Of a stretch of DNA of 52,997 bases, positions 1-52,997 are shown one piece after another. Position 1 is the stretch's first letter, and every line of letters begins with the position of its first letter. The translations under genes were made by a program, and so were the position numbers. The stretch is from Clostridiales bacterium (GTDB lineage: Bacteria; Bacillota; Clostridia; Lachnospirales; Lachnospiraceae). The stretch lies in NCBI GenBank assembly GCA_021203005.1, contig JAJQCB010000221.1, positions 1-52,997 on the forward strand, written 5' to 3'. The notes beneath the pieces were generated by a model, which made no database searches, was not told the origin of the DNA, and was given only the letters and a program-made list of their open reading frames with translations.

Positions 1-54
1 GTGTACTTATATGCTGGCAAGCCGCTCTCCCTCCTATTCGTATTATTTTGATTA

Positions 55-84
55 TTGACTTCCCATGTTTCCCAGTGTTATAAT
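55..84 (+). promoter_or_regulatory. Strong sigma-A-type promoter for a short antisense RNA
   Basis: A TTGACT -35 box at 55-60 and a perfect TATAAT -10 box at 79-84 are separated by 18 bases. No plausible reading frame follows before the terminator at 146-194, so the promoter most likely drives a short non-coding RNA running toward the minus-strand toxin gene. The assignment as an antitoxin promoter is inference from this geometry. Confidence 0.7.
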
Positions 85-90
85 GTGCTT

Positions 91-195
91 AGCAAGACAG
101 CTGGCAGGTAAGTGTGGGTTACCTGTTCCGGCGAAATATCAGATTAAAAAATAGTCGTCCACTCCGCCAAGAGTTTTAGGGACGGCTATTTTTTA
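91..195 (+). ncRNA. Candidate antisense antitoxin RNA
   Basis: Transcription from the promoter at 55-84 would start near 91 and stop in the terminator ending at 194, giving an RNA of about 100 nt. Its 3' end overlaps the last codons and terminator of the convergent toxin gene. Three short words in it, CAGCTG (98-103), GGGTTAC (116-122) and TTCCGG (126-131), recur at 324-329, 306-312 and 288-293, in the leader of the toxin transcript. The two RNAs would therefore carry complementary segments, as in par/Fst-type type I systems. Ends are estimated and expression is unproven. Confidence 0.5.
146..194. terminator. Bidirectional rho-independent terminator shared by toxin and antisense RNA
   Basis: Bases 146-160 (six A then ATAGTCGTCC) pair with 180-194 in a 15-bp stem containing one G-U pair. 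The stem ends in six T on the plus strand and six T on the minus strand, so it can stop transcription from both sides. It overlaps the 3' end of the toxin gene. Confidence 0.75.
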
Positions 196-272
196 TGGTT
201 GACATAGGTCAGAATCGAAACAATCAGTAATGTGATGGTCAGCAGTACCATAAACTCTTCGTATGTACTCAT
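186..272 (-). CDS. 28-residue holin-like toxin (type I TA toxin family)
   Basis: This small gene begins MSTYEEFMVLL, continues with one hydrophobic membrane segment (about residues 8-23) and ends in a short charged tail YVNHKK. That plan matches the putative holin-like toxin family (Hol_Tox) of Firmicutes, whose members sit in the membrane and are controlled by antisense RNAs. A strong ribosome binding site (GGGGG, minus strand, about 282-286) lies about 9 bases before the ATG. A TATGAT -10-like box is at 343-348 on the minus strand. The gene faces a strong convergent promoter at 55-84 and shares its terminator. A longer overlapping minus-strand frame at 193-441 has none of these features. 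The family call rests on sequence pattern alone. Confidence 0.75.
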   Translation of the reverse strand: MSTYEEFMVLLTITLLIVSILTYVNHKK

Positions 273-364
273 AAAACTTTACCCCCTTTCCGGAAGACTC
301 GGAACGGGTTACGCCACCCCTACCAGCTGCCTTGATAAACACATCATAGCAGCAGGATATGGCT

Positions 365-1006
365 CTATTCTTTTTTCCCTCCAAGATGAAGCGTGAAGGC
401 TGCTCTCTGCACAGGATGGGGGTCTCCTTCCTGGTAATCAAAGGACCTTTCCATGGCCTCTAAAGTGAGCAGATCCAGATCTTTTGAAGAGAGAACGCCG
501 TCTGCCTTGCGGTATGGACGCTGTCGGTAAAATTCGCTCTTATAAGGTTCTCCCATGCGCGAAAGTCGGCTCTCAATTTCCGCTTCAAATTCTGCGTCAT
601 ATACTTCCTCCGGTGCCGTGCTGACGTCTGTCGGAGGCAAATACTCAAAGCACATGGCTTCATCTACCATGTTCTGATCACAGGAAAAAATAAATTCTTC
701 CGGGGTATCATCCCGGATTTTCTCCAACATCTTTATTTTCCTTTTTACCGAAGCTTTCGGATTAAGACCCTGAACGATTTTACACAGATCGTATGCGCTC
801 CCGTATATTTTGTGAGATATGTACAGGTCAATGAGCATAATGCGCGCCTGTTCAATCTGGTAAGCACTCATATTGGGATATGTCTCTGCTGAATTGATTA
901 GCTGTATAACCCTTGTTTCTTTTTTCTTCGGGAATTCGAGTATCATTTTCTTCATGGTATCATTGGCCTCTTGGATGAGGACATATGGAGATACAGAAGT
1001 GTGCAT
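365..1006 (-). CDS. Hypothetical protein of the lysogeny operon
   Basis: A 213-residue protein that I do not recognise. It has no signal peptide or membrane segment. The N-terminal half looks helical and basic, and the middle (about residues 120-150) is acidic. The ATG at 1006 is preceded by AAAGGGGG at good spacing, and an internal ATG (residue 18) is a weaker alternative. It starts immediately after the lipoprotein gene stops and lies on the same strand as the repressor, so all three are probably transcribed from the lysogeny promoter. That placement suggests a lysogenic-conversion or immunity function, which is inference. Its stop is next to the toxin promoter region. Confidence 0.6.
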   Translation of the reverse strand: MHTSVSPYVLIQEANDTMKKMILEFPKKKETRVIQLINSAETYPNMSAYQIEQARIMLIDLYISHKIYGSAYDLCKIVQGLNPKASVKRKIKMLEKIRDDTPEEFIFSCDQNMVDEAMCFEYLPPTDVSTAPEEVYDAEFEAEIESRLSRMGEPYKSEFYRQRPYRKADGVLSSKDLDLLTLEAMERSFDYQEGDPHPVQRAAFTLHLGGKKE

Positions 1007-1019
1007 ATAAATCCCCCTT

Positions 1020-1421
1020 TCAGCGCTTGTCCAGGCCAGCCGTTTCCGCTATATCATTGCGTTTCTCCACAATAGCGTCATATGTTTCGTTTGTGCCGTT
1101 AAAATGGTCAGACAGCACTTTGGAGGACAGAATGACAAGATCAGACGATATGCTGGCGTCTGCAGAGTGCTGCTTTACTTCGTCCGAGGTGTCAGTTGGC
1201 ATGTCAGAAACATAATCCATTTCATCATGCAGCTCATCCAGCTTATCGCTTATTTCGTCATAATCCACATCGCCATCCAGATACTGATCGGTGATCTCAA
1301 TCGCCTGCTCTGCGACAGAAATGGCCTTGGAACTCGCGTATACTTTGCTTCCGCAGGAGCAGAGCATGAGAGCTGAAAACGAGATTGCCAGAACTGAAAT
1401 AATTCTTTTTGCTTTATTCAT
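1020..1421 (-). CDS. Small secreted lipoprotein, candidate superinfection exclusion protein
   Basis: The protein (133 residues from the chosen start MNKAKRII) has a lysine/arginine N-terminus, a hydrophobic core and a lipobox-like LCSC at about residues 19-22. It would be cleaved and lipid-anchored outside the membrane. The mature part is acidic, helical and lacks other cysteines. An ATG four codons upstream touches the AGAGGA ribosome binding site and is less likely. It lies between the repressor and an unknown gene in the lysogeny operon. Known prophage lipoproteins in this position (for example Ltp of Streptococcus phage TP-J34) block DNA injection by related phages. There is no visible homology here, so the function is inferred from position and topology. 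Confidence 0.65.
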   Translation of the reverse strand: MNKAKRIISVLAISFSALMLCSCGSKVYASSKAISVAEQAIEITDQYLDGDVDYDEISDKLDELHDEMDYVSDMPTDTSDEVKQHSADASISSDLVILSSKVLSDHFNGTNETYDAIVEKRNDIAETAGLDKR

Positions 1422-1475
1422 AAGAAATATCATTCCTCTATTTTCTTCGATGGCCCCGGTACCACTCGAGGCTTA

Positions 1476-2099
1476 TTATTTTCCAGAAACTTTCCTCAGA
1501 GGCTCTTGGGCTGCTGCAACAGGCGGATCCTCTTCGTACTCATACTTTCTGATAATGTCAGTCATCTGTCCCATGACCCAGCGCTTATCCATCTGACGGA
1601 GTTGGTGGTAATAGGAAATAATTTCTTTATCATCGGAGCTGGGTATATTATGGCTGTCCGTTCGGCCAAGAAGGTAATCTACGGATGTTTCCAAGCAGTC
1701 AGCGACCAAAACCAACTGCTGGAGGCTGGGAACTTCTTTAAGAAACCAGTTTTCGATGACGTCTTTTCCAAGGCCCGTAGATTCTGCGACATCGGAAATT
1801 GTTTTTTTTCTTATATCGAGGAGATCTAAGAAGGCCGATCGGCAGCATCCGTCGCTTAGTATACCCCGGTTGAAATCTGCAGATTGGTATTCGGCAATGT
1901 TTGAGATACCAATCAGAAAATCCAGGGGTACATGGAAGTATTCACATATCTTGAGCTTCATCTGGTCGTTTGGACAGCTTTTCCCGTTTTCATATAAGGA
2001 AACCGTTGATTTCACGATCCCAAATATCTGACCAAACTCTTCCTGTGTCAAACCGGCAGACGTGCGTAGCATTTTTATCCGGTCAGAGATATTTGCCAT
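1476..2099 (-). CDS. CI-like repressor with two XRE-type HTH regions
   Basis: A 207-residue DNA-binding protein. Residues about 5-60 form a clear XRE/HTH_3 domain (TSAGLTQEEFGQIFG then STVSLYENGK). A second HTH-like region follows at about 88-148 and ends DCLETSVDYLLGR. There is no LexA/S24 protease domain, so induction by RecA-stimulated self-cleavage is not expected. The start at 2099 follows AGAGGTGA at good spacing, whereas the longer frame starting at 2135 lacks a site. It is divergent from the Cro-like gene across a 174-base region with repeated operators. It is expected to maintain lysogeny by repressing the rightward early promoter. Confidence 0.85.
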   Translation of the reverse strand: MANISDRIKMLRTSAGLTQEEFGQIFGIVKSTVSLYENGKSCPNDQMKLKICEYFHVPLDFLIGISNIAEYQSADFNRGILSDGCCRSAFLDLLDIRKKTISDVAESTGLGKDVIENWFLKEVPSLQQLVLVADCLETSVDYLLGRTDSHNIPSSDDKEIISYYHQLRQMDKRWVMGQMTDIIRKYEYEEDPPVAAAQEPLRKVSGK

Positions 2100-2135
2100 A
2101 CAAATCACCTCTTTCTGTTGAACTGTTTTAAACAT

Positions 2136-2141
2136 ATTATA
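2136..2141 (-). promoter_or_regulatory. -10 box of the lysogeny (repressor) promoter
   Basis: On the minus strand this reads TATAAT and would start transcription just upstream of the repressor ribosome binding site. The -35 region is weak (TTTAAT at 17 bp), which fits a promoter that needs activation or is autoregulated. Confidence 0.5.
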
Positions 2142-2175
2142 ATCTACGCCTCCCTAAAATTAAACTCATTTAGAA

Positions 2176-2246
2176 AAAGTTGATAAAACTTCAACTTTCC
2201 TATTGACAAGCAGTTAAAGTTGAAGTAATCTAAACATAAGTTGAAG
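2176..2246. promoter_or_regulatory. Operator array of the genetic switch
   Basis: Four copies of an AAGTTGAAG-like word lie between the divergent regulators: 2176-2185 (AAAGTTGATA), 2189-2198 (inverted, CTTCAACTTT), 2216-2225 (AAAGTTGAAG) and 2237-2246 (TAAGTTGAAG). The first two form an inverted repeat. The third fills the spacer of the rightward promoter, so repressor bound there would block polymerase. Which protein binds each copy is unknown. Confidence 0.65.
2203..2231 (+). promoter_or_regulatory. Rightward early promoter (PR-like)
   Basis: A perfect TTGACA -35 at 2203-2208 is followed by a 17-bp spacer and a TAATCT -10 at 2226-2231. It points at the Cro-like gene and the early operon. 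An operator copy lies in the spacer. Confidence 0.7.
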
Positions 2247-2273
2247 ATAACAAAACAAGAAAGGAGCGGAACG

Positions 2274-2501
2274 ATGAACCTTGAACTACTTAAATCCGAG
2301 AGAAAGTCCAAAGGTTATACGCAGCAGTTTATGGCCGACCAGCTTGGATTCAAGGACAGAAGCAGTTACTGCCTGATCGAAAACGGGAAGTGTTCTGTGG
2401 ATATCGAACTGGCGAATCGAATAGCCTCTGTTTTAAAACTGTCTGAACGGCGGACGTTTGAAATTTTTTTTGCTTCGCAGGTTCAAGAAGCCTCAACATA
2501 G
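2274..2501 (+). CDS. Cro-like XRE-family regulator
   Basis: A 75-residue protein made of one XRE helix-turn-helix domain (ERKSKGYTQQFMADQLGF then SYCLIENGK), the size and location expected for a Cro-type repressor. The ATG at 2274 follows AAGGAG at normal spacing. An in-frame ATG at 2241 lies within the promoter and operator region and was rejected. It is the first gene of the rightward operon and should oppose the divergent repressor. Confidence 0.85.
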   Translation: MNLELLKSERKSKGYTQQFMADQLGFKDRSSYCLIENGKCSVDIELANRIASVLKLSERRTFEIFFASQVQEAST

Positions 2502-2533
2502 TTTTATCTTAATCAAACAGGAGGGAAAGATAA

Positions 2534-3010
2534 ATGGGAACAAATCCTACAAAAGCGGCCGGCAATATTTACTGCCAGTGCAGAAAAGCGGCTGCAATGT
2601 TCAATGACAAGCTAAACAGTCGCGAGGGAGCCGCAGAACTACTCGGCATCTCGCCGAGTACATTGGCGGATTATGAACTCGGAATAACGAAGATTATTCC
2701 GGCCGACAACATTCTGAGAATGGCTGATTTATACAACGCTCCGGAGCTGAGAAACCACTATTGCCGGAACTGTTGCCCGCTGGGAGGTGATGTACCGGAG
2801 ATTGACATGGATTCATTGGACCGGATCACGGTGAAGGCGCTGGCCTCTCTGAGAAAAGTCGAGCAGACAAAGGAAAACCTGCTGGACATTACCGAGGATG
2901 GGATTATCTCGGAAGATGAAAAGCCAAAGCTGGATCGGATACTGAAAGAGCTGGATGATTTGTCAGCCGTTGCTCACAATCTCCGGGTGTGGGTAGAGAA
3001 AAACGCTTAG
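2534..3010 (+). CDS. XRE-type regulator with helical C-terminus
   Basis: A 158-residue protein with a central HTH region (GAAELLGISPSTLADYELG, about residues 32-50). A cysteine cluster, CRNCC, follows at about residues 77-81, and the C-terminal part (about 100-158) is predicted to be helical and probably coiled. It starts after AGGAGGG. Proteins of this layout are common second regulators in clostridial prophage early regions. Its target is not visible in the sequence. Confidence 0.75.
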   Translation: MGTNPTKAAGNIYCQCRKAAAMFNDKLNSREGAAELLGISPSTLADYELGITKIIPADNILRMADLYNAPELRNHYCRNCCPLGGDVPEIDMDSLDRITVKALASLRKVEQTKENLLDITEDGIISEDEKPKLDRILKELDDLSAVAHNLRVWVEKNA

Positions 3011-3024
3011 AAAGGAGGAGATCG

Positions 3025-3276
3025 ATGGAGAACACAATGACAGGCGCTGTAACGGCACCAAGGGTATTTCTGACAGTGAAAGAAGTAATGCTTCTGATGG
3101 GGTGCAAGGAAGACAAGGCGTACAAGACCATGCGGAAGATAAACCAAGAGTCGGAGAAAGAAGGATATATGCGATTCGACGCAGGCAAGGTCAACAAGCA
3201 TGTGTTCGCTGAAAAGCTGCAGATCCCGGAGGAGGATATTGAGAACGCCATTAAATATGTGGCTGCACAGGGATAA
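3025..3276 (+). CDS. Excisionase-like small HTH protein
   Basis: An 83-residue protein whose core (VFLTVKEVMLLMGCKEDKAY then RKINQESEKEG) resembles the winged-helix excisionase/MerR-like proteins of mobile elements, which bind attachment-site DNA or regulate transcription. The ATG at 3025 is preceded by AAAGGAGGAG. No integrase gene is in the window, so a role in excision cannot be checked here. It could also be a simple regulator. Confidence 0.6.
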   Translation: MENTMTGAVTAPRVFLTVKEVMLLMGCKEDKAYKTMRKINQESEKEGYMRFDAGKVNKHVFAEKLQIPEEDIENAIKYVAAQG

Positions 3277-3286
3277 GGAGGAAATC

Positions 3287-3475
3287 ATGGCATTTTACCA
3301 TACTTGCCCTATTTGCGGATCCAATCTCGATCCTGGTGAGATTTGTGACTGCGAAAGGGAGAAGGACAATAGAGAAAAGGTTTTTGCGGATGCGATCAGA
3401 CCCGGAAAACGGGGACAGTACAGGATAGATTTTGACAGACTGGAGCGTGGATATCGTGAAAAAGCTGTTATGTAG
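3287..3475 (+). CDS. Small zinc-ribbon protein
   Basis: A 62-residue protein with CPICG near the N-terminus (about residues 7-11) and CDC a little further on, a likely four-cysteine zinc site, followed by a charged tail. It starts after AAGGAGG. The 3' end overlaps the start of the hydrolase gene by about 20 bases, which suggests coupling. Function unknown. Confidence 0.6.
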   Translation: MAFYHTCPICGSNLDPGEICDCEREKDNREKVFADAIRPGKRGQYRIDFDRLERGYREKAVM

Positions 3476-4025
3476 CACCGCTCTATTTGCGGGAATGGCA
3501 TTATCCGGTGTGTGCCTTGCCGCAACAGGAGGGGAGGTAGAGCCAACAGAAGTTCCGGTGGCGGTCACGGTAAACGCAGAAAACACTATCAGCGAATCAG
3601 AGAGTGAGACGGAAACATGTGCCACAGGGGATGGTGACCAGATCATGGAATTGACAGACGATGAAATCTTTCTGCTGGCCAAGATCGCCATGGCGGAGGC
3701 CGAGAGCGAAAGCACAGAGGGGAAGGCGCTGGTCATACTGGTGGTTCTGAACAGAGTACAGTCAGACGAATTTCCCGATACCATAGAAGATGTGCTTAAT
3801 CAGAGAACCGGCGGCGGAGGATGGCAGTTCAGCCCAATGCAGGACGGAGGGCGCTGGTACACAACAGAGCCAGATGAGGATAGCTACGAAGCCGTTGAGT
3901 TGGTAATGGCCGGCTGGGATGAAAGCAGGGGTGCCCTGTATTTTGAAAGCAGCGAGGATCCGACATGGCACAGCATGAACCTGGAATACCTTTACACGGT
4001 CGGGTCCCATAAATTTTACAGATAG
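3456..4025 (+). CDS. Secreted SleB-type cell wall hydrolase
   Basis: The predicted product (189 residues from the GTG at 3456) begins with a classical signal peptide (KKLLCSTALFAGMALSGVCLA). An acidic linker (about 30-65) is followed by a Hydrolase_2/SleB-like catalytic domain: the AKIAMAEAESESTEGKALV segment with the likely catalytic Glu, then VLNRV and FSPMQDGG. Family members are lytic transglycosylases or amidases of spore germination and cell wall remodelling. TTG (3432) and GTG (3447) are alternative starts. TGGAG ten bases before 3456 favours the shorter form. It is odd that this lies in the early region rather than beside a holin. Confidence 0.8.
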   Translation: MKKLLCSTALFAGMALSGVCLAATGGEVEPTEVPVAVTVNAENTISESESETETCATGDGDQIMELTDDEIFLLAKIAMAEAESESTEGKALVILVVLNRVQSDEFPDTIEDVLNQRTGGGGWQFSPMQDGGRWYTTEPDEDSYEAVELVMAGWDESRGALYFESSEDPTWHSMNLEYLYTVGSHKFYR

Positions 4026-4037
4026 GAGAGTGTGAAA

Positions 4038-4352
4038 ATGCATGACAGTAAAGTGCGTAGGATGTCAGTTGACATGGAATGTGAGTATCTTACGGAAGAT
4101 TCCAAGGTCCGGGTATATCTGTCCCCGGTGCGAGGCGAAACAAAGGAAACAGTCGCAGAAAAGGCCGTCGTCATAGCCTTGGAGCTGTTCTACAGCCTGG
4201 CGGTGACCTATTTCATCGGCAGTTGGGCAATCGCGGCGGCGTATGCCGAGAGAGGCTATAAAGCCTATGGCGGAGAGTATCTGCTGATTATCTTTGTATT
4301 CGGACTCAGCTTTCATTTCATCAGAAAGTTTTTTGAGAATTTTAGGAGGTAA
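4038..4352 (+). CDS. Small membrane protein, two TM segments
   Basis: A 104-residue protein with a charged N-terminal half (about 1-42) and two hydrophobic helices (about 45-70 and 82-98, LLIIFVFGLSFHFI), ending in a basic tail. The ATG at 4038 lies eight bases after AGGAGA, and a GTG at 4032 is possible. It directly follows the secreted hydrolase gene. Function unknown. It is not a recognisable holin. Confidence 0.6.
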   Translation: MHDSKVRRMSVDMECEYLTEDSKVRVYLSPVRGETKETVAEKAVVIALELFYSLAVTYFIGSWAIAAAYAERGYKAYGGEYLLIIFVFGLSFHFIRKFFENFRR

Positions 4353-4354
4353 CG

Positions 4355-4660
4355 ATGGAGGAAGTCACAAAACAGGAAGTCGAGGAGCAGCTGGGGCAAG
4401 AAATTACAGCGGAACAACTTGCCGAGGCGCTGGAATATGCCAGACGCAAGCAGGAGTACATATACAAGCGCGAACGGAGGGAAGTGGTATTACAGCACTG
4501 GTACCTTGTCACACTGACTGTGGAATATGTCCGAAACCTCGCGTTTTCACGCTTCACAATGGATTTATGCGCAAAGCTTCACAATATGGAAAAAGAGTGC
4601 CCGGTCAAAGACCAGGACACCCTCACGCTCAGCCATATTGTAGCACAGCCGACCGCTTAA
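4355..4660 (+). CDS. Hypothetical early phage protein
   Basis: A 101-residue mostly helical protein with a strongly acidic N-terminus and a basic middle (RKQEYIYKRERREVV). No recognised domain. It starts after TTAGGAGGT, two bases after the preceding gene ends. A different frame over the same DNA (4294-4710) has no proper start and was rejected. Confidence 0.6.
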   Translation: MEEVTKQEVEEQLGQEITAEQLAEALEYARRKQEYIYKRERREVVLQHWYLVTLTVEYVRNLAFSRFTMDLCAKLHNMEKECPVKDQDTLTLSHIVAQPTA

Positions 4661-4693
4661 AATCAATAAAAATCTACAATATGGAGGTAAACT

Positions 4694-5824
4694 ATGGAAA
4701 CCAGATCTAATGCAATGACACAGATCCAACAGAAGTATGCCGGATGCAATCTGCTTATGCCGGCGTCAACCGAGGTTCAGCTGAACCCATTCTATAAAAT
4801 CACAGTCATGGAAGTGACTGCTGATCTTTCTGAAAATTCGGGGGATATATTCAAAGTCGGCTCCGTGAAGTCCGGAAAGGACAACAAGGGCAAGGATATT
4901 TGGGTAGAGACATTCTCCCCGGCAAAACCCCTTCTTATGAAAATTGCCGCCGCGGCCGGAATCCAGTTTGATCCGGACCATACCTACGGCACGCGGATAG
5001 ACGCGAACACATACAAAGCCAAGGCTTATGGTGCTATGAGGATGCCCGATGGTACCGGAAAGACCCATGCAGACGAGAAAGTAATCTGCCTTGACGATGA
5101 AGAGGCAAATTATCGGCTCGAATTTATGGACAAGTCCATCAAAGGTATCACGGACGCAAAGGCGGCCAAAGCAGCAGCGGAGCTGTTTAAGGGAAAGTGG
5201 ATTCAATCAGCTGATAAATGGGGCAATGCTTGCCAGGCTTATGTTATCGATGACGGAGACCGGGAAAAGTACATTGAACGGTCGGTGCTGGTAAACATGA
5301 CACTCCTGCGGAAGACAGCGGCGGAAAAGGCCATGACTGGAGCAATTTTAAGAGTGGTTCGCGCTTTAACCGGAATGAAAGGTCAGTATACAAAAGCAGA
5401 ACTGCAGAGACCTTTTGCTATTCCACGAGTGACGTTTTCCCCGGATTACAGCGATCCCGAAGTGCGGAGGGCAATGCTCTCGCAGGGGATGAACTCTATC
5501 GGCTCCCTGTTTGGAACAGCAGCTGTAGCAAGCCTTCCTGCCGCGGAAAACACAGCATCCACAGATATGTTTGATCCGGAAGAATTTGCCGATAATCCTG
5601 CATTTTCATCTGACACACCAGCCGCATCGGGCGCGGAGGAAATACCGGAGCAGCCGCAGGAAGGCAACTGGTTTGATCCCGATCCGGTGCAGGAAGAAGC
5701 ACCCGTGCCGGCCGGTTATGTCTGCGATAACTGCGGCGCGACTATCCAGGAGAATGTGTATGAATATTCGATTAAGAAGATGGGGCGCCCGCTGTGCATA
5801 AAGTGTCAGAGAGGAGCGCGCTGA
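4694..5824 (+). CDS. Putative phage recombination (annealing-type) protein with C-terminal zinc ribbon
   Basis: A 376-residue protein. The central part (about 190-265, with AMTGAILRVVRALTGMKGQY then FAIPRVTFSPDY) recalls the conserved core of phage recombinase-associated proteins. A disordered acidic/proline linker (about 290-345) leads to a C-terminal zinc site (CDNCG and CIKC, about 348-372). It lies close upstream of the fused SbcD-SbcC nuclease, where single-strand annealing proteins usually sit. I do not recognise it as RecT, Erf or Redbeta with confidence. The role is inferred mostly from position. Confidence 0.45.
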   Translation: METRSNAMTQIQQKYAGCNLLMPASTEVQLNPFYKITVMEVTADLSENSGDIFKVGSVKSGKDNKGKDIWVETFSPAKPLLMKIAAAAGIQFDPDHTYGTRIDANTYKAKAYGAMRMPDGTGKTHADEKVICLDDEEANYRLEFMDKSIKGITDAKAAKAAAELFKGKWIQSADKWGNACQAYVIDDGDREKYIERSVLVNMTLLRKTAAEKAMTGAILRVVRALTGMKGQYTKAELQRPFAIPRVTFSPDYSDPEVRRAMLSQGMNSIGSLFGTAAVASLPAAENTASTDMFDPEEFADNPAFSSDTPAASGAEEIPEQPQEGNWFDPDPVQEEAPVPAGYVCDNCGATIQENVYEYSIKKMGRPLCIKCQRGAR

Positions 5825-6252
5825 TGAAGATAATCAGGATCACCACAAATAATGAAATCAGCACGCACGAATTTCCGAAGGGAAATCACTTTACTCAGAA
5901 TGAGGCGATCCGGAAGCTGATCGGACCGAAATGTGATTTATACGAGCATGTGATGCCGAACCGGCTGTATAAGGTACTCGGCGGCTCGAATAAAGCGAGC
6001 GGCGTCATGGGCAGCTGTGTGAGCATGCTGATTGATGAGGAAGGCCTGTATCACGATCTTGAGTTGAACACTGTCGGAAGTTACCTGTACGAAACGGATA
6101 TGCATGGAAGTGTGATTGTCGGCAATATTCTCATTGTCGGAGAAGTATGGACACCGGATGGCATTGATTTCTGCGGAATATCAGAAGAACAGTTTAACCT
6201 GCTTTACCCAAGGTTGGAAATACTTACGAAGGAAGCGAGGGGACAAGGATGA
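5824..6252 (+). CDS. DUF3846-like protein
   Basis: A 142-residue protein whose middle (SMLIDEEGLYHDLELNT then VGNILIVGEV) matches the pattern of the DUF3846 family, common in phages and mobile elements and of unknown function. Its ATG overlaps the stop codon of the preceding gene by one base, and it overlaps the next gene's start, showing translational coupling. Confidence 0.6.
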   Translation: MKIIRITTNNEISTHEFPKGNHFTQNEAIRKLIGPKCDLYEHVMPNRLYKVLGGSNKASGVMGSCVSMLIDEEGLYHDLELNTVGSYLYETDMHGSVIVGNILIVGEVWTPDGIDFCGISEEQFNLLYPRLEILTKEARGQG

Positions 6253-6467
6253 ACAGAAGCATAGGAGATAACATCAGCTCTTTACGAAGAGCGAAAGGTC
6301 TGCGCCAGAGAGATCTGGGTGACCTTTGCGGAATGGCCGATTCCCGGATCGGTGAATACGAGAGAGACGAGCACATTCCAACAAAGGCTACGCTGGAGCG
6401 TATCGCTAAAGGACTTGGAGTGACGGTAGAGGTACTTCTTAGAGGAACGGAGGAAGAAACGATATGA
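6249..6467 (+). CDS. Small XRE-family regulator
   Basis: A 72-residue single-domain HTH_3 protein (SLRRAKGLRQRDLGDLCG then SRIGEYERDEHIPTKATLER). It overlaps its neighbours at both ends, so it is made together with the DUF3846-like protein and the large nuclease. It may tune expression of the recombination genes. Confidence 0.8.
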   Translation: MNRSIGDNISSLRRAKGLRQRDLGDLCGMADSRIGEYERDEHIPTKATLERIAKGLGVTVEVLLRGTEEETI

Positions 6468-9400
6468 GAAATTTCAAGGTGCTCCATACGGCCGACTGGC
6501 ATATTGGAAGCTTTAAGGGACCGGAAAAAGACGGGGTTAATCTCCGATCGGAAGATACAATGAATTGTTTGCGCCATCTGGTGAAGGTGGCGCAGGACGA
6601 AAAGCCCGATCTGGTTTTGGTGTCCGGAGATATTTTTCACCAGGCGGAAATCTGGCAGGGACGCAGCCACAAGGAAGTATTACAGGCGCGGGGAATCATT
6701 CTGGAGCTGTCGAAGGTGGCCGGACATGTAATCGTAATGCGCGGCACTCCGAACCATGATTCAGAGGAAGCCTTTGAGGAGCTGGCGGCCCACTTTGAAT
6801 TCAATGATCATGTATCGGTTATTACCAAGCCGGGGATGGTCAGCTCTCCGTATTTTGATATAGCGGTTGTGCCAGGCTTCGACAGGGGAGCATTCAGAGC
6901 GGCACACCCCGGCATATCCAAGGAGGAGGAAAACGTTATTTTCTCTGATGAGCTGGGGCAGGTCGTAGCCGGTATGAAGGCAATGTGCGGCGGAAACAGG
7001 GCCAGCATTCTGATGAGCCATTACACGGTGCCGGGCTGTAATACAGAGAGCGGCCAGACACAGTTTCTGACACAGTTTGAGCCGGTCATCACGCAAGACA
7101 TGCTTATGGCTGCTGACTATGATCTGGTGGCACTCGGACATATCCACAGACCGCAGAAAATACAGGGGCTGAAAAATGTATATTATTCCGGCGCTGTAAA
7201 TGCCATGAACTTTAATGACGAGAACCAGGAGAGAGGATTTTGGATACATAATTTTTCACTCAATCCGGTAACCAATCGGACAGAGTATCAGTATTCAGAT
7301 TTTCATAAGACGCCATACCGTGAGTTTGCCACATTCCATTTCACAGATACGGATATCACGGCGATTAACCTCGGGCATATGGAGGAAGTTGCCTTCAACA
7401 ACTGGAAGTACAATGGCTGGGCCGCGGATAAGATTGTCAGAGTGCTTTACACCTGTTCCGAAAAGCAGAAAAGGCTGTTCAACTCTGCGGTGGTTGAAAA
7501 ATCTCTGTATGAAGCGGGAGCTTTCTATGTGGCCGGTATCGAGGCGGAGAAGATTGAATCGGCGAACCGTACCGAATTGTCCAAGCAGGAGGATCCCGAA
7601 ACCAACCTCGTACAGTACCTGGAGGAAAAGCTGGTACCGCCGGAGAAGATTGACAGCATCGTTGAAAAGGCAAGACCAATCATCGCCATGGCCAAAGCAA
7701 ATTCTTCGGTATCAGAGTATTTCGGGACGTTTGTGCCAAAGGAGATCGAGGTACGGAACTATCGGAATTATGCGGAGCAGTATTTCTCTTTTGAGGATAT
7801 CAGCTTCTGCACCATCAACGGCCAGAACGGATCCGGAAAATCCTCACTTTTCATGGACGCCATTGTTGACTGCCTTTATGAAGAACCGAGAGAGGGAACC
7901 AACACCGGCTGGATCCGGAATGACGAGAAGGCACGGTCCGGCTCCATCTCCTTTACATTCGGACTGGGAGAGAAGACCTTTCGGGTGGTAAGAACCAGGA
8001 CGAAATCCGGAAAACCGACATTGAACCTGTCGGAGCTGCTCGACGGCGAATGGGCCGATCGTTCCAAGGAAAGGATCGCGGACACACAGAAAGAGATTAT
8101 ACGCATCCTCGGAATGGATAGCCTTACATTTAAGGCCTGCGTCCTCATTATGCAGGATCAATACGGAATTTTCCTCGAAGCAGGAAAAGAGGAGCGCATC
8201 GGTGTTCTCTCAAATCTTCTTGGGCTGGGAATATACGGTGTTATGGAAGACCTGACACGCGACCAGCTGGGCGCGCTGAAAAGAGAGATCGCAAAGCGGA
8301 ATCAGACGATCAATGTCCATAATAACACCATCTCCGGATATGGGAAGCCGGAGCAGGAAAAAGCCGAGATCGATGCCCTGCTCAAGGACGCCCAGGAGAA
8401 ACAGGCTGAATTGTCCAAGCAGAAAGAGGACAAGTCATTACTGCTGAGAATGCAGCAGGAAGCCGAGGAAAGGCGGCAGAGGGTACAGGCATCTGTTAAT
8501 GCTCTGATCCAGAAAAAGGCTGCTACAGAGCAAAATATAACGCTACAGACAAGCACCATAGCCAACTGCGACTACTTCCTGGAAACCGAGGCGGAGACAA
8601 TGGCAAAGGCAGCGAGGCATTCTGAACTGGCGGAAATGGATCGGGAGCTCGCGGGCGCTGCGATCGCCTATACGGCAAGGCATGAGGAATTGACGAGGCT
8701 CCATAACCAGGAAAGCCGGGAAGAGGCTGATATCAATCGCATGCAGATGAGTGTGGATGCCAAGCGGGAAGAGATCAATGCTCTGATATTGGAGTCGGCC
8801 AATGACGGAGAAGTAAAAAATAAGGCGGCTGAATACGAGCGCACTAAGAAACAGCTGGATGAAGCCTATGAGCAGGATCGTGCCTACCGCGCGTGTCAGA
8901 TGGAGCTTGATGGGGCGGTAAACGAAGGACTGCGGATCTCTGCGGCACATGATTCCGACCGCAGGAGGATGGAGGATAAGCTGGCTGGATATAAAAAGCA
9001 GGCTGAACTTCTGGACAATGTGGAGTGTGTTGACATTGAACATGCACGCTGCGGTTTCCTGTCCGAAGCCATATCCGCAAAGAAATCTCTGGATGAGTAC
9101 CCTACGCTCATGAAACAGGATGAGGAGAACTACCGGATCCAGATAGAGCCATACGATACCAAGATTGAAACATTGAAGGCAAAGCTGGCCGGAATGGAGA
9201 ACCCGGAGAAGAAAGTCTCAGATCTGCAGAGGAAGTGTTCGGAGCTGAAGCCGTTCACAGCGAAGCTTGCGGAGTTAAACCAGCGCGAAAGCCAGATAGC
9301 CCTGCTTAGAGCCACTGTAGATAATATGCAGTCAAATATATCCGAAGCACAGAAAAGGCTTGCAGAGGCGAAAATAAAGGCCTCTGAGGTCGAAAGAGAG

Positions 9401-10330
9401 ATGGCTGCGTTACAGGACAAGACCGACCAGCACAGGGCAGTCACGCAGGAAATGATAGAGCTTTCCCCGTACCTTGAAAAAGTGAATACCTATCCCGTTA
9501 TAAAGGAGCGGAAGAAAAATGCGGAGAACCAGAAAGCGGATGAGATTATCCGGCTGGCAGAGATAGAGCAGGAATTGGAGGCTGCGCGCCGCGAACTGGC
9601 AGAAACAACAGGGGCAACGATGGATATTTCACAGCTGAATGCTGATGTGAATTCCATCAATACGGAGCTGGAAACCATAAACCGGACGATAACCGGATAT
9701 CAGCAGACGATCGGTTCTCTGATACAGAAAATCGCAGAGATTGAGAAATTGACCAAAGAGGTAAAGAGTCTGCAGATCGAAGCCGGAAAGCTAACGGAGG
9801 ATCGTTCGGAGTACGAGCTTCTCAAATCGGCATTTTCCCAGGATGGTATTCCTCATCAGATTATCCGTTCATTGGTGCCGAAGCTGACGGAAATTTCCAG
9901 CAGCATTCTGGGGCAGATGACGGGCGGCAAGATGGGCATTGAATTTCAGACAGAAAAGGTAATGAAGAGCAACACCAATAAAGAGGTCGTTGCGCTGGAT
10001 ATCTTCATCGAGGAGTACGGAAAATCTGTGCTGCCGTACCTGTCCAAGTCCGGCGGGGAAAAGGTCAAGGCCTCGCTCTCGGTCATCCTCGCGCTGGCGG
10101 AGATCAAATCATCATCAGCAGGCATCCAGCTGGGAATGCTGTTCATCGATGAGCCGCCGTTCCTGGACAGCGATGGGATACAGGCATACTGCGACGCCCT
10201 TGAGACGATCCAGAAGCGATATCCGGATTTGAAGATCATGGCCATTACCCACGATCCGACAATGAAAGCCCGTTTCCCACAGAGTCTTGATGTCATAAAG
10301 ACAGATGAGGGGAGCAAGGTGATTTATTAA
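6464..10330 (+). CDS. Fused SbcD-SbcC (Mre11-Rad50-like) nuclease
   Basis: A 1288-residue protein that combines both subunits of the SbcCD/gp47-gp46 DNA end-processing complex. The N-terminal metallophosphoesterase has ADWH (10-13), GDIF (55-58), GTPNHD (94-99), SH (185-186) and GHIH (225-228). The ATPase part has Walker A GQNGSGKSS (453-461), a very long coiled coil (about 600-1150), signature SGGEK (about 1196-1200), Walker B LFIDEP (about 1226-1231) and ITHD (about 1261-1264). In the coil the usual CxxC zinc hook is replaced by C855 and C863 with seven residues between. The metal motif GTPNHD differs from the common GNHD. It overlaps the HTH gene by four bases. It should resect or cleave DNA ends for recombination-dependent replication. 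Confidence 0.9.
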   Translation: MRNFKVLHTADWHIGSFKGPEKDGVNLRSEDTMNCLRHLVKVAQDEKPDLVLVSGDIFHQAEIWQGRSHKEVLQARGIILELSKVAGHVIVMRGTPNHDSEEAFEELAAHFEFNDHVSVITKPGMVSSPYFDIAVVPGFDRGAFRAAHPGISKEEENVIFSDELGQVVAGMKAMCGGNRASILMSHYTVPGCNTESGQTQFLTQFEPVITQDMLMAADYDLVALGHIHRPQKIQGLKNVYYSGAVNAMNFNDENQERGFWIHNFSLNPVTNRTEYQYSDFHKTPYREFATFHFTDTDITAINLGHMEEVAFNNWKYNGWAADKIVRVLYTCSEKQKRLFNSAVVEKSLYEAGAFYVAGIEAEKIESANRTELSKQEDPETNLVQYLEEKLVPPEKIDSIVEKARPIIAMAKANSSVSEYFGTFVPKEIEVRNYRNYAEQYFSFEDISFCTINGQNGSGKSSLFMDAIVDCLYEEPREGTNTGWIRNDEKARSGSISFTFGLGEKTFRVVRTRTKSGKPTLNLSELLDGEWADRSKERIADTQKEIIRILGMDSLTFKACVLIMQDQYGIFLEAGKEERIGVLSNLLGLGIYGVMEDLTRDQLGALKREIAKRNQTINVHNNTISGYGKPEQEKAEIDALLKDAQEKQAELSKQKEDKSLLLRMQQEAEERRQRVQASVNALIQKKAATEQNITLQTSTIANCDYFLETEAETMAKAARHSELAEMDRELAGAAIAYTARHEELTRLHNQESREEADINRMQMSVDAKREEINALILESANDGEVKNKAAEYERTKKQLDEAYEQDRAYRACQMELDGAVNEGLRISAAHDSDRRRMEDKLAGYKKQAELLDNVECVDIEHARCGFLSEAISAKKSLDEYPTLMKQDEENYRIQIEPYDTKIETLKAKLAGMENPEKKVSDLQRKCSELKPFTAKLAELNQRESQIALLRATVDNMQSNISEAQKRLAEAKIKASEVEREMAALQDKTDQHRAVTQEMIELSPYLEKVNTYPVIKERKKNAENQKADEIIRLAEIEQELEAARRELAETTGATMDISQLNADVNSINTELETINRTITGYQQTIGSLIQKIAEIEKLTKEVKSLQIEAGKLTEDRSEYELLKSAFSQDGIPHQIIRSLVPKLTEISSSILGQMTGGKMGIEFQTEKVMKSNTNKEVVALDIFIEEYGKSVLPYLSKSGGEKVKASLSVILALAEIKSSSAGIQLGMLFIDEPPFLDSDGIQAYCDALETIQKRYPDLKIMAITHDPTMKARFPQSLDVIKTDEGSKVIY

Positions 10331-10335
10331 AAATC

Positions 10336-10353
10336 GGGGCGGTACGCCGCCCC
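10336..10353 (+). other. Stable GC hairpin between genes
   Basis: GGGGCGG (10336-10342) and CCGCCCC (10347-10353) form a 7-bp stem around a TACG tetraloop. No T-run follows, so this is not a standard terminator. It could mark an RNA processing site or insulate the next gene. A similar hairpin at 19868-19887 is also followed by AGAAAGGA. Confidence 0.55.
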
Positions 10354-10379
10354 ATCACAGAAAGGATGTGGTAGGAGAA

Positions 10380-11150
10380 ATGCCAAACAGAATATTAAAG
10401 GAGTCGATTTGCAGGTCGGATTCCATTGATGCTCTGACTTGGTTTGAGGAAGTTCTGTTTTATCGTCTGATTGTAAATTGTGATGATTTCGGGAGATTTG
10501 ACGGAAGACCAGCAATTATAAAGGGCTCGCTGTTCCCGCTGAAAGATGTGACAGTTAAGGACATTGAGAAATCTCTTAGTAGGTTGGTGGAGGTAGGCTT
10601 GGTTGGAGCGTATGAGGCGCAAGGAAGACCGGTCCTGCAATTGTTAACCTGGGAGAAGCACCAGAATGTCAGAGCCAAAAAGAGTAAGTATCCGCCATGT
10701 GATGAAACTTGCATACAAATGTATTCAAGTGCAAGCAATAGTTCCCGTAATCCAATCCAATCCGAATCCAAATCCAAATCGGAATCCTATTCGGATATTA
10801 GCTCGGAGCAAACATCCTCCGAGCCGCCAGAGCAGCCGGTGATCACGCTGGTGTTGAACACAGGAGAAGAATACCCGATCATGCGAAAAGATGTGCTCCA
10901 GTGGATGGAATTATACCCCGCTGTTGATGTTATGCAGGAACTGAGAGCCATGAAAGGATGGCTTATCCATAACCCGAAAAAGCGAAAGACAGCGAGGGGC
11001 ATCGGACGATTTGTAAATGGGTGGCTGGCAAAAGAGCAGGACAAAGGCGGGACACCTGGGTATGTTCAGACGAATAACCAGAGAGCGCCGGGAGCCTCAA
11101 AAGTAGAGCAGTTTGCTCATGGCGCAAGGGAGTGGGCGAACAATGGATAA
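10380..11150 (+). CDS. Replisome organizer / replication initiation protein
   Basis: A 256-residue protein. Its N-terminal winged-helix region (DALTWFEEVLFYRLIVNCDD then FDGRPAIIKGSLFP, about 15-105) is typical of phage replisome organizers that bind the origin. A serine-rich linker (about 118-145) carries the DNA repeats described separately, and a C-terminal helical part (about 160-215) fits helicase-loader contact. The ATG at 10380 is very close to AGGAG, and a GTG at 10368 is an alternative. It directly precedes and overlaps the helicase loader gene. Confidence 0.8.
   Translation: MPNRILKESICRSDSIDALTWFEEVLFYRLIVNCDDFGRFDGRPAIIKGSLFPLKDVTVKDIEKSLSRLVEVGLVGAYEAQGRPVLQLLTWEKHQNVRAKKSKYPPCDETCIQMYSSASNSSRNPIQSESKSKSESYSDISSEQTSSEPPEQPVITLVLNTGEEYPIMRKDVLQWMELYPAVDVMQELRAMKGWLIHNPKKRKTARGIGRFVNGWLAKEQDKGGTPGYVQTNNQRAPGASKVEQFAHGAREWANNG
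10749..10787 (+). repeat. Iteron-like direct repeats, candidate replication origin
   Basis: Seven near-identical AATCC/AAATCC/GAATCC units occur in a row inside the replisome organizer gene, coding for a low-complexity serine/lysine linker. Phages often place the origin as iterons within the initiator gene, as with lambda O, so this is a candidate binding site for the encoded protein. The repeats could also simply reflect a repetitive linker. Confidence 0.5.
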
Positions 11151-11817
11151 ACAACAATTTGCCACACTGGCCATTGGGATCAAGTCAGCTTATCCGGCTT
11201 CGAAGATTTTGGAGGACAATGCGTCGATGGACTTCTGGTACATGATGCTGAGGGATATCCCCTACGAGATCGCAGAAAATGCGGTGATGGAACATATCAG
11301 CACCAACATTTATCCGCCGAATATTGCGGAGATCCGGAAGCTGTGCGCGGACAGATTGAAAAGGCCGGTTTTGAGCTTTGATGAGGCATGGGGGACCGTG
11401 CAGACGGCCATGTCGAAATATGGGTCATACAACGCTGAAAGAGCCTTTGCAGAGATGGACGATCTCACATGTTCGGTTGTGAAAAACCTCGGATGGACCA
11501 GGATGTGCCAGAGCGAGAATCCGACAGCTGACAGGGCCAATTTCCGGGAGGCTTATGAGGCCAAAGCGAAAGAAGCACAGAACAGTCTGCAGATGCCTGC
11601 ATTTGTCACGGCCAGAAAGGCGCAGCTCCAGCAGCAGTATATTCCGGAGATCGAGGAGAAGCTGACACCGAAAATAGAGAAAAGAGAGGAGGTAAGGTAC
11701 CAGGGCATTGAATTAACAGACGAACAGAAAAAGAAAAGAAGCCGTCAGCTTGAAGAATTACGGAAGGGGGCATGGAATGGCCAAGAAAAAGCTGAGCGAG
11801 GAAATACAGGGAACTGA
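11143..11817 (+). CDS. Replicative helicase loader/inhibitor (G39P-like)
   Basis: A 224-residue protein. Its N-terminal domain (FATLAIGIKSAYPASKIL then FWYMMLRDIPYEIAENAV and YPPNIAEIRKL) matches the loader_and_inhibitor G39P/G40P type, which brings the host DnaB-like helicase to the origin-bound organizer. The C-terminal third is charged and helical. The ATG at 11143 lies within the last codons of the organizer gene and has AGGGAG upstream. No phage helicase is seen, so it probably recruits the host enzyme. Confidence 0.8.
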   Translation: MDKQQFATLAIGIKSAYPASKILEDNASMDFWYMMLRDIPYEIAENAVMEHISTNIYPPNIAEIRKLCADRLKRPVLSFDEAWGTVQTAMSKYGSYNAERAFAEMDDLTCSVVKNLGWTRMCQSENPTADRANFREAYEAKAKEAQNSLQMPAFVTARKAQLQQQYIPEIEEKLTPKIEKREEVRYQGIELTDEQKKKRSRQLEELRKGAWNGQEKAERGNTGN

Positions 11818-12622
11818 GAAGGAGTTCCTGGATCTGTTCGGACAGCTGTGTTACAGCAGGAGCGCGTGGCAGGTATGGGCAGATTTGATGTCAGCGATTG
11901 CCTGCACACTGAGCAATGTGACAGAAAAGAACCCCGAGAGGAGAGAGGCCAGGGAGAAGGAGTACGAGAGCTGCATCAAGAGGCTGGGTGGCAGTAATGA
12001 GATACCGGCGCATTTGTTCGCCATCATAACGATCGCCCTTGACAAAAATCCGGAGCAGGATTTCCTCGGCAAGATGTATATGAGCCTAAACCTGGGGAAC
12101 CACTGGAAAGGCCAGTTTTTCACACCGTACGATATATGCACGCTGATGTCAGAAATTACAGTTGGCAGTGAGGCGGTTGCGGAGGCAAAAACCAGAGATT
12201 ATATCTCCGTGAACGATCCGGCCTGCGGCGCCGGCGCGACACTCATCGCGGCCGCGAACACGTTTAAACGGCACCATATCAATTATCAGCAGAAGGTGTT
12301 GTTCGTGGGGCAGGATATTGACCGGGTAGTCGCTCAGATGTGCTACATCCAGTTGTCGCTTCTCGGTTGTCCGGGATACATAGCAGTGGCGAATACCATA
12401 AGCAATCCCATCACAGGATCCACGCTGGAGCCAGACGAGGGGAAGGATCAGGAGTTCTGGTACACACCATTTTACTGGACAGACATCTGGGTAATGAGGC
12501 GGACGCTCCAGAGAGTTCGCAATTTAACATCGCTCTTGGCGGTGGATGCACAAAAACAAAAGGAAGAGGAATATGTATTTTTCTTCGATTTCAACAAGGA
12601 GGAATCAACATGGGTGAAGTAA
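11777..12622 (+). CDS. N-6 DNA methylase-like protein lacking the usual catalytic motif
   Basis: A 281-residue protein with the fold signature of HsdM-type adenine methylases: GQFFTPYDIC (112-121), AdoMet-binding motif DPACGAG (147-153) and GQDID (178-182) followed by AQMCYIQLSLLG. The catalytic NPPY/F expected next is absent, and the segment reads NTISNP (206-211). It may use a changed active site, act as an AdoMet-binding accessory, or be inactive. There is no restriction partner nearby. The ATG at 11777 has GGAAGGGGG upstream and overlaps the helicase loader gene by 41 bases. Confidence 0.75.
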   Translation: MAKKKLSEEIQGTEKEFLDLFGQLCYSRSAWQVWADLMSAIACTLSNVTEKNPERREAREKEYESCIKRLGGSNEIPAHLFAIITIALDKNPEQDFLGKMYMSLNLGNHWKGQFFTPYDICTLMSEITVGSEAVAEAKTRDYISVNDPACGAGATLIAAANTFKRHHINYQQKVLFVGQDIDRVVAQMCYIQLSLLGCPGYIAVANTISNPITGSTLEPDEGKDQEFWYTPFYWTDIWVMRRTLQRVRNLTSLLAVDAQKQKEEEYVFFFDFNKEESTWVK

Positions 12623-13518
12623 GACACTACACAGAAAACGGCGGGCCACAGGAAGCCTATGACAGCGAACACAAGGCTGCGGTGGAAGAGTATCTCCAGA
12701 AGGGATATTCAGCGGAGGCAATCTTTGCAGACTGCGAGATCAGGGTTTCGGGAAAGACCTATAACGTCTTGAAAAGAACCGCTGTGACAGCGTTTTATGA
12801 TGAAAATGGCGACACCATCTTTGATGTGACCAATAAGCGGATCGCGGCAGAATATGAAGCTCTGACCAGCGGCGCGGGAGAGCCAGAATCGGACATCGGG
12901 AAGGCGATTTCGTCCATTGAGAGGCAGGCGTTCGAGGCGGCAACGCAGGAGCCCGAAAAGATACCGGAAGAGCTGGAGTCTGATTCTAAGCTGCATGATT
13001 TGGAAAAAGATGCAGAAACCGTGAAGGAGCCGGAGAAACCAGATGCGGTCAAAAAGGCCGTGGAAAAATTGCAGGCGGAGCTGGCGGCGGCATCAGACAA
13101 GGAGAAGCCCTTCGCGGAGCCATGTATTGAGTACCTGATCAAGAGGTGCGGGGAATCTCAGAGCCTGGCCGAGGACATCTGCCAACAGCACAAGACCTGG
13201 AAAAAGTGCTATGGGTACATATTCAGCAAGGCAAAGACCTGTTTGGGCGGCAATTCCGGACCTGTGCGCAGCGATACCGTCTTTGAATGGGTGGAGGACT
13301 ATTACCATCTGGATGACAAAGCCCAGGAAGAAAAGAAAGCCAAGGAGGCGGCTGAGCGCCAGAAGAAAGCGGAGGAGAGACAGAAACAGCCGGCCAAGAA
13401 GACTACGAAGGAGGCTGCAACCTCCAAAAAGCTGGAGGCCAAAGAGACGGCTCCAAAAAAAAGAGAAGCCTGTCACACCGAAGCCGGAAGCACCGAGGAA
13501 AAAATCCAAGAAGAATGA
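12610..13518 (+). CDS. pcfK: PcfK-like protein, C-terminus in a shifted frame
   Basis: A 302-residue protein. The region CIEYLIKRCGESQSLAEDIC to VRSDTVFEWVEDYYHLDD (about 175-236) is the PcfK-like domain, first named from an enterococcal conjugative plasmid. A lysine-rich tail follows. At an A8 run (13455-13462) the frame appears to break. Skipping one base there continues in the +1 frame through KKEKPVTPKPEAPRKKSKKN to a terminal QMDLFSMLGM, ending at 13561. QMDLF is a sliding-clamp-binding pentapeptide, and stopping at 13561 gives ideal spacing to the next gene. Either the full protein is made by slippage, or the gene carries a one-base insertion. The start MGEVRHYTE is preceded by CAAGGAGG. 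Confidence 0.8.
   Translation: MGEVRHYTENGGPQEAYDSEHKAAVEEYLQKGYSAEAIFADCEIRVSGKTYNVLKRTAVTAFYDENGDTIFDVTNKRIAAEYEALTSGAGEPESDIGKAISSIERQAFEAATQEPEKIPEELESDSKLHDLEKDAETVKEPEKPDAVKKAVEKLQAELAAASDKEKPFAEPCIEYLIKRCGESQSLAEDICQQHKTWKKCYGYIFSKAKTCLGGNSGPVRSDTVFEWVEDYYHLDDKAQEEKKAKEAAERQKKAEERQKQPAKKTTKEAATSKKLEAKETAPKKREACHTEAGSTEEKIQEE
13455..13462 (+). other. A8 slippage or frameshift tract in the pcfK-like gene
   Basis: Eight consecutive A residues separate the PcfK frame (before) from the frame encoding the conserved-looking C-terminus QMDLFSMLGM (after). Loss of one A or gain of two joins them. Runs of this length are known to cause transcriptional slippage in bacteria. Whether this is programmed or a mutation cannot be told from one sequence. 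Confidence 0.55.
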
Positions 13519-13570
13519 ACTGGAAGGCCAGATGGACCTGTTCTCTATGCTGGGAATGTAGGAGGCATTT

Positions 13571-15805
13571 ATGGACAAAAGAAAATTATCTGCCGTACCA
13601 AGGGAAACTGCCACGTCGGATATGCTGGAGATCGCTGGTCGTCTCGGCAGCATGAAGCACATTGTGACAGCGAGGACGATTGAAGATAACAAAATACTGC
13701 TTCTGAATTTCTATGAGATTTCGGAGCTCACAAAAGGAAAAACAGAGGCAGCATTTCGGACATTCCTGTCAGAGGATGATTATATCACACAGGATCTGAA
13801 ACAGTCAAAGGTAAAATGGCTTACTGCCAGTTTTGACCGGATGGGGAGCATAAAAATAACTGAGGCTCACTGGGATTATAAGGCACATAAATATGAGCAT
13901 GAGGACAAGGTGTTCATCCGCTCCAACGAAGAACTGCAGTTGATCTCGGATTTCTTTGAGAAATATAAAGATGCAGAGTCAACAGATGGTTACTCCTATT
14001 ATTATCTCCCAGAACCATGGTGCCGGATCAGAAAGTTCCAGAACATGGTCATGAATAGGCGTCTGGAGAAGAAACGCAAAAAGGAGCTGGATGTAGTTGA
14101 TGCTGTTATGGCTCCCATCAAAGACCCGCCACAGGAGTTCTTCGATTGGATCTGGGAAACAGGGATGAGCTTCAGCCGGTACGTGATATACCAAGAAGTC
14201 GGCCGGGGCAAGGCCGAGTGTGAATGCACCTACTGTAAAACGACTGGAGTGGTGAGCAGGAAAGAAATACGGCTTCGTAACAATGAAACAGGTCAGTGCC
14301 CGTTCTGCGGGAGCAAGGTGACATTCAAAGCAAAGGGCCGGCTTCCAAGCCAGACGAGGGATGAGCGGTGGTTTATATATGTCGATCCGACAGAGGAGAG
14401 CTTTGTCCTGAGGTACTTCCATGCGGTACGGAACTTTCGCAGCCCATCGTTTCTGGAAAGCTGTCTGAATAAAGACATGGTCGAGGAACATTGCGCTGAA
14501 TTCAACCGCGAATTCTGCAGTTTCAAGGACGGGAAGATGATCGGTCAAGATTATGACTGGGCTGTTTACAAGCAGAGGGGGCTTCCGCGGTGGTGCCCGG
14601 CAGTGCCCGGAAATTATGACGCACCCAGCAACCACTGCGGCTCCTGCGTTTTATATCCGGAAAATCTTCCGCAGGCGTGGGAGGATACACCTTTGAAGTA
14701 TAGCGCTCTGGAGGTGCTTTCTCGGAACGCCCCGACAAAGCCGATTCGCTATGAAGACGGAATGAAGGAGTATTTGAAATTTCCGAAGCTAGAGTGGCTC
14801 TGTAAGATGGGCCTCAATAATCTGGCGGCAGACATAATAAACCACAGCGGCCATTGCGTTGATGTAACGGGGAATACCATATACGACATCCTGCGGTTGA
14901 GCAAGGAGAATGTCCGCGTATTACAGGCAGTTGACGGAAACAGATATGAACTGCGGCTGCTCCAAGTCGCACAGAGTATAGGCCTCAGACTTAGCCCCGA
15001 AGAGCTTAGCGGATTTTATGAGACATTCGAGTGCAATACGGATCTTTTGAAGGAAGCCGGCCGGAAAGTGTCATTTCATAAGCTGATCAGATACATTTCC
15101 AAGGAGAGCGAGAACTATCCTCTGGGCGAGAGGCACATGTGCAGCAGTATGTATTACTATGGCGCCTCGAACAGAGAGCGGGTGGATCCGCGGATCGAAA
15201 GGAAGCAGAACACCGCGCGTGACTGGCTGGAATATCTGAAATGGTGCAAGGAACTGAAATACGACCTAAACAGCATGTTTATCTATATGCCGAACAATTT
15301 TAAGAAAGTGCATGACAGGACGATGCTGGAATATCAGGCTCTCCAGGATAAAAAAGCCGCAGCTGAGAAACGCAGGCAGGAGAGGGAAGCTGCCAAGCGG
15401 ATGAAGCAGACGCAGGAAGCGCTCAAAACGATATTAAAGACGAATGACGGAACAGACGCTTTTTCCATCAAGGGTGCCGGCCTGATTCTGGTAGTGCCCA
15501 AGACAGGAGCAGAGATCAAGGCGGAAGGAGAAGCACTTCACCATTGTGTTGGGTCCTATGTTCAGAGGGTGGCGGAAGGAAAGACCAATATTTTCTTCAT
15601 CCGTAAAGCCAATGAACCGGAGAAACCTTACTTCACAATGGAGTGGAATAACAATAAGGTTGTGCAGTGCAGAGGAATGAGTAACTGCGGGATGCCGCCG
15701 GAGGTGGAAGCGTTCACGAAGGCTTTTGAGAAGAAAATGCTGGACAGTATAAAGAAGGGAGATACACATGGGAGGCGGAAGAAACAGGATTTACAGTCTG
15801 CGTAA
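13571..15805 (+). CDS. pcfJ: PcfJ-like protein
   Basis: A 744-residue protein. It has a zinc-finger region (CECTYCKTTG then CPFCG, about 216-240) and a second cysteine group near residue 350. The C-terminal PcfJ domain carries the hallmark EALHHCVGSYVQRVAEGKTN then IFFIRKANEPEKPYFTMEWN. PcfJ-like proteins occur with PcfK on conjugative elements and phages, and their biochemical role is unknown. It starts after TAGGAGGC, nine bases after the shifted-frame end of the pcfK-like gene. This supports a PcfK-PcfJ unit. Position among replication genes suggests a DNA-processing role, which is inference. Confidence 0.8.
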   Translation: MDKRKLSAVPRETATSDMLEIAGRLGSMKHIVTARTIEDNKILLLNFYEISELTKGKTEAAFRTFLSEDDYITQDLKQSKVKWLTASFDRMGSIKITEAHWDYKAHKYEHEDKVFIRSNEELQLISDFFEKYKDAESTDGYSYYYLPEPWCRIRKFQNMVMNRRLEKKRKKELDVVDAVMAPIKDPPQEFFDWIWETGMSFSRYVIYQEVGRGKAECECTYCKTTGVVSRKEIRLRNNETGQCPFCGSKVTFKAKGRLPSQTRDERWFIYVDPTEESFVLRYFHAVRNFRSPSFLESCLNKDMVEEHCAEFNREFCSFKDGKMIGQDYDWAVYKQRGLPRWCPAVPGNYDAPSNHCGSCVLYPENLPQAWEDTPLKYSALEVLSRNAPTKPIRYEDGMKEYLKFPKLEWLCKMGLNNLAADIINHSGHCVDVTGNTIYDILRLSKENVRVLQAVDGNRYELRLLQVAQSIGLRLSPEELSGFYETFECNTDLLKEAGRKVSFHKLIRYISKESENYPLGERHMCSSMYYYGASNRERVDPRIERKQNTARDWLEYLKWCKELKYDLNSMFIYMPNNFKKVHDRTMLEYQALQDKKAAAEKRRQEREAAKRMKQTQEALKTILKTNDGTDAFSIKGAGLILVVPKTGAEIKAEGEALHHCVGSYVQRVAEGKTNIFFIRKANEPEKPYFTMEWNNNKVVQCRGMSNCGMPPEVEAFTKAFEKKMLDSIKKGDTHGRRKKQDLQSA

Positions 15806-15989
15806 AGGCTCGGTCCAATGGAATGAGGATGACCGGCTGGCCCTATGCAGTCTGCTCGCCAAGGCGGGATATGCCGTCCGGATAGGGCGCGGCGCGGTTC
15901 CTGGGACGGCGGCAAAGAAGAACGTGCAGTATGAATACTTTGTGGAATATTGGGAGGAAACGCAGGATGAAAATCGGAGAGATAGTTGA
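15768..15989 (+). CDS. Hypothetical small protein
   Basis: A 73-residue basic protein (SLRKGSVQWNEDDRLALCSL then GYAVRIGRG), with no recognised domain. Its ATG has AAGGGAG upstream and lies within the last codons of the pcfJ-like gene, so it is probably coupled to it. Confidence 0.6.
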   Translation: MGGGRNRIYSLRKGSVQWNEDDRLALCSLLAKAGYAVRIGRGAVPGTAAKKNVQYEYFVEYWEETQDENRRDS

Positions 15990-16131
15990 AATATTGATAG
16001 TGATTAAAGATCAGCAGCACACACGGAGCATCGAGGAGGAAGCACTGATTGAAGCGTGTAATCTTCTGGACAGGCTTCCGAGCGGAGAGGAGGCGACTAC
16101 ATATGAACCGATCAAGAATCGAGTGGTGTGA
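15967..16131 (+). CDS. Hypothetical small protein
   Basis: A 54-residue protein (begins MKIGEIVEILIVIKDQQHT) without recognised features. It is preceded by GGGAGG and overlaps the genes on both sides, in keeping with the compact operon. Confidence 0.55.
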   Translation: MKIGEIVEILIVIKDQQHTRSIEEEALIEACNLLDRLPSGEEATTYEPIKNRVV

Positions 16132-17113
16132 TCACACATGGAATCCGATTACTGGCTGTCTGCATGGATGCCCATATTGTTACGCTCGGCGTGCAACTGT
16201 CAGATTCGCAGGAGACGTTCGGCTCAATAAAATGTGTACAGCCGATTACAGGACAACAAAGGCCAGAAATGGGGATCAGACGCTTTACATCCTGGACAAG
16301 CCGATGAAGAACGAGGATGGCAATACGCTGGTTTATCCATTCGGTTTTGAACCGACATTCCACCGGTATCGCATGGACACACTTTCAAACCTGAAAATGG
16401 GAAATAACGTCTTCGTGGGAGCAATGGCGGACGTCTTTGGGGATTGGGTGCCGGATGAATGGATAGATGAAATCTTCACAGAGTGTGAGCGGCGCCCGGA
16501 GCATAATTACCTCTTTCTCACGAAGAATGTCTGCAGATATGCCGAGTATGGCGTCCCAGCAGGGACAGACAATCTCTGGTATGGAACATCTATCACGAAA
16601 GAGGAGGAAATGTCCAGGTTTAACAGCTTGCCGGCGGGCTGCAAAACCTTCATCAGCTTCGAACCGCTTCTGGAGGATCTTTATCCGGAGAGACATAACA
16701 TCCTGTTTCGCCAGGTGGACTGGATCATCATTGGCGCACAAACAGGGAGGCAGGCGGATAAGGTTATCCCGCAGTTTGAATGGGTCAAGAAGCTGGTGCT
16801 GGCCGCAGATGAGCGAGGCGTGCCGGTATTCATGAAAGACAGTCTGATAGAGATTGTCGGGGAAAAGAATATGAGGCGGGATTATCCCACGCAACTTATG
16901 ACAAAGACCATGAGCCAGAAGCTGCACAATAAGCTTTACGGCAGGTGCAACGTATGTGGCGAGATGCTGAAAAAGAGCGAGATGACCGCTCTGCTGGCTC
17001 GATCAGCACGGGGGAAAACACCTAAACAGTTTGCCTATCTGTGCAAATCGTGCATGAAAGACATATGCAATAAATGGGGCATACCCCAGGAAAATAAAAA
17101 AATGGAGGATTGA
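16103..17113 (+). CDS. Gp37/Gp68-family (DUF5131) radical-SAM-type protein
   Basis: A 336-residue protein beginning MNRSRIEWCDHTWNPITG. It carries CLHGCPYC (CxxxCxxC, about residues 19-26), the cysteine spacing used by radical SAM enzymes to hold a 4Fe-4S cluster. The rest (NVFVGAMADVFGDWVPDEW, YLFLTKN, WYGTSI, FISFEPLLEDL) follows the phage Gp37/Gp68 family closely. The C-terminus adds a zinc-like site (CNVCG and CKSC, about 292-325). The reaction is not established for this family. It starts after GAGAGGAGG and overlaps the preceding small gene by 29 bases. Confidence 0.8.
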   Translation: MNRSRIEWCDHTWNPITGCLHGCPYCYARRATVRFAGDVRLNKMCTADYRTTKARNGDQTLYILDKPMKNEDGNTLVYPFGFEPTFHRYRMDTLSNLKMGNNVFVGAMADVFGDWVPDEWIDEIFTECERRPEHNYLFLTKNVCRYAEYGVPAGTDNLWYGTSITKEEEMSRFNSLPAGCKTFISFEPLLEDLYPERHNILFRQVDWIIIGAQTGRQADKVIPQFEWVKKLVLAADERGVPVFMKDSLIEIVGEKNMRRDYPTQLMTKTMSQKLHNKLYGRCNVCGEMLKKSEMTALLARSARGKTPKQFAYLCKSCMKDICNKWGIPQENKKMED

Positions 17114-17115
17114 CA

Positions 17116-17718
17116 ATGGAAAGTACAGTAATCAAGACCAACGAAGTGAAAGTAGACGGAATTGTATATACCGCGCCGCGGTTCAGCCACGCGGTGCTGG
17201 GAGAAAAATTCTATACTTTCGACCTCGCGGTCAGAAGAAAGAGCGGAGTAATGGATTATATTCCGGTCACGGTTTCTGACAGGGCATTTGACATCGACAG
17301 CATCGAAGCAGGAACCAGCCTGGCGGTGCTCGGTTCATTCCGCTCCTACAATAAGCATACGCAGAACGGGAGCAGGCTTCTCCTGAGTGTCTTCGCTTCG
17401 GAACTCTCCACACCAGCGGAGCAGGCCGATGAAAATAAAATCCTTTTGCAGGGAACCGTCTGCAAGGTGCCGCAGCACAGGACCACACCGCTAGGGAGAG
17501 AGATAGCGGATCTGTTTCTGGCGGTCAACCGCTCTTACGGAAAGTCAGATTATATTCCGTGCATTGTGTGGGGGCGGAATGCCATTTATGCCGGCAAAAT
17601 TCCGGTTGGCACGAAGTTTAACTGCAGAGGAAGAATCCAGAGCCGGGTATACAAGAAGGATAACCGGGAGCATACCGTCTATGAGGTATCCCTGTATTCG
17701 CTTGAGCCTGTGGGATGA
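17116..17718 (+). CDS. Single-stranded DNA-binding protein with tandem OB folds
   Basis: A 200-residue protein with two similar halves, each resembling an OB fold. The first (about 1-100) has FSHAVLGEKFYTFDLAVRR and DYIPVTV. The second (about 108-198) has KILLQGTVCKVP, ADLFLAVNRSYGKSDYIPCI and FNCRGRIQSRVY. This two-OB type is common in clostridial phages as the replication SSB. There is no acidic DF-type C-terminal tip as in DnaB-dependent SSBs, so partner contacts may differ. It starts after GGAGG at 17104-17108. Confidence 0.8.
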   Translation: MESTVIKTNEVKVDGIVYTAPRFSHAVLGEKFYTFDLAVRRKSGVMDYIPVTVSDRAFDIDSIEAGTSLAVLGSFRSYNKHTQNGSRLLLSVFASELSTPAEQADENKILLQGTVCKVPQHRTTPLGREIADLFLAVNRSYGKSDYIPCIVWGRNAIYAGKIPVGTKFNCRGRIQSRVYKKDNREHTVYEVSLYSLEPVG

Positions 17719-18086
17719 TGCGGAATCATGAGGGCTATGCTGACTATACGGCTGGCATTGCCATAGGCCGTGTTACCAGAGAAGAACGAAAGGAGCGCAA
17801 AATGGCGAAGAAAAGAAGCTGCCGTAGGACGGTCGATGAGGACAAGATCCACGAAAAGGCTGTCAAAATGAGGAAAATGACCGATGAACAGCTGGTTCAT
17901 TATGTGGAGGACAGGGTGGCAAAAGCAAAGAACGATGGTATCAATTTCGGGAAAGCCTCGGTTCTGAGTGCAAGGCCCAAGGTTGATGTCGATTCGATTG
18001 TGGATGAAATCGGCCAGATTAAAGGAATAGGAGCCGCGAAGTTGCCACTTATCCGCGAGGTTCTCTATGAACGATTGGAGGGGTAA
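17715..18086 (+). CDS. Hypothetical protein with NHEGYADYTA N-terminus
   Basis: A 123-residue protein starting MMRNHEGYADYTAGIAIGRV. The NHEGY-D-TA word recurs at the start of various short Firmicute phage proteins. The rest is basic and helical, ending DSIVDEIGQIKGIGAAKLPL. The first ATG overlaps the SSB stop but has a poor ribosome site. An in-frame ATG at 17802 follows AAAGGAG, so a 94-residue short form may also be made. Function unknown. Confidence 0.6.
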   Translation: MMRNHEGYADYTAGIAIGRVTREERKERKMAKKRSCRRTVDEDKIHEKAVKMRKMTDEQLVHYVEDRVAKAKNDGINFGKASVLSARPKVDVDSIVDEIGQIKGIGAAKLPLIREVLYERLEG

Positions 18087-18089
18087 GCG

Positions 18090-18530
18090 ATGGTTCTGGA
18101 GTTTACGGTAACGGGAGAGCCAAGATCAAAGGGGCGACCGCGATTCAATCCGAAGTATCCGGGCGCTAGGCCCAAAACCCCGGAGGACACATTGGTATAT
18201 GAGAATCTGATAGGATGGGAATTCCGCAGGCAATGCAGAGGCGCATTTCCGGAAAAAGAGCCGGTCGAAATGGTAATCAGAGCATATTACACCATACCGG
18301 CCAGCGAGAGCAAAAAGAGAAAGATGCTCATGGAGCAGGGCACGATCCGGCCGACCAAGAAGCCGGATTTGGATAACGTAGTTAAGGTGTATGCAGATGC
18401 GCTGAACCATCTGGCATATCACGATGACGCACAGGTAATAAGGATTTCATGTGAAAAATACTATTCACACGAGCCAAGGGTGGAAGTACGGCTCAGCAGT
18501 CTAAAGGAGGACATGCAGGATGAAAATTGA
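18090..18530 (+). CDS. rusA: RusA-family Holliday junction resolvase
   Basis: A 146-residue protein of the normal RusA length. It has the N-terminal GEPRSKGRPRF DNA-contact segment, and the KPDLDNVVKVYADALN and AYHDDAQV segments that hold the catalytic aspartates. It cuts four-way junctions made during recombination-dependent replication. It overlaps the clamp gene start. Confidence 0.9.
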   Translation: MVLEFTVTGEPRSKGRPRFNPKYPGARPKTPEDTLVYENLIGWEFRRQCRGAFPEKEPVEMVIRAYYTIPASESKKRKMLMEQGTIRPTKKPDLDNVVKVYADALNHLAYHDDAQVIRISCEKYYSHEPRVEVRLSSLKEDMQDEN

Positions 18531-19596
18531 GAAAAACGAATTATCAAAGAAGATCGGGCAGCTGAAAAGCATAGTGCCGTCTCGCACTACGATCGAGGCT
18601 CTCAAAGGGGTTTTGTACAAGGACGGGTATTTAATTGCCTCGGACACAAATCTGACCGTCAAGGCGAAAATAGAGGTTCTGGAGGAGGACGCAGGAGGAA
18701 CGGAACCGTTCATCATTCCGGACAAATCCTTCGATCTGATTAACAGCCTGCCACCTGGAGAGATGGAACTGGAGACCGGCAAGGATATGGTCAAGATCAA
18801 GATTGGGAAAATCCGAAACCAGTTCCGGACACTTCCGGCGGAGCAGTTTGCCTATATAAGAGACAGCATATCTGCAGAGGCAGCAGCCAGTATCTCGGCC
18901 AGCAAATTAAAGACGGCGATCTCCCATGTGCTTTATGCAGTCGCGCCGGGCGGTACGAATCAGACGATGACCGGCATGTACATGGAGTGCAAAGATGGGA
19001 AGCTGAACTTTGTGGGGCTGGATGGAAAACGCATTGCATGGGACAGCATCGATTATGACGGGAGTTTTCAGCTGATTGTACCGAGGGCGGCGCTGGACAA
19101 GCTGCTCAAGCTGGATTTTACGGGCGACATTGCCATTACGCATGATGAAAACGGCGTGCTGTTCCGTTCAGAGGATTACGAGGTATATACGAGGCTGATC
19201 CAGGGAGAGTATTTCAAGTACGAAAAGCTGTTTTCCCATGGAGACATCTATACAGTCATTGACAGGAAGACGTTCCTTGAGGCGATCAACAGGGCGAAGC
19301 TCTGTGGCTCCGCCGAAGATAAGGCGCCAGTCATTTTTGATATGCAGGGCAGCTCCATCAAAATTACATATCGGGATTCGGCGACAGATTATCAGGAGGA
19401 TGTTCCTGTGCTGGAAGACCTCAGCAGCGCACTCAAAATCGCGTTCGATCCGCGGTTCTTCGCGGACAGCTTGAAGGCTTTCGACTGTGACAACATTTCT
19501 ATGGAGTTCAAGTCGGCAAAGATGCCGGCGATCCTCAAAGCGGAGGACAGCGACATGACGGCACTTGTACTGCCGGTTAATTTTAGGGAGGCGTAA
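18520..19596 (+). CDS. dnaN: Phage-encoded DNA polymerase III beta sliding clamp
   Basis: A 358-residue protein of normal beta-clamp length with three repeated domains. Recognisable parts include LKGVLYKDGYLIASDTNLTV, the TMTGMYMECKDGKLNFVGLDGKRIA segment (written here only as a location, about 150-175) and the C-terminal SDMTALVLPVNFREA, close to the ALVMPMR ending of host clamps. It has AAAGGAGG upstream and overlaps rusA. A phage clamp could redirect host polymerase or phage partners such as the QMDLF-bearing PcfK-like protein. Confidence 0.85.
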   Translation: MKIEKNELSKKIGQLKSIVPSRTTIEALKGVLYKDGYLIASDTNLTVKAKIEVLEEDAGGTEPFIIPDKSFDLINSLPPGEMELETGKDMVKIKIGKIRNQFRTLPAEQFAYIRDSISAEAAASISASKLKTAISHVLYAVAPGGTNQTMTGMYMECKDGKLNFVGLDGKRIAWDSIDYDGSFQLIVPRAALDKLLKLDFTGDIAITHDENGVLFRSEDYEVYTRLIQGEYFKYEKLFSHGDIYTVIDRKTFLEAINRAKLCGSAEDKAPVIFDMQGSSIKITYRDSATDYQEDVPVLEDLSSALKIAFDPRFFADSLKAFDCDNISMEFKSAKMPAILKAEDSDMTALVLPVNFREA

Positions 19597-19597
19597 T

Positions 19598-19852
19598 ATG
19601 GCGGGATATGAAGATATGAGAGTATTGGAGGCCAAGGGCGTTCGGGTAAAGAGAAAATTCATGGGCAAGGAAGAAATGATCGGCGTGGATGCGAAGCTTA
19701 CCGCAAGTGTGTCGAGAAATCTGTTTATGGTCGAGGTGCCAACAGACAATATCAAACTCAGTTTTAGACTGCAGGATGTGATAGCGCTTGCGAAGGCCAC
19801 CAACAGAGTTTACCTCGATTCAAAGAAGAACCAGACACCGGAGAACAAATAA
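19598..19852 (+). CDS. Hypothetical small protein after the clamp gene
   Basis: An 84-residue protein with mixed charge and probable beta structure (RVLEAKGVRVKRKFMGKEEM then FRLQDVIALAKATN). No recognised domain. It starts after TTAGGGAGG, two bases after dnaN ends. It may partner the clamp, which is a guess from position. Confidence 0.6.
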   Translation: MAGYEDMRVLEAKGVRVKRKFMGKEEMIGVDAKLTASVSRNLFMVEVPTDNIKLSFRLQDVIALAKATNRVYLDSKKNQTPENK

Positions 19853-19867
19853 CGCACATGCAGGATT

Positions 19868-19887
19868 GGGCGGCGATGCTGCCGCCC
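19868..19887 (+). other. Stable GC hairpin before an accessory gene
   Basis: GGGCGGC (19868-19874) pairs with GCCGCCC (19881-19887) around a six-base loop. There is no T-run. The following AGAAAGGA serves as ribosome site for the gene at 19903. It is similar in strength and placement to the hairpin at 10336-10353. Confidence 0.5.
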
Positions 19888-19902
19888 AGAAAGGAGCGAG
19901 AG

Positions 19903-20544
19903 ATGGATAAAAAACATAGGGAATGGGCAAGGGAAATATTCGGATGGTACGGGCAGGAATTTGAACCTGTTCTGCTGTATGAAGATGACAGGCTGTTTGT
20001 CATGGACTGGAAGGATAAAAATGGTTCCGGAAACCTTGCCACGCGCTACATCGTGGATAAGGAAAAGGGCGATCTGATTATCAAGGGAGACGCCGGGTGC
20101 TGCATCGCAAGTTGGTACAACGAGGTTACTGTGGAGAATATGGCCTGTTATATCAACAGCACGGGATATTTTATCGAAAAAATGAATTGCACGGATCATA
20201 AGCACACCTATAAATGGGATGACGTCAAGAAAGACCTTGAAGATGAGAAACAGGAATATCTCCGGCTCATCCGAGATGGCGATCTGGAGAGCATAGACGA
20301 AGACGAGCTGAATGAGGATTTTGATGAAATGCAGGATATCCTTGCCGACTTGAATCTGAATGATGAATCTGTCTATCCGAGTGAGCTCACAGATCTTTTC
20401 AGCAAATATAACTCTGACTGGTGGGAGGGCCCGTTTTCATATCTGGGGAGGAGAATTGACAGTAGAATTTATCTCTGGACATACGGTTTCCAGGAGGGGG
20501 TCGAAAGGCTCCGCGGAAAGGAACTCGTGCGGAAGGATATATAG
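19903..20544 (+). CDS. Hypothetical acidic protein
   Basis: A 213-residue protein. The first half looks globular (WAREIFGWYGQEFEPVLLYE, then YIVDKEKGDLIIKGDAGCC). The second half is very acidic (about 118-165, with ESIDEDELNEDFDEMQDIL). No recognised family. It starts after AAAGGAG following the GC hairpin. The acidic stretch could mimic DNA, as many phage anti-defence proteins do, but this is only a possibility. Confidence 0.6.
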   Translation: MDKKHREWAREIFGWYGQEFEPVLLYEDDRLFVMDWKDKNGSGNLATRYIVDKEKGDLIIKGDAGCCIASWYNEVTVENMACYINSTGYFIEKMNCTDHKHTYKWDDVKKDLEDEKQEYLRLIRDGDLESIDEDELNEDFDEMQDILADLNLNDESVYPSELTDLFSKYNSDWWEGPFSYLGRRIDSRIYLWTYGFQEGVERLRGKELVRKDI

Positions 20545-20554
20545 GAGGTGTGCT

Positions 20555-20770
20555 ATGGAGATATGTCCGAAATGCGGCAGACAGTTTGAACGGCTTCTGG
20601 CTCTGTCCAGAACTGACAATAAGACCATGATCTGTGATGAATGCGGCGTGGCAGAGGCGCTGGACAGCATGCCGAGAGGGGCGCTGACTCCGCAGGAGAG
20701 AACGAAGATCATGGTCGCGGCCACAGGAAATAAATGGGCGATGGAGAATTTTAATGCTACACACAGTTAA
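20555..20770 (+). CDS. Small zinc-finger protein
   Basis: A 71-residue protein with CPKCG and CDECG (about residues 4-8 and 27-31), a clear four-cysteine zinc site, followed by a helical tail. It starts after TAGGAGGTG. Function unknown. It is one of several cysteine-pair proteins in 20555-23422. Confidence 0.65.
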   Translation: MEICPKCGRQFERLLALSRTDNKTMICDECGVAEALDSMPRGALTPQERTKIMVAATGNKWAMENFNATHS

Positions 20771-20781
20771 GGAGGCGGCGG

Positions 20782-21006
20782 ATGAGTGACAATAAAAGAT
20801 TGGACGCCATCATGGCTGAATTCAACCGAGACTTCGAACGCAAGTCTATACAGGAAATTATGATGATAGGTGTCAATCGCGATCAGTGGCTTGGCGAAGG
20901 AGACTGCTCGGTGTGTCGAAAGCGGTCGTATTGCGGGAGAAAGTGCAAGGCCGCCAAGAAACGGTCAAGGGCGATCAGGAGATTTGTTGGACTGGATGGG
21001 AGGTAA
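20782..21006 (+). CDS. Small cysteine-containing basic protein
   Basis: A 74-residue protein with CSVCRKRSYCGRKC (about 42-55) in a basic C-terminal half, a likely zinc site. The N-terminus is helical. It starts after AAGGAGG. Function unknown. Confidence 0.6.
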   Translation: MSDNKRLDAIMAEFNRDFERKSIQEIMMIGVNRDQWLGEGDCSVCRKRSYCGRKCKAAKKRSRAIRRFVGLDGR

Positions 21007-21012
21007 CGAAGA

Positions 21013-21465
21013 ATGAGCAGGGAAATATTGTTCAGAGGATGGTGCCCACGTAACGAAAAGTGGATAGAGGGGGATGTTATTATCAAAAATCCTGGCGCTC
21101 TAATCAGGCGACGAAGCGATGCGATGTGTTTTGAAGTAGACCCTTCCACCGTCTGTCAGTACACAGGGCTGACTGATCGAAACGGCGTAAAAATCTGGGA
21201 GGGCGATATCATACAGGCACACAGCAATCCAGAAGAATTATACAGGGTGTGCTTCAGAGAATTTAAGGTTTATGACATTGAATCGATTGAACCGATTGAC
21301 AAAGCGGTTGGATGGCATTTGAAGGTTATCCCTACAGACATAATATCGCAGACGGAACCGTTTAATATAGATTTGCCATTAAATGATGACTGGATATACA
21401 ATCTTCAAGCGGTTGTGTCTGGAACGAAAATGGACGGAGGTGTAGTCGATGAAAAAAGAAAGTGA
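21013..21465 (+). CDS. YopX-family protein
   Basis: A 150-residue protein with the YopX hallmarks REILFRGWCPRNEKWIEGD, VCQYTGLTDRNGVKIWEGDI and the C-terminal DWIYNLQAVVSGT. YopX proteins are common in Firmicute phages, and their role is unknown. It overlaps the next gene. Confidence 0.85.
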   Translation: MSREILFRGWCPRNEKWIEGDVIIKNPGALIRRRSDAMCFEVDPSTVCQYTGLTDRNGVKIWEGDIIQAHSNPEELYRVCFREFKVYDIESIEPIDKAVGWHLKVIPTDIISQTEPFNIDLPLNDDWIYNLQAVVSGTKMDGGVVDEKRK

Positions 21466-21805
21466 AATTCAGCAGGAGCATTTACAGGAGCTTTTTAGGC
21501 TGATCAAGGAAAACCCGGAACTGCCTATTGTGCCGATGGTGGATAGTGAAATTGTTGCTGATGATGGCTACCAGTGGTGGATGGGGAGCTGGGGTAAGGC
21601 AGAGAAAACAAAGTATTATCGAGGCGAGGAATGCGTGCATTTTTACGAACCTGATGACTGGGATGAGGTGGATAGTGCGTTATATGACGCACATGAGATA
21701 GACGGAAAAGTCAGACCAGATATGGGCGATGATGCAGTAAAAGAGGTATACGAGAACCTACCATGGACGGAAGCGATCGTGGTGTATATCAGATTACCAG
21801 AATAG
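21449..21805 (+). CDS. Hypothetical small acidic protein
   Basis: A 118-residue acidic protein rich in aromatic residues (YQWWMGSWGKAEKTKYYRGE). No recognised domain. It starts after GGACGGAGG inside the end of the yopX-like gene. Confidence 0.6.
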   Translation: MKKESEIQQEHLQELFRLIKENPELPIVPMVDSEIVADDGYQWWMGSWGKAEKTKYYRGEECVHFYEPDDWDEVDSALYDAHEIDGKVRPDMGDDAVKEVYENLPWTEAIVVYIRLPE

Positions 21806-21818
21806 GAGGGTATAAGGG

Positions 21819-21971
21819 ATGGCAAATGGCGAGAAGCAGTGCTGCGGTACATGCAAATATCACTACCACGAGCACATCGATGATGGATGGGTGTGCGTAA
21901 ATGACGAGAGCGACTACTGTACCGACTGGACAGATTATGATTTCTGCTGTTCGGATTATGAGGAAAAGTAG
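21819..21971 (+). CDS. 50-residue cysteine-rich protein
   Basis: A short gene encoding a protein with seven cysteines, starting MANGEKQCCGTCKYHYHEH, with C at about 8, 9, 12, 26, 34, 43 and 44 and many Asp/Tyr residues. It could bind one or two zinc ions. It starts after ATAGGAGGG and is followed by GGGAGG for the next gene. Function unknown. Confidence 0.6.
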   Translation: MANGEKQCCGTCKYHYHEHIDDGWVCVNDESDYCTDWTDYDFCCSDYEEK

Positions 21972-21982
21972 GGAGGGCGACC

Positions 21983-22096
21983 ATGGGGATGCTTATCATG
22001 GGTCTGATAATCGGATATTTACTCGGCGGTGCCACCGGCGTACTCCTCATAATCCTGTGCATGATTGCAGGGAGTGACAGGAGGGATGACGAATGA
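21983..22096 (+). CDS. 37-residue single-TM protein (DUF3789-like)
   Basis: A tiny membrane protein (MGMLIMGLIIGYLLGGATG, then a second hydrophobic stretch and the charged tail AGSDRRDDE). The glycine-rich helix and the charged C-terminus match the DUF3789 pattern seen in many clostridial phages. It starts after GGGAGGG, and its stop overlaps the next ATG (ATGA). Confidence 0.65.
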   Translation: MGMLIMGLIIGYLLGGATGVLLIILCMIAGSDRRDDE

Positions 22097-22359
22097 GCGA
22101 GAACTTTCTTATCCGCTTTGAAGATGGGAAAATATATCTGGAATATCCAAAAGTGTGCTGGATGTCTGGTAAGGATTTCGGGAGAAACCGGATATTTTTT
22201 ACAGATGAATGCAATATAAGCGACTGCATGGGCTGCGAAAGACGCATACGTTTTTACAGCCGTGTGCATGAGCTGGAGAAACAAGGAGTACCGTTCGATG
22301 AGGCAGTTGGAAGAGCTGAAGAAGAAAGACTGAATAGGGGAAAGGAAAATCATGGCTAA
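22093..22359 (+). CDS. Hypothetical cysteine-containing protein
   Basis: An 88-residue protein (MSENFLIRFEDGKIYLEYPK) with three cysteines (CNISDCMGC, about 40-48) and a helical tail. It overlaps genes on both sides. Function unknown. Confidence 0.6.
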   Translation: MSENFLIRFEDGKIYLEYPKVCWMSGKDFGRNRIFFTDECNISDCMGCERRIRFYSRVHELEKQGVPFDEAVGRAEEERLNRGKENHG

Positions 22360-22717
22360 ATGGATGGATTTTGGAGACGGGATTTATTGTTGCTCTCATT
22401 GCGGAATGCCTTCCGGCTGGTCACACCCATCATTGGCGGTGCAAATTCTCGACGATTTCTGCGGAAGTTGTGGAGAAAAAATGGAAAATCCAAGTTTGGA
22501 CAACCATACTCCGCGAGAGAAAATAAGAGCGTTTTGGAAACGGGAAGGCAGTAGACACCGCTATATTTGCTCCGTCTGCGGTGGGGTAGAGAGCGCCCCA
22601 CGTATATGGTGTCCGAGATGCGGCACGCACATGGATGATGGGGCATGGGAGAAACGATGGGCGGTTCGAGAACTTTATGAACGTGAAGGGAAAGCGAAAG
22701 AAGATATTTTTCTTTGA
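22352..22717 (+). CDS. Zinc-ribbon protein with multiple CxxC pairs
   Basis: A 121-residue protein with CSHCG, CGSCG, CSVCG and CPRCG, that is two four-cysteine zinc ribbons (about residues 14-41 and 73-91). The layout resembles small phage zinc proteins found in clostridial prophages. It overlaps the previous gene by eight bases. Function unknown. Confidence 0.65.
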   Translation: MAKWMDFGDGIYCCSHCGMPSGWSHPSLAVQILDDFCGSCGEKMENPSLDNHTPREKIRAFWKREGSRHRYICSVCGGVESAPRIWCPRCGTHMDDGAWEKRWAVRELYEREGKAKEDIFL

Positions 22718-22740
22718 GTTTTCCGAGGAGGAATTGACCA

Positions 22741-22974
22741 ATGGCTTTGTGTGGAAAGTGTGGCCGGACTCTTAAAGATCCGGAAAGCATTCAGAGGGGA
22801 TTCGGGCCAGTGTGTTATCGAAAGGTTATGCCTCTGGCACCCAAGAAAGAAAAGACCGTGCGGAAAAGTAATGACAATTATAACATCATGGAGGATCCCG
22901 ATTACCAGATGCCGGGGCAGATGGAACTGAGTGACTTTATTGAAATGAATGTAGGAGGTGATCATATTGATTAA
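22741..22974 (+). CDS. DUF6011-like zinc protein
   Basis: A 77-residue protein whose N-terminus, CGKCGRTLKDPESIQRGFGP followed by VC, fits the DUF6011 zinc-site pattern. The C-terminus ends in a conserved-looking segment, PGQMELSDFIEMN. It starts after GAGGAGG and overlaps the next gene. Function unknown. Confidence 0.65.
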   Translation: MALCGKCGRTLKDPESIQRGFGPVCYRKVMPLAPKKEKTVRKSNDNYNIMEDPDYQMPGQMELSDFIEMNVGGDHID

Positions 22975-23422
22975 ATATATTTGTGACAGGTGCGGGAAGG
23001 CCTTGGACGATGAACCTGTGACGGGATACATATCGGCGAATAGCCGAGACAAGGCTACGGGAGATCTTCTGGATGATAATGAGTTCGAGGACCATCATTT
23101 CTGCAGAGAATGTATGGAGCAGATCAAGGTTTTTATACACGGCAAACCAGAGGAAACCGAGCCTGTTATCAAAGAGAGCGAGAGTGTTGTCGAAGAACCC
23201 GAAAACGAGTCAGAACCAGAAACAGGAAAGAAAAAGCGCAGCAGGATCGACACCGGGAAGATATTTGCATTACGAAAGGCCGGCTGGCCCGTAAAGGAGA
23301 TCGCGGCCGAAATGCACCTCACTTCGCAGCAGGTATCCCAGCAGATTTATCTGCACAAAGACGAGTACGAGAGTAAGGTATTGATGAAGCCGGGAGTGAA
23401 AGGGGAAAGACCAAAGTTATAA
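22967..23422 (+). CDS. Zinc-finger / HTH hypothetical protein
   Basis: A 151-residue protein with CDRCG and CREC pairs (about 5-9 and 47-50), an acidic linker (about 60-90), and a C-terminal HTH-like segment (KIFALRKAGWPVKEIAAEMH then SQQVSQQIYLH). It begins at TTG 22967, eight bases after a full AGGAGG. A GTG at 22958 lies inside that site and is unlikely. It may be a small regulator. Confidence 0.6.
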   Translation: MIKYICDRCGKALDDEPVTGYISANSRDKATGDLLDDNEFEDHHFCRECMEQIKVFIHGKPEETEPVIKESESVVEEPENESEPETGKKKRSRIDTGKIFALRKAGWPVKEIAAEMHLTSQQVSQQIYLHKDEYESKVLMKPGVKGERPKL

Positions 23423-23451
23423 AGGGTTTATGGGGCGAAGGAGGTGGTTTG

Positions 23452-23661
23452 ATGGATATAGTATTACTTATCGTATTTTTACTGTTTTATACGATGGCTG
23501 TTCTGTTCTTTATTGGTTGGATAGTAGGCTATCCCATTTACAAGAAGATCAGAAAAGAACCTGTATTTGAGGATGCACGCTATGCTTTAGGTTTAGCAGT
23601 TCCAAGCTTGATTGTGGCCTTGTGTAATGTGGCCATACAGATATTATTATATTTCGATTAA
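23452..23661 (+). CDS. Small membrane protein, two TM segments
   Basis: A 69-residue protein with hydrophobic stretches at about 3-27 and 45-66 and a short basic loop (YKKIRKEPVF). It starts after GAAGGAGGTGG. Two-helix topology is compatible with a holin or an exclusion protein, but its location with accessory genes and far from any endolysin makes that uncertain. Confidence 0.55.
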   Translation: MDIVLLIVFLLFYTMAVLFFIGWIVGYPIYKKIRKEPVFEDARYALGLAVPSLIVALCNVAIQILLYFD

Positions 23662-23688
23662 AAAATGCAGATGGAGGAATTGTGCGAA

Positions 23689-23910
23689 ATGTCAGAAATC
23701 AAATGTACAACGGTAGAAAAAATTGGTATAATCAAAGAGTCGAACAACGGTTGGAAAAGGGAACTCCGACTGGTAAGCTGGAACGATGCGGCACCGCGGC
23801 TGGATATAAGGGACTGGGCGCCGGGAGACACGAAGGTCGGCAAAGGAATTACACTGACTAAAGATGAAGCGAGAGCCCTCAAAGGACTTCTTGAAAAATA
23901 TTTGGGATAA
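23689..23910 (+). CDS. PC4/YdbC-like nucleic-acid-binding protein
   Basis: A 73-residue protein matching the YdbC/PC4 single-strand-binding fold: WKRELRLVSWNDAAPRLDIR, then GKGITLTKDEARALKGLL. These proteins bind single-stranded DNA and can affect transcription or replication. Start at 23689, with GGAGG about 11 bases upstream. An ATG at 23665 has no site. Confidence 0.8.
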   Translation: MSEIKCTTVEKIGIIKESNNGWKRELRLVSWNDAAPRLDIRDWAPGDTKVGKGITLTKDEARALKGLLEKYLG

Positions 23911-23950
23911 GCGGTAGGTATAACCGAAATATTGTAGGGAGGTCGATCGG

Positions 23951-24535
23951 GTGGAAGAAAAGGAAAAAGGACCGGTAATTATAGCTTTGTCCCAGGAGGA
24001 TTTGCAGGACCTTCTGGAAAAAGCAGCGAATGCCGGCGCGAGAGCTGGGATTGATAAATATGTGGAGGAGGTAAAAGCCTCACAGAAAAAACGGACGGAC
24101 AGGCGTCTGCACAACACGAAGCTGCTTCTCCGGAATTATCGGATGCTGGAAGCCCATGCAGAGAATTCCGTATTCGGTCGGACGCAGATGAAAGAGACGG
24201 CGGCGGACATTCTGGAAAGCATGATGAATATATACAATGACGAGCTTGTGGTCGAAAGCATCCGGAACAGCGCAACCAGGACCGCGATCATAGTAAGCCA
24301 TGTCAGGACGATGCTGGAGATATATGAGACGTGCTGCGAAAAATCCTCAAACGAACTGGACCGGCGCCGTTACGATATCGTCTATGGATTATACATAGCG
24401 GAGGATAAAATCTCGCGGAAAGGGCTGGCCGAGAAGTGGTGCGTATCCATGGACACGACCTATTCTGATGAAAAGATCGCCATCGAAAGGCTGTCGGCTC
24501 TCATTTTTGGGGTGGATGGCTTGTCATTACAATAA
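23951..24535 (+). CDS. ArpU-like late gene transcription regulator
   Basis: A 194-residue protein. The N-terminal helical part has KKRTDRRLHNTKLLLRNYRM, a hallmark of ArpU/RinA-type regulators of Firmicute phages. The C-terminus (IVYGLYIAEDKISRKGLAEK then STDTTYSDEKIA-like text at about 160-180) forms a sigma-region-4-like HTH. It starts at GTG after GGGAGG. It ends just before the promoter at 24561 and is placed, as usual, just ahead of the late genes it should activate. Confidence 0.75.
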   Translation: MEEKEKGPVIIALSQEDLQDLLEKAANAGARAGIDKYVEEVKASQKKRTDRRLHNTKLLLRNYRMLEAHAENSVFGRTQMKETAADILESMMNIYNDELVVESIRNSATRTAIIVSHVRTMLEIYETCCEKSSNELDRRRYDIVYGLYIAEDKISRKGLAEKWCVSMDTTYSDEKIAIERLSALIFGVDGLSLQ

Positions 24536-24560
24536 ATCCCCCATTCCGAAAAAGTTTCCA

Positions 24561-24590
24561 TTGACGCCCTAATATATAAAATGCTACACT
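24561..24590 (+). promoter_or_regulatory. Promoter in front of the symporter cassette
   Basis: TTGACG (24561-24566) and TACACT (24585-24590) are separated by 18 bases. It lies immediately after the ArpU-like gene, in the place where late promoters are expected, and would give an untranslated leader of about 100 bases before the gene at 24696. Confidence 0.55.
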
Positions 24591-24617
24591 GTATCGGTAA
24601 AATTCTAATCAACGAGG

Positions 24618-24654
24618 CGCCGGGCAGAGATATTACTCTTTGCCGGGCGTTTTG
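24618..24654 (+). other. Leader hairpin upstream of the symporter gene
   Basis: CGCCGGGCAGAG (24618-24629) pairs with CTCTTTGCCGGGCG (24636-24649), with one G-G mismatch and a TT bulge, and is followed by TTTT. It could be a partial terminator of the early operon, an attenuator of the cassette or a 5' UTR structure. The rest of the 160-base gap shows no gene. Confidence 0.5.
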
Positions 24655-24695
24655 CTTTGCTCTTTCGACAATATAAAGCCGAAGGAGGTAAAGCA

Positions 24696-26105
24696 ATGCA
24701 AGGGATAATTATATTGATTATCTATGCACTCATCATGGTGGGTGCGACAACTCTTTTTACCAAGCGAGAAAACGGAGGCGAGAGCTTCTATGTAGGAAAC
24801 CGGAATATGGGCACCATAGTATCAGCTATGAGCGTGGCGGCAACCTGGATATGGGCGCCGGCGCTGTTCACATCAGCGGAGAAGGCGTACTCGAACGGTA
24901 TTGCAGGGCTGTTCTGGTTCCTTGTGCCGAATGTGCTGTGCCTGTTATTATTCATACCGTTTGCACGGAAGATACGGCGGGAAATGCCAGATGGAATCAC
25001 ACTGTCTGGATACATGCACAGGAAATATGAATCCGAGGGCGTGAAACGTGTCTATCTGTTTCAGCTGACTGTCCTGGCTTTCTTATCGACGGCGGTGCAG
25101 CTGCTCGCCGGCGGGAAGATACTGAGCATGGCGACGGGATTACCTTTATGGGCTATGACAATCATACTGGCTGTCATAGCCTTTTCGTATTCCCAGATAT
25201 CCGGGATAAAAGCCTCGGTTCTGACGGATGCGATCCAAATGATATTCCTGCTTCTGGCCTGTGCGGTGTTCGTGCCGTGGGCGCTGAAGCTGAACGGAGG
25301 CTTATCTGCAGTAAAGCTGACGGGAATCAGCGGCGAGTATGGCAGCCTCTTTTCGGAGAAGGGTCTGGAGGTGTTCCTGGGCTTCGGCCTGCCGACGGCG
25401 ATCGGGCTGTTTGCCGGCCCGTTCGGGGATCAATGCTTCTGGCAGAGAGCGTTTTCCGTCAGAAAGGACAGGATCGGCAGAGCATTTGGAATCGGCGCAG
25501 TCATGTTCGCAGTAGTCCCACTTTCTATGGGCATCCTTGGATTTATCGCGGCTGGGATCGGCTTCATACCGGCAGACACAGGCTCGGTCAATTTTGAACT
25601 GATCAGCGCCATATTCCCGACATGGGCGCTCATCCCGTTTATGTTCATGCTGATTTCCGGCCTGCTGTCCACTGTGGACAGCAACCTGTGCGCGATTTCT
25701 TCTCTGACGACTGATCTGAAGGTATCAGAGAAGATGATCGATGCAGGGAAGATGGTGCTGTCCAAGGGGTCTATGGTACTCCTACTTGTAGTTGGCATTC
25801 TGATCGCCAATATTCCGGGGCTGACGGTAACGCACATGTTCCTGTTTTACTGCACGTTCCGCGCGGCGACAATGCTCCCGACGATGCTCACTCTGTTGAA
25901 TGTCCAGCTTAGAGCCGGAGGAGTGATAAGCGGGATAATCACTGCCTTGGCCGTAGGGCTCCCTGTTTTCGCCTACGGGACGATTTATAACCTTTCAGCA
26001 TATAAAACAGCCGGGAGCCTCATAACCGTCCTGTCGGCTGGAATCGTGTCTATTCTCGTATCAAAATTCCCAAAATCGGGGGAGGTGGTACGGAATGGGA
26101 AATGA
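24696..26105 (+). CDS. Sodium:solute symporter (SSF family)
   Basis: A 469-residue membrane protein with about 12-13 hydrophobic helices. The N-terminus (FTKRENGGESFYVGNRNMGT then SAMSVAATWIWAPALFTSAE) is typical of the sodium/solute symporter family, which includes transporters for proline, sugars, panthothenate, urea and nucleobases. The substrate cannot be read from the sequence. It starts after GAAGGAGG. The gene overlaps the PP-loop gene by 11 bases. A full-length transporter in a phage, coupled to enzymes, suggests import of a substrate for them, which is inference. Confidence 0.85.
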   Translation: MQGIIILIIYALIMVGATTLFTKRENGGESFYVGNRNMGTIVSAMSVAATWIWAPALFTSAEKAYSNGIAGLFWFLVPNVLCLLLFIPFARKIRREMPDGITLSGYMHRKYESEGVKRVYLFQLTVLAFLSTAVQLLAGGKILSMATGLPLWAMTIILAVIAFSYSQISGIKASVLTDAIQMIFLLLACAVFVPWALKLNGGLSAVKLTGISGEYGSLFSEKGLEVFLGFGLPTAIGLFAGPFGDQCFWQRAFSVRKDRIGRAFGIGAVMFAVVPLSMGILGFIAAGIGFIPADTGSVNFELISAIFPTWALIPFMFMLISGLLSTVDSNLCAISSLTTDLKVSEKMIDAGKMVLSKGSMVLLLVVGILIANIPGLTVTHMFLFYCTFRAATMLPTMLTLLNVQLRAGGVISGIITALAVGLPVFAYGTIYNLSAYKTAGSLITVLSAGIVSILVSKFPKSGEVVRNGK

Positions 26106-26886
26106 AGCACTCGGCCGAAAACAGAGAATCAGCAATAGCGCATGGTTTGAAGCCATGGAGAATATAGAAGAGGCCGTTCCAAAATCCGCCATAGATAAAA
26201 AGGTGGGAAAGACCGTAAAAGACATCAAGGCGGCGACCAAGGGAAAGAGAGCTGCTTTTGCATGGAGCGGGGGAAAGGATTCTCTGGTACTGGAGCAGAT
26301 CTGTTACATGGCGGGCATTGAAGAGTGCCTGCTCGTGATCTGCGATCTGGAATACCGGGAGTTCCTCGCGTGGGTGACGGACCACATGCCTCGGTGTCTG
26401 GAAATTATCGATACCGGCCAGGATATGGACTGGCTTGCGGCGCATCCTCAGATGCTTTTCCCGCAGACGTCCAATGTGGCCGCGCAATGGTTCCACATTG
26501 TTCAGCACAGAGGACAGGCACGGTATTATAAGAACCGGGGTCTGGACATGCTCCTGCTCGGCAGGAGGCGCGCCGATGGTAATTATGTCGGCAAGGGCAG
26601 CAATGTTTATACAGACGGCAAGGGCGTGACACGATACAGCCCGCTGGCCGACTGGAGCCATGAGGAAATCCTGGCTTTTATCCATTACAATAAAATTCCG
26701 TTACCGCCATTTTACAGCTGGTGCAACGGGTATTATTGCGGTACCCATCCGTGGCCGGCAAGGCAATGGACGGGATCCATTGAGAACGGGTGGAAAGAGG
26801 TATATTCGATAGACCCGTCCATCGTGCAGGAGGCAGCGCAGCGCATTCCAAGCGCCAGAGAATTTCTGGAAAGCGGGGTGATGTGA
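26095..26886 (+). CDS. PP-loop (PAPS reductase-like) ATP-dependent enzyme
   Basis: A 263-residue protein with the ATP-binding PP-loop SGGKDS (58-63) followed by LVLEQICYMAG. Further family segments are LLVICDLEYREFLAWV, LDMLLLGRRRADGN (about 150-163) and SPLADWSHEEILAFIHYN. Proteins of this fold activate a substrate by adenylation or reduce PAPS. The C-terminal CNGYYCG (about 210-216) could hold a metal or act in sulfur chemistry. It starts after GGGGGAGG inside the symporter gene. The amidotransferase gene follows two bases after it ends. Confidence 0.8.
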   Translation: MGNEALGRKQRISNSAWFEAMENIEEAVPKSAIDKKVGKTVKDIKAATKGKRAAFAWSGGKDSLVLEQICYMAGIEECLLVICDLEYREFLAWVTDHMPRCLEIIDTGQDMDWLAAHPQMLFPQTSNVAAQWFHIVQHRGQARYYKNRGLDMLLLGRRRADGNYVGKGSNVYTDGKGVTRYSPLADWSHEEILAFIHYNKIPLPPFYSWCNGYYCGTHPWPARQWTGSIENGWKEVYSIDPSIVQEAAQRIPSAREFLESGVM

Positions 26887-26887
26887 T

Positions 26888-27487
26888 ATGTGCGGCATCT
26901 TCGGCGCGATCGGAAAATCAATAAAGCAGGAAATCCTGCAAGAGATTGCAGGGGAGGCGTTGAAAAGAGGCCCGCAGGCCTATGGAATTGCCTATTTTGA
27001 AGATGAAAACATTTGCACACAAAAGTATGCAAATGCAATCAAACCGCAGAGAGCTTTTCGAGGCATAAAGCCGGAATCCATCATTGGAAATTGCCGACTG
27101 GCCACATGCGGGAAATATACCGATATCGTCAGCAACCAGCCCATGGTGGCCGGAGAAACGGCGATATCCCACAACGGAAACATTCGAAGCTATTTGCAGA
27201 TAGCGGAGGATGAACACATACAGCTGGAGACCAGCTGTGACAGTGAAATCATATGCCACCTGGTAAATGCGTGGGGACTTGAAAAGACAATCCAGCGCTT
27301 ATCGGGGGAAATGCCTATGGCGCTTTTGATCCTTCAAAGAAACAAAATAACAGCCTACCGAAACGGGCAGCCGTTGTACGCATTGAGCGTGGACGGGTGC
27401 CATTATTTCTGCAGTCGGAATTTTACCGGAGCAGAGGAATTAGAGGAAGGCCGGATTTATGAATTTGGAGGAGGCCATGATGAATAA
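26888..27487 (+). CDS. Stand-alone class II glutamine amidotransferase
   Basis: A 199-residue protein that begins MCGIFGAIG, exposing the nucleophile Cys2 after Met removal. It has the class II glutaminase motifs GNCRLATCG (67-75), SHNGNI (94-99) and CDSE (117-120), as in the N-terminal domains of PurF, GlmS and asparagine synthetase. It has no phosphoribosyl, isomerase or synthetase domain of its own, so its ammonia must go to another protein. The neighbouring PP-loop enzymes are the obvious partners. The next gene begins within its last codons. Confidence 0.85.
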   Translation: MCGIFGAIGKSIKQEILQEIAGEALKRGPQAYGIAYFEDENICTQKYANAIKPQRAFRGIKPESIIGNCRLATCGKYTDIVSNQPMVAGETAISHNGNIRSYLQIAEDEHIQLETSCDSEIICHLVNAWGLEKTIQRLSGEMPMALLILQRNKITAYRNGQPLYALSVDGCHYFCSRNFTGAEELEEGRIYEFGGGHDE

Positions 27488-28127
27488 TATCACGATGAAG
27501 CTGTCCGAGATGGTAAAGCCGGAAAGGAATGTGAGGATCCATACCGAGCAGCAGCTGAGGGAATTCGAGAGAAGCGTGAAGATGTTCGGACAGATCCGCC
27601 CCATCGTGGTGGATGAGAAGAATGTAATACTGGCCGGAAACGGCCTGTATGAAACGCTGATCCGGATGGGATATGAGGAAGCATTGGTTTATCAGTTAAC
27701 CGACCTCACAGAAAACCAGAAGAAAAAACTGATGATCGCTGATAATAAGATATTTTCCCTGGGGATAGAGAATCTTGAGACGCTCAACGCATTTTTGGAA
27801 GATCTTGAGGACGATCTGGACATCCCCGGTTTTGATTCTGATATCCTGAAGCAGATGGTATCAGAAGCAGAGGAGATCACAGAGAAGCTTTCAGAGTATG
27901 GCACGCTGGACGAGGGAGAAATCCAGTCCATAAAAGACCGCGCCGCCCGGAAGGAGGCCGAGTTAGAACCAGAAAACGGCAATTCTGGTTTTAACGGGGG
28001 CGAAACACCCGAAAATGGAGCCGTAACAATCAGAAGCGATCTGATAGAGCAGGAGCAGGACGAGGATACCGCCGAAATAAAGAGATTCGTCATCTGCCCC
28101 AAGTGCGGGGAAAAGATATGGCTGTAA
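27477..28127 (+). CDS. ParB-like protein with C-terminal CxxC
   Basis: A 216-residue protein. The N-terminal ParB/Srx-type domain (about 10-100) has ERNVRIHTEQQL, FGQIRPIVVDEKNVILAGNG and LMIADNKIFSLG. The ADNK word is typical of phage ParB-like domains. An acidic helical middle follows, and the end has CPKCGEKIW. ParB-fold domains bind CTP or act as nucleases or kinases. The role here is unknown. It starts after GGAGGAGG and overlaps the amidotransferase by 11 bases. Confidence 0.8.
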   Translation: MMNNITMKLSEMVKPERNVRIHTEQQLREFERSVKMFGQIRPIVVDEKNVILAGNGLYETLIRMGYEEALVYQLTDLTENQKKKLMIADNKIFSLGIENLETLNAFLEDLEDDLDIPGFDSDILKQMVSEAEEITEKLSEYGTLDEGEIQSIKDRAARKEAELEPENGNSGFNGGETPENGAVTIRSDLIEQEQDEDTAEIKRFVICPKCGEKIWL

Positions 28128-29266
28128 AAAGGTGCGAAGCCAGCATCGATGTTGTGAAAGCTGCGGAAATCCGGATCACGAATGTGTTTAATAACGGATT
28201 GCCGGTCTATATGTCCTTCTCCGGCGGTAAGGACAGCCTGTGCATGGCGCAGCTGATATACAACCTGGTGCAGCGGGGGAAAATCAACCCCGCGCAGCTG
28301 ACGGTGCAGTTCATTGATGAAGAGGCGATATTCTCGTGCATCGAGGAAACCGTCAAGGCGTGGAGAAAACGCTTTCTACTCATGGGTGCCAAATTCGAGT
28401 GGTTTTGTCTGGAGGTGAAGCATTATAACTGCTTCAATGAGCTTTCCAATGACGAAACCTTTATCTGCTGGGACAGCACGAAGGAAGATGTGTGGGTAAG
28501 ACGCCCGCCGTCATTCGCGATACGCACCCATCCGAAGCTTCGGCCGCGGATAGATGCGTATCAGGATTTTCTGCCGAGAGTATGCCAGGATGGGCTTACC
28601 ATTACCGGCATCCGGACGGCAGAATCGGTACAGAGATTACAGAACATCGCTTCCATGACGAAAGCCGGGAGGGCGATGACGAATAAGCACCAGGTATTCC
28701 CGATATACGATTGGACCAATAATGACGTCTGGCTGTATCTGCTGAATGAACATGTCGAGATACCGGAGATATACCTGTTTTTGTGGCAGGCCGGTACGAA
28801 GAAAGGACAGCTGAGGGTATCGCAGTTCTTTTCTGTAGATACCGCCCGAAGCCTTGTCAGCATGAATGAGTATTATCCGGACCTTATGGAGCGGGTAATA
28901 CGCAGGGAACCGAACGCTTATCTCGCGGCGCTGTACTGGGACAGCGAGATGTTCGGCCGGAGTACGGCGGCTCGGAAAGAAAATGAAAAGGGGCAGGAGA
29001 CGAAGGATTATAAGGCAGAGTTGATCGAGATGTTTAACCATATGGACGTCTATTTCAATACCGAGCATAAACGCTATGTAGCGTCTCGGTACCGGAATTT
29101 CTTCATCTCTGTCGCTGCAATCGCAACCGATAAGGATTATAAAGCCATCTATGAAGGGCTCGTTTCCGGGGATCCGAAGCTGCGCTCTTACCGCGCTCTT
29201 TACCAGAGGATATACGGCCGGTACATTACCGAGGCCAAAAGGGAGGAGGTGAAGCGCAATGGATAA
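28118..29266 (+). CDS. ibrA: IbrA-like PP-loop protein
   Basis: A 382-residue protein with PP-loop SGGKDS (35-40), then FIDEEAIFSCIEETVKAW, an inserted DUF3440-like region, GIRTAESVQRLQNIA and FPIYDWTNNDVWLYL. This combination is the IbrA type, paired with an IbrB ParB-like protein in E. coli and other bacteria. There they affect expression of surface immunoglobulin-binding proteins, by an unknown reaction. The IbrB-like gene follows with overlap. The ATG at 28118 is chosen over GTG 28103, and both have only a weak GGGGA site, which suggests translational coupling to the preceding gene. Confidence 0.85.
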   Translation: MAVKRCEASIDVVKAAEIRITNVFNNGLPVYMSFSGGKDSLCMAQLIYNLVQRGKINPAQLTVQFIDEEAIFSCIEETVKAWRKRFLLMGAKFEWFCLEVKHYNCFNELSNDETFICWDSTKEDVWVRRPPSFAIRTHPKLRPRIDAYQDFLPRVCQDGLTITGIRTAESVQRLQNIASMTKAGRAMTNKHQVFPIYDWTNNDVWLYLLNEHVEIPEIYLFLWQAGTKKGQLRVSQFFSVDTARSLVSMNEYYPDLMERVIRREPNAYLAALYWDSEMFGRSTAARKENEKGQETKDYKAELIEMFNHMDVYFNTEHKRYVASRYRNFFISVAAIATDKDYKAIYEGLVSGDPKLRSYRALYQRIYGRYITEAKREEVKRNG

Positions 29267-29813
29267 ACTCATGCAGCCCGCCTCCACACTGCAGTGGATT
29301 GACCGGGATATGGTAAAACCCAACGACTACAACCCCAACAAGGTGTCAAAACAGAACCTGGAGTTGCTGACACAATCCATCTTCACGAACGGCTGGACAC
29401 TCCCTATTGTGGTCCGCCCCGATTATACGATCATTGACGGCTTCCACCGATGGACAGTAGCCGGCCCGGAGTGGTCTTATGTTCCTCCATCTGAAAAGGA
29501 TAAGAGGACACTGTATGAGCGACTGGGAGGAAAGGTTCTGATCGTGATCGTGGATCACAAGGATAGGGCGGGGAATATTTACGGAACCGTCACCCACAAC
29601 AGGGCCAGAGGTACCCATCTTCTGGAGCCGATGAAGAAAATTGTTAAAGAGCTCATGGATGAGGGGAAGTCGGTAGATGAAATCGGGAGAGAGCTGGGCA
29701 TGCGTCCGGAAGAAATCTTCCGCCTGTCTGACTTCTCGAAAGAGGACTTTCTGAAGATGATGGTGCAGGGTCGCCCGAATTATTCAAAAGCGGAATTCAT
29801 TACGAAAATATAA
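29259..29813 (+). CDS. ibrB: IbrB-like ParB-domain protein
   Basis: A 184-residue protein with DMVKPNDYNPNKVSKQNLEL, GWTLPIVVRPDYTIIDGFHR and THNRARGTHLLEPM, the pattern of IbrB and related ParB-like proteins. A short helical tail has an HTH-like GKSVDEIGRELGMRPEEIFR. It starts after GGGAGGAGG and overlaps ibrA by eight bases, the last gene of the cassette before a terminator. In known pairs IbrB works with IbrA. Confidence 0.85.
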   Translation: MDKLMQPASTLQWIDRDMVKPNDYNPNKVSKQNLELLTQSIFTNGWTLPIVVRPDYTIIDGFHRWTVAGPEWSYVPPSEKDKRTLYERLGGKVLIVIVDHKDRAGNIYGTVTHNRARGTHLLEPMKKIVKELMDEGKSVDEIGRELGMRPEEIFRLSDFSKEDFLKMMVQGRPNYSKAEFITKI

Positions 29814-29842
29814 TGATATTACATGAAAGACACGTAAAACGG

Positions 29843-29866
29843 GGGAGGGCTTTTGTCCTCCCTTTT
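29843..29866 (+). terminator. Terminator at the end of the accessory cassette
   Basis: GGGAGG (29843-29848) pairs with CCTCCC (29857-29862) around an 8-base loop and is followed by TTTT. The G-rich flank extends the pairing options. It would separate the cassette from the terminase genes, perhaps incompletely. Confidence 0.6.
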
Positions 29867-29910
29867 GCCTTTCCGCACGGAAGGAAGTCAAACGGATAGG
29901 AGGGAGGTAA

Positions 29911-30762
29911 ATGCCGAAACCAAGAAGTCCAGATGTGGATAAACGAAGTGATGAACGCAAGAAGGCGGAGCAGATATTTCTTGATAGCAAGGGAAATATG
30001 AAGCTGGTCGAGATTGCCGAGAAGCTGGGGCTTCCGGCGAACAAGATTCGGAAGTGGAAGTCGCTGGACGGATGGGAGGCAAAGTTACACCCTACTGCCA
30101 ATGAAAAAGGCAAAAAAAAACCGGTGGAGCGTTCCACCGATGAAAAGGGGAGCGTTCCACGAAAGCGCGGCGCTCCAAAAGGGAACAGGAACTCTGTAGG
30201 CAACAGGGGGAATCCGAATGCCGTGCCGCCAGACGTCACAAAGCATGGCGGCTATTCGGCGGTATATTGGGATGTTCTGGATGACGAAGAAAAAGGGCTT
30301 ATCGAGGATATGCCGAAAGATGAAGAAATGCTCCTGCTGGAGCAGATACAGCTTTTCTCTGTCCGAGAGCGCCGCATCATGCAGGCGATCAATAAATATC
30401 GCAATACGGATAGCCCGGTCGCCGTATCGTTTACGAACCGCTCTGAGAGAAAGAGGGCTTTTGAGAACGAGGAGGAAGAGAAAGAGTACAACCGGATTGT
30501 GGCCGAGAAGGTCGCAAACGGTGAGAGGATGCCGGGAAGGGAATGCCAAACATTCACGCAGACTGACAACAAAGATCAGATCATCGCTCGGCTTGAGAGT
30601 GAGCTGTCAAATGTGCAGAGTAAGAAGACCAAAGCAATAGAGGCTCTGGCGAAGCTGCATATCGAGAAGCAGAAGCTGGCCGGAGATACAGCTGCCAATG
30701 ATGTTGTGAAATCCTGGGCGGAAAAGGTCCTGAAGACAAGGAGGGGTTCAGATGCAGAATGA
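29911..30762 (+). CDS. terS: Terminase small subunit (YqaS/XtmA type)
   Basis: A 283-residue protein. The N-terminus (RKKAEQIFLDSKGNMKLVEI then ADKLGLP-type HTH, about 15-50) is the small-terminase HTH that binds the packaging site. The middle is basic (RKRGAPKGNRNSVGNRGNPN), and the C-terminus is a long helix used for oligomerisation (about 210-270). It starts after GGAGGGAGG and overlaps the large subunit gene. Confidence 0.85.
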   Translation: MPKPRSPDVDKRSDERKKAEQIFLDSKGNMKLVEIAEKLGLPANKIRKWKSLDGWEAKLHPTANEKGKKKPVERSTDEKGSVPRKRGAPKGNRNSVGNRGNPNAVPPDVTKHGGYSAVYWDVLDDEEKGLIEDMPKDEEMLLLEQIQLFSVRERRIMQAINKYRNTDSPVAVSFTNRSERKRAFENEEEEKEYNRIVAEKVANGERMPGRECQTFTQTDNKDQIIARLESELSNVQSKKTKAIEALAKLHIEKQKLAGDTAANDVVKSWAEKVLKTRRGSDAE

Positions 30763-32245
30763 GCAATGGTTAGATGAATTCCTCGATGAAAGCATTCCCC
30801 TGTGGCGCGCCGATCCGGTGCTGTTCATGCGGGAGGTTCTTATGTTTGAACCGGATGACTGGCAAAAGGATGTAGCCTATGATTTGAGGGATTATCCGAG
30901 GGTGTCTGTAAAATCTGGACAGGGCGTAGGAAAGACGGGCGTCGAGGCGGCTCTGTTGCTGTGGTTCCTTTCCTGCTTTCCATATGCGCGCGTGGTGGCG
31001 ACAGCTCCCACAAGGCAGCAGCTCCATGACGTACTCTGGTCCGAGGTGGATAAATGGATGAATAATTCTCCTCTGCTTCCCATGCTCTTGAAATGGACGA
31101 AGACCTATGTCTATGTCCAGGGATATGAGAAAAGGTGGTTTGCCGTGGCAAGAACGGCGACCAAGCCGGAGAATATGCAGGGTTTTCATGAATCCGAGAT
31201 GCTCTTCATTGTAGACGAGGCATCCGGTGTCGCCGATCCGATCATGGAGGCGATTACAGGCACACTCTCCGGCGAGAACAACAAACTGCTCTTGATGGGA
31301 AACCCGACCAGAACCAGCGGAACATTCTATGACAGCCATACCGCCGACCGTGCATTGTACAGGTGCCATACGGTAAACGCAGAGCATAGCAAGCGCACCA
31401 ACAAAGACAATATCGCGGCCATGAAGCGGAAGTACGGGGAGCACAGCAATGTGGTCCGTGTGCGTGTCTATGGAGAGTTCCCGGAGCAGGAGGATGATGT
31501 GTTCATCCCGATCTCGTGGCTTGAGCAGAGTATCAAAACGGAGATGTCTGTGGCGACGGCGAAAGCCCTGGGAGTTTACCGGAATGACAAGGGCACGCTC
31601 CAGCCGCAGGATGTCAGCGGCATTATCAGAATTGAGATCGGCTGCGACGTGGCCCGCTTCGGCGATGATAAGACCTGTATAGGGTACCGGATCAATGAGG
31701 TGGTTCGGATATATAAAAAATACAATGGCAAGGATACGACATGGACTGTCGGAAATATCGTGACGCTGTATAAACAGCTGAAGACAAAGTACAAATTTAA
31801 GGGGCAGATTGGCATCAAGATCGATGATGGCGGCGTTGGCGGCGGTGTAACGGATCAGCTGAGGTCACTGAAGCGGACAGACCCGAAAACATTCGGCGAT
31901 ATGGAGATATTGGCCATCAACTTCGGCGTGATCATCAAACATCGATACTATGCCGACTCGACCACATACATGATGGGAGTGGTTCGGGATTTGATCGCGC
32001 CATATGATGAAGCCGGAAATAAGCACGATCCGGAAATTATCCTGCCGAATGACGATGACCTTATCGGCCAGCTGTCGGTAAGGAAGTATGGATTTTTATC
32101 AAACGGAAAGCAGAAAGTCGAGAGCAAACAGGACATGAAGGACCGGGGATTATCCTCTCCGGATGAAGGCGATTGCATATTGCTTGTCTGTCTGCCTATG
32201 ACTTACAAAAAGAAAGCTGAGAAAGGAGGTAAAGAGAGCCGATGA
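30752..32245 (+). CDS. terL: Terminase large subunit
   Basis: A 497-residue packaging motor. The ATPase part has Walker A SGQGVGKT (55-62), Walker B LFIVDEAS (151-158) and the coupling segment LLMGNPTRTSG. The nuclease part has GCDVARFGDDKTCIGYR and IKIDDGGVGGG, providing the metal-binding aspartates. Length is normal. It overlaps the small terminase upstream and the portal downstream. Confidence 0.9.
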   Translation: MQNEQWLDEFLDESIPLWRADPVLFMREVLMFEPDDWQKDVAYDLRDYPRVSVKSGQGVGKTGVEAALLLWFLSCFPYARVVATAPTRQQLHDVLWSEVDKWMNNSPLLPMLLKWTKTYVYVQGYEKRWFAVARTATKPENMQGFHESEMLFIVDEASGVADPIMEAITGTLSGENNKLLLMGNPTRTSGTFYDSHTADRALYRCHTVNAEHSKRTNKDNIAAMKRKYGEHSNVVRVRVYGEFPEQEDDVFIPISWLEQSIKTEMSVATAKALGVYRNDKGTLQPQDVSGIIRIEIGCDVARFGDDKTCIGYRINEVVRIYKKYNGKDTTWTVGNIVTLYKQLKTKYKFKGQIGIKIDDGGVGGGVTDQLRSLKRTDPKTFGDMEILAINFGVIIKHRYYADSTTYMMGVVRDLIAPYDEAGNKHDPEIILPNDDDLIGQLSVRKYGFLSNGKQKVESKQDMKDRGLSSPDEGDCILLVCLPMTYKKKAEKGGKESR

Positions 32246-33945
32246 GCGAGGAAAAGAAGGCGACACCAAAGGTTGATGTCAAGATCGTGAAGCAGTCGCT
32301 TCCGATGGAACCACCGACAGTATTTTATTCGGAGCGGAAGATTGAGAAGTCCGACAAGAGCGAGCAGCTGGATCCGTCTGTGCAGATATCTGCAGCTGAA
32401 TGGATATCGCATCCGGTAGATATGCGGGGGCTGAAAGCGCTGGTCGATAATTCGACGATCCTGCCTCAGTGCATCCGAGCATATAAGAGTAACATTGCCG
32501 GCTTTGGTATCTCCGTGGAATATGCGGAAGATTATGACGAGGAAACACCGGAGATGGTGGCGGAATGGGATAAGCTGAGCAGCATAATCGATCTTCTGAA
32601 TATGGATATGCAGACCAAAGAAGTCTTTGAAAGCGTGGTGCGGGATCGGGAAACATACGGTATCGCATATTGCGAGGTTGTCCGGAATATGGAAGGCGAG
32701 GTTGTCGAGCTGCAGTTTATCGTAGACACTCCATCCATTGATATGACATATCCGCTGGAGCCCTACATCGATACGACCTACTGCTATAAAGGCAGTCAGA
32801 TATCCCGGAAAAAGAAGTTCCGGAAATTCCGCCAGAATGTCGCCGGGAAAACGGTGTACTTCAAGGAGTTCGGAGATCCGCGGATTATGGATAAGCGTAG
32901 CGGGAAGTATGTAGGGAAGGCGGACGATCCGGTTGACAAGGATTACGAGGCAAACGAAATCATTGAGTTCCGTCTCGGCAGTTTGCCATATGGAGAGGTC
33001 CGCTGGATAGGCCAGGTTCTTACCATTGACGGAAACCGCAGGGCAGAGATACTGAATAACAACTACTTCCGGAAAGGGCGGCACACGCCGTTGATGATCC
33101 TGGTCAAGGGCGGCACGCTGTCCGAGAGTGCATTCAGCAAATTGCAGGAATATATGAATGCGATTGAGGGCGAAAGCGGCCAGCATTCTTTCCTGATCCT
33201 TGAGACAGATACCAATGAGGCAACAGCGGGATTCACGGAGCAGAAACAGCCAGAGGTGGAAATCAAAGACCTTGCCTCGATCCTGCAAAAGGACGAGCTG
33301 TTCCAGGAGTACCAGGAGAACGGCCGGAAGAAAACGCAGTCCGCTTTTTTGCTCCCCGATCTGTATGTTGGGTACACCACGGATTTCAACAGGGCAACCG
33401 CGCAGACGGCTATGGAGGTTACGGAGAAGCAGGTCTTCCAGCCGGAGAGGGAGTCGCTGGAGTGGACAGTGAATAACCGTCTGCTCAATGCGTATAATTT
33501 CCGCTTCGTGAGAACCAGCTTCGATAAACCGGACATTACCAATCCGGATGACATCCAGAAGATACTGAATGTGACCGAACGGGCCGGCGGGCTGACACCG
33601 AATATGGCGAAGGCTTATACCTATGAAACCCTCGGCAAGGACGGATGTGAAGACTATCCGGGAGAATGGGGAGATATCCCCCTTGCCTACTCCAAGACCG
33701 TCACCCAGAGCCAGCTACAGCAGGATTTGAACGGCGGAACAGTGGGAAACCTGCCGAGCAGTCAAAAGTCGACTACAGGTCAAAATACAGTGCCACAGGG
33801 GCAAAAACAAACCGTGTCCGAAGAGGAAATGCAGCAGCTTGATAACCAGATTCAGAAAGCTGCCGGTGCCGATGCGGAGCTGGTGCCGATCATGAAGGAG
33901 ATTCGGAGGGCATTGAGCGCCTATCGTGAGAAGGCGGGTGATTGA
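32242..33945 (+). CDS. Portal protein (PBSX family)
   Basis: A 567-residue protein with the PBSX-type portal pattern: ISAAEWISHPVDMRGLKALV, YGIAYCEVVRNMEGEVVELQ and LPDLYVGYTTDFNRATAQTA. It forms the dodecameric DNA channel at one capsid vertex. The C-terminal glutamine/serine-rich tail (about 490-535) is probably disordered. It overlaps the terminase gene. Confidence 0.85.
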   Translation: MSEEKKATPKVDVKIVKQSLPMEPPTVFYSERKIEKSDKSEQLDPSVQISAAEWISHPVDMRGLKALVDNSTILPQCIRAYKSNIAGFGISVEYAEDYDEETPEMVAEWDKLSSIIDLLNMDMQTKEVFESVVRDRETYGIAYCEVVRNMEGEVVELQFIVDTPSIDMTYPLEPYIDTTYCYKGSQISRKKKFRKFRQNVAGKTVYFKEFGDPRIMDKRSGKYVGKADDPVDKDYEANEIIEFRLGSLPYGEVRWIGQVLTIDGNRRAEILNNNYFRKGRHTPLMILVKGGTLSESAFSKLQEYMNAIEGESGQHSFLILETDTNEATAGFTEQKQPEVEIKDLASILQKDELFQEYQENGRKKTQSAFLLPDLYVGYTTDFNRATAQTAMEVTEKQVFQPERESLEWTVNNRLLNAYNFRFVRTSFDKPDITNPDDIQKILNVTERAGGLTPNMAKAYTYETLGKDGCEDYPGEWGDIPLAYSKTVTQSQLQQDLNGGTVGNLPSSQKSTTGQNTVPQGQKQTVSEEEMQQLDNQIQKAAGADAELVPIMKEIRRALSAYREKAGD

Positions 33946-33946
33946 T

Positions 33947-35533
33947 ATGCGGCAACCGATGTACTATCAGATGCTGGCAAAGGCAATCATCTCCAATGCG
34001 GACGGTATCGGCGATGCCATAGACCAATATTTGGCTAAGGCTGATGAAGATCTGGAAGATCAGCTGAAGGATGAAGGGTATTTGGAACCGAAAGCAACTG
34101 TTGAGGCGATAAACAGCATGGAGGAGGACATAGCCGATATCCTGCATGATCAGACGGATGCGGTTGTCGAAGTCCTCCAGAATGCGGAGGAAGAGGGGGC
34201 AACGTGGAAAATCGTCCAGCAGCGCATTAAGGAACTGGAAGAGAATGACGATATCGCCGCCCAGGTCACGGACGCAGCGCAGGACATGTACGATACGGAA
34301 GTGACAGAGCTGGCCACGTCGTACATAAAGGAAAGCGATGGGGAATTGACAGTCAGTACGCTCCGCGCGAGGACGTCAAGCTGGATCTCGGAATGGAGCG
34401 CACAGCTCGGCGAGCTGATGAAAATATCTACGCACGAGTCGTTGACATCTCTTATCCAGGATACCATATCCAACGGAGACAGCATTGCGACGCTGACCCA
34501 GAAGATACTCGAAGGGGGCTGGCGTAGCGAATATTATCAGGCAAAAAGAGTGGCCGTCACCGAAGTTCTGCGCGCCCACAGCGTGGCTGCAGAGGAAGGG
34601 ATACAGCAAAGCCCCGCCTGCGACAGGAGGGAGTGGCGTCATACCGGCGCTCATAAGAACAACCCCAGACCGAACCATGTAGCCATGGATCATCAGATCG
34701 TGGCAAAAGATGAACCTTTTGAACTGCTGGGCAGAGACGGTACCGTTTATCATCCCATGTATCCGAGAGATTCTATTCTCCCGGCGTCTGAAAGTGTGAA
34801 TTGCCACTGCATACACCGGGGCATTGCGAATGATGACATCCTTGGAATGTCACTGGAAGAGCGCCGCGCTATGCAGCAGAAAATCATCGAAGATGATGAC
34901 GGACAGTGGGAAAAGGATTTGGATTCGCAGAATAAAGCGAAAGCCGGTATTGATCCGTTTGACGAGAGCGAGAGCAGTAAGGTCAAATACGATTACGAGG
35001 CATCCGTGATCGACAGGAAGCAGATCGCATCCTCTGAGTACCAGAAGAAATTCGACTCGCTTGGAGAAAACAAAAAGGTCACAAGGAGCATTCGGGCAAA
35101 AGCGAAAGAAATACTCCGGCACAGAAGCGGCACCATGTATGAGGATTTGTCTTATGTTGATACGAAAACGGGGAAATCCTTAATCAATACTTCCTACGAT
35201 AAAGCGAGTACATGCAGGCCGAGCCGAACCATGACAAAGGCGCTGAAAGCCGCAGATGATTACACGGTGGTTGGGATACATAATCATCCGAACAGCAGTA
35301 TACCCAGTATCGACGATATCAGGGTCGCGGCGGCCCGGAAGTATAAATACGGAGTGGTAGTTGGCCATAACGGAACCATCTTCAAATATACTATAAACGG
35401 CACCGTGAATGAGATGAATGCGGATATTTATCTTGCAAAGGCGAACTCCATGCTCTATAATGAAGACACGGAAGGGCTTCAGCAAGCCCTTGAAGAGTTG
35501 TCAAAAAACGGCGTGGATTTGGAGGTGTTCTGA
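33947..35533 (+). CDS. Head morphogenesis protein with C-terminal JAB/MPN-like domain
   Basis: A 528-residue protein. The middle (about 180-290: QAKRVAVTEVLRAHSVAAEE, RREWRHTGAHKNNPRPNHVA, SVNCHC) is the SPP1 gp7/Mu F-type minor head protein. The C-terminus (about 360-528) adds a separate domain with VVGIHNHPNSSIPSIDD. H445 and H447 with S454 and D457 resemble the metal-site order of JAB/MPN peptidases, although the spacing is one residue shorter than usual. Such domains cut isopeptide or peptide bonds and also occur in polymorphic toxins. It could be injected or trim head proteins, which is inference. Confidence 0.8.
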   Translation: MRQPMYYQMLAKAIISNADGIGDAIDQYLAKADEDLEDQLKDEGYLEPKATVEAINSMEEDIADILHDQTDAVVEVLQNAEEEGATWKIVQQRIKELEENDDIAAQVTDAAQDMYDTEVTELATSYIKESDGELTVSTLRARTSSWISEWSAQLGELMKISTHESLTSLIQDTISNGDSIATLTQKILEGGWRSEYYQAKRVAVTEVLRAHSVAAEEGIQQSPACDRREWRHTGAHKNNPRPNHVAMDHQIVAKDEPFELLGRDGTVYHPMYPRDSILPASESVNCHCIHRGIANDDILGMSLEERRAMQQKIIEDDDGQWEKDLDSQNKAKAGIDPFDESESSKVKYDYEASVIDRKQIASSEYQKKFDSLGENKKVTRSIRAKAKEILRHRSGTMYEDLSYVDTKTGKSLINTSYDKASTCRPSRTMTKALKAADDYTVVGIHNHPNSSIPSIDDIRVAAARKYKYGVVVGHNGTIFKYTINGTVNEMNADIYLAKANSMLYNEDTEGLQQALEELSKNGVDLEVF

Positions 35534-35703
35534 TGGCCAAGATAACGTATGAATCAATATGCGAGAAGCTGGGCTTCGATGTGGATACCTATGTTCCGCC
35601 GGAAGGGGATACAGAGGACGTCAACGGCGAGAGCCCATTTCGAAAGCTGTCTCTTGAGGAGCTGACGTTCCTCACGGACCGTATCGAAGCAAAAGCTGTA
35701 TAA
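35533..35703 (+). CDS. Small hypothetical phage protein
   Basis: A 56-residue acidic protein (MAKITYESICEKLGFDVDTY, ending SLEELTFLTDRIEAKAV) not recognised. The ATG overlaps the previous stop codon, and GGAGGT lies upstream inside that gene. Confidence 0.6.
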   Translation: MAKITYESICEKLGFDVDTYVPPEGDTEDVNGESPFRKLSLEELTFLTDRIEAKAV

Positions 35704-35739
35704 AGTTCTGAAACTGAGCATCCAGAGGAAGCGCTAAGC

Positions 35740-35762
35740 GCATCCGAAAGGGTGCTTTTTTT
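35740..35762 (+). terminator. Terminator inside the head gene cluster
   Basis: GCATCC (35740-35745) and GGGTGC (35750-35755) form a 6-bp stem on a GAAA tetraloop followed by seven T. It splits the packaging and portal genes from the protease and capsid genes, and may set their expression ratio. No clear new promoter is visible after it. Confidence 0.65.
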
Positions 35763-35795
35763 ATTGCCTTTTTTCGGAGAAAGGAGGTGAACGGG

Positions 35796-35834
35796 GTGGG
35801 AAACATCCATCGCTTATTTTCCAAAAGGAGGTGA
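35796..35834 (+). CDS. Possible 12-codon leader peptide
   Basis: A GTG (35796) lies five bases after AAAGGAGGTGA and opens a frame reading MGNIHRLFSKRR, whose TGA stop is embedded in a second perfect Shine-Dalgarno sequence at 35825-35837. It may be a leader peptide or a decayed gene. Coding is not established. Confidence 0.3.
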   Translation: MGNIHRLFSKRR

Positions 35835-35837
35835 TCC
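35825..35837 (+). promoter_or_regulatory. Orphan full-length Shine-Dalgarno sequence
   Basis: AAGGAGGTGATCC is fully complementary to the 3' end of bacterial 16S rRNA. No ATG, GTG or TTG lies at a usable distance downstream, and the real gene at 35894 has its own AGAAGGAGG. The rest of 35704-35893 holds the terminator and the 12-codon frame but no other gene. Confidence 0.6.
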
Positions 35838-35893
35838 AAGTATCTCGGAGCTGTCCGTTAAACAGTGAATAAACCAGAAGGAGGCTTGAGAGT

Positions 35894-37189
35894 ATGCCTA
35901 ATATTGCGAAAGCATACGCAATCACAGATGCAAAAATCAGCTTCGTGTCGCTGGTTGACAAGGCTGCGAATAAAAAGCAGTTTCTGATTACCAAATCAGA
36001 GGACGGTGCCGCCAATTTCGCCACCTTTGGGCGGATATTGAAGGCTGACGCAGAAAGTCATTTTGTAACAGGGATCGTGTACGAGCCTATGGTGGAGGAT
36101 TCACAGGGAGAGTACATGACAGAGGAGGAGATCACGAAGGCCGCCTACTGGTTCGCGAAGAACAGTAACCAGGTCGATCTGCAGCACTGCTTTAAGAAGT
36201 GCGACGGCGCTGCGGTGGTGGAATCCTATGTTGCGAAGTGCGACATGGAGATTGAAGGAGAGGCGATTAAGAAAGGCACATGGCTTATGACCATGGAAAT
36301 CACGGATGCAGATGTATGGGATTCCATACAGAAAGGCGATATTACTGGATTTTCCATGGGCGGAGTTGGAGTACGTTCTGAGGAAGATGTCACGCTCCCC
36401 GTAGAAAAGCAGGACGAGCCAAAAGGCTTGTTCCGCAGGCTGGCTAAGGCCATGGGCTTTGAAGTGGTGGAGAAGGGAGCAGTAAAAAGCAGATTCCAGC
36501 GCAGGGTGAAGTCGGATAACTTCTATTCTGCATGGGGTGCCCTCAGAGATTCTCTGGAAGCATACCACTTTGATGAAAGCACAAATGAATGGACCTGGGG
36601 ATATACCTCGGATGAAGATACAATCCGGGAGGCTTTGGAGGATTTCAATGATATCGTCACGCAGCTCCTGACATCAGACGGCAGTATCGTCAAATCGCTG
36701 GAGAAGGCTGCCAAGGAGGCTCCGGCGCCTGTTATGAAAGCAGGTAAAAGCCTTAGTTCTAAAAATCTAAGTGCCCTCAAGGGCATTTATGATACGCTCG
36801 GTTCTTTCCTCGCGGATTTTGACGAGGGGGAATCAGCGGCAACAAATAATGTCCAGAAGGAGGAAATCGACATGACAAGAGAGGAAGTAACGAAGCTGGT
36901 CGGCGAGGAGGTCGCGAAGGCGATCGAACCTGTGACCAAGCAGCTGGAGGCAATCAACAAATCCGGAAGCGAGCCTGCCGGTAATACGGAGCCCGCTGCG
37001 CCTAGCCAGGAAATGACCGCAGAAGCGGTGGCCAAGATGGTTGGCGAAGAGGTTGCCAAGGCTATGGAGCCTGTGACCAAGGCACTGGAGCCTCTGATGA
37101 AGAGCAGAGCTCTTCCCGGAAATCTCAACGATTTTAATGGCAATGTCCAGAAGAACGAAGAGCCCCACTACATGAAAGGCATGTTCTAA
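35894..37189 (+). CDS. xkdF: XkdF-like prohead protease fused to scaffold
   Basis: A 431-residue protein. The N-terminal part (about 1-190) is the XkdF-type putative serine protease: FVSLVDKAANKKQF, FVTGIVYEPMVEDSQGEYMT, DITGFSMGGVG. The middle is helical. The C-terminal part (about 327-431) is scaffold-like and contains two similar repeats around VGEEVAKA(I/M)EPVTK. An internal ATG at 36872 with AAGGAGG eight bases before it would make the scaffold part alone. It lies upstream of the capsid gene, as usual for protease-scaffold genes. Confidence 0.8.
   Translation: MPNIAKAYAITDAKISFVSLVDKAANKKQFLITKSEDGAANFATFGRILKADAESHFVTGIVYEPMVEDSQGEYMTEEEITKAAYWFAKNSNQVDLQHCFKKCDGAAVVESYVAKCDMEIEGEAIKKGTWLMTMEITDADVWDSIQKGDITGFSMGGVGVRSEEDVTLPVEKQDEPKGLFRRLAKAMGFEVVEKGAVKSRFQRRVKSDNFYSAWGALRDSLEAYHFDESTNEWTWGYTSDEDTIREALEDFNDIVTQLLTSDGSIVKSLEKAAKEAPAPVMKAGKSLSSKNLSALKGIYDTLGSFLADFDEGESAATNNVQKEEIDMTREEVTKLVGEEVAKAIEPVTKQLEAINKSGSEPAGNTEPAAPSQEMTAEAVAKMVGEEVAKAMEPVTKALEPLMKSRALPGNLNDFNGNVQKNEEPHYMKGMF
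36872..37189 (+). CDS. Nested scaffold protein from an internal start
   Basis: The ATG at 36872 is in frame with the xkdF-like gene and preceded by AAGGAGG (36857-36863) at ideal distance. The product would be 105 residues, acidic and helical (MTREEVTKLVGEEVAKAIEP), containing both repeats. This repeats the arrangement of lambda C/Nu3, where the scaffold is the C-terminal part of the protease. Synthesis from this start is inferred. Confidence 0.6.
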   Translation: MTREEVTKLVGEEVAKAIEPVTKQLEAINKSGSEPAGNTEPAAPSQEMTAEAVAKMVGEEVAKAMEPVTKALEPLMKSRALPGNLNDFNGNVQKNEEPHYMKGMF

Positions 37190-37212
37190 GAAAGAGAGAG
37201 GAGGAAAAAATT

Positions 37213-38148
37213 ATGCCGAGCAATGCAACAATTATCAACAAGGCGACTGACCCGATTCAGACCGGGAGCCTGACCTATGGCCTGCTTAATCCCGAGCAGG
37301 CGCGGAAATTCATCCAGCAGACCTTCGAGGTGACGAACCTGGGCCCTCTGGTAAGACACGTAATGCGCACCGCAAAAAGCGGTGAGATCGACAAGATCGG
37401 CATTGCGTCCCGTATCCTCAGACAGAAAGTGGAGAACACTGACGATGGATACAGAGCCGGCGTCGATACCAATGTGATCGAATACGCCACAACGGCTGTG
37501 AGACTTCCCTGGGAAATCACCGAGGAAACGCTCCGCGAGAACATCGAGGGGCAGCAGTTTGAAGCTATCGTGACCAACCTTATGACTCGCCAGCTTGGCG
37601 TGGATTCTGAGGATCTGTACCTTAATGGTGACGTGGACACCAGCGAGGAAGATGACGATTACGATTTCCTCAAGATCAACGATGGGTGGATCAAGCAGAT
37701 CACTAACGGCGGCCATGTACTGGATGCTTCTGCCGAGACAGAAATGAGCTTGGATATCTTCTATAAGGCACTCCAGGCGCTTCCGAACAAGTACAATAAT
37801 GGTCGCTTGCGCTGGCTCATGTCCCCGAAGCGCGCGCAAGAGTGGGAGCTGTTCCTGCTGAATAAGGTCATCGGTCAGGGCGGCGCGGTTCCGGAGAATG
37901 TGTATACCTCTCCGGCAAGGATCAAGGCCGTGGAGTGCCCGTCCATGGATGACAATACGATCCTTCTGACGGATCCGCAGAATCTGATCGTAGTCAACAC
38001 CTACGACATGAAGATCCGCAAGACCACCGAAGGCAAGGAAGCAATCATGCAGGACAAGAGGTTCTACGTGGTTCATTTCGACTATGACCCGATCATCGAG
38101 GAACTGGACGCGACTGGTATCATTACCAATCTCCCGTCTCTGGGCTAA
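37213..38148 (+). CDS. xkdG: Major capsid protein (XkdG-like, HK97 fold)
   Basis: A 311-residue protein following the protease-scaffold gene. The segments VDTNVIEYATTAVRLPWEIT, YNNGRLRWLMSPKRAQEWEL and DMKIRKTTEGKEAIMQDKRF fit the XkdG/P2-type capsid family. It starts after GAGAGGAGG. There is no visible N-terminal scaffold domain, consistent with a separate scaffold upstream. Confidence 0.8.
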   Translation: MPSNATIINKATDPIQTGSLTYGLLNPEQARKFIQQTFEVTNLGPLVRHVMRTAKSGEIDKIGIASRILRQKVENTDDGYRAGVDTNVIEYATTAVRLPWEITEETLRENIEGQQFEAIVTNLMTRQLGVDSEDLYLNGDVDTSEEDDDYDFLKINDGWIKQITNGGHVLDASAETEMSLDIFYKALQALPNKYNNGRLRWLMSPKRAQEWELFLLNKVIGQGGAVPENVYTSPARIKAVECPSMDDNTILLTDPQNLIVVNTYDMKIRKTTEGKEAIMQDKRFYVVHFDYDPIIEELDATGIITNLPSLG

Positions 38149-38166
38149 GAAAAGGAGGAGTAGTAT

Positions 38167-38514
38167 ATGAAGACATTAAAGCTGACTAAGGGGCTTTCCT
38201 ATTCGACCATGAAGGTAAGCGTGAAGAAAGGGCAGACGGCATCCTTTGAGGATGATGTCGCCAAAAGACTGCTGGCAACCGGCAAATTCGTCGAGGTCGA
38301 GACCGAGGCGGAGGATGCTGATGGCGAAGAGGAGGAGTCTGGTTCCGAGGATCTGTCTGCAGAGGCTATTGAAAAGATGACCAAAGCAGAGCTGCTGGCA
38401 CTGGCAGAGGGAAAGGGCATCGATCTCAGCGATTGCTCCAACAACACGGAGCGCGCAGAGAAGATCAAGGGTGCCCTCGGTCTTGCGAATATGGCAACCA
38501 TCTTCTCTGAGTAA
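38167..38514 (+). CDS. Small protein with C-terminal HeH/SAP-like motif
   Basis: A 115-residue protein. The N-terminus looks like beta strands (LKLTKGLSYSTMKVSVKKGQ), an acidic linker follows (about 45-62), and the C-terminus (IEKMTKAELLALAEGKGIDL) is a HeH/LEM- or Rho_N-like helix-extension-helix motif common in head-tail gene clusters. It is preceded by AAAGGAGGAG. The role is probably in head completion. Confidence 0.6.
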   Translation: MKTLKLTKGLSYSTMKVSVKKGQTASFEDDVAKRLLATGKFVEVETEAEDADGEEEESGSEDLSAEAIEKMTKAELLALAEGKGIDLSDCSNNTERAEKIKGALGLANMATIFSE

Positions 38515-38528
38515 GGGGAGGCGGCGCT

Positions 38529-38918
38529 ATGGACAGACCCTGGGTGACACCCGATGAAGTGCGGGAATATACATCGTCTTCCAAGGTCCAGGCAAGGACG
38601 GACGCACAGCTCGCTTTTGATATAGCCAGGGCAGAGGCGTATGTGATCTTCCATACGCACAATAAGTTCGATGCAGAGGAATATGAAGAGGAGCTGCCAT
38701 CTGATGTGAAGATGGCAGTTATTCTTCTGGCCGAAGCATATGCGAAGCAGGCTATCATCCAGAAAGAGGGGAGCATGAGTTCAGAGACATTCGATGATTA
38801 TTCATATACCTTGGATACTGACTCGGATATTGCCGAGAGACTGGGTCTTGGGGCGCTATTGGATCCTTACATCCTTGATGAAACCGGGAAAGTGGTTATG
38901 AAGCTCCGGAAGCTGTAG
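38529..38918 (+). CDS. Head-tail connector (YqbG/DUF3199-like)
   Basis: A 129-residue protein starting MDRPWVTPDEVREYT, with AQLAFDIARAEAYVIFHTHN. It matches the gp6/YqbG-like adaptor type found after the capsid gene. It starts after GGGGAGGCGG. It connects the portal vertex to the tail. Confidence 0.75.
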   Translation: MDRPWVTPDEVREYTSSSKVQARTDAQLAFDIARAEAYVIFHTHNKFDAEEYEEELPSDVKMAVILLAEAYAKQAIIQKEGSMSSETFDDYSYTLDTDSDIAERLGLGALLDPYILDETGKVVMKLRKL

Positions 38919-38927
38919 GAGGTGGAC

Positions 38928-39290
38928 ATGGCGATAGAAGATCTGTTTGACCACAAATGCGATATCTACCATATGGTGGGCGAATCCAAGGATCTGGGGT
39001 ATGGCATTGATGAGACTAAGTTCGGCTATCCGGACACACCGGATATTGAAGATCTGGAGTGTCATTTCAATGTGAGCCCAGACGGGACGCTGACACAGAC
39101 GGAATCGGCAAACGAGTATATCCATGTCGGGAAGCTGCAGCTTCCGGCCGGGACGGACGTCCGCGTGAATGACAAGATTGTTGATAAAGAAAACGGGTTG
39201 ATATATACCGCACAGGTACCAAAGAATATCCGGGATCATCACATGACGGTTACTATTCATCGCAAGGGAACAGTGAAAGGAGCATTGTGA
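38928..39290 (+). CDS. Head-tail joining protein (XkdH/DUF3599-like)
   Basis: A 120-residue protein (MAIEDLFDHKCDIYHMVGES, then LECHFNVSPDGTLTQTESAN) in the position and length of XkdH/YqbH. Start ATG 38928 after AGGAGG, with a GTG at 38922 inside the site. Its stop overlaps the next ATG. Confidence 0.75.
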   Translation: MAIEDLFDHKCDIYHMVGESKDLGYGIDETKFGYPDTPDIEDLECHFNVSPDGTLTQTESANEYIHVGKLQLPAGTDVRVNDKIVDKENGLIYTAQVPKNIRDHHMTVTIHRKGTVKGAL

Positions 39291-39808
39291 TGGCAGGAAA
39301 GCATGTGACTGTTGACGTTTCTGAGTTGAAAGAATTTGTCAATAAAATGAATGCAGCTGCCCGCGGCGATTTAAAGCACGAGCTTATGCTGTTCCTCGAA
39401 GGCTTGGGAGATGAAATGCTCCGGGTGGTGCAGGATGAAATTATCAGGAAGCAGGTGGTGGACACACGTCTGCTATTGAACAGCTTCGAACGCGGATCGA
39501 GTGATGGAGTTTATGAAAAGAACGAAGGAAATCTGACAATAGAGGTAGGCACAAATGTAACCTATGCCAGCTATGTCAACGATGGGCACTGGATGAACCC
39601 AAAAGGAGTGAAGACCAGGTTTGTCCCCGGATACTGGGACGGTGATCATTTCATTTATGTGAAGGGGGCTAAAACGGGAATGCTGTTGAAGCAAAAATGG
39701 ATTGAAGGCTCCCACTATTGGGACAGTGCAATCCGTATTATGGAGCAGATGATACCGGGGCTTGCAGAGGCCAAGATTCAGCAATGGCTTCAGAAATATT
39801 TCTCGTAA
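39290..39808 (+). CDS. xkdI: HK97 gp10-like tail completion protein
   Basis: A 172-residue protein with VSELKEFVNKMNAAARGDLK, QVVDTRLLLNSFERG and NVTYASYVNDGHWMNP, matching the HK97 gp10/XkdI family that joins the tail to the head. It starts after AAAGGAGC. Confidence 0.8.
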   Translation: MAGKHVTVDVSELKEFVNKMNAAARGDLKHELMLFLEGLGDEMLRVVQDEIIRKQVVDTRLLLNSFERGSSDGVYEKNEGNLTIEVGTNVTYASYVNDGHWMNPKGVKTRFVPGYWDGDHFIYVKGAKTGMLLKQKWIEGSHYWDSAIRIMEQMIPGLAEAKIQQWLQKYFS

Positions 39809-39820
39809 GGAGGTGGGAAA

Positions 39821-40276
39821 ATGCTGGAATTTGAGATAGCGGCTCTGTATTACTTTATCAATGATGTGCTTGGCGTGCAGCCGTATTTCGAGGAAGTGCC
39901 AGAGGACATGATTATTCCTTGCGTATTTTATCCGCCTCCGGAGGAGGAAACGGGAGATTTCTCGGTTTCGGCATTTGCCACGACGTTCACGTTGCATGTA
40001 AAAGTGATGGCTGCAGATAACCTTACGGCGGCCGGAAATGCGGCGGCGGTAATCGAGGCGATTTGTCTGAACCGAAAGAAGATCCCCCTGGTGGACGACA
40101 CTGGAACGCAGACGGGATATAACTTCCGCATTATCGATCTTAAATCGAGCAAGGTGGATGAAGGAGTTTGGCAGTTGGCCATCACATGGAAACGGTACAC
40201 GAAGTACACAGCAAAGACGGCTACATTGGCGCAGGAGTTCTTCTTTAACGGGAACTACCTGGGAACAGATGAATAA
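39821..40276 (+). CDS. Tail terminator-like protein
   Basis: A 151-residue protein (ending with KRYTKYTAKTATLAQEFFFN) in the place of YqbJ/XkdJ-type tail terminators. The segment VDEGVWQLAITWKRYTKY is a typical C-terminal strand of this class. It starts after AAGGAGGTGGG. Confidence 0.65.
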   Translation: MLEFEIAALYYFINDVLGVQPYFEEVPEDMIIPCVFYPPPEEETGDFSVSAFATTFTLHVKVMAADNLTAAGNAAAVIEAICLNRKKIPLVDDTGTQTGYNFRIIDLKSSKVDEGVWQLAITWKRYTKYTAKTATLAQEFFFNGNYLGTDE

Positions 40277-40288
40277 AGGAGGCGTATT

Positions 40289-40528
40289 ATGGCGACAAAG
40301 TCAACGACCACCGCCGAGGAGACTACTCAGGCGGTTACGAAAGAGAAGAAATTCCGGCTTGAGGAATTGGCGAAAAAGAGCATGAAGGTCTTCGGAGTGA
40401 CGTCCAGTACATTTGCTGGCGCGACCGCTGATCTGACGGAAGCGGAATATACCGTTTCTGAGGTCAAGAAACACATCGAGGAATGGAAAAACGGTGTTGT
40501 TGTGAAGAAAAAGAAGGAGGGAAAGTAA
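40289..40528 (+). CDS. Small protein ahead of the sheath gene
   Basis: A 79-residue basic protein (FRLEELAKKSMKVFGVTSST then AEYTVSEVKKHIEEWKNG). Similar small frames precede sheath genes in PBSX-like phages. Function not known. Confidence 0.6.
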   Translation: MATKSTTTAEETTQAVTKEKKFRLEELAKKSMKVFGVTSSTFAGATADLTEAEYTVSEVKKHIEEWKNGVVVKKKKEGK

Positions 40529-40531
40529 GGA

Positions 40532-41872
40532 ATGGCTGGAGGAACTTTTGATCTGAACGTTTCCAAGAAACGTCCGGGCATTTATATCAATTTTAAATCA
40601 AAGCGCCAGCAGGGGCTGAGTGGATCCACCCGCGGCGTTGCGTTGATTCCTCTGATCGGTATGAGCTGGGGGCCGGATGCCACCTTTGTGAAGGTGTCTT
40701 CGTCATCTCCGGATGCGAATCTCGCTCTGTTTGGGCATAGCGTCTATGACGATGATGACTTTATGCTGCTGATCCGCGAGGCATTGAAAAATGCCGCCAC
40801 GGTTGTGACATATATCATCAATTCCGGAGAGAAAGCAACCGGAACGAATGGCGGAGTGACGATCACGGCTACCTACGGCGGCGCCAGAGGTAACGATATC
40901 GCGGTTGCGTGCATCGCGGATACTGACGATACCTTTATCGTCAGGATCTATCTGGATTCTGACAAGGTGGAAGAGTATACCGGCATTACCACGATTGAAT
41001 CGCTCATCGAGGCGAGCTCCGGTGAATATGTCGTATTTTCCGCTGACGATACGAGCGCGGAAATTACTGCATTTGCATCTTCGAACCTTACCGGCGGCAC
41101 GGACGGGGATGTGACTAATTCCATGATCACGACTTTCCTGGACAGCAGCGAAAATGTCAAATGGAATACAATGGCATTCCCTGTGACAGACAGTACCTTG
41201 CAGGAAGCAGCGCTTACCAAGGTGACGTATCTTCGCGAGAGTGCCGGGAAGTATGTACAGATTGTTATGCCGGACTGCGACATGGATTATGAGGGCGTAA
41301 TCAATGTGACCAACTCCTATGCACTTGATGATGATGAACTCACCACCGCGCAGGCATGCGCATGGGTTGCCGGTGCAACTGCCGGAGCGACGAAGACCGA
41401 TTCCAACACCTATGTGGCGGTCAGCGGCGCGACTTCTGTTGTCGGCATCAAGACCAATGAGGAGGCGGAGGAAGCCATCTCGAACGGCGAGTTTTTCTTC
41501 ATCATTTCGGAGGAAGATACCGTTATTGTTGAGTATGACATCAACAGCCTGCATACCTTTACCACGGAAAAGACTTCGGACTATTCCAAGAACAGGGTAA
41601 TCAGGGTATATGACAGCTTCGCGGAAGATCTGAAGCTCAATTTCCCGCCGAACAAGTACGACAACGATGAGGACGGCTGGTTGGTGATGGAAGGAATTGG
41701 CAAGGCGCTTCTGCAGTCCTACCAGGAGGAGGGAGCTATCACTGATGTGGATGCGGATAATGACTTCTATGTAGACCAGAGCAGGAGCATCGGCGATGAG
41801 ACATACTTCAATGTCGGTCTGCAGGCGGTCGATTCCGCAGAGAAGCTGTACTTCTCTGTTTCAACGAGATAA
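40532..41872 (+). CDS. xkdK: Tail sheath protein (XkdK-like)
   Basis: A 446-residue protein with the sheath N-terminus (RPGIYINFKSKRQQGLSGST then RGVALIPLIGMSWGPDATFV). The C-terminal part is NRVIRVYDSFAEDLKLNFPP, DNDFYVDQSRSIGDETYFNV and an ending SAEKLYFSVSTR. It shows that the tail is contractile, so this is a myovirus. It is preceded by AAGGAGGG and followed by the tube gene. Confidence 0.9.
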   Translation: MAGGTFDLNVSKKRPGIYINFKSKRQQGLSGSTRGVALIPLIGMSWGPDATFVKVSSSSPDANLALFGHSVYDDDDFMLLIREALKNAATVVTYIINSGEKATGTNGGVTITATYGGARGNDIAVACIADTDDTFIVRIYLDSDKVEEYTGITTIESLIEASSGEYVVFSADDTSAEITAFASSNLTGGTDGDVTNSMITTFLDSSENVKWNTMAFPVTDSTLQEAALTKVTYLRESAGKYVQIVMPDCDMDYEGVINVTNSYALDDDELTTAQACAWVAGATAGATKTDSNTYVAVSGATSVVGIKTNEEAEEAISNGEFFFIISEEDTVIVEYDINSLHTFTTEKTSDYSKNRVIRVYDSFAEDLKLNFPPNKYDNDEDGWLVMEGIGKALLQSYQEEGAITDVDADNDFYVDQSRSIGDETYFNVGLQAVDSAEKLYFSVSTR

Positions 41873-41885
41873 GGAGGGATGAAAA

Positions 41886-42317
41886 GTGGCAGAGAACACA
41901 AAACCGTTAAGCCTCAAAGAGGGGCATGTGTATATTGACGGCGTGGAGGTCATTGATGCTGCCAAGTTGAGCATCGTTTACACCCCGACTGTGTGGTCCG
42001 GGAAGATCCTGGGCGACAAGGGGACGAACAGACGCTGGCTGGGCCGGGATATCACCGGCACGATTGACGAGTATCGGACCACTCCGAGATGGATCAACAT
42101 CGTAAAGCAGTATGAGAGCGACGGGATTACGCCGGAGCTGACGATTCAGGGCATCAGAACTGACAAGGACTCTGATTACTACGAGACGAGCGGCAGCGAG
42201 TCCGTAACCCTGACCGGCGTCGTCCTGACCGGCGACATTAACCTCATTTCCCTTGATACGGATGGGGATGTGGTGAAAGATTCTATTGCTTTCGGAGCAA
42301 AGAATCTGACGGCTTAA
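41886..42317 (+). CDS. xkdM: Tail tube protein (XkdM-like)
   Basis: A 143-residue protein from GTG 41886 after AAGGAGGG. The segments KEGHVYIDGVEVIDAAKLSI and GKILGDKGTNRRWLGRDITG match the XkdM tube family. It immediately follows the sheath. A terminator follows the gene. Confidence 0.85.
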   Translation: MAENTKPLSLKEGHVYIDGVEVIDAAKLSIVYTPTVWSGKILGDKGTNRRWLGRDITGTIDEYRTTPRWINIVKQYESDGITPELTIQGIRTDKDSDYYETSGSESVTLTGVVLTGDINLISLDTDGDVVKDSIAFGAKNLTA

Positions 42318-42333
42318 TAATGCTCATTGAACC

Positions 42334-42376
42334 AAGGCACATGCGGGATTTCGGTCTCGTGTGTGCCTTATTTTTT
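42334..42376 (+). terminator. Terminator after the sheath-tube pair
   Basis: AAGGCACA (42334-42341) pairs with TGTGCCTT (42362-42369), followed by A and six T. It would lower transcription into the chaperone and tape measure genes, which are needed in smaller amounts than sheath and tube. The remaining bases to 42473 show no gene or clear promoter. Confidence 0.7.
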
Positions 42377-42473
42377 GCCTGTTTTTAGGAAAACAGTGTT
42401 AACCCGTCTATGAGCCGTAAGGCACGCTACAGGTCAAATTAGAGGCCTACAAAGCCAGAACAGGAGGTAAACC

Positions 42474-42944
42474 ATGGCGAAGAATTTGAGCTATTTCATG
42501 AGAGAGGAAGCAAAGCAGGAGCAGATCGTTACAGTCCCCGGTCCGGACACCATCAAGGACGAAAACGGGAATGTGGTGAACCTGGAGATCAAGAAGCTCA
42601 GTAACGATACCATCTCAAAGATCAATGAGATGTACGAGACGAAAACCCTGCTGAGAGATAAAAAAGGCAACTTTGTGGTTCAGAACGGAGTGGCCGTGTA
42701 CAAGGTAGACCGCGACAGGAACAGGGCGGCCCGCCATTTGATGGTGGAGGCGCTGGTTTATCCCGATTTGCGGGATAAGAAGCTGATGGATTTCTTCGGA
42801 TGCGTCGACATTACGGAAATGCCATTGAAGGTATTCCCGGACAACAAGGAGTACCTGTATGTGAGCCAGCAGGTTCTGAAAGTTCTCAACCTTACGGATG
42901 AAGACGATGACGAACAGGAGCTTGAAGACGCAAAAAACTCATAA
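42474..42944 (+). CDS. xkdN: Tail assembly chaperone (XkdN-like), zero-frame product
   Basis: A 156-residue protein (LSYFMREEAKQEQIVTVPGP then YPDLRDKKLMDFFGCVDITE) of the XkdN type, made in the tail assembly chaperone position between tube and tape measure. It starts after ACAGGAGGT. Its last codons contain a slippery heptamer that lets some ribosomes continue in the -1 frame, adding a C-terminal extension. Confidence 0.85.
   Translation: MAKNLSYFMREEAKQEQIVTVPGPDTIKDENGNVVNLEIKKLSNDTISKINEMYETKTLLRDKKGNFVVQNGVAVYKVDRDRNRAARHLMVEALVYPDLRDKKLMDFFGCVDITEMPLKVFPDNKEYLYVSQQVLKVLNLTDEDDDEQELEDAKNS
42932..42938 (+). promoter_or_regulatory. Programmed -1 frameshift site
   Basis: The heptamer A AAA AAC sits in the right phase (X XXY YYZ), two codons before the zero-frame stop. 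AGGAGC at 42916-42921 lies about ten bases upstream, the distance at which a Shine-Dalgarno-like sequence stimulates -1 slipping in dnaX. Confidence 0.8.
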
Positions 42945-43132
42945 ACAGCAAGGGCAGCTTGGAATACTGGGCCCACGTCCTCTGGCAGCGGCACAATCTG
43001 CGCATGGAAGAATTTGACGCCATGCCAAGGAAAAGGAAGCTGTTCTACATAGCGTCCGAGCTGACAGAGGGAAGCGACCCTTGCAGGAGAGACATTTTTA
43101 TCAGAGGAGGGAAGAAAGGAGGCGGTAAATAG
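42938..43132 (+). CDS. -1 frame extension of the tail assembly chaperone
   Basis: Read in the -1 frame after the slip at 42932-42938, this adds 64 residues (LINSKGSLEYWAHVLWQRHN, then MPRKRKLFYIASELTEGSDP) to give a product of about 219 residues. It has no start codon with a ribosome site of its own. Its TAG overlaps the GTG start of the tape measure gene. The extended product would help wind the tape measure protein, as gpGT does in lambda. Confidence 0.8.
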   Translation, partial: LINSKGSLEYWAHVLWQRHNLRMEEFDAMPRKRKLFYIASELTEGSDPCRRDIFIRGGKKGGGK

Positions 43133-46100
43133 TGGCTTCTCTATCAGTAATATTTAAGGCGGTTGATGAACTCAGCTCCAAAATGGACGCCATGGCCAAT
43201 GCTGGATCCAAAGTAATGGACAAGTTCGACCAGATTGGGGATATCGCCGACGAAGCCTTTTCTGGCATCGCACAGGGAACCGATGAAGCCGCCGAGGCAT
43301 TGGATCAGGCGGCAGACTCCACGGATTTCTGGACAGACAAAATCGGTAATTACAATAAAGAGGCCATGCAGGCCATATATACGATAGAAGAACTGGTAGA
43401 ACAGGGGTATATGACGGAAGACGCGCTGAAGGCGGCGGCAGACTCCACCGAAGAGTTTGGGGAAGAGGTTGATGATGCGGGGAAGAAGTCAGAAGAATTT
43501 GGGAAAAAATCGGAGGATGCTGTTTCTGGTTTGAATGACCTCCTTGCGACTGCCGGTATTGTCGCGGCTTTAAAGGCGATAACCAGTGCATTTCAAGAAT
43601 CCTCCGAGGCTGCGGCAGAGTTCGAGACGAATGTGGCGAAAGTATCAACGGTTGCGGATACGACTGTGCTATCAGCTGACGAGCTTTCAAGCCAGATTAC
43701 AGACCTTTCGAAAGAAACGGCAACATCTGTGAATGAGATCGCTGATGCGACATACAATGCGATCTCTGCCGGAGTGGATACGGCGAATGCCGTTGATACT
43801 GTTAGGATCGCGACACAGCTGGCCACTTCCGGCTTTACCGATACGACCAGCGCCCTCTCCGTCCTCACAACGATCATGAATGCATACGGCATGAGTGCGG
43901 ATGAGCTCACAAACGTTTCTGACTCTCTGATACAGACGCAGAATAATGGTGTTACTACCATCGACCAGCTGGCCTCCAGTATGGGTAAAGCGATCAGTAC
44001 AGCGTCAGCTTATTCGATTGACCTGTACAATCTGGAGGCGGCATACATCAGTACGACTAAGGCAGGTATTTCTACGGAGGAGTCCACGACCTACCTTGCC
44101 TCCATGTTCAAAGAACTGGGTACATCTGGCACCGAAGTGGCCGATGTGCTTCTGGAACAGACCGGAAAATCGTTTGGGCAGTTGATGCAGGATGGGTATT
44201 CACTGGGGGATGTACTGGAAATGCTATATTCGAGCGTCAATTATGATGCTGAGGCATTGATGAACCTGTGGAGCAGCGCGGAAGCCGGTAAGGCGGCGAA
44301 CGCTGTTATAAGCCAGGGGCTTGATACATTCAATGAGAATTTGGTTGCGCTAGGAAATTCCGCGGGGACCACAGAGGCGGCCTATGCGACCATGACCGAC
44401 ACAAGCACCTATGCGACAGAGCGTCTTCAGAACAGCATGAGCAACCTGTCTATAGCGATAGGCGATGATGTCAATCCGGCCGTGAATATGTTTAAAAATG
44501 GGCTGGCAGATGTGGCGGATGTCCTAACAGAATTGATTGAAGATAATCCCGCTATCACCTCGTTTTTAACAGGCTTTGTCGTGACCATCGGAGCAGTCAC
44601 TGCGGCAGTAACCGCATATACCGCAGTCACGAAACTTGCAGCAGCAGCCTCGACCCTTCTCGGAACGAGCATCACAGCGGCGCTTGGTCCGCTTGCACTC
44701 GTTGCCGCAGCGATAGGCGCGGTAGCGGCCGTTGTAACCGTTTTGAAGAATGATTATGACGAAACTTATGATGAAGTGCAGTCTATGACAGCTGTTACGG
44801 CACAGCAGACAGAGGAACTGGAAGAGTTGGAGGAGCAATACGAGGAGGCCTGTAGAGTTTATGGAGAGACTTCTGATGAGGCATCCAGCTTAAAATATCA
44901 GATTGATGATCTCTCGGACAGCATAGCTGCGAATGGTCAGTCTGTGGAAGAACTCGTTTCGGAAGTGGATGAGCTTATTTCCGCACATGATGAATTGATG
45001 AATTCCTATGCTGATACAGTGGAGTCGATCAATAATGAGCAGATCGAAAACCTTGCACTTGTTGCAAAACTGAATGATTTGGCTTCGGCTACCGATCAGA
45101 CGAGCGGTTCCCAGGCAGCTATGCAGAGTATCATTGATGAACTGAACGGGAGTATTGATGGATTAAATCTGACATATGAGGATCTTGTCAGCAACCAGGA
45201 ATCTTCGATTGAATCTATCAGAGCTATGGCAGAGGCACAGGCTGAGCAGGAAAAGCAACAGGAAGCATATGCGGAATATGTTGCCCTAATCAAACAGGCA
45301 GCAGAGGAGCAGGAAGAACTATCAAAGGTTACGGACGAGGTGACGGCGGCGCAGGAGCGCGCAGACGCAGCCTATTCAACTTATTATGACACTATCATTG
45401 GTTCCAACTGGAAAGCCATCTATACCTCTTGGGGAGTCGGCGATATCGCGGCCACCAAGAACGCCACCCAGGATGCACTGGAAGAGGTCACTGCTTCACA
45501 GGAGGAATTGCAGGAGGCTCTTGACGAAACACAGGCACGGATTGCCGAGATTGAAGCGGAATGGGGCGATCTGTCCGATGCAGCGCAGGATTCAGCCGAA
45601 ACTGCTACAGACGGATATGAGGAAGCACAGGCGGTATTGGAAAACTATTCTGCCGAGATACAGGAATTGTGCGAGGCATACGACGAGGCGTATGAGTCTG
45701 CACTATCGAGCATCCAAGGACAGTACAGCCTATGGGATGAAGTGGAAGACATAGCTTCGATGTCCTCTAAGAATATTACCGATGCCCTGCAGTCGCAGAT
45801 TGATTACTGGAATTCCTACAATGAGAACATGGATTCTCTTACCGAAAGAGCATCCGAAATCGAAGGGTTGAGCGATATGCTGGCAGAATTGGCAGATGGC
45901 AGCGAGGATTCAGCCGCCATGCTGGCCGGCATGAGTGAGATGAATGATGCGGATCTCTCAGCGGTGGTTCAGCAGTATAACGATCTGCAGGAAGCCCAGA
46001 GCGAAACAGCGTCAAGCGTCGCAGACCTTCAGACCGAATTTTCCGAAAAGCTGGATGAGATGCAGACCGAGATGGACAGCATGGTTGATAGCATGGACAT

Positions 46101-46605
46101 GTCGGAGGAAGCGAAGGCGAACGCGAAATCCACAATGGATGCGTACGTGAGCGAAATCCAATCTGGTGTGGAAAAAGCGCAGAGCGCTATAGATTCCCTG
46201 AGCTTCGCGAATACCACTTTGAGCACAGGAGGGTACAAGGGGTATGCGACAGGTACTGTGGACGCAGAACCAGGCCTTGCCCTTGTCGGCGAGGAAGGAC
46301 CGGAGCTGGTTAATTTCGGCGGCGGCGAGGTTGTGTACACCGCAGATGAAACGGCCAATATCCTATCGAGAGACGGCGTAAAAGATGACCTTTATGTGGA
46401 GCCGTCAGAATCGGACGAGGGTAATGAGGGCGGCGGAGATAAGACGATTACTTTGAAAATCGAAGGCGGTGGATCGCTGAACGTCGGAAGCGGAGTGACC
46501 AAAGAGGACGTGTGGGACATGATGGTTGGCAATCTGAAAGAAGTGTTCATGAACATTGTCCAGCAGGAGATTATGGAGGAAGGAGATCTGTCATATGAGT
46601 TCTAA
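43132..46605 (+). CDS. Tail tape measure protein
   Basis: A 1157-residue protein starting at GTG after AAAGGAGGCGG. It is mostly coiled coil. Its TP901-type core (about 155-400) has [40 protein letters not shown] and [21 protein letters not shown] hydrophobic segment (about 480-545) is likely to enter the membrane during injection. The C-terminus has [20 protein letters not shown], common in tape measures. Length sets tail length. Confidence 0.9.
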
Positions 46606-47254
46606 TTATCAGTTGGCTGCAAAACTGGACAGCATATTTCGCTTCCCTGTGCTTCCGGAAGAAATGGCCGTGTCATATGGGAGCAATAACTCAAAGCTGC
46701 GCGTTTATGGTGTTGGTGAAGTAACAATCATCCAGGATAGCGATGCGGCAGTTATATCCTTCTCCTCCTTTTTCCCGAAGCATTATTTCAGCGGGTGCAA
46801 TTATAAGGACATTCCGGAACCGAACGAGGCGAGGGACGAGATACTTACGATGAAAAATTCCAAGAGGCCGGTAAGGCTGACCCTTACCGGCGGTATGGGA
46901 ATTTCTATGTATGCGACAATCGAGAAATTTAACACTTCCGAGGTCGGCGGCGATCCGGGAACGATACAGTACGATATAGAATTTAAAGAATACAGAGAGG
47001 TCACGCTGCGCCAGATCACGGTCAATGTAACCACGAAAAAGGCCACAGTATCATCCACGGCAACACGGGTGGATAATACCGAAGCGGCGCAGACATATAC
47101 AGTCGTGAAAGGCGATTGTCTCTGGAACATCGCGAAGAAATTCTATGGTTCTGGGGCGCAGTATACTGTGATTTACAATGCGAACACAGCGGTTATCGGA
47201 AGCAATCCAAACCTCATTTATCCTGGGCAGGTGCTGACGATACCGGCGATATAG
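46595..47254 (+). CDS. xkdP: XkdP-like LysM tail protein
   Basis: A 219-residue protein. The first 150 residues are the XkdP/YqbP part ([20 protein letters not shown]). The last 50 are a LysM domain ([20 protein letters not shown], then [16 protein letters not shown]) that can bind peptidoglycan. The ATG at 46595 has GAAGGAGAT upstream and lies within the end of the tape measure gene. Confidence 0.85.
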
Positions 47255-47264
47255 GGAGGTGGCC

Positions 47265-48257
47265 ATGGCAATACAGTTTATTATTATTCGTGGAACTACT
47301 GGCTATGACGTCTCAAATATGTTCGAGGAAATCACATGGAGCGGGAGAAAGGGCGCAGCTCCACGGTCGGTAAAAATCACACTGATCGATGATGATGGTC
47401 ACAATCATTCAAGAGTATCTGTGGACTGCGCCGAAGGTGACACCTGTGTTTTTTATGAAAATGGATCAGAGCTTTTCCGGGGGATTATTGTAAGCCATCA
47501 GCAGAGTGCTTCCAAGAAAATGACAATCACGGCGTATGACAACGCATTCTACCTCGCGAATAATAAAGACTCTTTCTGCTATTCCAATAAGACGGCAACG
47601 CAGATCTTCAATGATTGCATGACTAGAATCGGGATGACTGGAGGGGATACGGTGGATACCGTGTATGTGATACCCGAATTACCGAAAGCAAAGACAACAT
47701 ATTACGATGTTTTGCTGGACGCACTGAGCACTACATATAAGGCAACAGGAATCCGGTATTACATATCCTCGGAGGAAGGGAACATTCATCTTCGTCAGCG
47801 GAGTGAGAACGCCCTGCAGTGGGTATTGGAAGCAGGCAGCGATCAGGCGAATCTGACAGATTATACCTACACAAAGAGCATAGAGAATATAAAGACGAGG
47901 GTAAGGCTTCTCTCCAAGGAGGATGCGGTCGTCTATGAGCAGACAAACAGCGAGTTGGAGGAGAAAATAGGCACTTTCATGGAGGTAAAATCGGTAGATG
48001 ATTCCTATACCCAGGCGCAGATGCAGGAGCTGGTTGAATCCGTTTTCGAGGAAAAAGGAACACCGACACAGAGCTTGAAAGTGTCTGGTGCTGGGATATC
48101 CGAAGCAATCTCCGGCCGAGCCGTGTATGTGATTATCCCCCATCTGGGGCTGAAAAGGACATTCTATGTGGATGAAGACACCCACAAATACACAAGAGAA
48201 AGCCATACGATGACCTTGAAATTAAATTTTGCATCTGACATAGATGCGGCAGGATAG
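47265..48257 (+). CDS. xkdQ: XkdQ-like tail hub protein
   Basis: A 330-residue protein (IIRGTTGYDVSNMFEEITWS then ISGRAVYVIIPHLGLKRTFY) in the XkdQ/YqbQ family, related to gpD/gp27-like hub proteins at the tail tip. It starts after TAGGGAGGTGG, 10 bases after the LysM gene. Confidence 0.8.
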   Translation: MAIQFIIIRGTTGYDVSNMFEEITWSGRKGAAPRSVKITLIDDDGHNHSRVSVDCAEGDTCVFYENGSELFRGIIVSHQQSASKKMTITAYDNAFYLANNKDSFCYSNKTATQIFNDCMTRIGMTGGDTVDTVYVIPELPKAKTTYYDVLLDALSTTYKATGIRYYISSEEGNIHLRQRSENALQWVLEAGSDQANLTDYTYTKSIENIKTRVRLLSKEDAVVYEQTNSELEEKIGTFMEVKSVDDSYTQAQMQELVESVFEEKGTPTQSLKVSGAGISEAISGRAVYVIIPHLGLKRTFYVDEDTHKYTRESHTMTLKLNFASDIDAAG

Positions 48258-48266
48258 GAGGAGGAT

Positions 48267-48680
48267 ATGGAAGAAACCAGTATTAAGCAGTTGATACAGA
48301 GCTTAGCCCCCGAAAACCCCACGGTGGTGGAAGGGACAGTGCTTACCGCCTCCCCTCTTTCGATCGTGCTGAAAAATGACGCGAAGATGGTTCTGTCAGC
48401 CAATTCTCTGGTAGTGCCGAGATATCTGACAGACCATCAGGTGGAGGTGGATATCCGAAAGGCCAGTGGTTCTCTTGACAGCGAAACTGCGGAGGATGAG
48501 GGCGAGCATGAGCACGAAGAGCTTTCGACCGAAGATGGCCAGCATATTCATCATCTTTCTACTTTCGAGCTAGAGACAGGCGTGCTGTTCATATATAACG
48601 CTTTGAAACAGGGCGAATCTGTGCTGCTCCTCGAATTTGATAGCGGTAAACGATATTTCGTATTGGACAGGAAGGGGTGA
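48267..48680 (+). CDS. xkdR: XkdR-like baseplate protein (DUF2577)
   Basis: A 137-residue protein with VEGTVLTASPLSIVLKNDAK, LVVPRYLTDHQ and, at its end, GESVLLLEFDSGKRYFVLDR. This is the DUF2577/XkdR pattern. A histidine-rich stretch (EHEHEELSTEDGQHIHH, about 75-91) may hold a metal, as in spike-associated proteins. Confidence 0.8.
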   Translation: MEETSIKQLIQSLAPENPTVVEGTVLTASPLSIVLKNDAKMVLSANSLVVPRYLTDHQVEVDIRKASGSLDSETAEDEGEHEHEELSTEDGQHIHHLSTFELETGVLFIYNALKQGESVLLLEFDSGKRYFVLDRKG

Positions 48681-48689
48681 TGAAAGGCT

Positions 48690-49109
48690 ATGGCATTGGA
48701 TATTGCGATTCCGGTTGACGCGATAGAGGACGAGGAAACAATAACTTCAAAGACCTATGCAATGAACTGGGATACCGGCAGGATCACGGGATTTGTGGAT
48801 GAGCAGGCTGCGGTCCGCCAGTATATAAAAAAGGCCTTGCTGACGCCGAGATTTCGTTGCCTGATTTATGACAGCCAGTACGGGAGCGAAATAAAGGATA
48901 CGATTTTGATGAAAAATGCGACAAAGGAATACATAGAGGCAGAGATGCCTTTTTTAGTAAATGACGCTCTGATCTATGATGAAAGGATACTGCGCATTTA
49001 TAACATGGCTTTTGAGTTTGGCGAAAATTATCCATATCAGGACAGCGTGATCATCTCCTTCGATGTGGATACGATATTCGGGTCAATACAGGTAGAGGAG
49101 GTGATTTAA
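48690..49109 (+). CDS. xkdS: XkdS-like baseplate wedge protein (DUF2634)
   Basis: A 139-residue protein (TYAMNWDTGRITGFVDEQAA then RFRCLIYDSQYGSEIKDTIL) of the DUF2634/XkdS family, related to gp25-type wedge proteins that link the tube and baseplate. It abuts the baseplate J gene. Confidence 0.85.
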   Translation: MALDIAIPVDAIEDEETITSKTYAMNWDTGRITGFVDEQAAVRQYIKKALLTPRFRCLIYDSQYGSEIKDTILMKNATKEYIEAEMPFLVNDALIYDERILRIYNMAFEFGENYPYQDSVIISFDVDTIFGSIQVEEVI

Positions 49110-50219
49110 GTGTTTGAAGAATTTACAGAGGATTATTTCATGGATCAGGCGAGAGCGCTGGGAGAGGAATACGGGGTAGATACCAGACAGGGGAGCCTGT
49201 TCATGGATGCTGCGACAGGACACTGTATCAGATGCGCGAAGTTTATGAACGATCTTTCGACAGCTTTTGAAATGCTGGCTGTCGATACATGTACCGGCGA
49301 TATCCTTACGGAGAAAGCGGCGCAGGATGGCATAACCAGACAGGAAGCTACCCCGGCATATTACTATGTGGAATTCGAGGGAACGACCCCGGACGTTGGC
49401 ACACGGTTCTTCTGTGATACATACTATTTCCAGTTGGTATTGATAGACGATATTTATCTACTGGAGGCCGAGATTACCGGAGAAGAGGTCAATGGTCTTG
49501 TGGCAGGCGAGAATGTGGTTCCGGTATACGACATTACTGGACTGGACGCCTGTACGCTGGGAGATCTGTATATCCCGGGTGCCGAGGAGGAGTCAGATGA
49601 CAGCCTGCGTGAGCGCTGGCAGGAGAAAAAGACGGGTCCGTCCCAAAATAATAACAAATCGCAGTACAAAACCTGGTGTGAGTCTATCACAGGCGTTGGG
49701 AGAGCGCATATCCTGCCGCTGTATGGCGGGGAGAACACAGTCCTTGCGGTCATTTATTCTACGGAGGGCGGTATTCCGGCAGACAGCATTTTGCAAGATG
49801 TCCAGGAATACATAGACCCGATAGATGAGGGATATGAGGTAGAGGTGGATGGGGAAACGCTGACATTCAGTGACGGCCTTGGCGAAGGAGTGAGCGATAT
49901 AGGGGCCCATTTTCTGGCCGCCGCACCTGGAAAGGTATCGCTCTCAATCTCGTTCTCCGCTGATCTTGTGAGCGGCTATACCGTGAGCCAGGCACAGGAA
50001 GAGGTTCTGGAACTGGTTGAGGATTATTTGAAAACGCTGGTTTTGGAAGGGGACGAAGATATCATCGTGCGCGTTTCTGCGATTGGTAATCTCATCTCTC
50101 AAACCGAAAGTATTTTGGATTACTCAACTTCCTCCCTTCAGGTCAACGGCTCTTCCTCGAATATTGAGATCGGGAACGAGCAGACGCCTATTGTGGAGGA
50201 GGTGGTGATTGATGCTTAG
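49110..50219 (+). CDS. xkdT: XkdT-like baseplate J protein
   Basis: A 369-residue protein from a GTG after AGGAGGTGATT. It has TGDILTEKAAQDGITRQEAT, ESDDSLRERWQEKK and TGVGRAHILPLYGGENTVLA, the baseplate J pattern. It forms the baseplate wedge with XkdS and XkdU. Confidence 0.9.
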   Translation: MFEEFTEDYFMDQARALGEEYGVDTRQGSLFMDAATGHCIRCAKFMNDLSTAFEMLAVDTCTGDILTEKAAQDGITRQEATPAYYYVEFEGTTPDVGTRFFCDTYYFQLVLIDDIYLLEAEITGEEVNGLVAGENVVPVYDITGLDACTLGDLYIPGAEEESDDSLRERWQEKKTGPSQNNNKSQYKTWCESITGVGRAHILPLYGGENTVLAVIYSTEGGIPADSILQDVQEYIDPIDEGYEVEVDGETLTFSDGLGEGVSDIGAHFLAAAPGKVSLSISFSADLVSGYTVSQAQEEVLELVEDYLKTLVLEGDEDIIVRVSAIGNLISQTESILDYSTSSLQVNGSSSNIEIGNEQTPIVEEVVIDA

Positions 50220-51228
50220 TACGGTTTTCAATAACCAGCAGCGCAACGGGTATGAAGAACTCCTTTCCTATGGCCCGCGCTTTTACAAAGACTTTCTGGA
50301 GATGGATACAAATTACCGGTTTGGGGGTTATACACTGGATGTCGCAGCAGAAGGGCTTGAGACGCTGATGATAAATCAGTTTATAGACTCTGCTGATGAA
50401 GAAACTATTGAACGGCTTGAAAAATGGCTTGGCATTACGACTGATACGTCAATGACGCTGGAAGAAAGACGGGCAAGAGTATTGGTTTACTGGAATGGCA
50501 CAGACAAGCTCTCTGGGAGCAGTATAAAGCGTCTGGCCCAGACTTATTCCGGCAGTAGTACAGAACCAACAGTGGTAATGACAACACACCTTACCATTAC
50601 AGTGCCAGTGGATGAGGACAGCTCGGTCGATTTGACTGATTTCCTGGCGCTGATCGGGAAGATGATACCGGCCCACATCGCATACTACATTATTCAAAGC
50701 ACGGAGATGGAGGTGGATTCTTCAACGCTGGAGGAATTTATTCTCCAGAATATCAACATCCGCACGGCGATACCATTCTGGAGATGTCAGCTGATAGACG
50801 GCTCTATTTTGTTGGATGGCTCACAGCTGCTTAACGCTGCGCGCTCGTATAATGCCCGTGTTGGCCTGCTGTATGACTACGGCGATGTGGAAACGGAGCA
50901 GGCGGCGAATCTTGCTGCCGTGGCTATCCTAATGGCTGTGGAAACAGCAGAAACTGCAGAAACAGGAGGGGAAATAAAAGTCGCGGCCAGCATTGACTTC
51001 TGGCAGAGTGTATATCTGGACGGAACGCATTTGCTGGATGGCTCTGAAACTTTGGAATACGAAAGGCAGTATAATACTGCGGCGGTCGCGATCACGGCCG
51101 ATATCGAAACATCAGAGGATTTGGCGGCCAGCCTCACCACCACACGAAATCTGCATTACTGCGATGGTTCCGTGATACTGGATGGCTCAACGCTGCTCAA
51201 TTCATTCATAGAGAAGGAGGAAATTTAA
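50212..51228 (+). CDS. xkdU: XkdU-like baseplate protein with a repetitive C-terminus
   Basis: A 338-residue protein. The N-terminal 180 residues (YGPRFYKDFLEMDTNYRFGG, then WLGITTDTSMTLEERRARVL) are the XkdU/Mu gp48-like part. The C-terminus adds three repeats of DGSxLLDGSxxL type (about residues 196, 268 and 319). XkdU is normally shorter, so the repeats are an extension, perhaps a fibre dock. The ATG at 50212 has GGAGGAGG upstream and overlaps xkdT by eight bases. Confidence 0.85.
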   Translation: MLSTVFNNQQRNGYEELLSYGPRFYKDFLEMDTNYRFGGYTLDVAAEGLETLMINQFIDSADEETIERLEKWLGITTDTSMTLEERRARVLVYWNGTDKLSGSSIKRLAQTYSGSSTEPTVVMTTHLTITVPVDEDSSVDLTDFLALIGKMIPAHIAYYIIQSTEMEVDSSTLEEFILQNINIRTAIPFWRCQLIDGSILLDGSQLLNAARSYNARVGLLYDYGDVETEQAANLAAVAILMAVETAETAETGGEIKVAASIDFWQSVYLDGTHLLDGSETLEYERQYNTAAVAITADIETSEDLAASLTTTRNLHYCDGSVILDGSTLLNSFIEKEEI

Positions 51229-51229
51229 A

Positions 51230-51619
51230 ATGGCAGAGAATGTGATTATCACCACAACAGCGAGGGCAAAGCTGGTACAGGCCAGAGCCGGGGCGATCAC
51301 CCTCCCCACAATCGTCGGCATGGCGTTTGGTAATGGCGGAGTGGATTCTTCCGGAGATGTTGTCGCTCCAACTGATGACCAGACCGAACTGACAAGCGAA
51401 CTTCTGCGGAAGGAGATCGACAGCTACACGATTCTGACCAGCGAGACGGCCACGGTGCGGTACATGTGTACGCTGGGGACATCTGATCTGGAGGGAGAGT
51501 CCATCAGCGAGATCGGCCTGTATGACAGCGATGGGGATCTCGTGTGTATTAAGACATTCACGGCCAAGGGCAAGGACAGCGATATTGAGATGACCTTCAC
51601 CCTGGACGACGTATTCTAA
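51230..51619 (+). CDS. Tail fibre/collar N-terminal-like protein
   Basis: A 129-residue protein (IITTTARAKLVQARAGAITL then TIVGMAFGNGGVDSSGDVVA, with SISEIGLYDSDGDLV) resembling the N-terminal attachment domain of phage tail fibre/collar proteins, here as a stand-alone subunit. It starts after GAAGGAGG. It may join baseplate and the following receptor-binding protein. Confidence 0.7.
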   Translation: MAENVIITTTARAKLVQARAGAITLPTIVGMAFGNGGVDSSGDVVAPTDDQTELTSELLRKEIDSYTILTSETATVRYMCTLGTSDLEGESISEIGLYDSDGDLVCIKTFTAKGKDSDIEMTFTLDDVF

Positions 51620-51688
51620 CGTATTCCGTGATAATCTAACAAAAATGCAATAATGCAAATAATATGAATAATATAAAGGAGAGCGAGC

Positions 51689-52997
51689 ATGAAAGAATAT
51701 ACGAGTGACAGCCCGCAGTTTTCGGACAGCATAACGATTCCGGAGACTACGGACACGAACCATGCTGATAATTTTAATGCGGCGTATAAGCAGCTGCACC
51801 AGAACACCCTGGTGCTGAAAAACGCCGCCCTGCCAGCGGAGTATGACAGCACGAAAGCCTACAGCGCAGGAGATTATGTTACGAAGGACGGTGTTACCTA
51901 TCGTGCCCTCGTTAACATGTCAGCCGGGGAATGGGATGAAAGCCTGTGGGAGGAAACGAATCTGTATCTGGATTCCGGAAGTGCCGGTGCAGCGAAGGAT
52001 AATTTCAAGATTTATATGATCGGTGCCATGCCGAATTATTATAATCGCGAGAGCCTTTTCACACCAAATCAGACGTCTATCACGATTCCGGCCAACACGC
52101 AGGTAAACATCAACGGAAACGGGTACTGCTCAACCGAAGATGTGACTTTATCGACAGATGATGTGAAAGAAGCAGGAAAGGATATTTATATTTATGCCTG
52201 CGTTCCGGAGAGCGGCACAGTTCCGGATTTCGTGCTTTCCCAGAACAGTACGGTTCCGGATGGCTATGATGCGGACACCAGCCGGAAGATCGGCGGCTTC
52301 CATTGCCTGTGTCTGGCCGTAGGCACCATCAGCGGCCACACATTGAGCGGATATGCAACAGCTGATATTCTCCCCTGTTCCGTGTGGGATTTAAAGCACA
52401 GGCCCGTATCTGACCCGGAAGGCATGGTTTATGATGAGGGGACAGGCCGTTGGTATGACATATACCTGGCATCCTGGGACGGCTCTCAGCTGGTGTCTGA
52501 ATACGGCGCTGCGACTGCAGACGGAACATCATCAGAGCTTTTCCACGGACATAAGTTCCGGGAGAAGATGGGGCTGGTAGGAAAACGTCTCCTGTGGCGG
52601 CACGAATTTATGGTGGTGGCCAAAGGCTCCAATGAGGGGACGGCGATCAGCGGAGCGGCGGACCCGGTCACAACTGGTGGCCACGTGGACAGCGCCGGTC
52701 GCAGAATGATCTCCAACATCGGATTGGAGGATTGTTGCGGCGCGCTCTGGCAGTGGGTTAATGATGAGTATGAACACATGGTAACGGGAACCAGTACCAG
52801 CGATCTAACTCATAGCTATTTCCACACGACCAACGGAAATGCTTATTTCAATAACTATACATGGTCCACCAGTCGTGACACTACACATGAGTATTCGGTC
52901 CCTAATTACAACTCCGACGTTGATGATGAGGAGATGGGCGATACCTACGGGCTGCCAAGACAGGCCCTCGTGGGTGCGGACTGGGGCAATTCTTCGC
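51689..52997 (+). CDS. Receptor-binding fibre with C-type-lectin fold, probable DGR target (cut by the window end)
   Basis: The gene starts at ATG 51689 after AAAGGAGAG and remains open for 436 codons to the window end. The N-terminus (about 1-50) is an attachment part. About residues 50-92 (YDSTKAYSAGDYVTKDGVTY then WDESLWEE) look like a small CBM5/12-type sugar-binding module. The C-terminal part has GLVGKRLLWRHEFMVVAKGS, MISNIGLEDCCGALWQWVND and LPRQALVGADWGNSS. This is the formylglycine-enzyme-like C-type-lectin body of proteins varied by diversity-generating retroelements. The variable region normally starts at this ALVGADWG-type strand, so it lies at and beyond the edge. Confidence 0.75.
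   Translation, partial: MKEYTSDSPQFSDSITIPETTDTNHADNFNAAYKQLHQNTLVLKNAALPAEYDSTKAYSAGDYVTKDGVTYRALVNMSAGEWDESLWEETNLYLDSGSAGAAKDNFKIYMIGAMPNYYNRESLFTPNQTSITIPANTQVNINGNGYCSTEDVTLSTDDVKEAGKDIYIYACVPESGTVPDFVLSQNSTVPDGYDADTSRKIGGFHCLCLAVGTISGHTLSGYATADILPCSVWDLKHRPVSDPEGMVYDEGTGRWYDIYLASWDGSQLVSEYGAATADGTSSELFHGHKFREKMGLVGKRLLWRHEFMVVAKGSNEGTAISGAADPVTTGGHVDSAGRRMISNIGLEDCCGALWQWVNDEYEHMVTGTSTSDLTHSYFHTTNGNAYFNNYTWSTSRDTTHEYSVPNYNSDVDDEEMGDTYGLPRQALVGADWGNSS

Follow-up and report, generated by a model that had tools for sequence, protein, structure and literature searches.

Organization of the cassette

Six open reading frames on the + strand, each overlapping or nearly abutting the next, were confirmed in the window, the whole 52,997-nucleotide stretch of DNA analyzed here; the ORF and family calls show that the six overlapping genes of the initial annotation are real. 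The first gene, SYM (24696..26105), encodes a sodium:solute symporter (SSF, 2e-22; phrog_20720, 7.6e-186), which scores 80.1 bits against a Pfam SSF gathering score of 22.8 and whose best solved relative by sequence is DUR3. Its start is taken as the ATG at 24696, and a longer ORF with a TTG start runs from 24657. PAPA (26095..26886; PAPS_reduct, 5.3e-10), an optional member that overlaps SYM by 11 bp, encodes a PP-loop enzyme that is weakly CysH-like by sequence and lacks the ECGLH motif. After a 1-bp gap follows GAT (26888..27487; GATase_6, 2.5e-13), an accessory gene whose product is a stand-alone glutaminase of class II in which Cys follows the initiator Met. PB1 (27480..28127, alternative start 27459; phrog_620, 1e-48) encodes a ParB/Srx-fold protein with CxxC at its C-terminus and overlaps GAT by 8 bp from 27480 or by 29 bp from 27459. 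PAPB (28118..29266; PAPS_reduct, 2e-13; phrog_2302, 1e-94), encoding a PP-loop enzyme of the IbrA type, overlaps PB1 by 10 bp, with an upstream GTG also present at 28103, and PB2 (29259..29813; ParB_N, 3.7e-6; phrog_2159, 4.2e-68), encoding a ParB/Srx-fold protein of the IbrB type, overlaps PAPB by 8 bp. In the PDB, PB2 matched a 'CAP REPEAT' chain (8.3e-13, with no single stretch passing); the match was discarded as a repeat artefact.

Immediately 5' of the cassette, likewise on the + strand, lies REG (23951..24535; phrog_1558, unknown function), a presumed late-gene regulator that precedes SYM in many relatives. The leader on the same strand (24561..24652) contains a promoter-like element, TTGACG-18-TACACT, at 24561-24590, a GTAAAAT box at 24597 and a strong terminator-like hairpin at approximately 24616-24652 (fold of the leader -43.1 kcal/mol, z -4.85). 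Behind the cassette, a further + strand terminator-like hairpin (29841..29864) stands before the small terminase subunit gene terS (29911..30762, + strand; phrog_1889, 3.7e-61), which is outside the cassette. The promoter-like sequence and leader hairpin in front and the terminator behind, as first annotated, are both seen in the window. Matches to the promoter-like consensus were not enriched (6 found, 6.3 expected from shuffles). The leader, by contrast, is conserved. Of 38 unique leaders, 27 had the GTAAAAT box with a terminator-like hairpin after it, compared with a mean of 0.0 in 20 single-base-shuffle rounds; the box was picked after inspection of the leaders. A riboswitch that would name the substrate was rejected for this leader: no Rfam match in the window reached the gathering score, and the one sub-threshold match was a chance match.

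Conservation of the gene set

In loci found with SYM alone, the order SYM, PB1, PAPB, PB2 was recovered at 70 of the 72 viral loci and at 50 of the 63 from genomes, those with too little downstream DNA having been set aside (8 of 80 viral, 13 of 76 genome). The core order is kept in 120 of these 135 loci, and nine of the 15 exceptions are distant non-cassette relatives. After clustering at 95% identity, 97 of the 112 SYM clusters have the core genes alongside SYM, an association that exceeds chance. A reverse scan with PAPB only, which shares many contigs with the SYM scan, recovered a complete or partial SYM at 37 of the 46 loci kept (a 47th, L159, was dropped for its weak match); the remaining nine contigs start within PAPA or no more than about 200 bases from the PAPB match. 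The cassette genes also diverge in a correlated manner, with distance correlations of 0.67-0.83 among themselves and 0.32-0.39 with terL across 45 common representatives. The same set occurs in permuted orders, PB1-SYM-IbrA-IbrB in L262, L267, L274 and L275 and SYM-x-PB1-IbrB-IbrA in L336 and L337. The position of the cassette is after the conserved leader and before terS.

On the other hand, PAPA is absent from 23 of 97 full-core clusters, the SYM tree requires 16 or more changes in its presence, and only the window and L160 were seen to have the glutaminase. Relatives of GAT were found in 0 of 82 loci by tblastn and, by HMM, in 0 of 70 viral and 1 of 50 genome core loci, and a viral-contig scan with patterns from GAT's own sequence returned none, which rules the glutaminase out of the conserved unit. 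Since PAPA is missing from so many clusters and GAT from all but two loci, neither can be essential; the conserved set is SYM, PB1, PAPB and PB2 with optional PAPA. The initial annotation had treated all six genes as one system, to be refuted by rare co-occurrence of their homologues or by free variation around a solo ibrAB pair. Under that test the core survives and the genes other than the glutaminase behave as one unit, but the glutaminase does not belong to it. If unrelated cargo genes had accumulated at a favoured site, the gains and losses of PAPA and the sporadic glutaminase would be accounted for; however, the prediction of free variation failed for the core genes, and the constant order, the permuted cassettes with the same set and the distance correlations make such a pile-up highly improbable.

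The GAT copies of the window and L160 are 69% identical and have the motifs MCGIFG, GNCRLAT, SHNGN and CDSEI. By sequence features, GAT follows the class II glutaminase pattern, with Cys next to the initiator Met and conserved Arg, Asn-Gly and Asp residues, whose roles we take to be those in GlmS. Elsewhere, six related domains (E of 1e-10 or better) occur in open frames of 611-631 aa among the 145 related genomes scanned, and 67 distant matches, all below 60% identity, occur in phage records, mostly of Escherichia phages.

Relatives taken at random seldom carry the cassette: the PB2 profile matched 5 of 398 genomes from the phylum and the PAPA profile 2 of 391 from the class, the cassette's own genome counted in each case. 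Of the 50,697 phage records searched, a single one, faecal and unannotated, carries SYM and PAPA closely resembling those of the window. Named carriers of the cassette include Anaerotruncus colihominis DSM 17241, Agathobaculum desmolans ATCC 43058 and Acetatifactor muris DSM 23669.

The symporter and its relatives

Among sequences of solved structures, SYM matches DUR3, a urea-proton symporter of the SSS family, at 1.2e-14 by sequence and 1.3e-23 by profile, and the printed alignment shows a W.WA motif common to both. SYM differs in being shorter (469 aa compared with 704-773), phage-borne and in a family of its own, phrog_20720; the kinship is one of sequence similarity and does not imply a substrate. 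Yeast Dur3 transports polyamines. A Candida DUR31 is labelled a thiamin transporter (PMC5997356). With such different labels in the family, similarity to DUR3 does not fix what SYM carries. The view of SYM as an ordinary nutrient symporter gene was rejected: the remaining SSS genes in related genomes share 22-29% identity with it, and the sole close match there besides the window (65% identical, genome G048) has PB1 and PAPA adjoining.

Another finding is that the non-cassette relatives of SYM adjoin genes with a PP-loop motif in 7 of 9 loci, compared with 0 of 28 ordinary SSS loci. The control flanks were approximately 1.5 kb and the others up to 10 kb; by our reckoning, the motif lies within 1.5 kb in 6 of the 7 positives. 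Four of these partners are asparagine-synthase-like (Pfam, 3.9e-69 to 1.3e-73), that of L221 had no Pfam match and that of L234 fell slightly below the cut-off; the scan covered the partners other than that of L223.

In 11 of 11 additional viral loci, as well as in the Faecalibacterium phages Taranis and Pioen, the place of SYM is taken by a 333-aa membrane protein. Its Taranis form, gp35, aligns with SYM by hhalign (probability 88%, E 3e-6); it had no Pfam SSF match and no relative among solved sequences (best 0.51). The predicted structure of the short protein (333 residues, pLDDT 79.8, pTM 0.79) is nearly all helix. In 3 of 80 IbrA loci, two of them probably near-copies, a periplasmic solute-binding protein, TctC, stands between ParB1 and IbrA; the 50,697 phage records gave one TctC match, 28% identical. 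Taken together, the SYM relatives beside PP-loop genes, the permuted cassettes and the IbrA loci with the short membrane protein or TctC uphold import combined with ATP-using PP-loop enzymes, as initially suggested, as a recurring theme.

A DUR3-like importer might instead serve lysogen fitness, the genes feeding the host through nitrogen or sulfur uptake, for example. Published annotation, as excerpted from PMC11318856, places such PAPS reductases in host metabolism, and excerpts of PMC12704722 describe the ParB-fold serine kinases SerK and SbnI as metabolic enzymes. However, the block appears, from its place and leader, to lie in a late operon, neither PAPA nor PAPB has the sulfonucleotide-reductase motif, and the fetched stretches of Mycobacterium, Bacillus and Arthrobacter phages show the core but no recognised importer. 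We consider this auxiliary metabolic role unlikely.

PP-loop enzymes and sulfur chemistry

Both enzymes have a PP-loop of the SGGxDS type. In the PAPB alignment, S35, G37, K38 and D39 are invariant; in that of PAPA, S58, G60, K61 and S63 are invariant and D62 is present in at least 90% of rows; the strict string SGGKD occurs in 55% of rows for PAPA and 89% for PAPB. Across 36 PAPB sequences and 10 diverse IbrA proteins, the PP-loop is kept together with the GxR..ES motif, which argues for catalysis. ECGLH is the catalytic cysteine motif of PAPS/APS reductase (CysH); ECG[LIV]H was found in 0 of 44 PAPA and 0 of 36 PAPB sequences, and the 10 diverse IbrA proteins share no invariant cysteine. The addition of sulfur, one of the steps first proposed, is therefore disfavoured, yet conserved cysteines are kept in PAPB (C105 in 36 of 36 cassette rows, C97 in 94%, C74 in 89%, C117 in 83%) and in PAPA (C70 and C215 in 95% of rows). 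These residues speak for sulfur insertion, such as DNA phosphorothioation or tRNA thiolation, as do three partial-domain PADLOC matches of PAPB to DndC and BrxP (stretches of 53-190 aa) and its weak similarity, at 0.003 over 47 positions, to a tRNA thiolase. According to excerpts of PMC10853773, however, DndC uses a cysteine-coordinated 4Fe-4S cluster and a cysteine dyad, and the six cassette genes include no desulfurase and no relative of DndD, DndE or SspB, so that we regard this chemistry as quite improbable.

The PADLOC search also bears on phage defence, one of the outcomes first proposed. Carriage as a moron for anti-phage defence or superinfection exclusion would suit the cargo-like place and the pairing of a membrane protein with ATP enzymes, and the excerpted PMC5512222 reports ParB-fold nucleases in conflict systems. 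PADLOC-DB, however, gave no full-length set match, only partial domain matches (those of PAPB and one of PB1 to a methyltransferase model), which leaves defence without support; late-gene transcription would also come at the wrong time for exclusion. Defence is thus, in our judgement, equally improbable.

IbrA/IbrB modules in other phages

PAPB matches were found in 213 and PB2 matches in 219 of the 50,697 phage records. The two are neighbouring PAPS_reduct and ParB-like genes, homologous to annotated IbrA/IbrB, for which we know of no agreed biochemistry. In the stretches fetched around 80 IbrA loci, IbrB was present in 75, ParB1 in 58, cupins in 20, GNATs in 15 and methyltransferases in 9, the counting HMMs for TctC, cupins and GNATs having been built from members of the same IbrA set. 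An importer is rare there (SYM or the short membrane protein in 4 of 80), which counts against the import-based reading proposed below. The TctC, cupin and GNAT genes were rejected as parts of the window's system, since they belong to other IbrA modules, and PHROGs gave no support for the GNATs as Mom-like.

The notes in the records of Taranis gp37, Taranis gp38 and CHPC877 speak of co-activators of prophage gene expression, and excerpts of PMC4490671 and PMC8813620 give IbrA/IbrB such labels as prophage co-activator or regulator. These labels allow a regulatory role, in which IbrA/IbrB would co-activate (pro)phage transcription while the symporter and PAPA would make the response nutrient-dependent and tune the late genes to a metabolite. 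The place of the cassette, between the presumed regulator and terS and after a conserved leader, agrees with this, but the PP-loop and GxR..ES motifs kept in PAPB and IbrA argue for catalysis, and the accessory GNATs, methyltransferases and cupins suit a pathway better than a sensor. A regulatory module is, on balance, rather unlikely.

Proposed function and comparison with known systems

Sequence comparison shows a unit with correlated divergence, a recurrent neighbourhood of symporter-family and PP-loop genes and enzymes lacking the reductase motif; adenylation as the reaction, late timing and a nucleic-acid target are inferences. Our tentative proposal, which may well be correct but in which we place somewhat less than even confidence, is a phage import-and-adenylate module built on the common ParB-IbrA-IbrB core, acting late and probably modifying nucleic acid. 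SYM would import a small nitrogen-containing or carboxylate compound, which PAPA, as a PP-loop ATP pyrophosphatase, would activate by adenylation; in the window, the glutaminase could feed ammonia to this step, so that the two would resemble a split asparagine-synthetase-like pair. PB1, IbrA and IbrB may then couple the product, with ATP or another NTP, to a target. Phage nucleic acid is the most likely one, and the coupling would take place late in infection, before packaging. An exchangeable enzyme set (cupins, GNATs, methyltransferases) at IbrA loci would suit a modification pathway; no known DNA-modifying transferase was found in the window cassette.

A more specific version is possible but doubtful. 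The phage's own sodium-coupled transporter would import an extracellular small molecule for a lysidine-type attachment to a base of phage DNA, following the chemistry known from TilS: the PP-loop enzyme would adenylate a carbonyl, which the imported amine or an amidated derivative would attack. IbrA/IbrB would then be a general base-modifying platform, with importers, acetyltransferases, methyltransferases and cupins as exchangeable tailoring parts.

No description of the SYM, PP-loop and ParB-like combination was found in the open-licence papers searched, and this block of many phages looks like an undescribed import-and-attach pathway, perhaps directed at the virus's own DNA late in infection. 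With IbrA/IbrB-type genes in more than 200 phage records, an importer within their operon, whose non-phage relatives stand beside PP-loop genes, offers a first practical way into their biochemistry. If a phage does import a modified-base precursor, the surroundings of the host would be tied to the make-up of viral DNA.

Among known systems, Dpd 7-deazaguanine DNA modification offers an analogy, in that its ParB-like ATPase DpdB helps insert the modified base (excerpts of PMC12839542), but no transglycosylase is among the six cassette genes. Dnd, Ssp and BREX type 4 phosphorothioation share a distant PP-loop relationship, and Dnd has a ParB-superfamily protein, DndB (PMC10853773, as excerpted); they differ in their partner ATPase and desulfurase, neither of which is among the six genes, and in the cysteines, none being invariant in the 10 diverse IbrA proteins. 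Asparagine synthetase-like enzymes combine a class II glutaminase with a PP-loop in four neighbours of non-cassette SYM relatives, as GAT and PAPA do in the window as adjacent separate genes. PAPA, however, falls on the PAPS_reduct side of the PP-loop superfamily, and these neighbours (L220, L222, L225 and L228) lack the Cys2 that GAT has. The IbrA/IbrB pair of phages and prophages is itself a known system, to which PAPB and PB2 are homologous and whose note Taranis gp37 and gp38 carry; the difference is that in the cassette the pair is preceded by an SSS importer, another ParB-like protein and, usually, PAPA.

Position and leader of the cassette

The window, contig 286 in an assembly of 312 contigs and 3.83 Mb, reads as a tailed-phage region, judging from its predicted genes for a DNA polymerase processivity factor, terminase, head protease and tape-measure protein. 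As the initial annotation claimed, and as is confirmed here, six overlapping genes lie on the forward strand between REG (23951-24535), a phrog_1558 protein (an unknown-function family) presumed to be a late regulator, and terS (29911-30762). These are SYM (symporter, 24696-26105), PAPA (PP-loop protein, 26095-26886), GAT (class II glutaminase, 26888-27487), PB1 (ParB-like, 27480-28127), PAPB (IbrA-type PP-loop protein, 28118-29266) and PB2 (IbrB-type ParB-like, 29259-29813); PB1, PAPB and PB2 are called the core. Elsewhere in the window, a 1288-aa ORF (6464-10330) has matches to SbcD-like as well as SbcC-like nuclease families and is apparently a fused SbcCD.

REG and SYM are separated by a conserved leader (24561-24652) with a promoter-like sequence, a GTAAAAT box and a terminator-like hairpin. 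Among 41 leaders (38 unique), the box, which was chosen after inspecting the leaders, occurs in 28, the hairpin in 32, and the box followed by the hairpin in 27, compared to means of 0.55, 1.3 and 0.0 in single-base shuffles. A similar arrangement was seen by eye in Faecalibacterium phage Taranis. This leader points to a late operon beginning with the cassette; it is a candidate antitermination switch, perhaps acting on the late operon and perhaps run by the phrog_1558 protein. A search for riboswitches found none. The box also occurs in the window at 527 and 30908.

Co-occurrence of the cassette genes

A viral-contig scan with SYM as the sole query returned 90 relatives, and 80 loci were kept. 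The core, in the order PB1, PAPB, PB2, is found in 70 of the 72 viral loci with at least 4.2 kb downstream of SYM, where this and the following counts describe the relatives listed by pattern-based scans, not natural frequencies, and viral sets of different scans overlap in contigs. The two exceptions are L084 (SYM, PAPA, PB2) and L110, in which SYM is interrupted. PAPA is present in 56 of the 70 core loci, and a terminase gene visible to the model of the window's own sequence lies near 48. A SYM-profile scan of one genome per species (84,980 species) gave 76 loci; the ordered core is present in 50 of the 63 with enough DNA, 44 of them with PAPA, and the other 13 are accounted for by nine distant relatives outside the cassette, two incomplete cassettes (L207, L210) and two symporters that are interrupted (L218, L226). 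The initial annotation, which treated all six genes as one system, was to fall if their homologues rarely occurred together: the core does occur together, but GAT does not belong to the recurring set, being present in none of the 70 viral and one of the 50 genome core loci (L160, a Hespellia MAG). At 95% identity, SYM forms 112 clusters, 97 with the full core (PAPA in 74 of them) and 15 without it.

The reverse scan with PAPB gave 47 matches, one of which (L159) was dropped as weak. SYM, whole or partial, is present in 37 of the remaining 46 loci, and in the nine without it the contig starts inside PAPA or at most about 200 bases from the PAPB match. Random relatives seldom carry the genes: PB2 is present in 5 of 398 genomes and PAPA in 2 of 391, own genome counted. 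SYM and the core without PAPA were also seen on contigs titled Treponema MAGs (L211-L214), and the cassette may cross phyla, provided that this binning is correct.

Diverged symporters used as queries gave 80 loci, 77 of them newly named and many on contigs already in other sets; PAPB or PB1 is present in 76 of the 77. Gene order is permuted to PB1-SYM-IbrA-IbrB in L262, L267, L274 and L275, and to SYM-x-PB1-IbrB-IbrA in L336 and L337. That the gene set is kept while its order is shuffled speaks for function over one inherited segment. At L269 (4498-9620), SYM and a ParB-like gene, with no IbrA seen, are followed by ORFs that by eye resemble inositol-phosphate synthase and nucleotidyltransferase.

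Across 45 representatives with all genes, pairwise-distance correlations are 0.67-0.83 among the five cassette genes versus 0.32-0.39 with the neighboring terL, and in pairwise sets of 45 to 103 they are 0.63-0.82 versus 0.34-0.41 (permutation p = 0.002 for every gene pair; SYM-terS, 0.46; terS-terL, 0.44); kinship of the sequences inflates all these correlations, and terL is counted only where the window's own model detects it, but the contrast stands despite both. Junctions overlap or lie within 20 bp, with overlaps inflated by measuring ORFs from the furthest start, in 76 of 76 cases for SYM-PAPA, 101 of 102 for PB1-PAPB, 93 of 97 for PAPB-PB2 and 23 of 28 for SYM-PB1; the PAPA-PB1 junction, occupied in the window by GAT, is loose, at 35 of 74. 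In the SYM tree, a branch with SH-aLRT 99 sets the cassette symporters apart, and PAPA presence requires a minimum of 16 changes, of which strong branches force at least 11, as counted by a quick method with a midpoint root. From the junctions and the tree, PAPA is optional and the other cassette genes are steady.

Insertions were also observed inside cassette genes. The symporters of L110 (near 3540), L218 and L226 (both near 10987) are broken at one common site, just past a conserved SGLLST. The interrupting sequence looks like an integrated element, with excisionase-like and sigma-like ORFs by eye, and a mobile element may use the symporter gene as its attachment site. In L198 (11720-15023; Eubacterium plexicaudatum ASF492), an insertion of approximately 3.3 kb with transposition-like ORFs (by eye) splits PAPA.

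The symporter, its relatives and its substitutes

SYM belongs to the SSF family (80.1 bits against a cut-off of 22.8). Among proteins of solved structure, its top matches are DUR3 urea-proton symporters (sequence 1.2e-14, profile 1.3e-23), followed by a choline transporter (2.4e-9 and 2.5e-18). An SGGxDS-motif gene lies adjacent or one gene off in 7 of 9 non-cassette SYM-relative loci of other bacteria versus 0 of 28 ordinary SSS loci; the flanks of the latter are shorter, but six of the seven positives are reckoned to be visible within 1.5 kb. Of the PP-loop partners scanned, four resemble asparagine synthase (Pfam 3.9e-69 to 1.3e-73) and lack a Cys after Met, unlike GAT of the window and of L160. 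The partner at L234, in a Parasutterella prophage whose contig is also in the viral collection, scores just below the Asn_synthase cut-off (3e-4), and the L221 partner has no Pfam match. Of the two loci without a motif gene, L227 shows a weak match to class II tRNA-synthetases (0.007). At four bacterial loci, a protein of about 330 aa, by eye of zinc-ribbon/membrane type, accompanies the symporter and its asparagine-synthase-like partner (L220:1665-2654; L222:7167-8153; L225:8788-9825, minus strand; L228:7210-8220); the L220 copy, the one scanned, has nothing above Pfam cut-offs.

In Taranis, a 333-aa membrane protein (gp35) occupies the SYM slot. It occurs in 11 further viral loci, followed by the core in all 11 and accompanied by PAPA in 4. 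Profile comparison with SYM gives a probability of 88% (E 3e-6) over approximately the first half, with ATW and GPF motifs common to both, and the predicted model is nearly all helix (pLDDT 79.8); Pfam makes no symporter call, and no close solved sequence was found. We tentatively take it as a shortened, remotely related symporter.

The IbrA/IbrB core in other phages

Of 50,697 phage records, 213 have a match to PAPB (IbrA) and 219 one to PB2 (IbrB); these come mostly from phages of Flavobacterium (90), Mycobacterium (55), Streptococcus (21) and Arthrobacter (12). One unannotated faecal record carries close relatives of SYM and PAPA. Phages Obutu and Laroye encode ParB, PAPS protein and ParB upstream of terminase; the stretches fetched contain no recognised importer. 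With 10 diverse IbrA proteins as queries, a scan of viral contigs gave at least 418 relatives, and 80 were kept. Within fetched stretches of at most 4.5 kb per side, IbrB is present in 75, ParB1 (the PB1-type protein) in 58 and an importer (SYM or 333-aa type) in 4. Recurring neighbors, counted with models derived from members of that set, are cupins (20), two kinds of GNAT acetyltransferases (11 and 4), methyltransferases (6, 2 and 1), PAPA (3) and the periplasmic solute-binding protein TctC (3). Two of the three TctC loci are probably near-copies. Two TctC proteins were run against Pfam TctC and score 1.7e-38 and 2.9e-32, and the 50,697 phage records contain one TctC match, 28% identical. 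A solute-uptake part is thus joined to the core in at least two forms, and probably three. The cupin-like proteins share the signature GRLxYI(D/N)GC(T/S)D and often lie between ParB1 and IbrA (L370, L371, L374, L380, L384, L388, L410, L415 and 12 others); the L370 member has no match in the 50,697 phage records.

PP-loop enzymes and ParB-like proteins

Both PAPA and PAPB contain the PP-loop, and the ECGLH motif is absent from all 44 PAPA and 36 PAPB sequences. The 10 diverse IbrA proteins have in common SGGKDS-type, D.E, G.R..ES..R and P..DW...D residues, and no cysteine is common to all. In cassette PAPB, C105 is present in 36 of 36 rows, C97 in 94%, C74 in 89% and C117 in 83%, and PAPA retains C70 and C215 in 95% of rows, so the cassette form may have a sulfur role. 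On balance, PAPA and PAPB fit an adenylating or pyrophosphatase enzyme better than a reductase. PB1 and PB2 have the ParB/Srx fold, whose members bind CTP, ATP or GTP and include the serine kinases SerK and SbnI (PMC12704722).

Proposed mechanism and comparison with known systems

We propose that a compound would be imported, adenylated and then coupled to a target, most likely phage nucleic acid, and that GAT would be a local refinement giving PAPA its own ammonia supply. A functional link between import and activation is very probable, and adenylation, as against reduction or thiolation, is likely; nucleic acid as the target is evenly balanced, and the whole reading of import, adenylation and coupling is offered tentatively, at slightly less than an even chance.

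A search of open-licence literature found no description of this gene combination. In Clostridium clostridioforme prophages, these genes are filed as host-metabolism PAPS reductases, with phrog_424 and phrog_2302 at orfs 40 and 42 of prophage 14, in a paper whose main text has no match for 'symport' or 'transporter' (PMC11318856). Other reports label them prophage co-activators or regulators (PMC4490671, PMC8813620). In Dpd systems, a ParB-like ATPase participates in modified-base insertion (PMC12839542).
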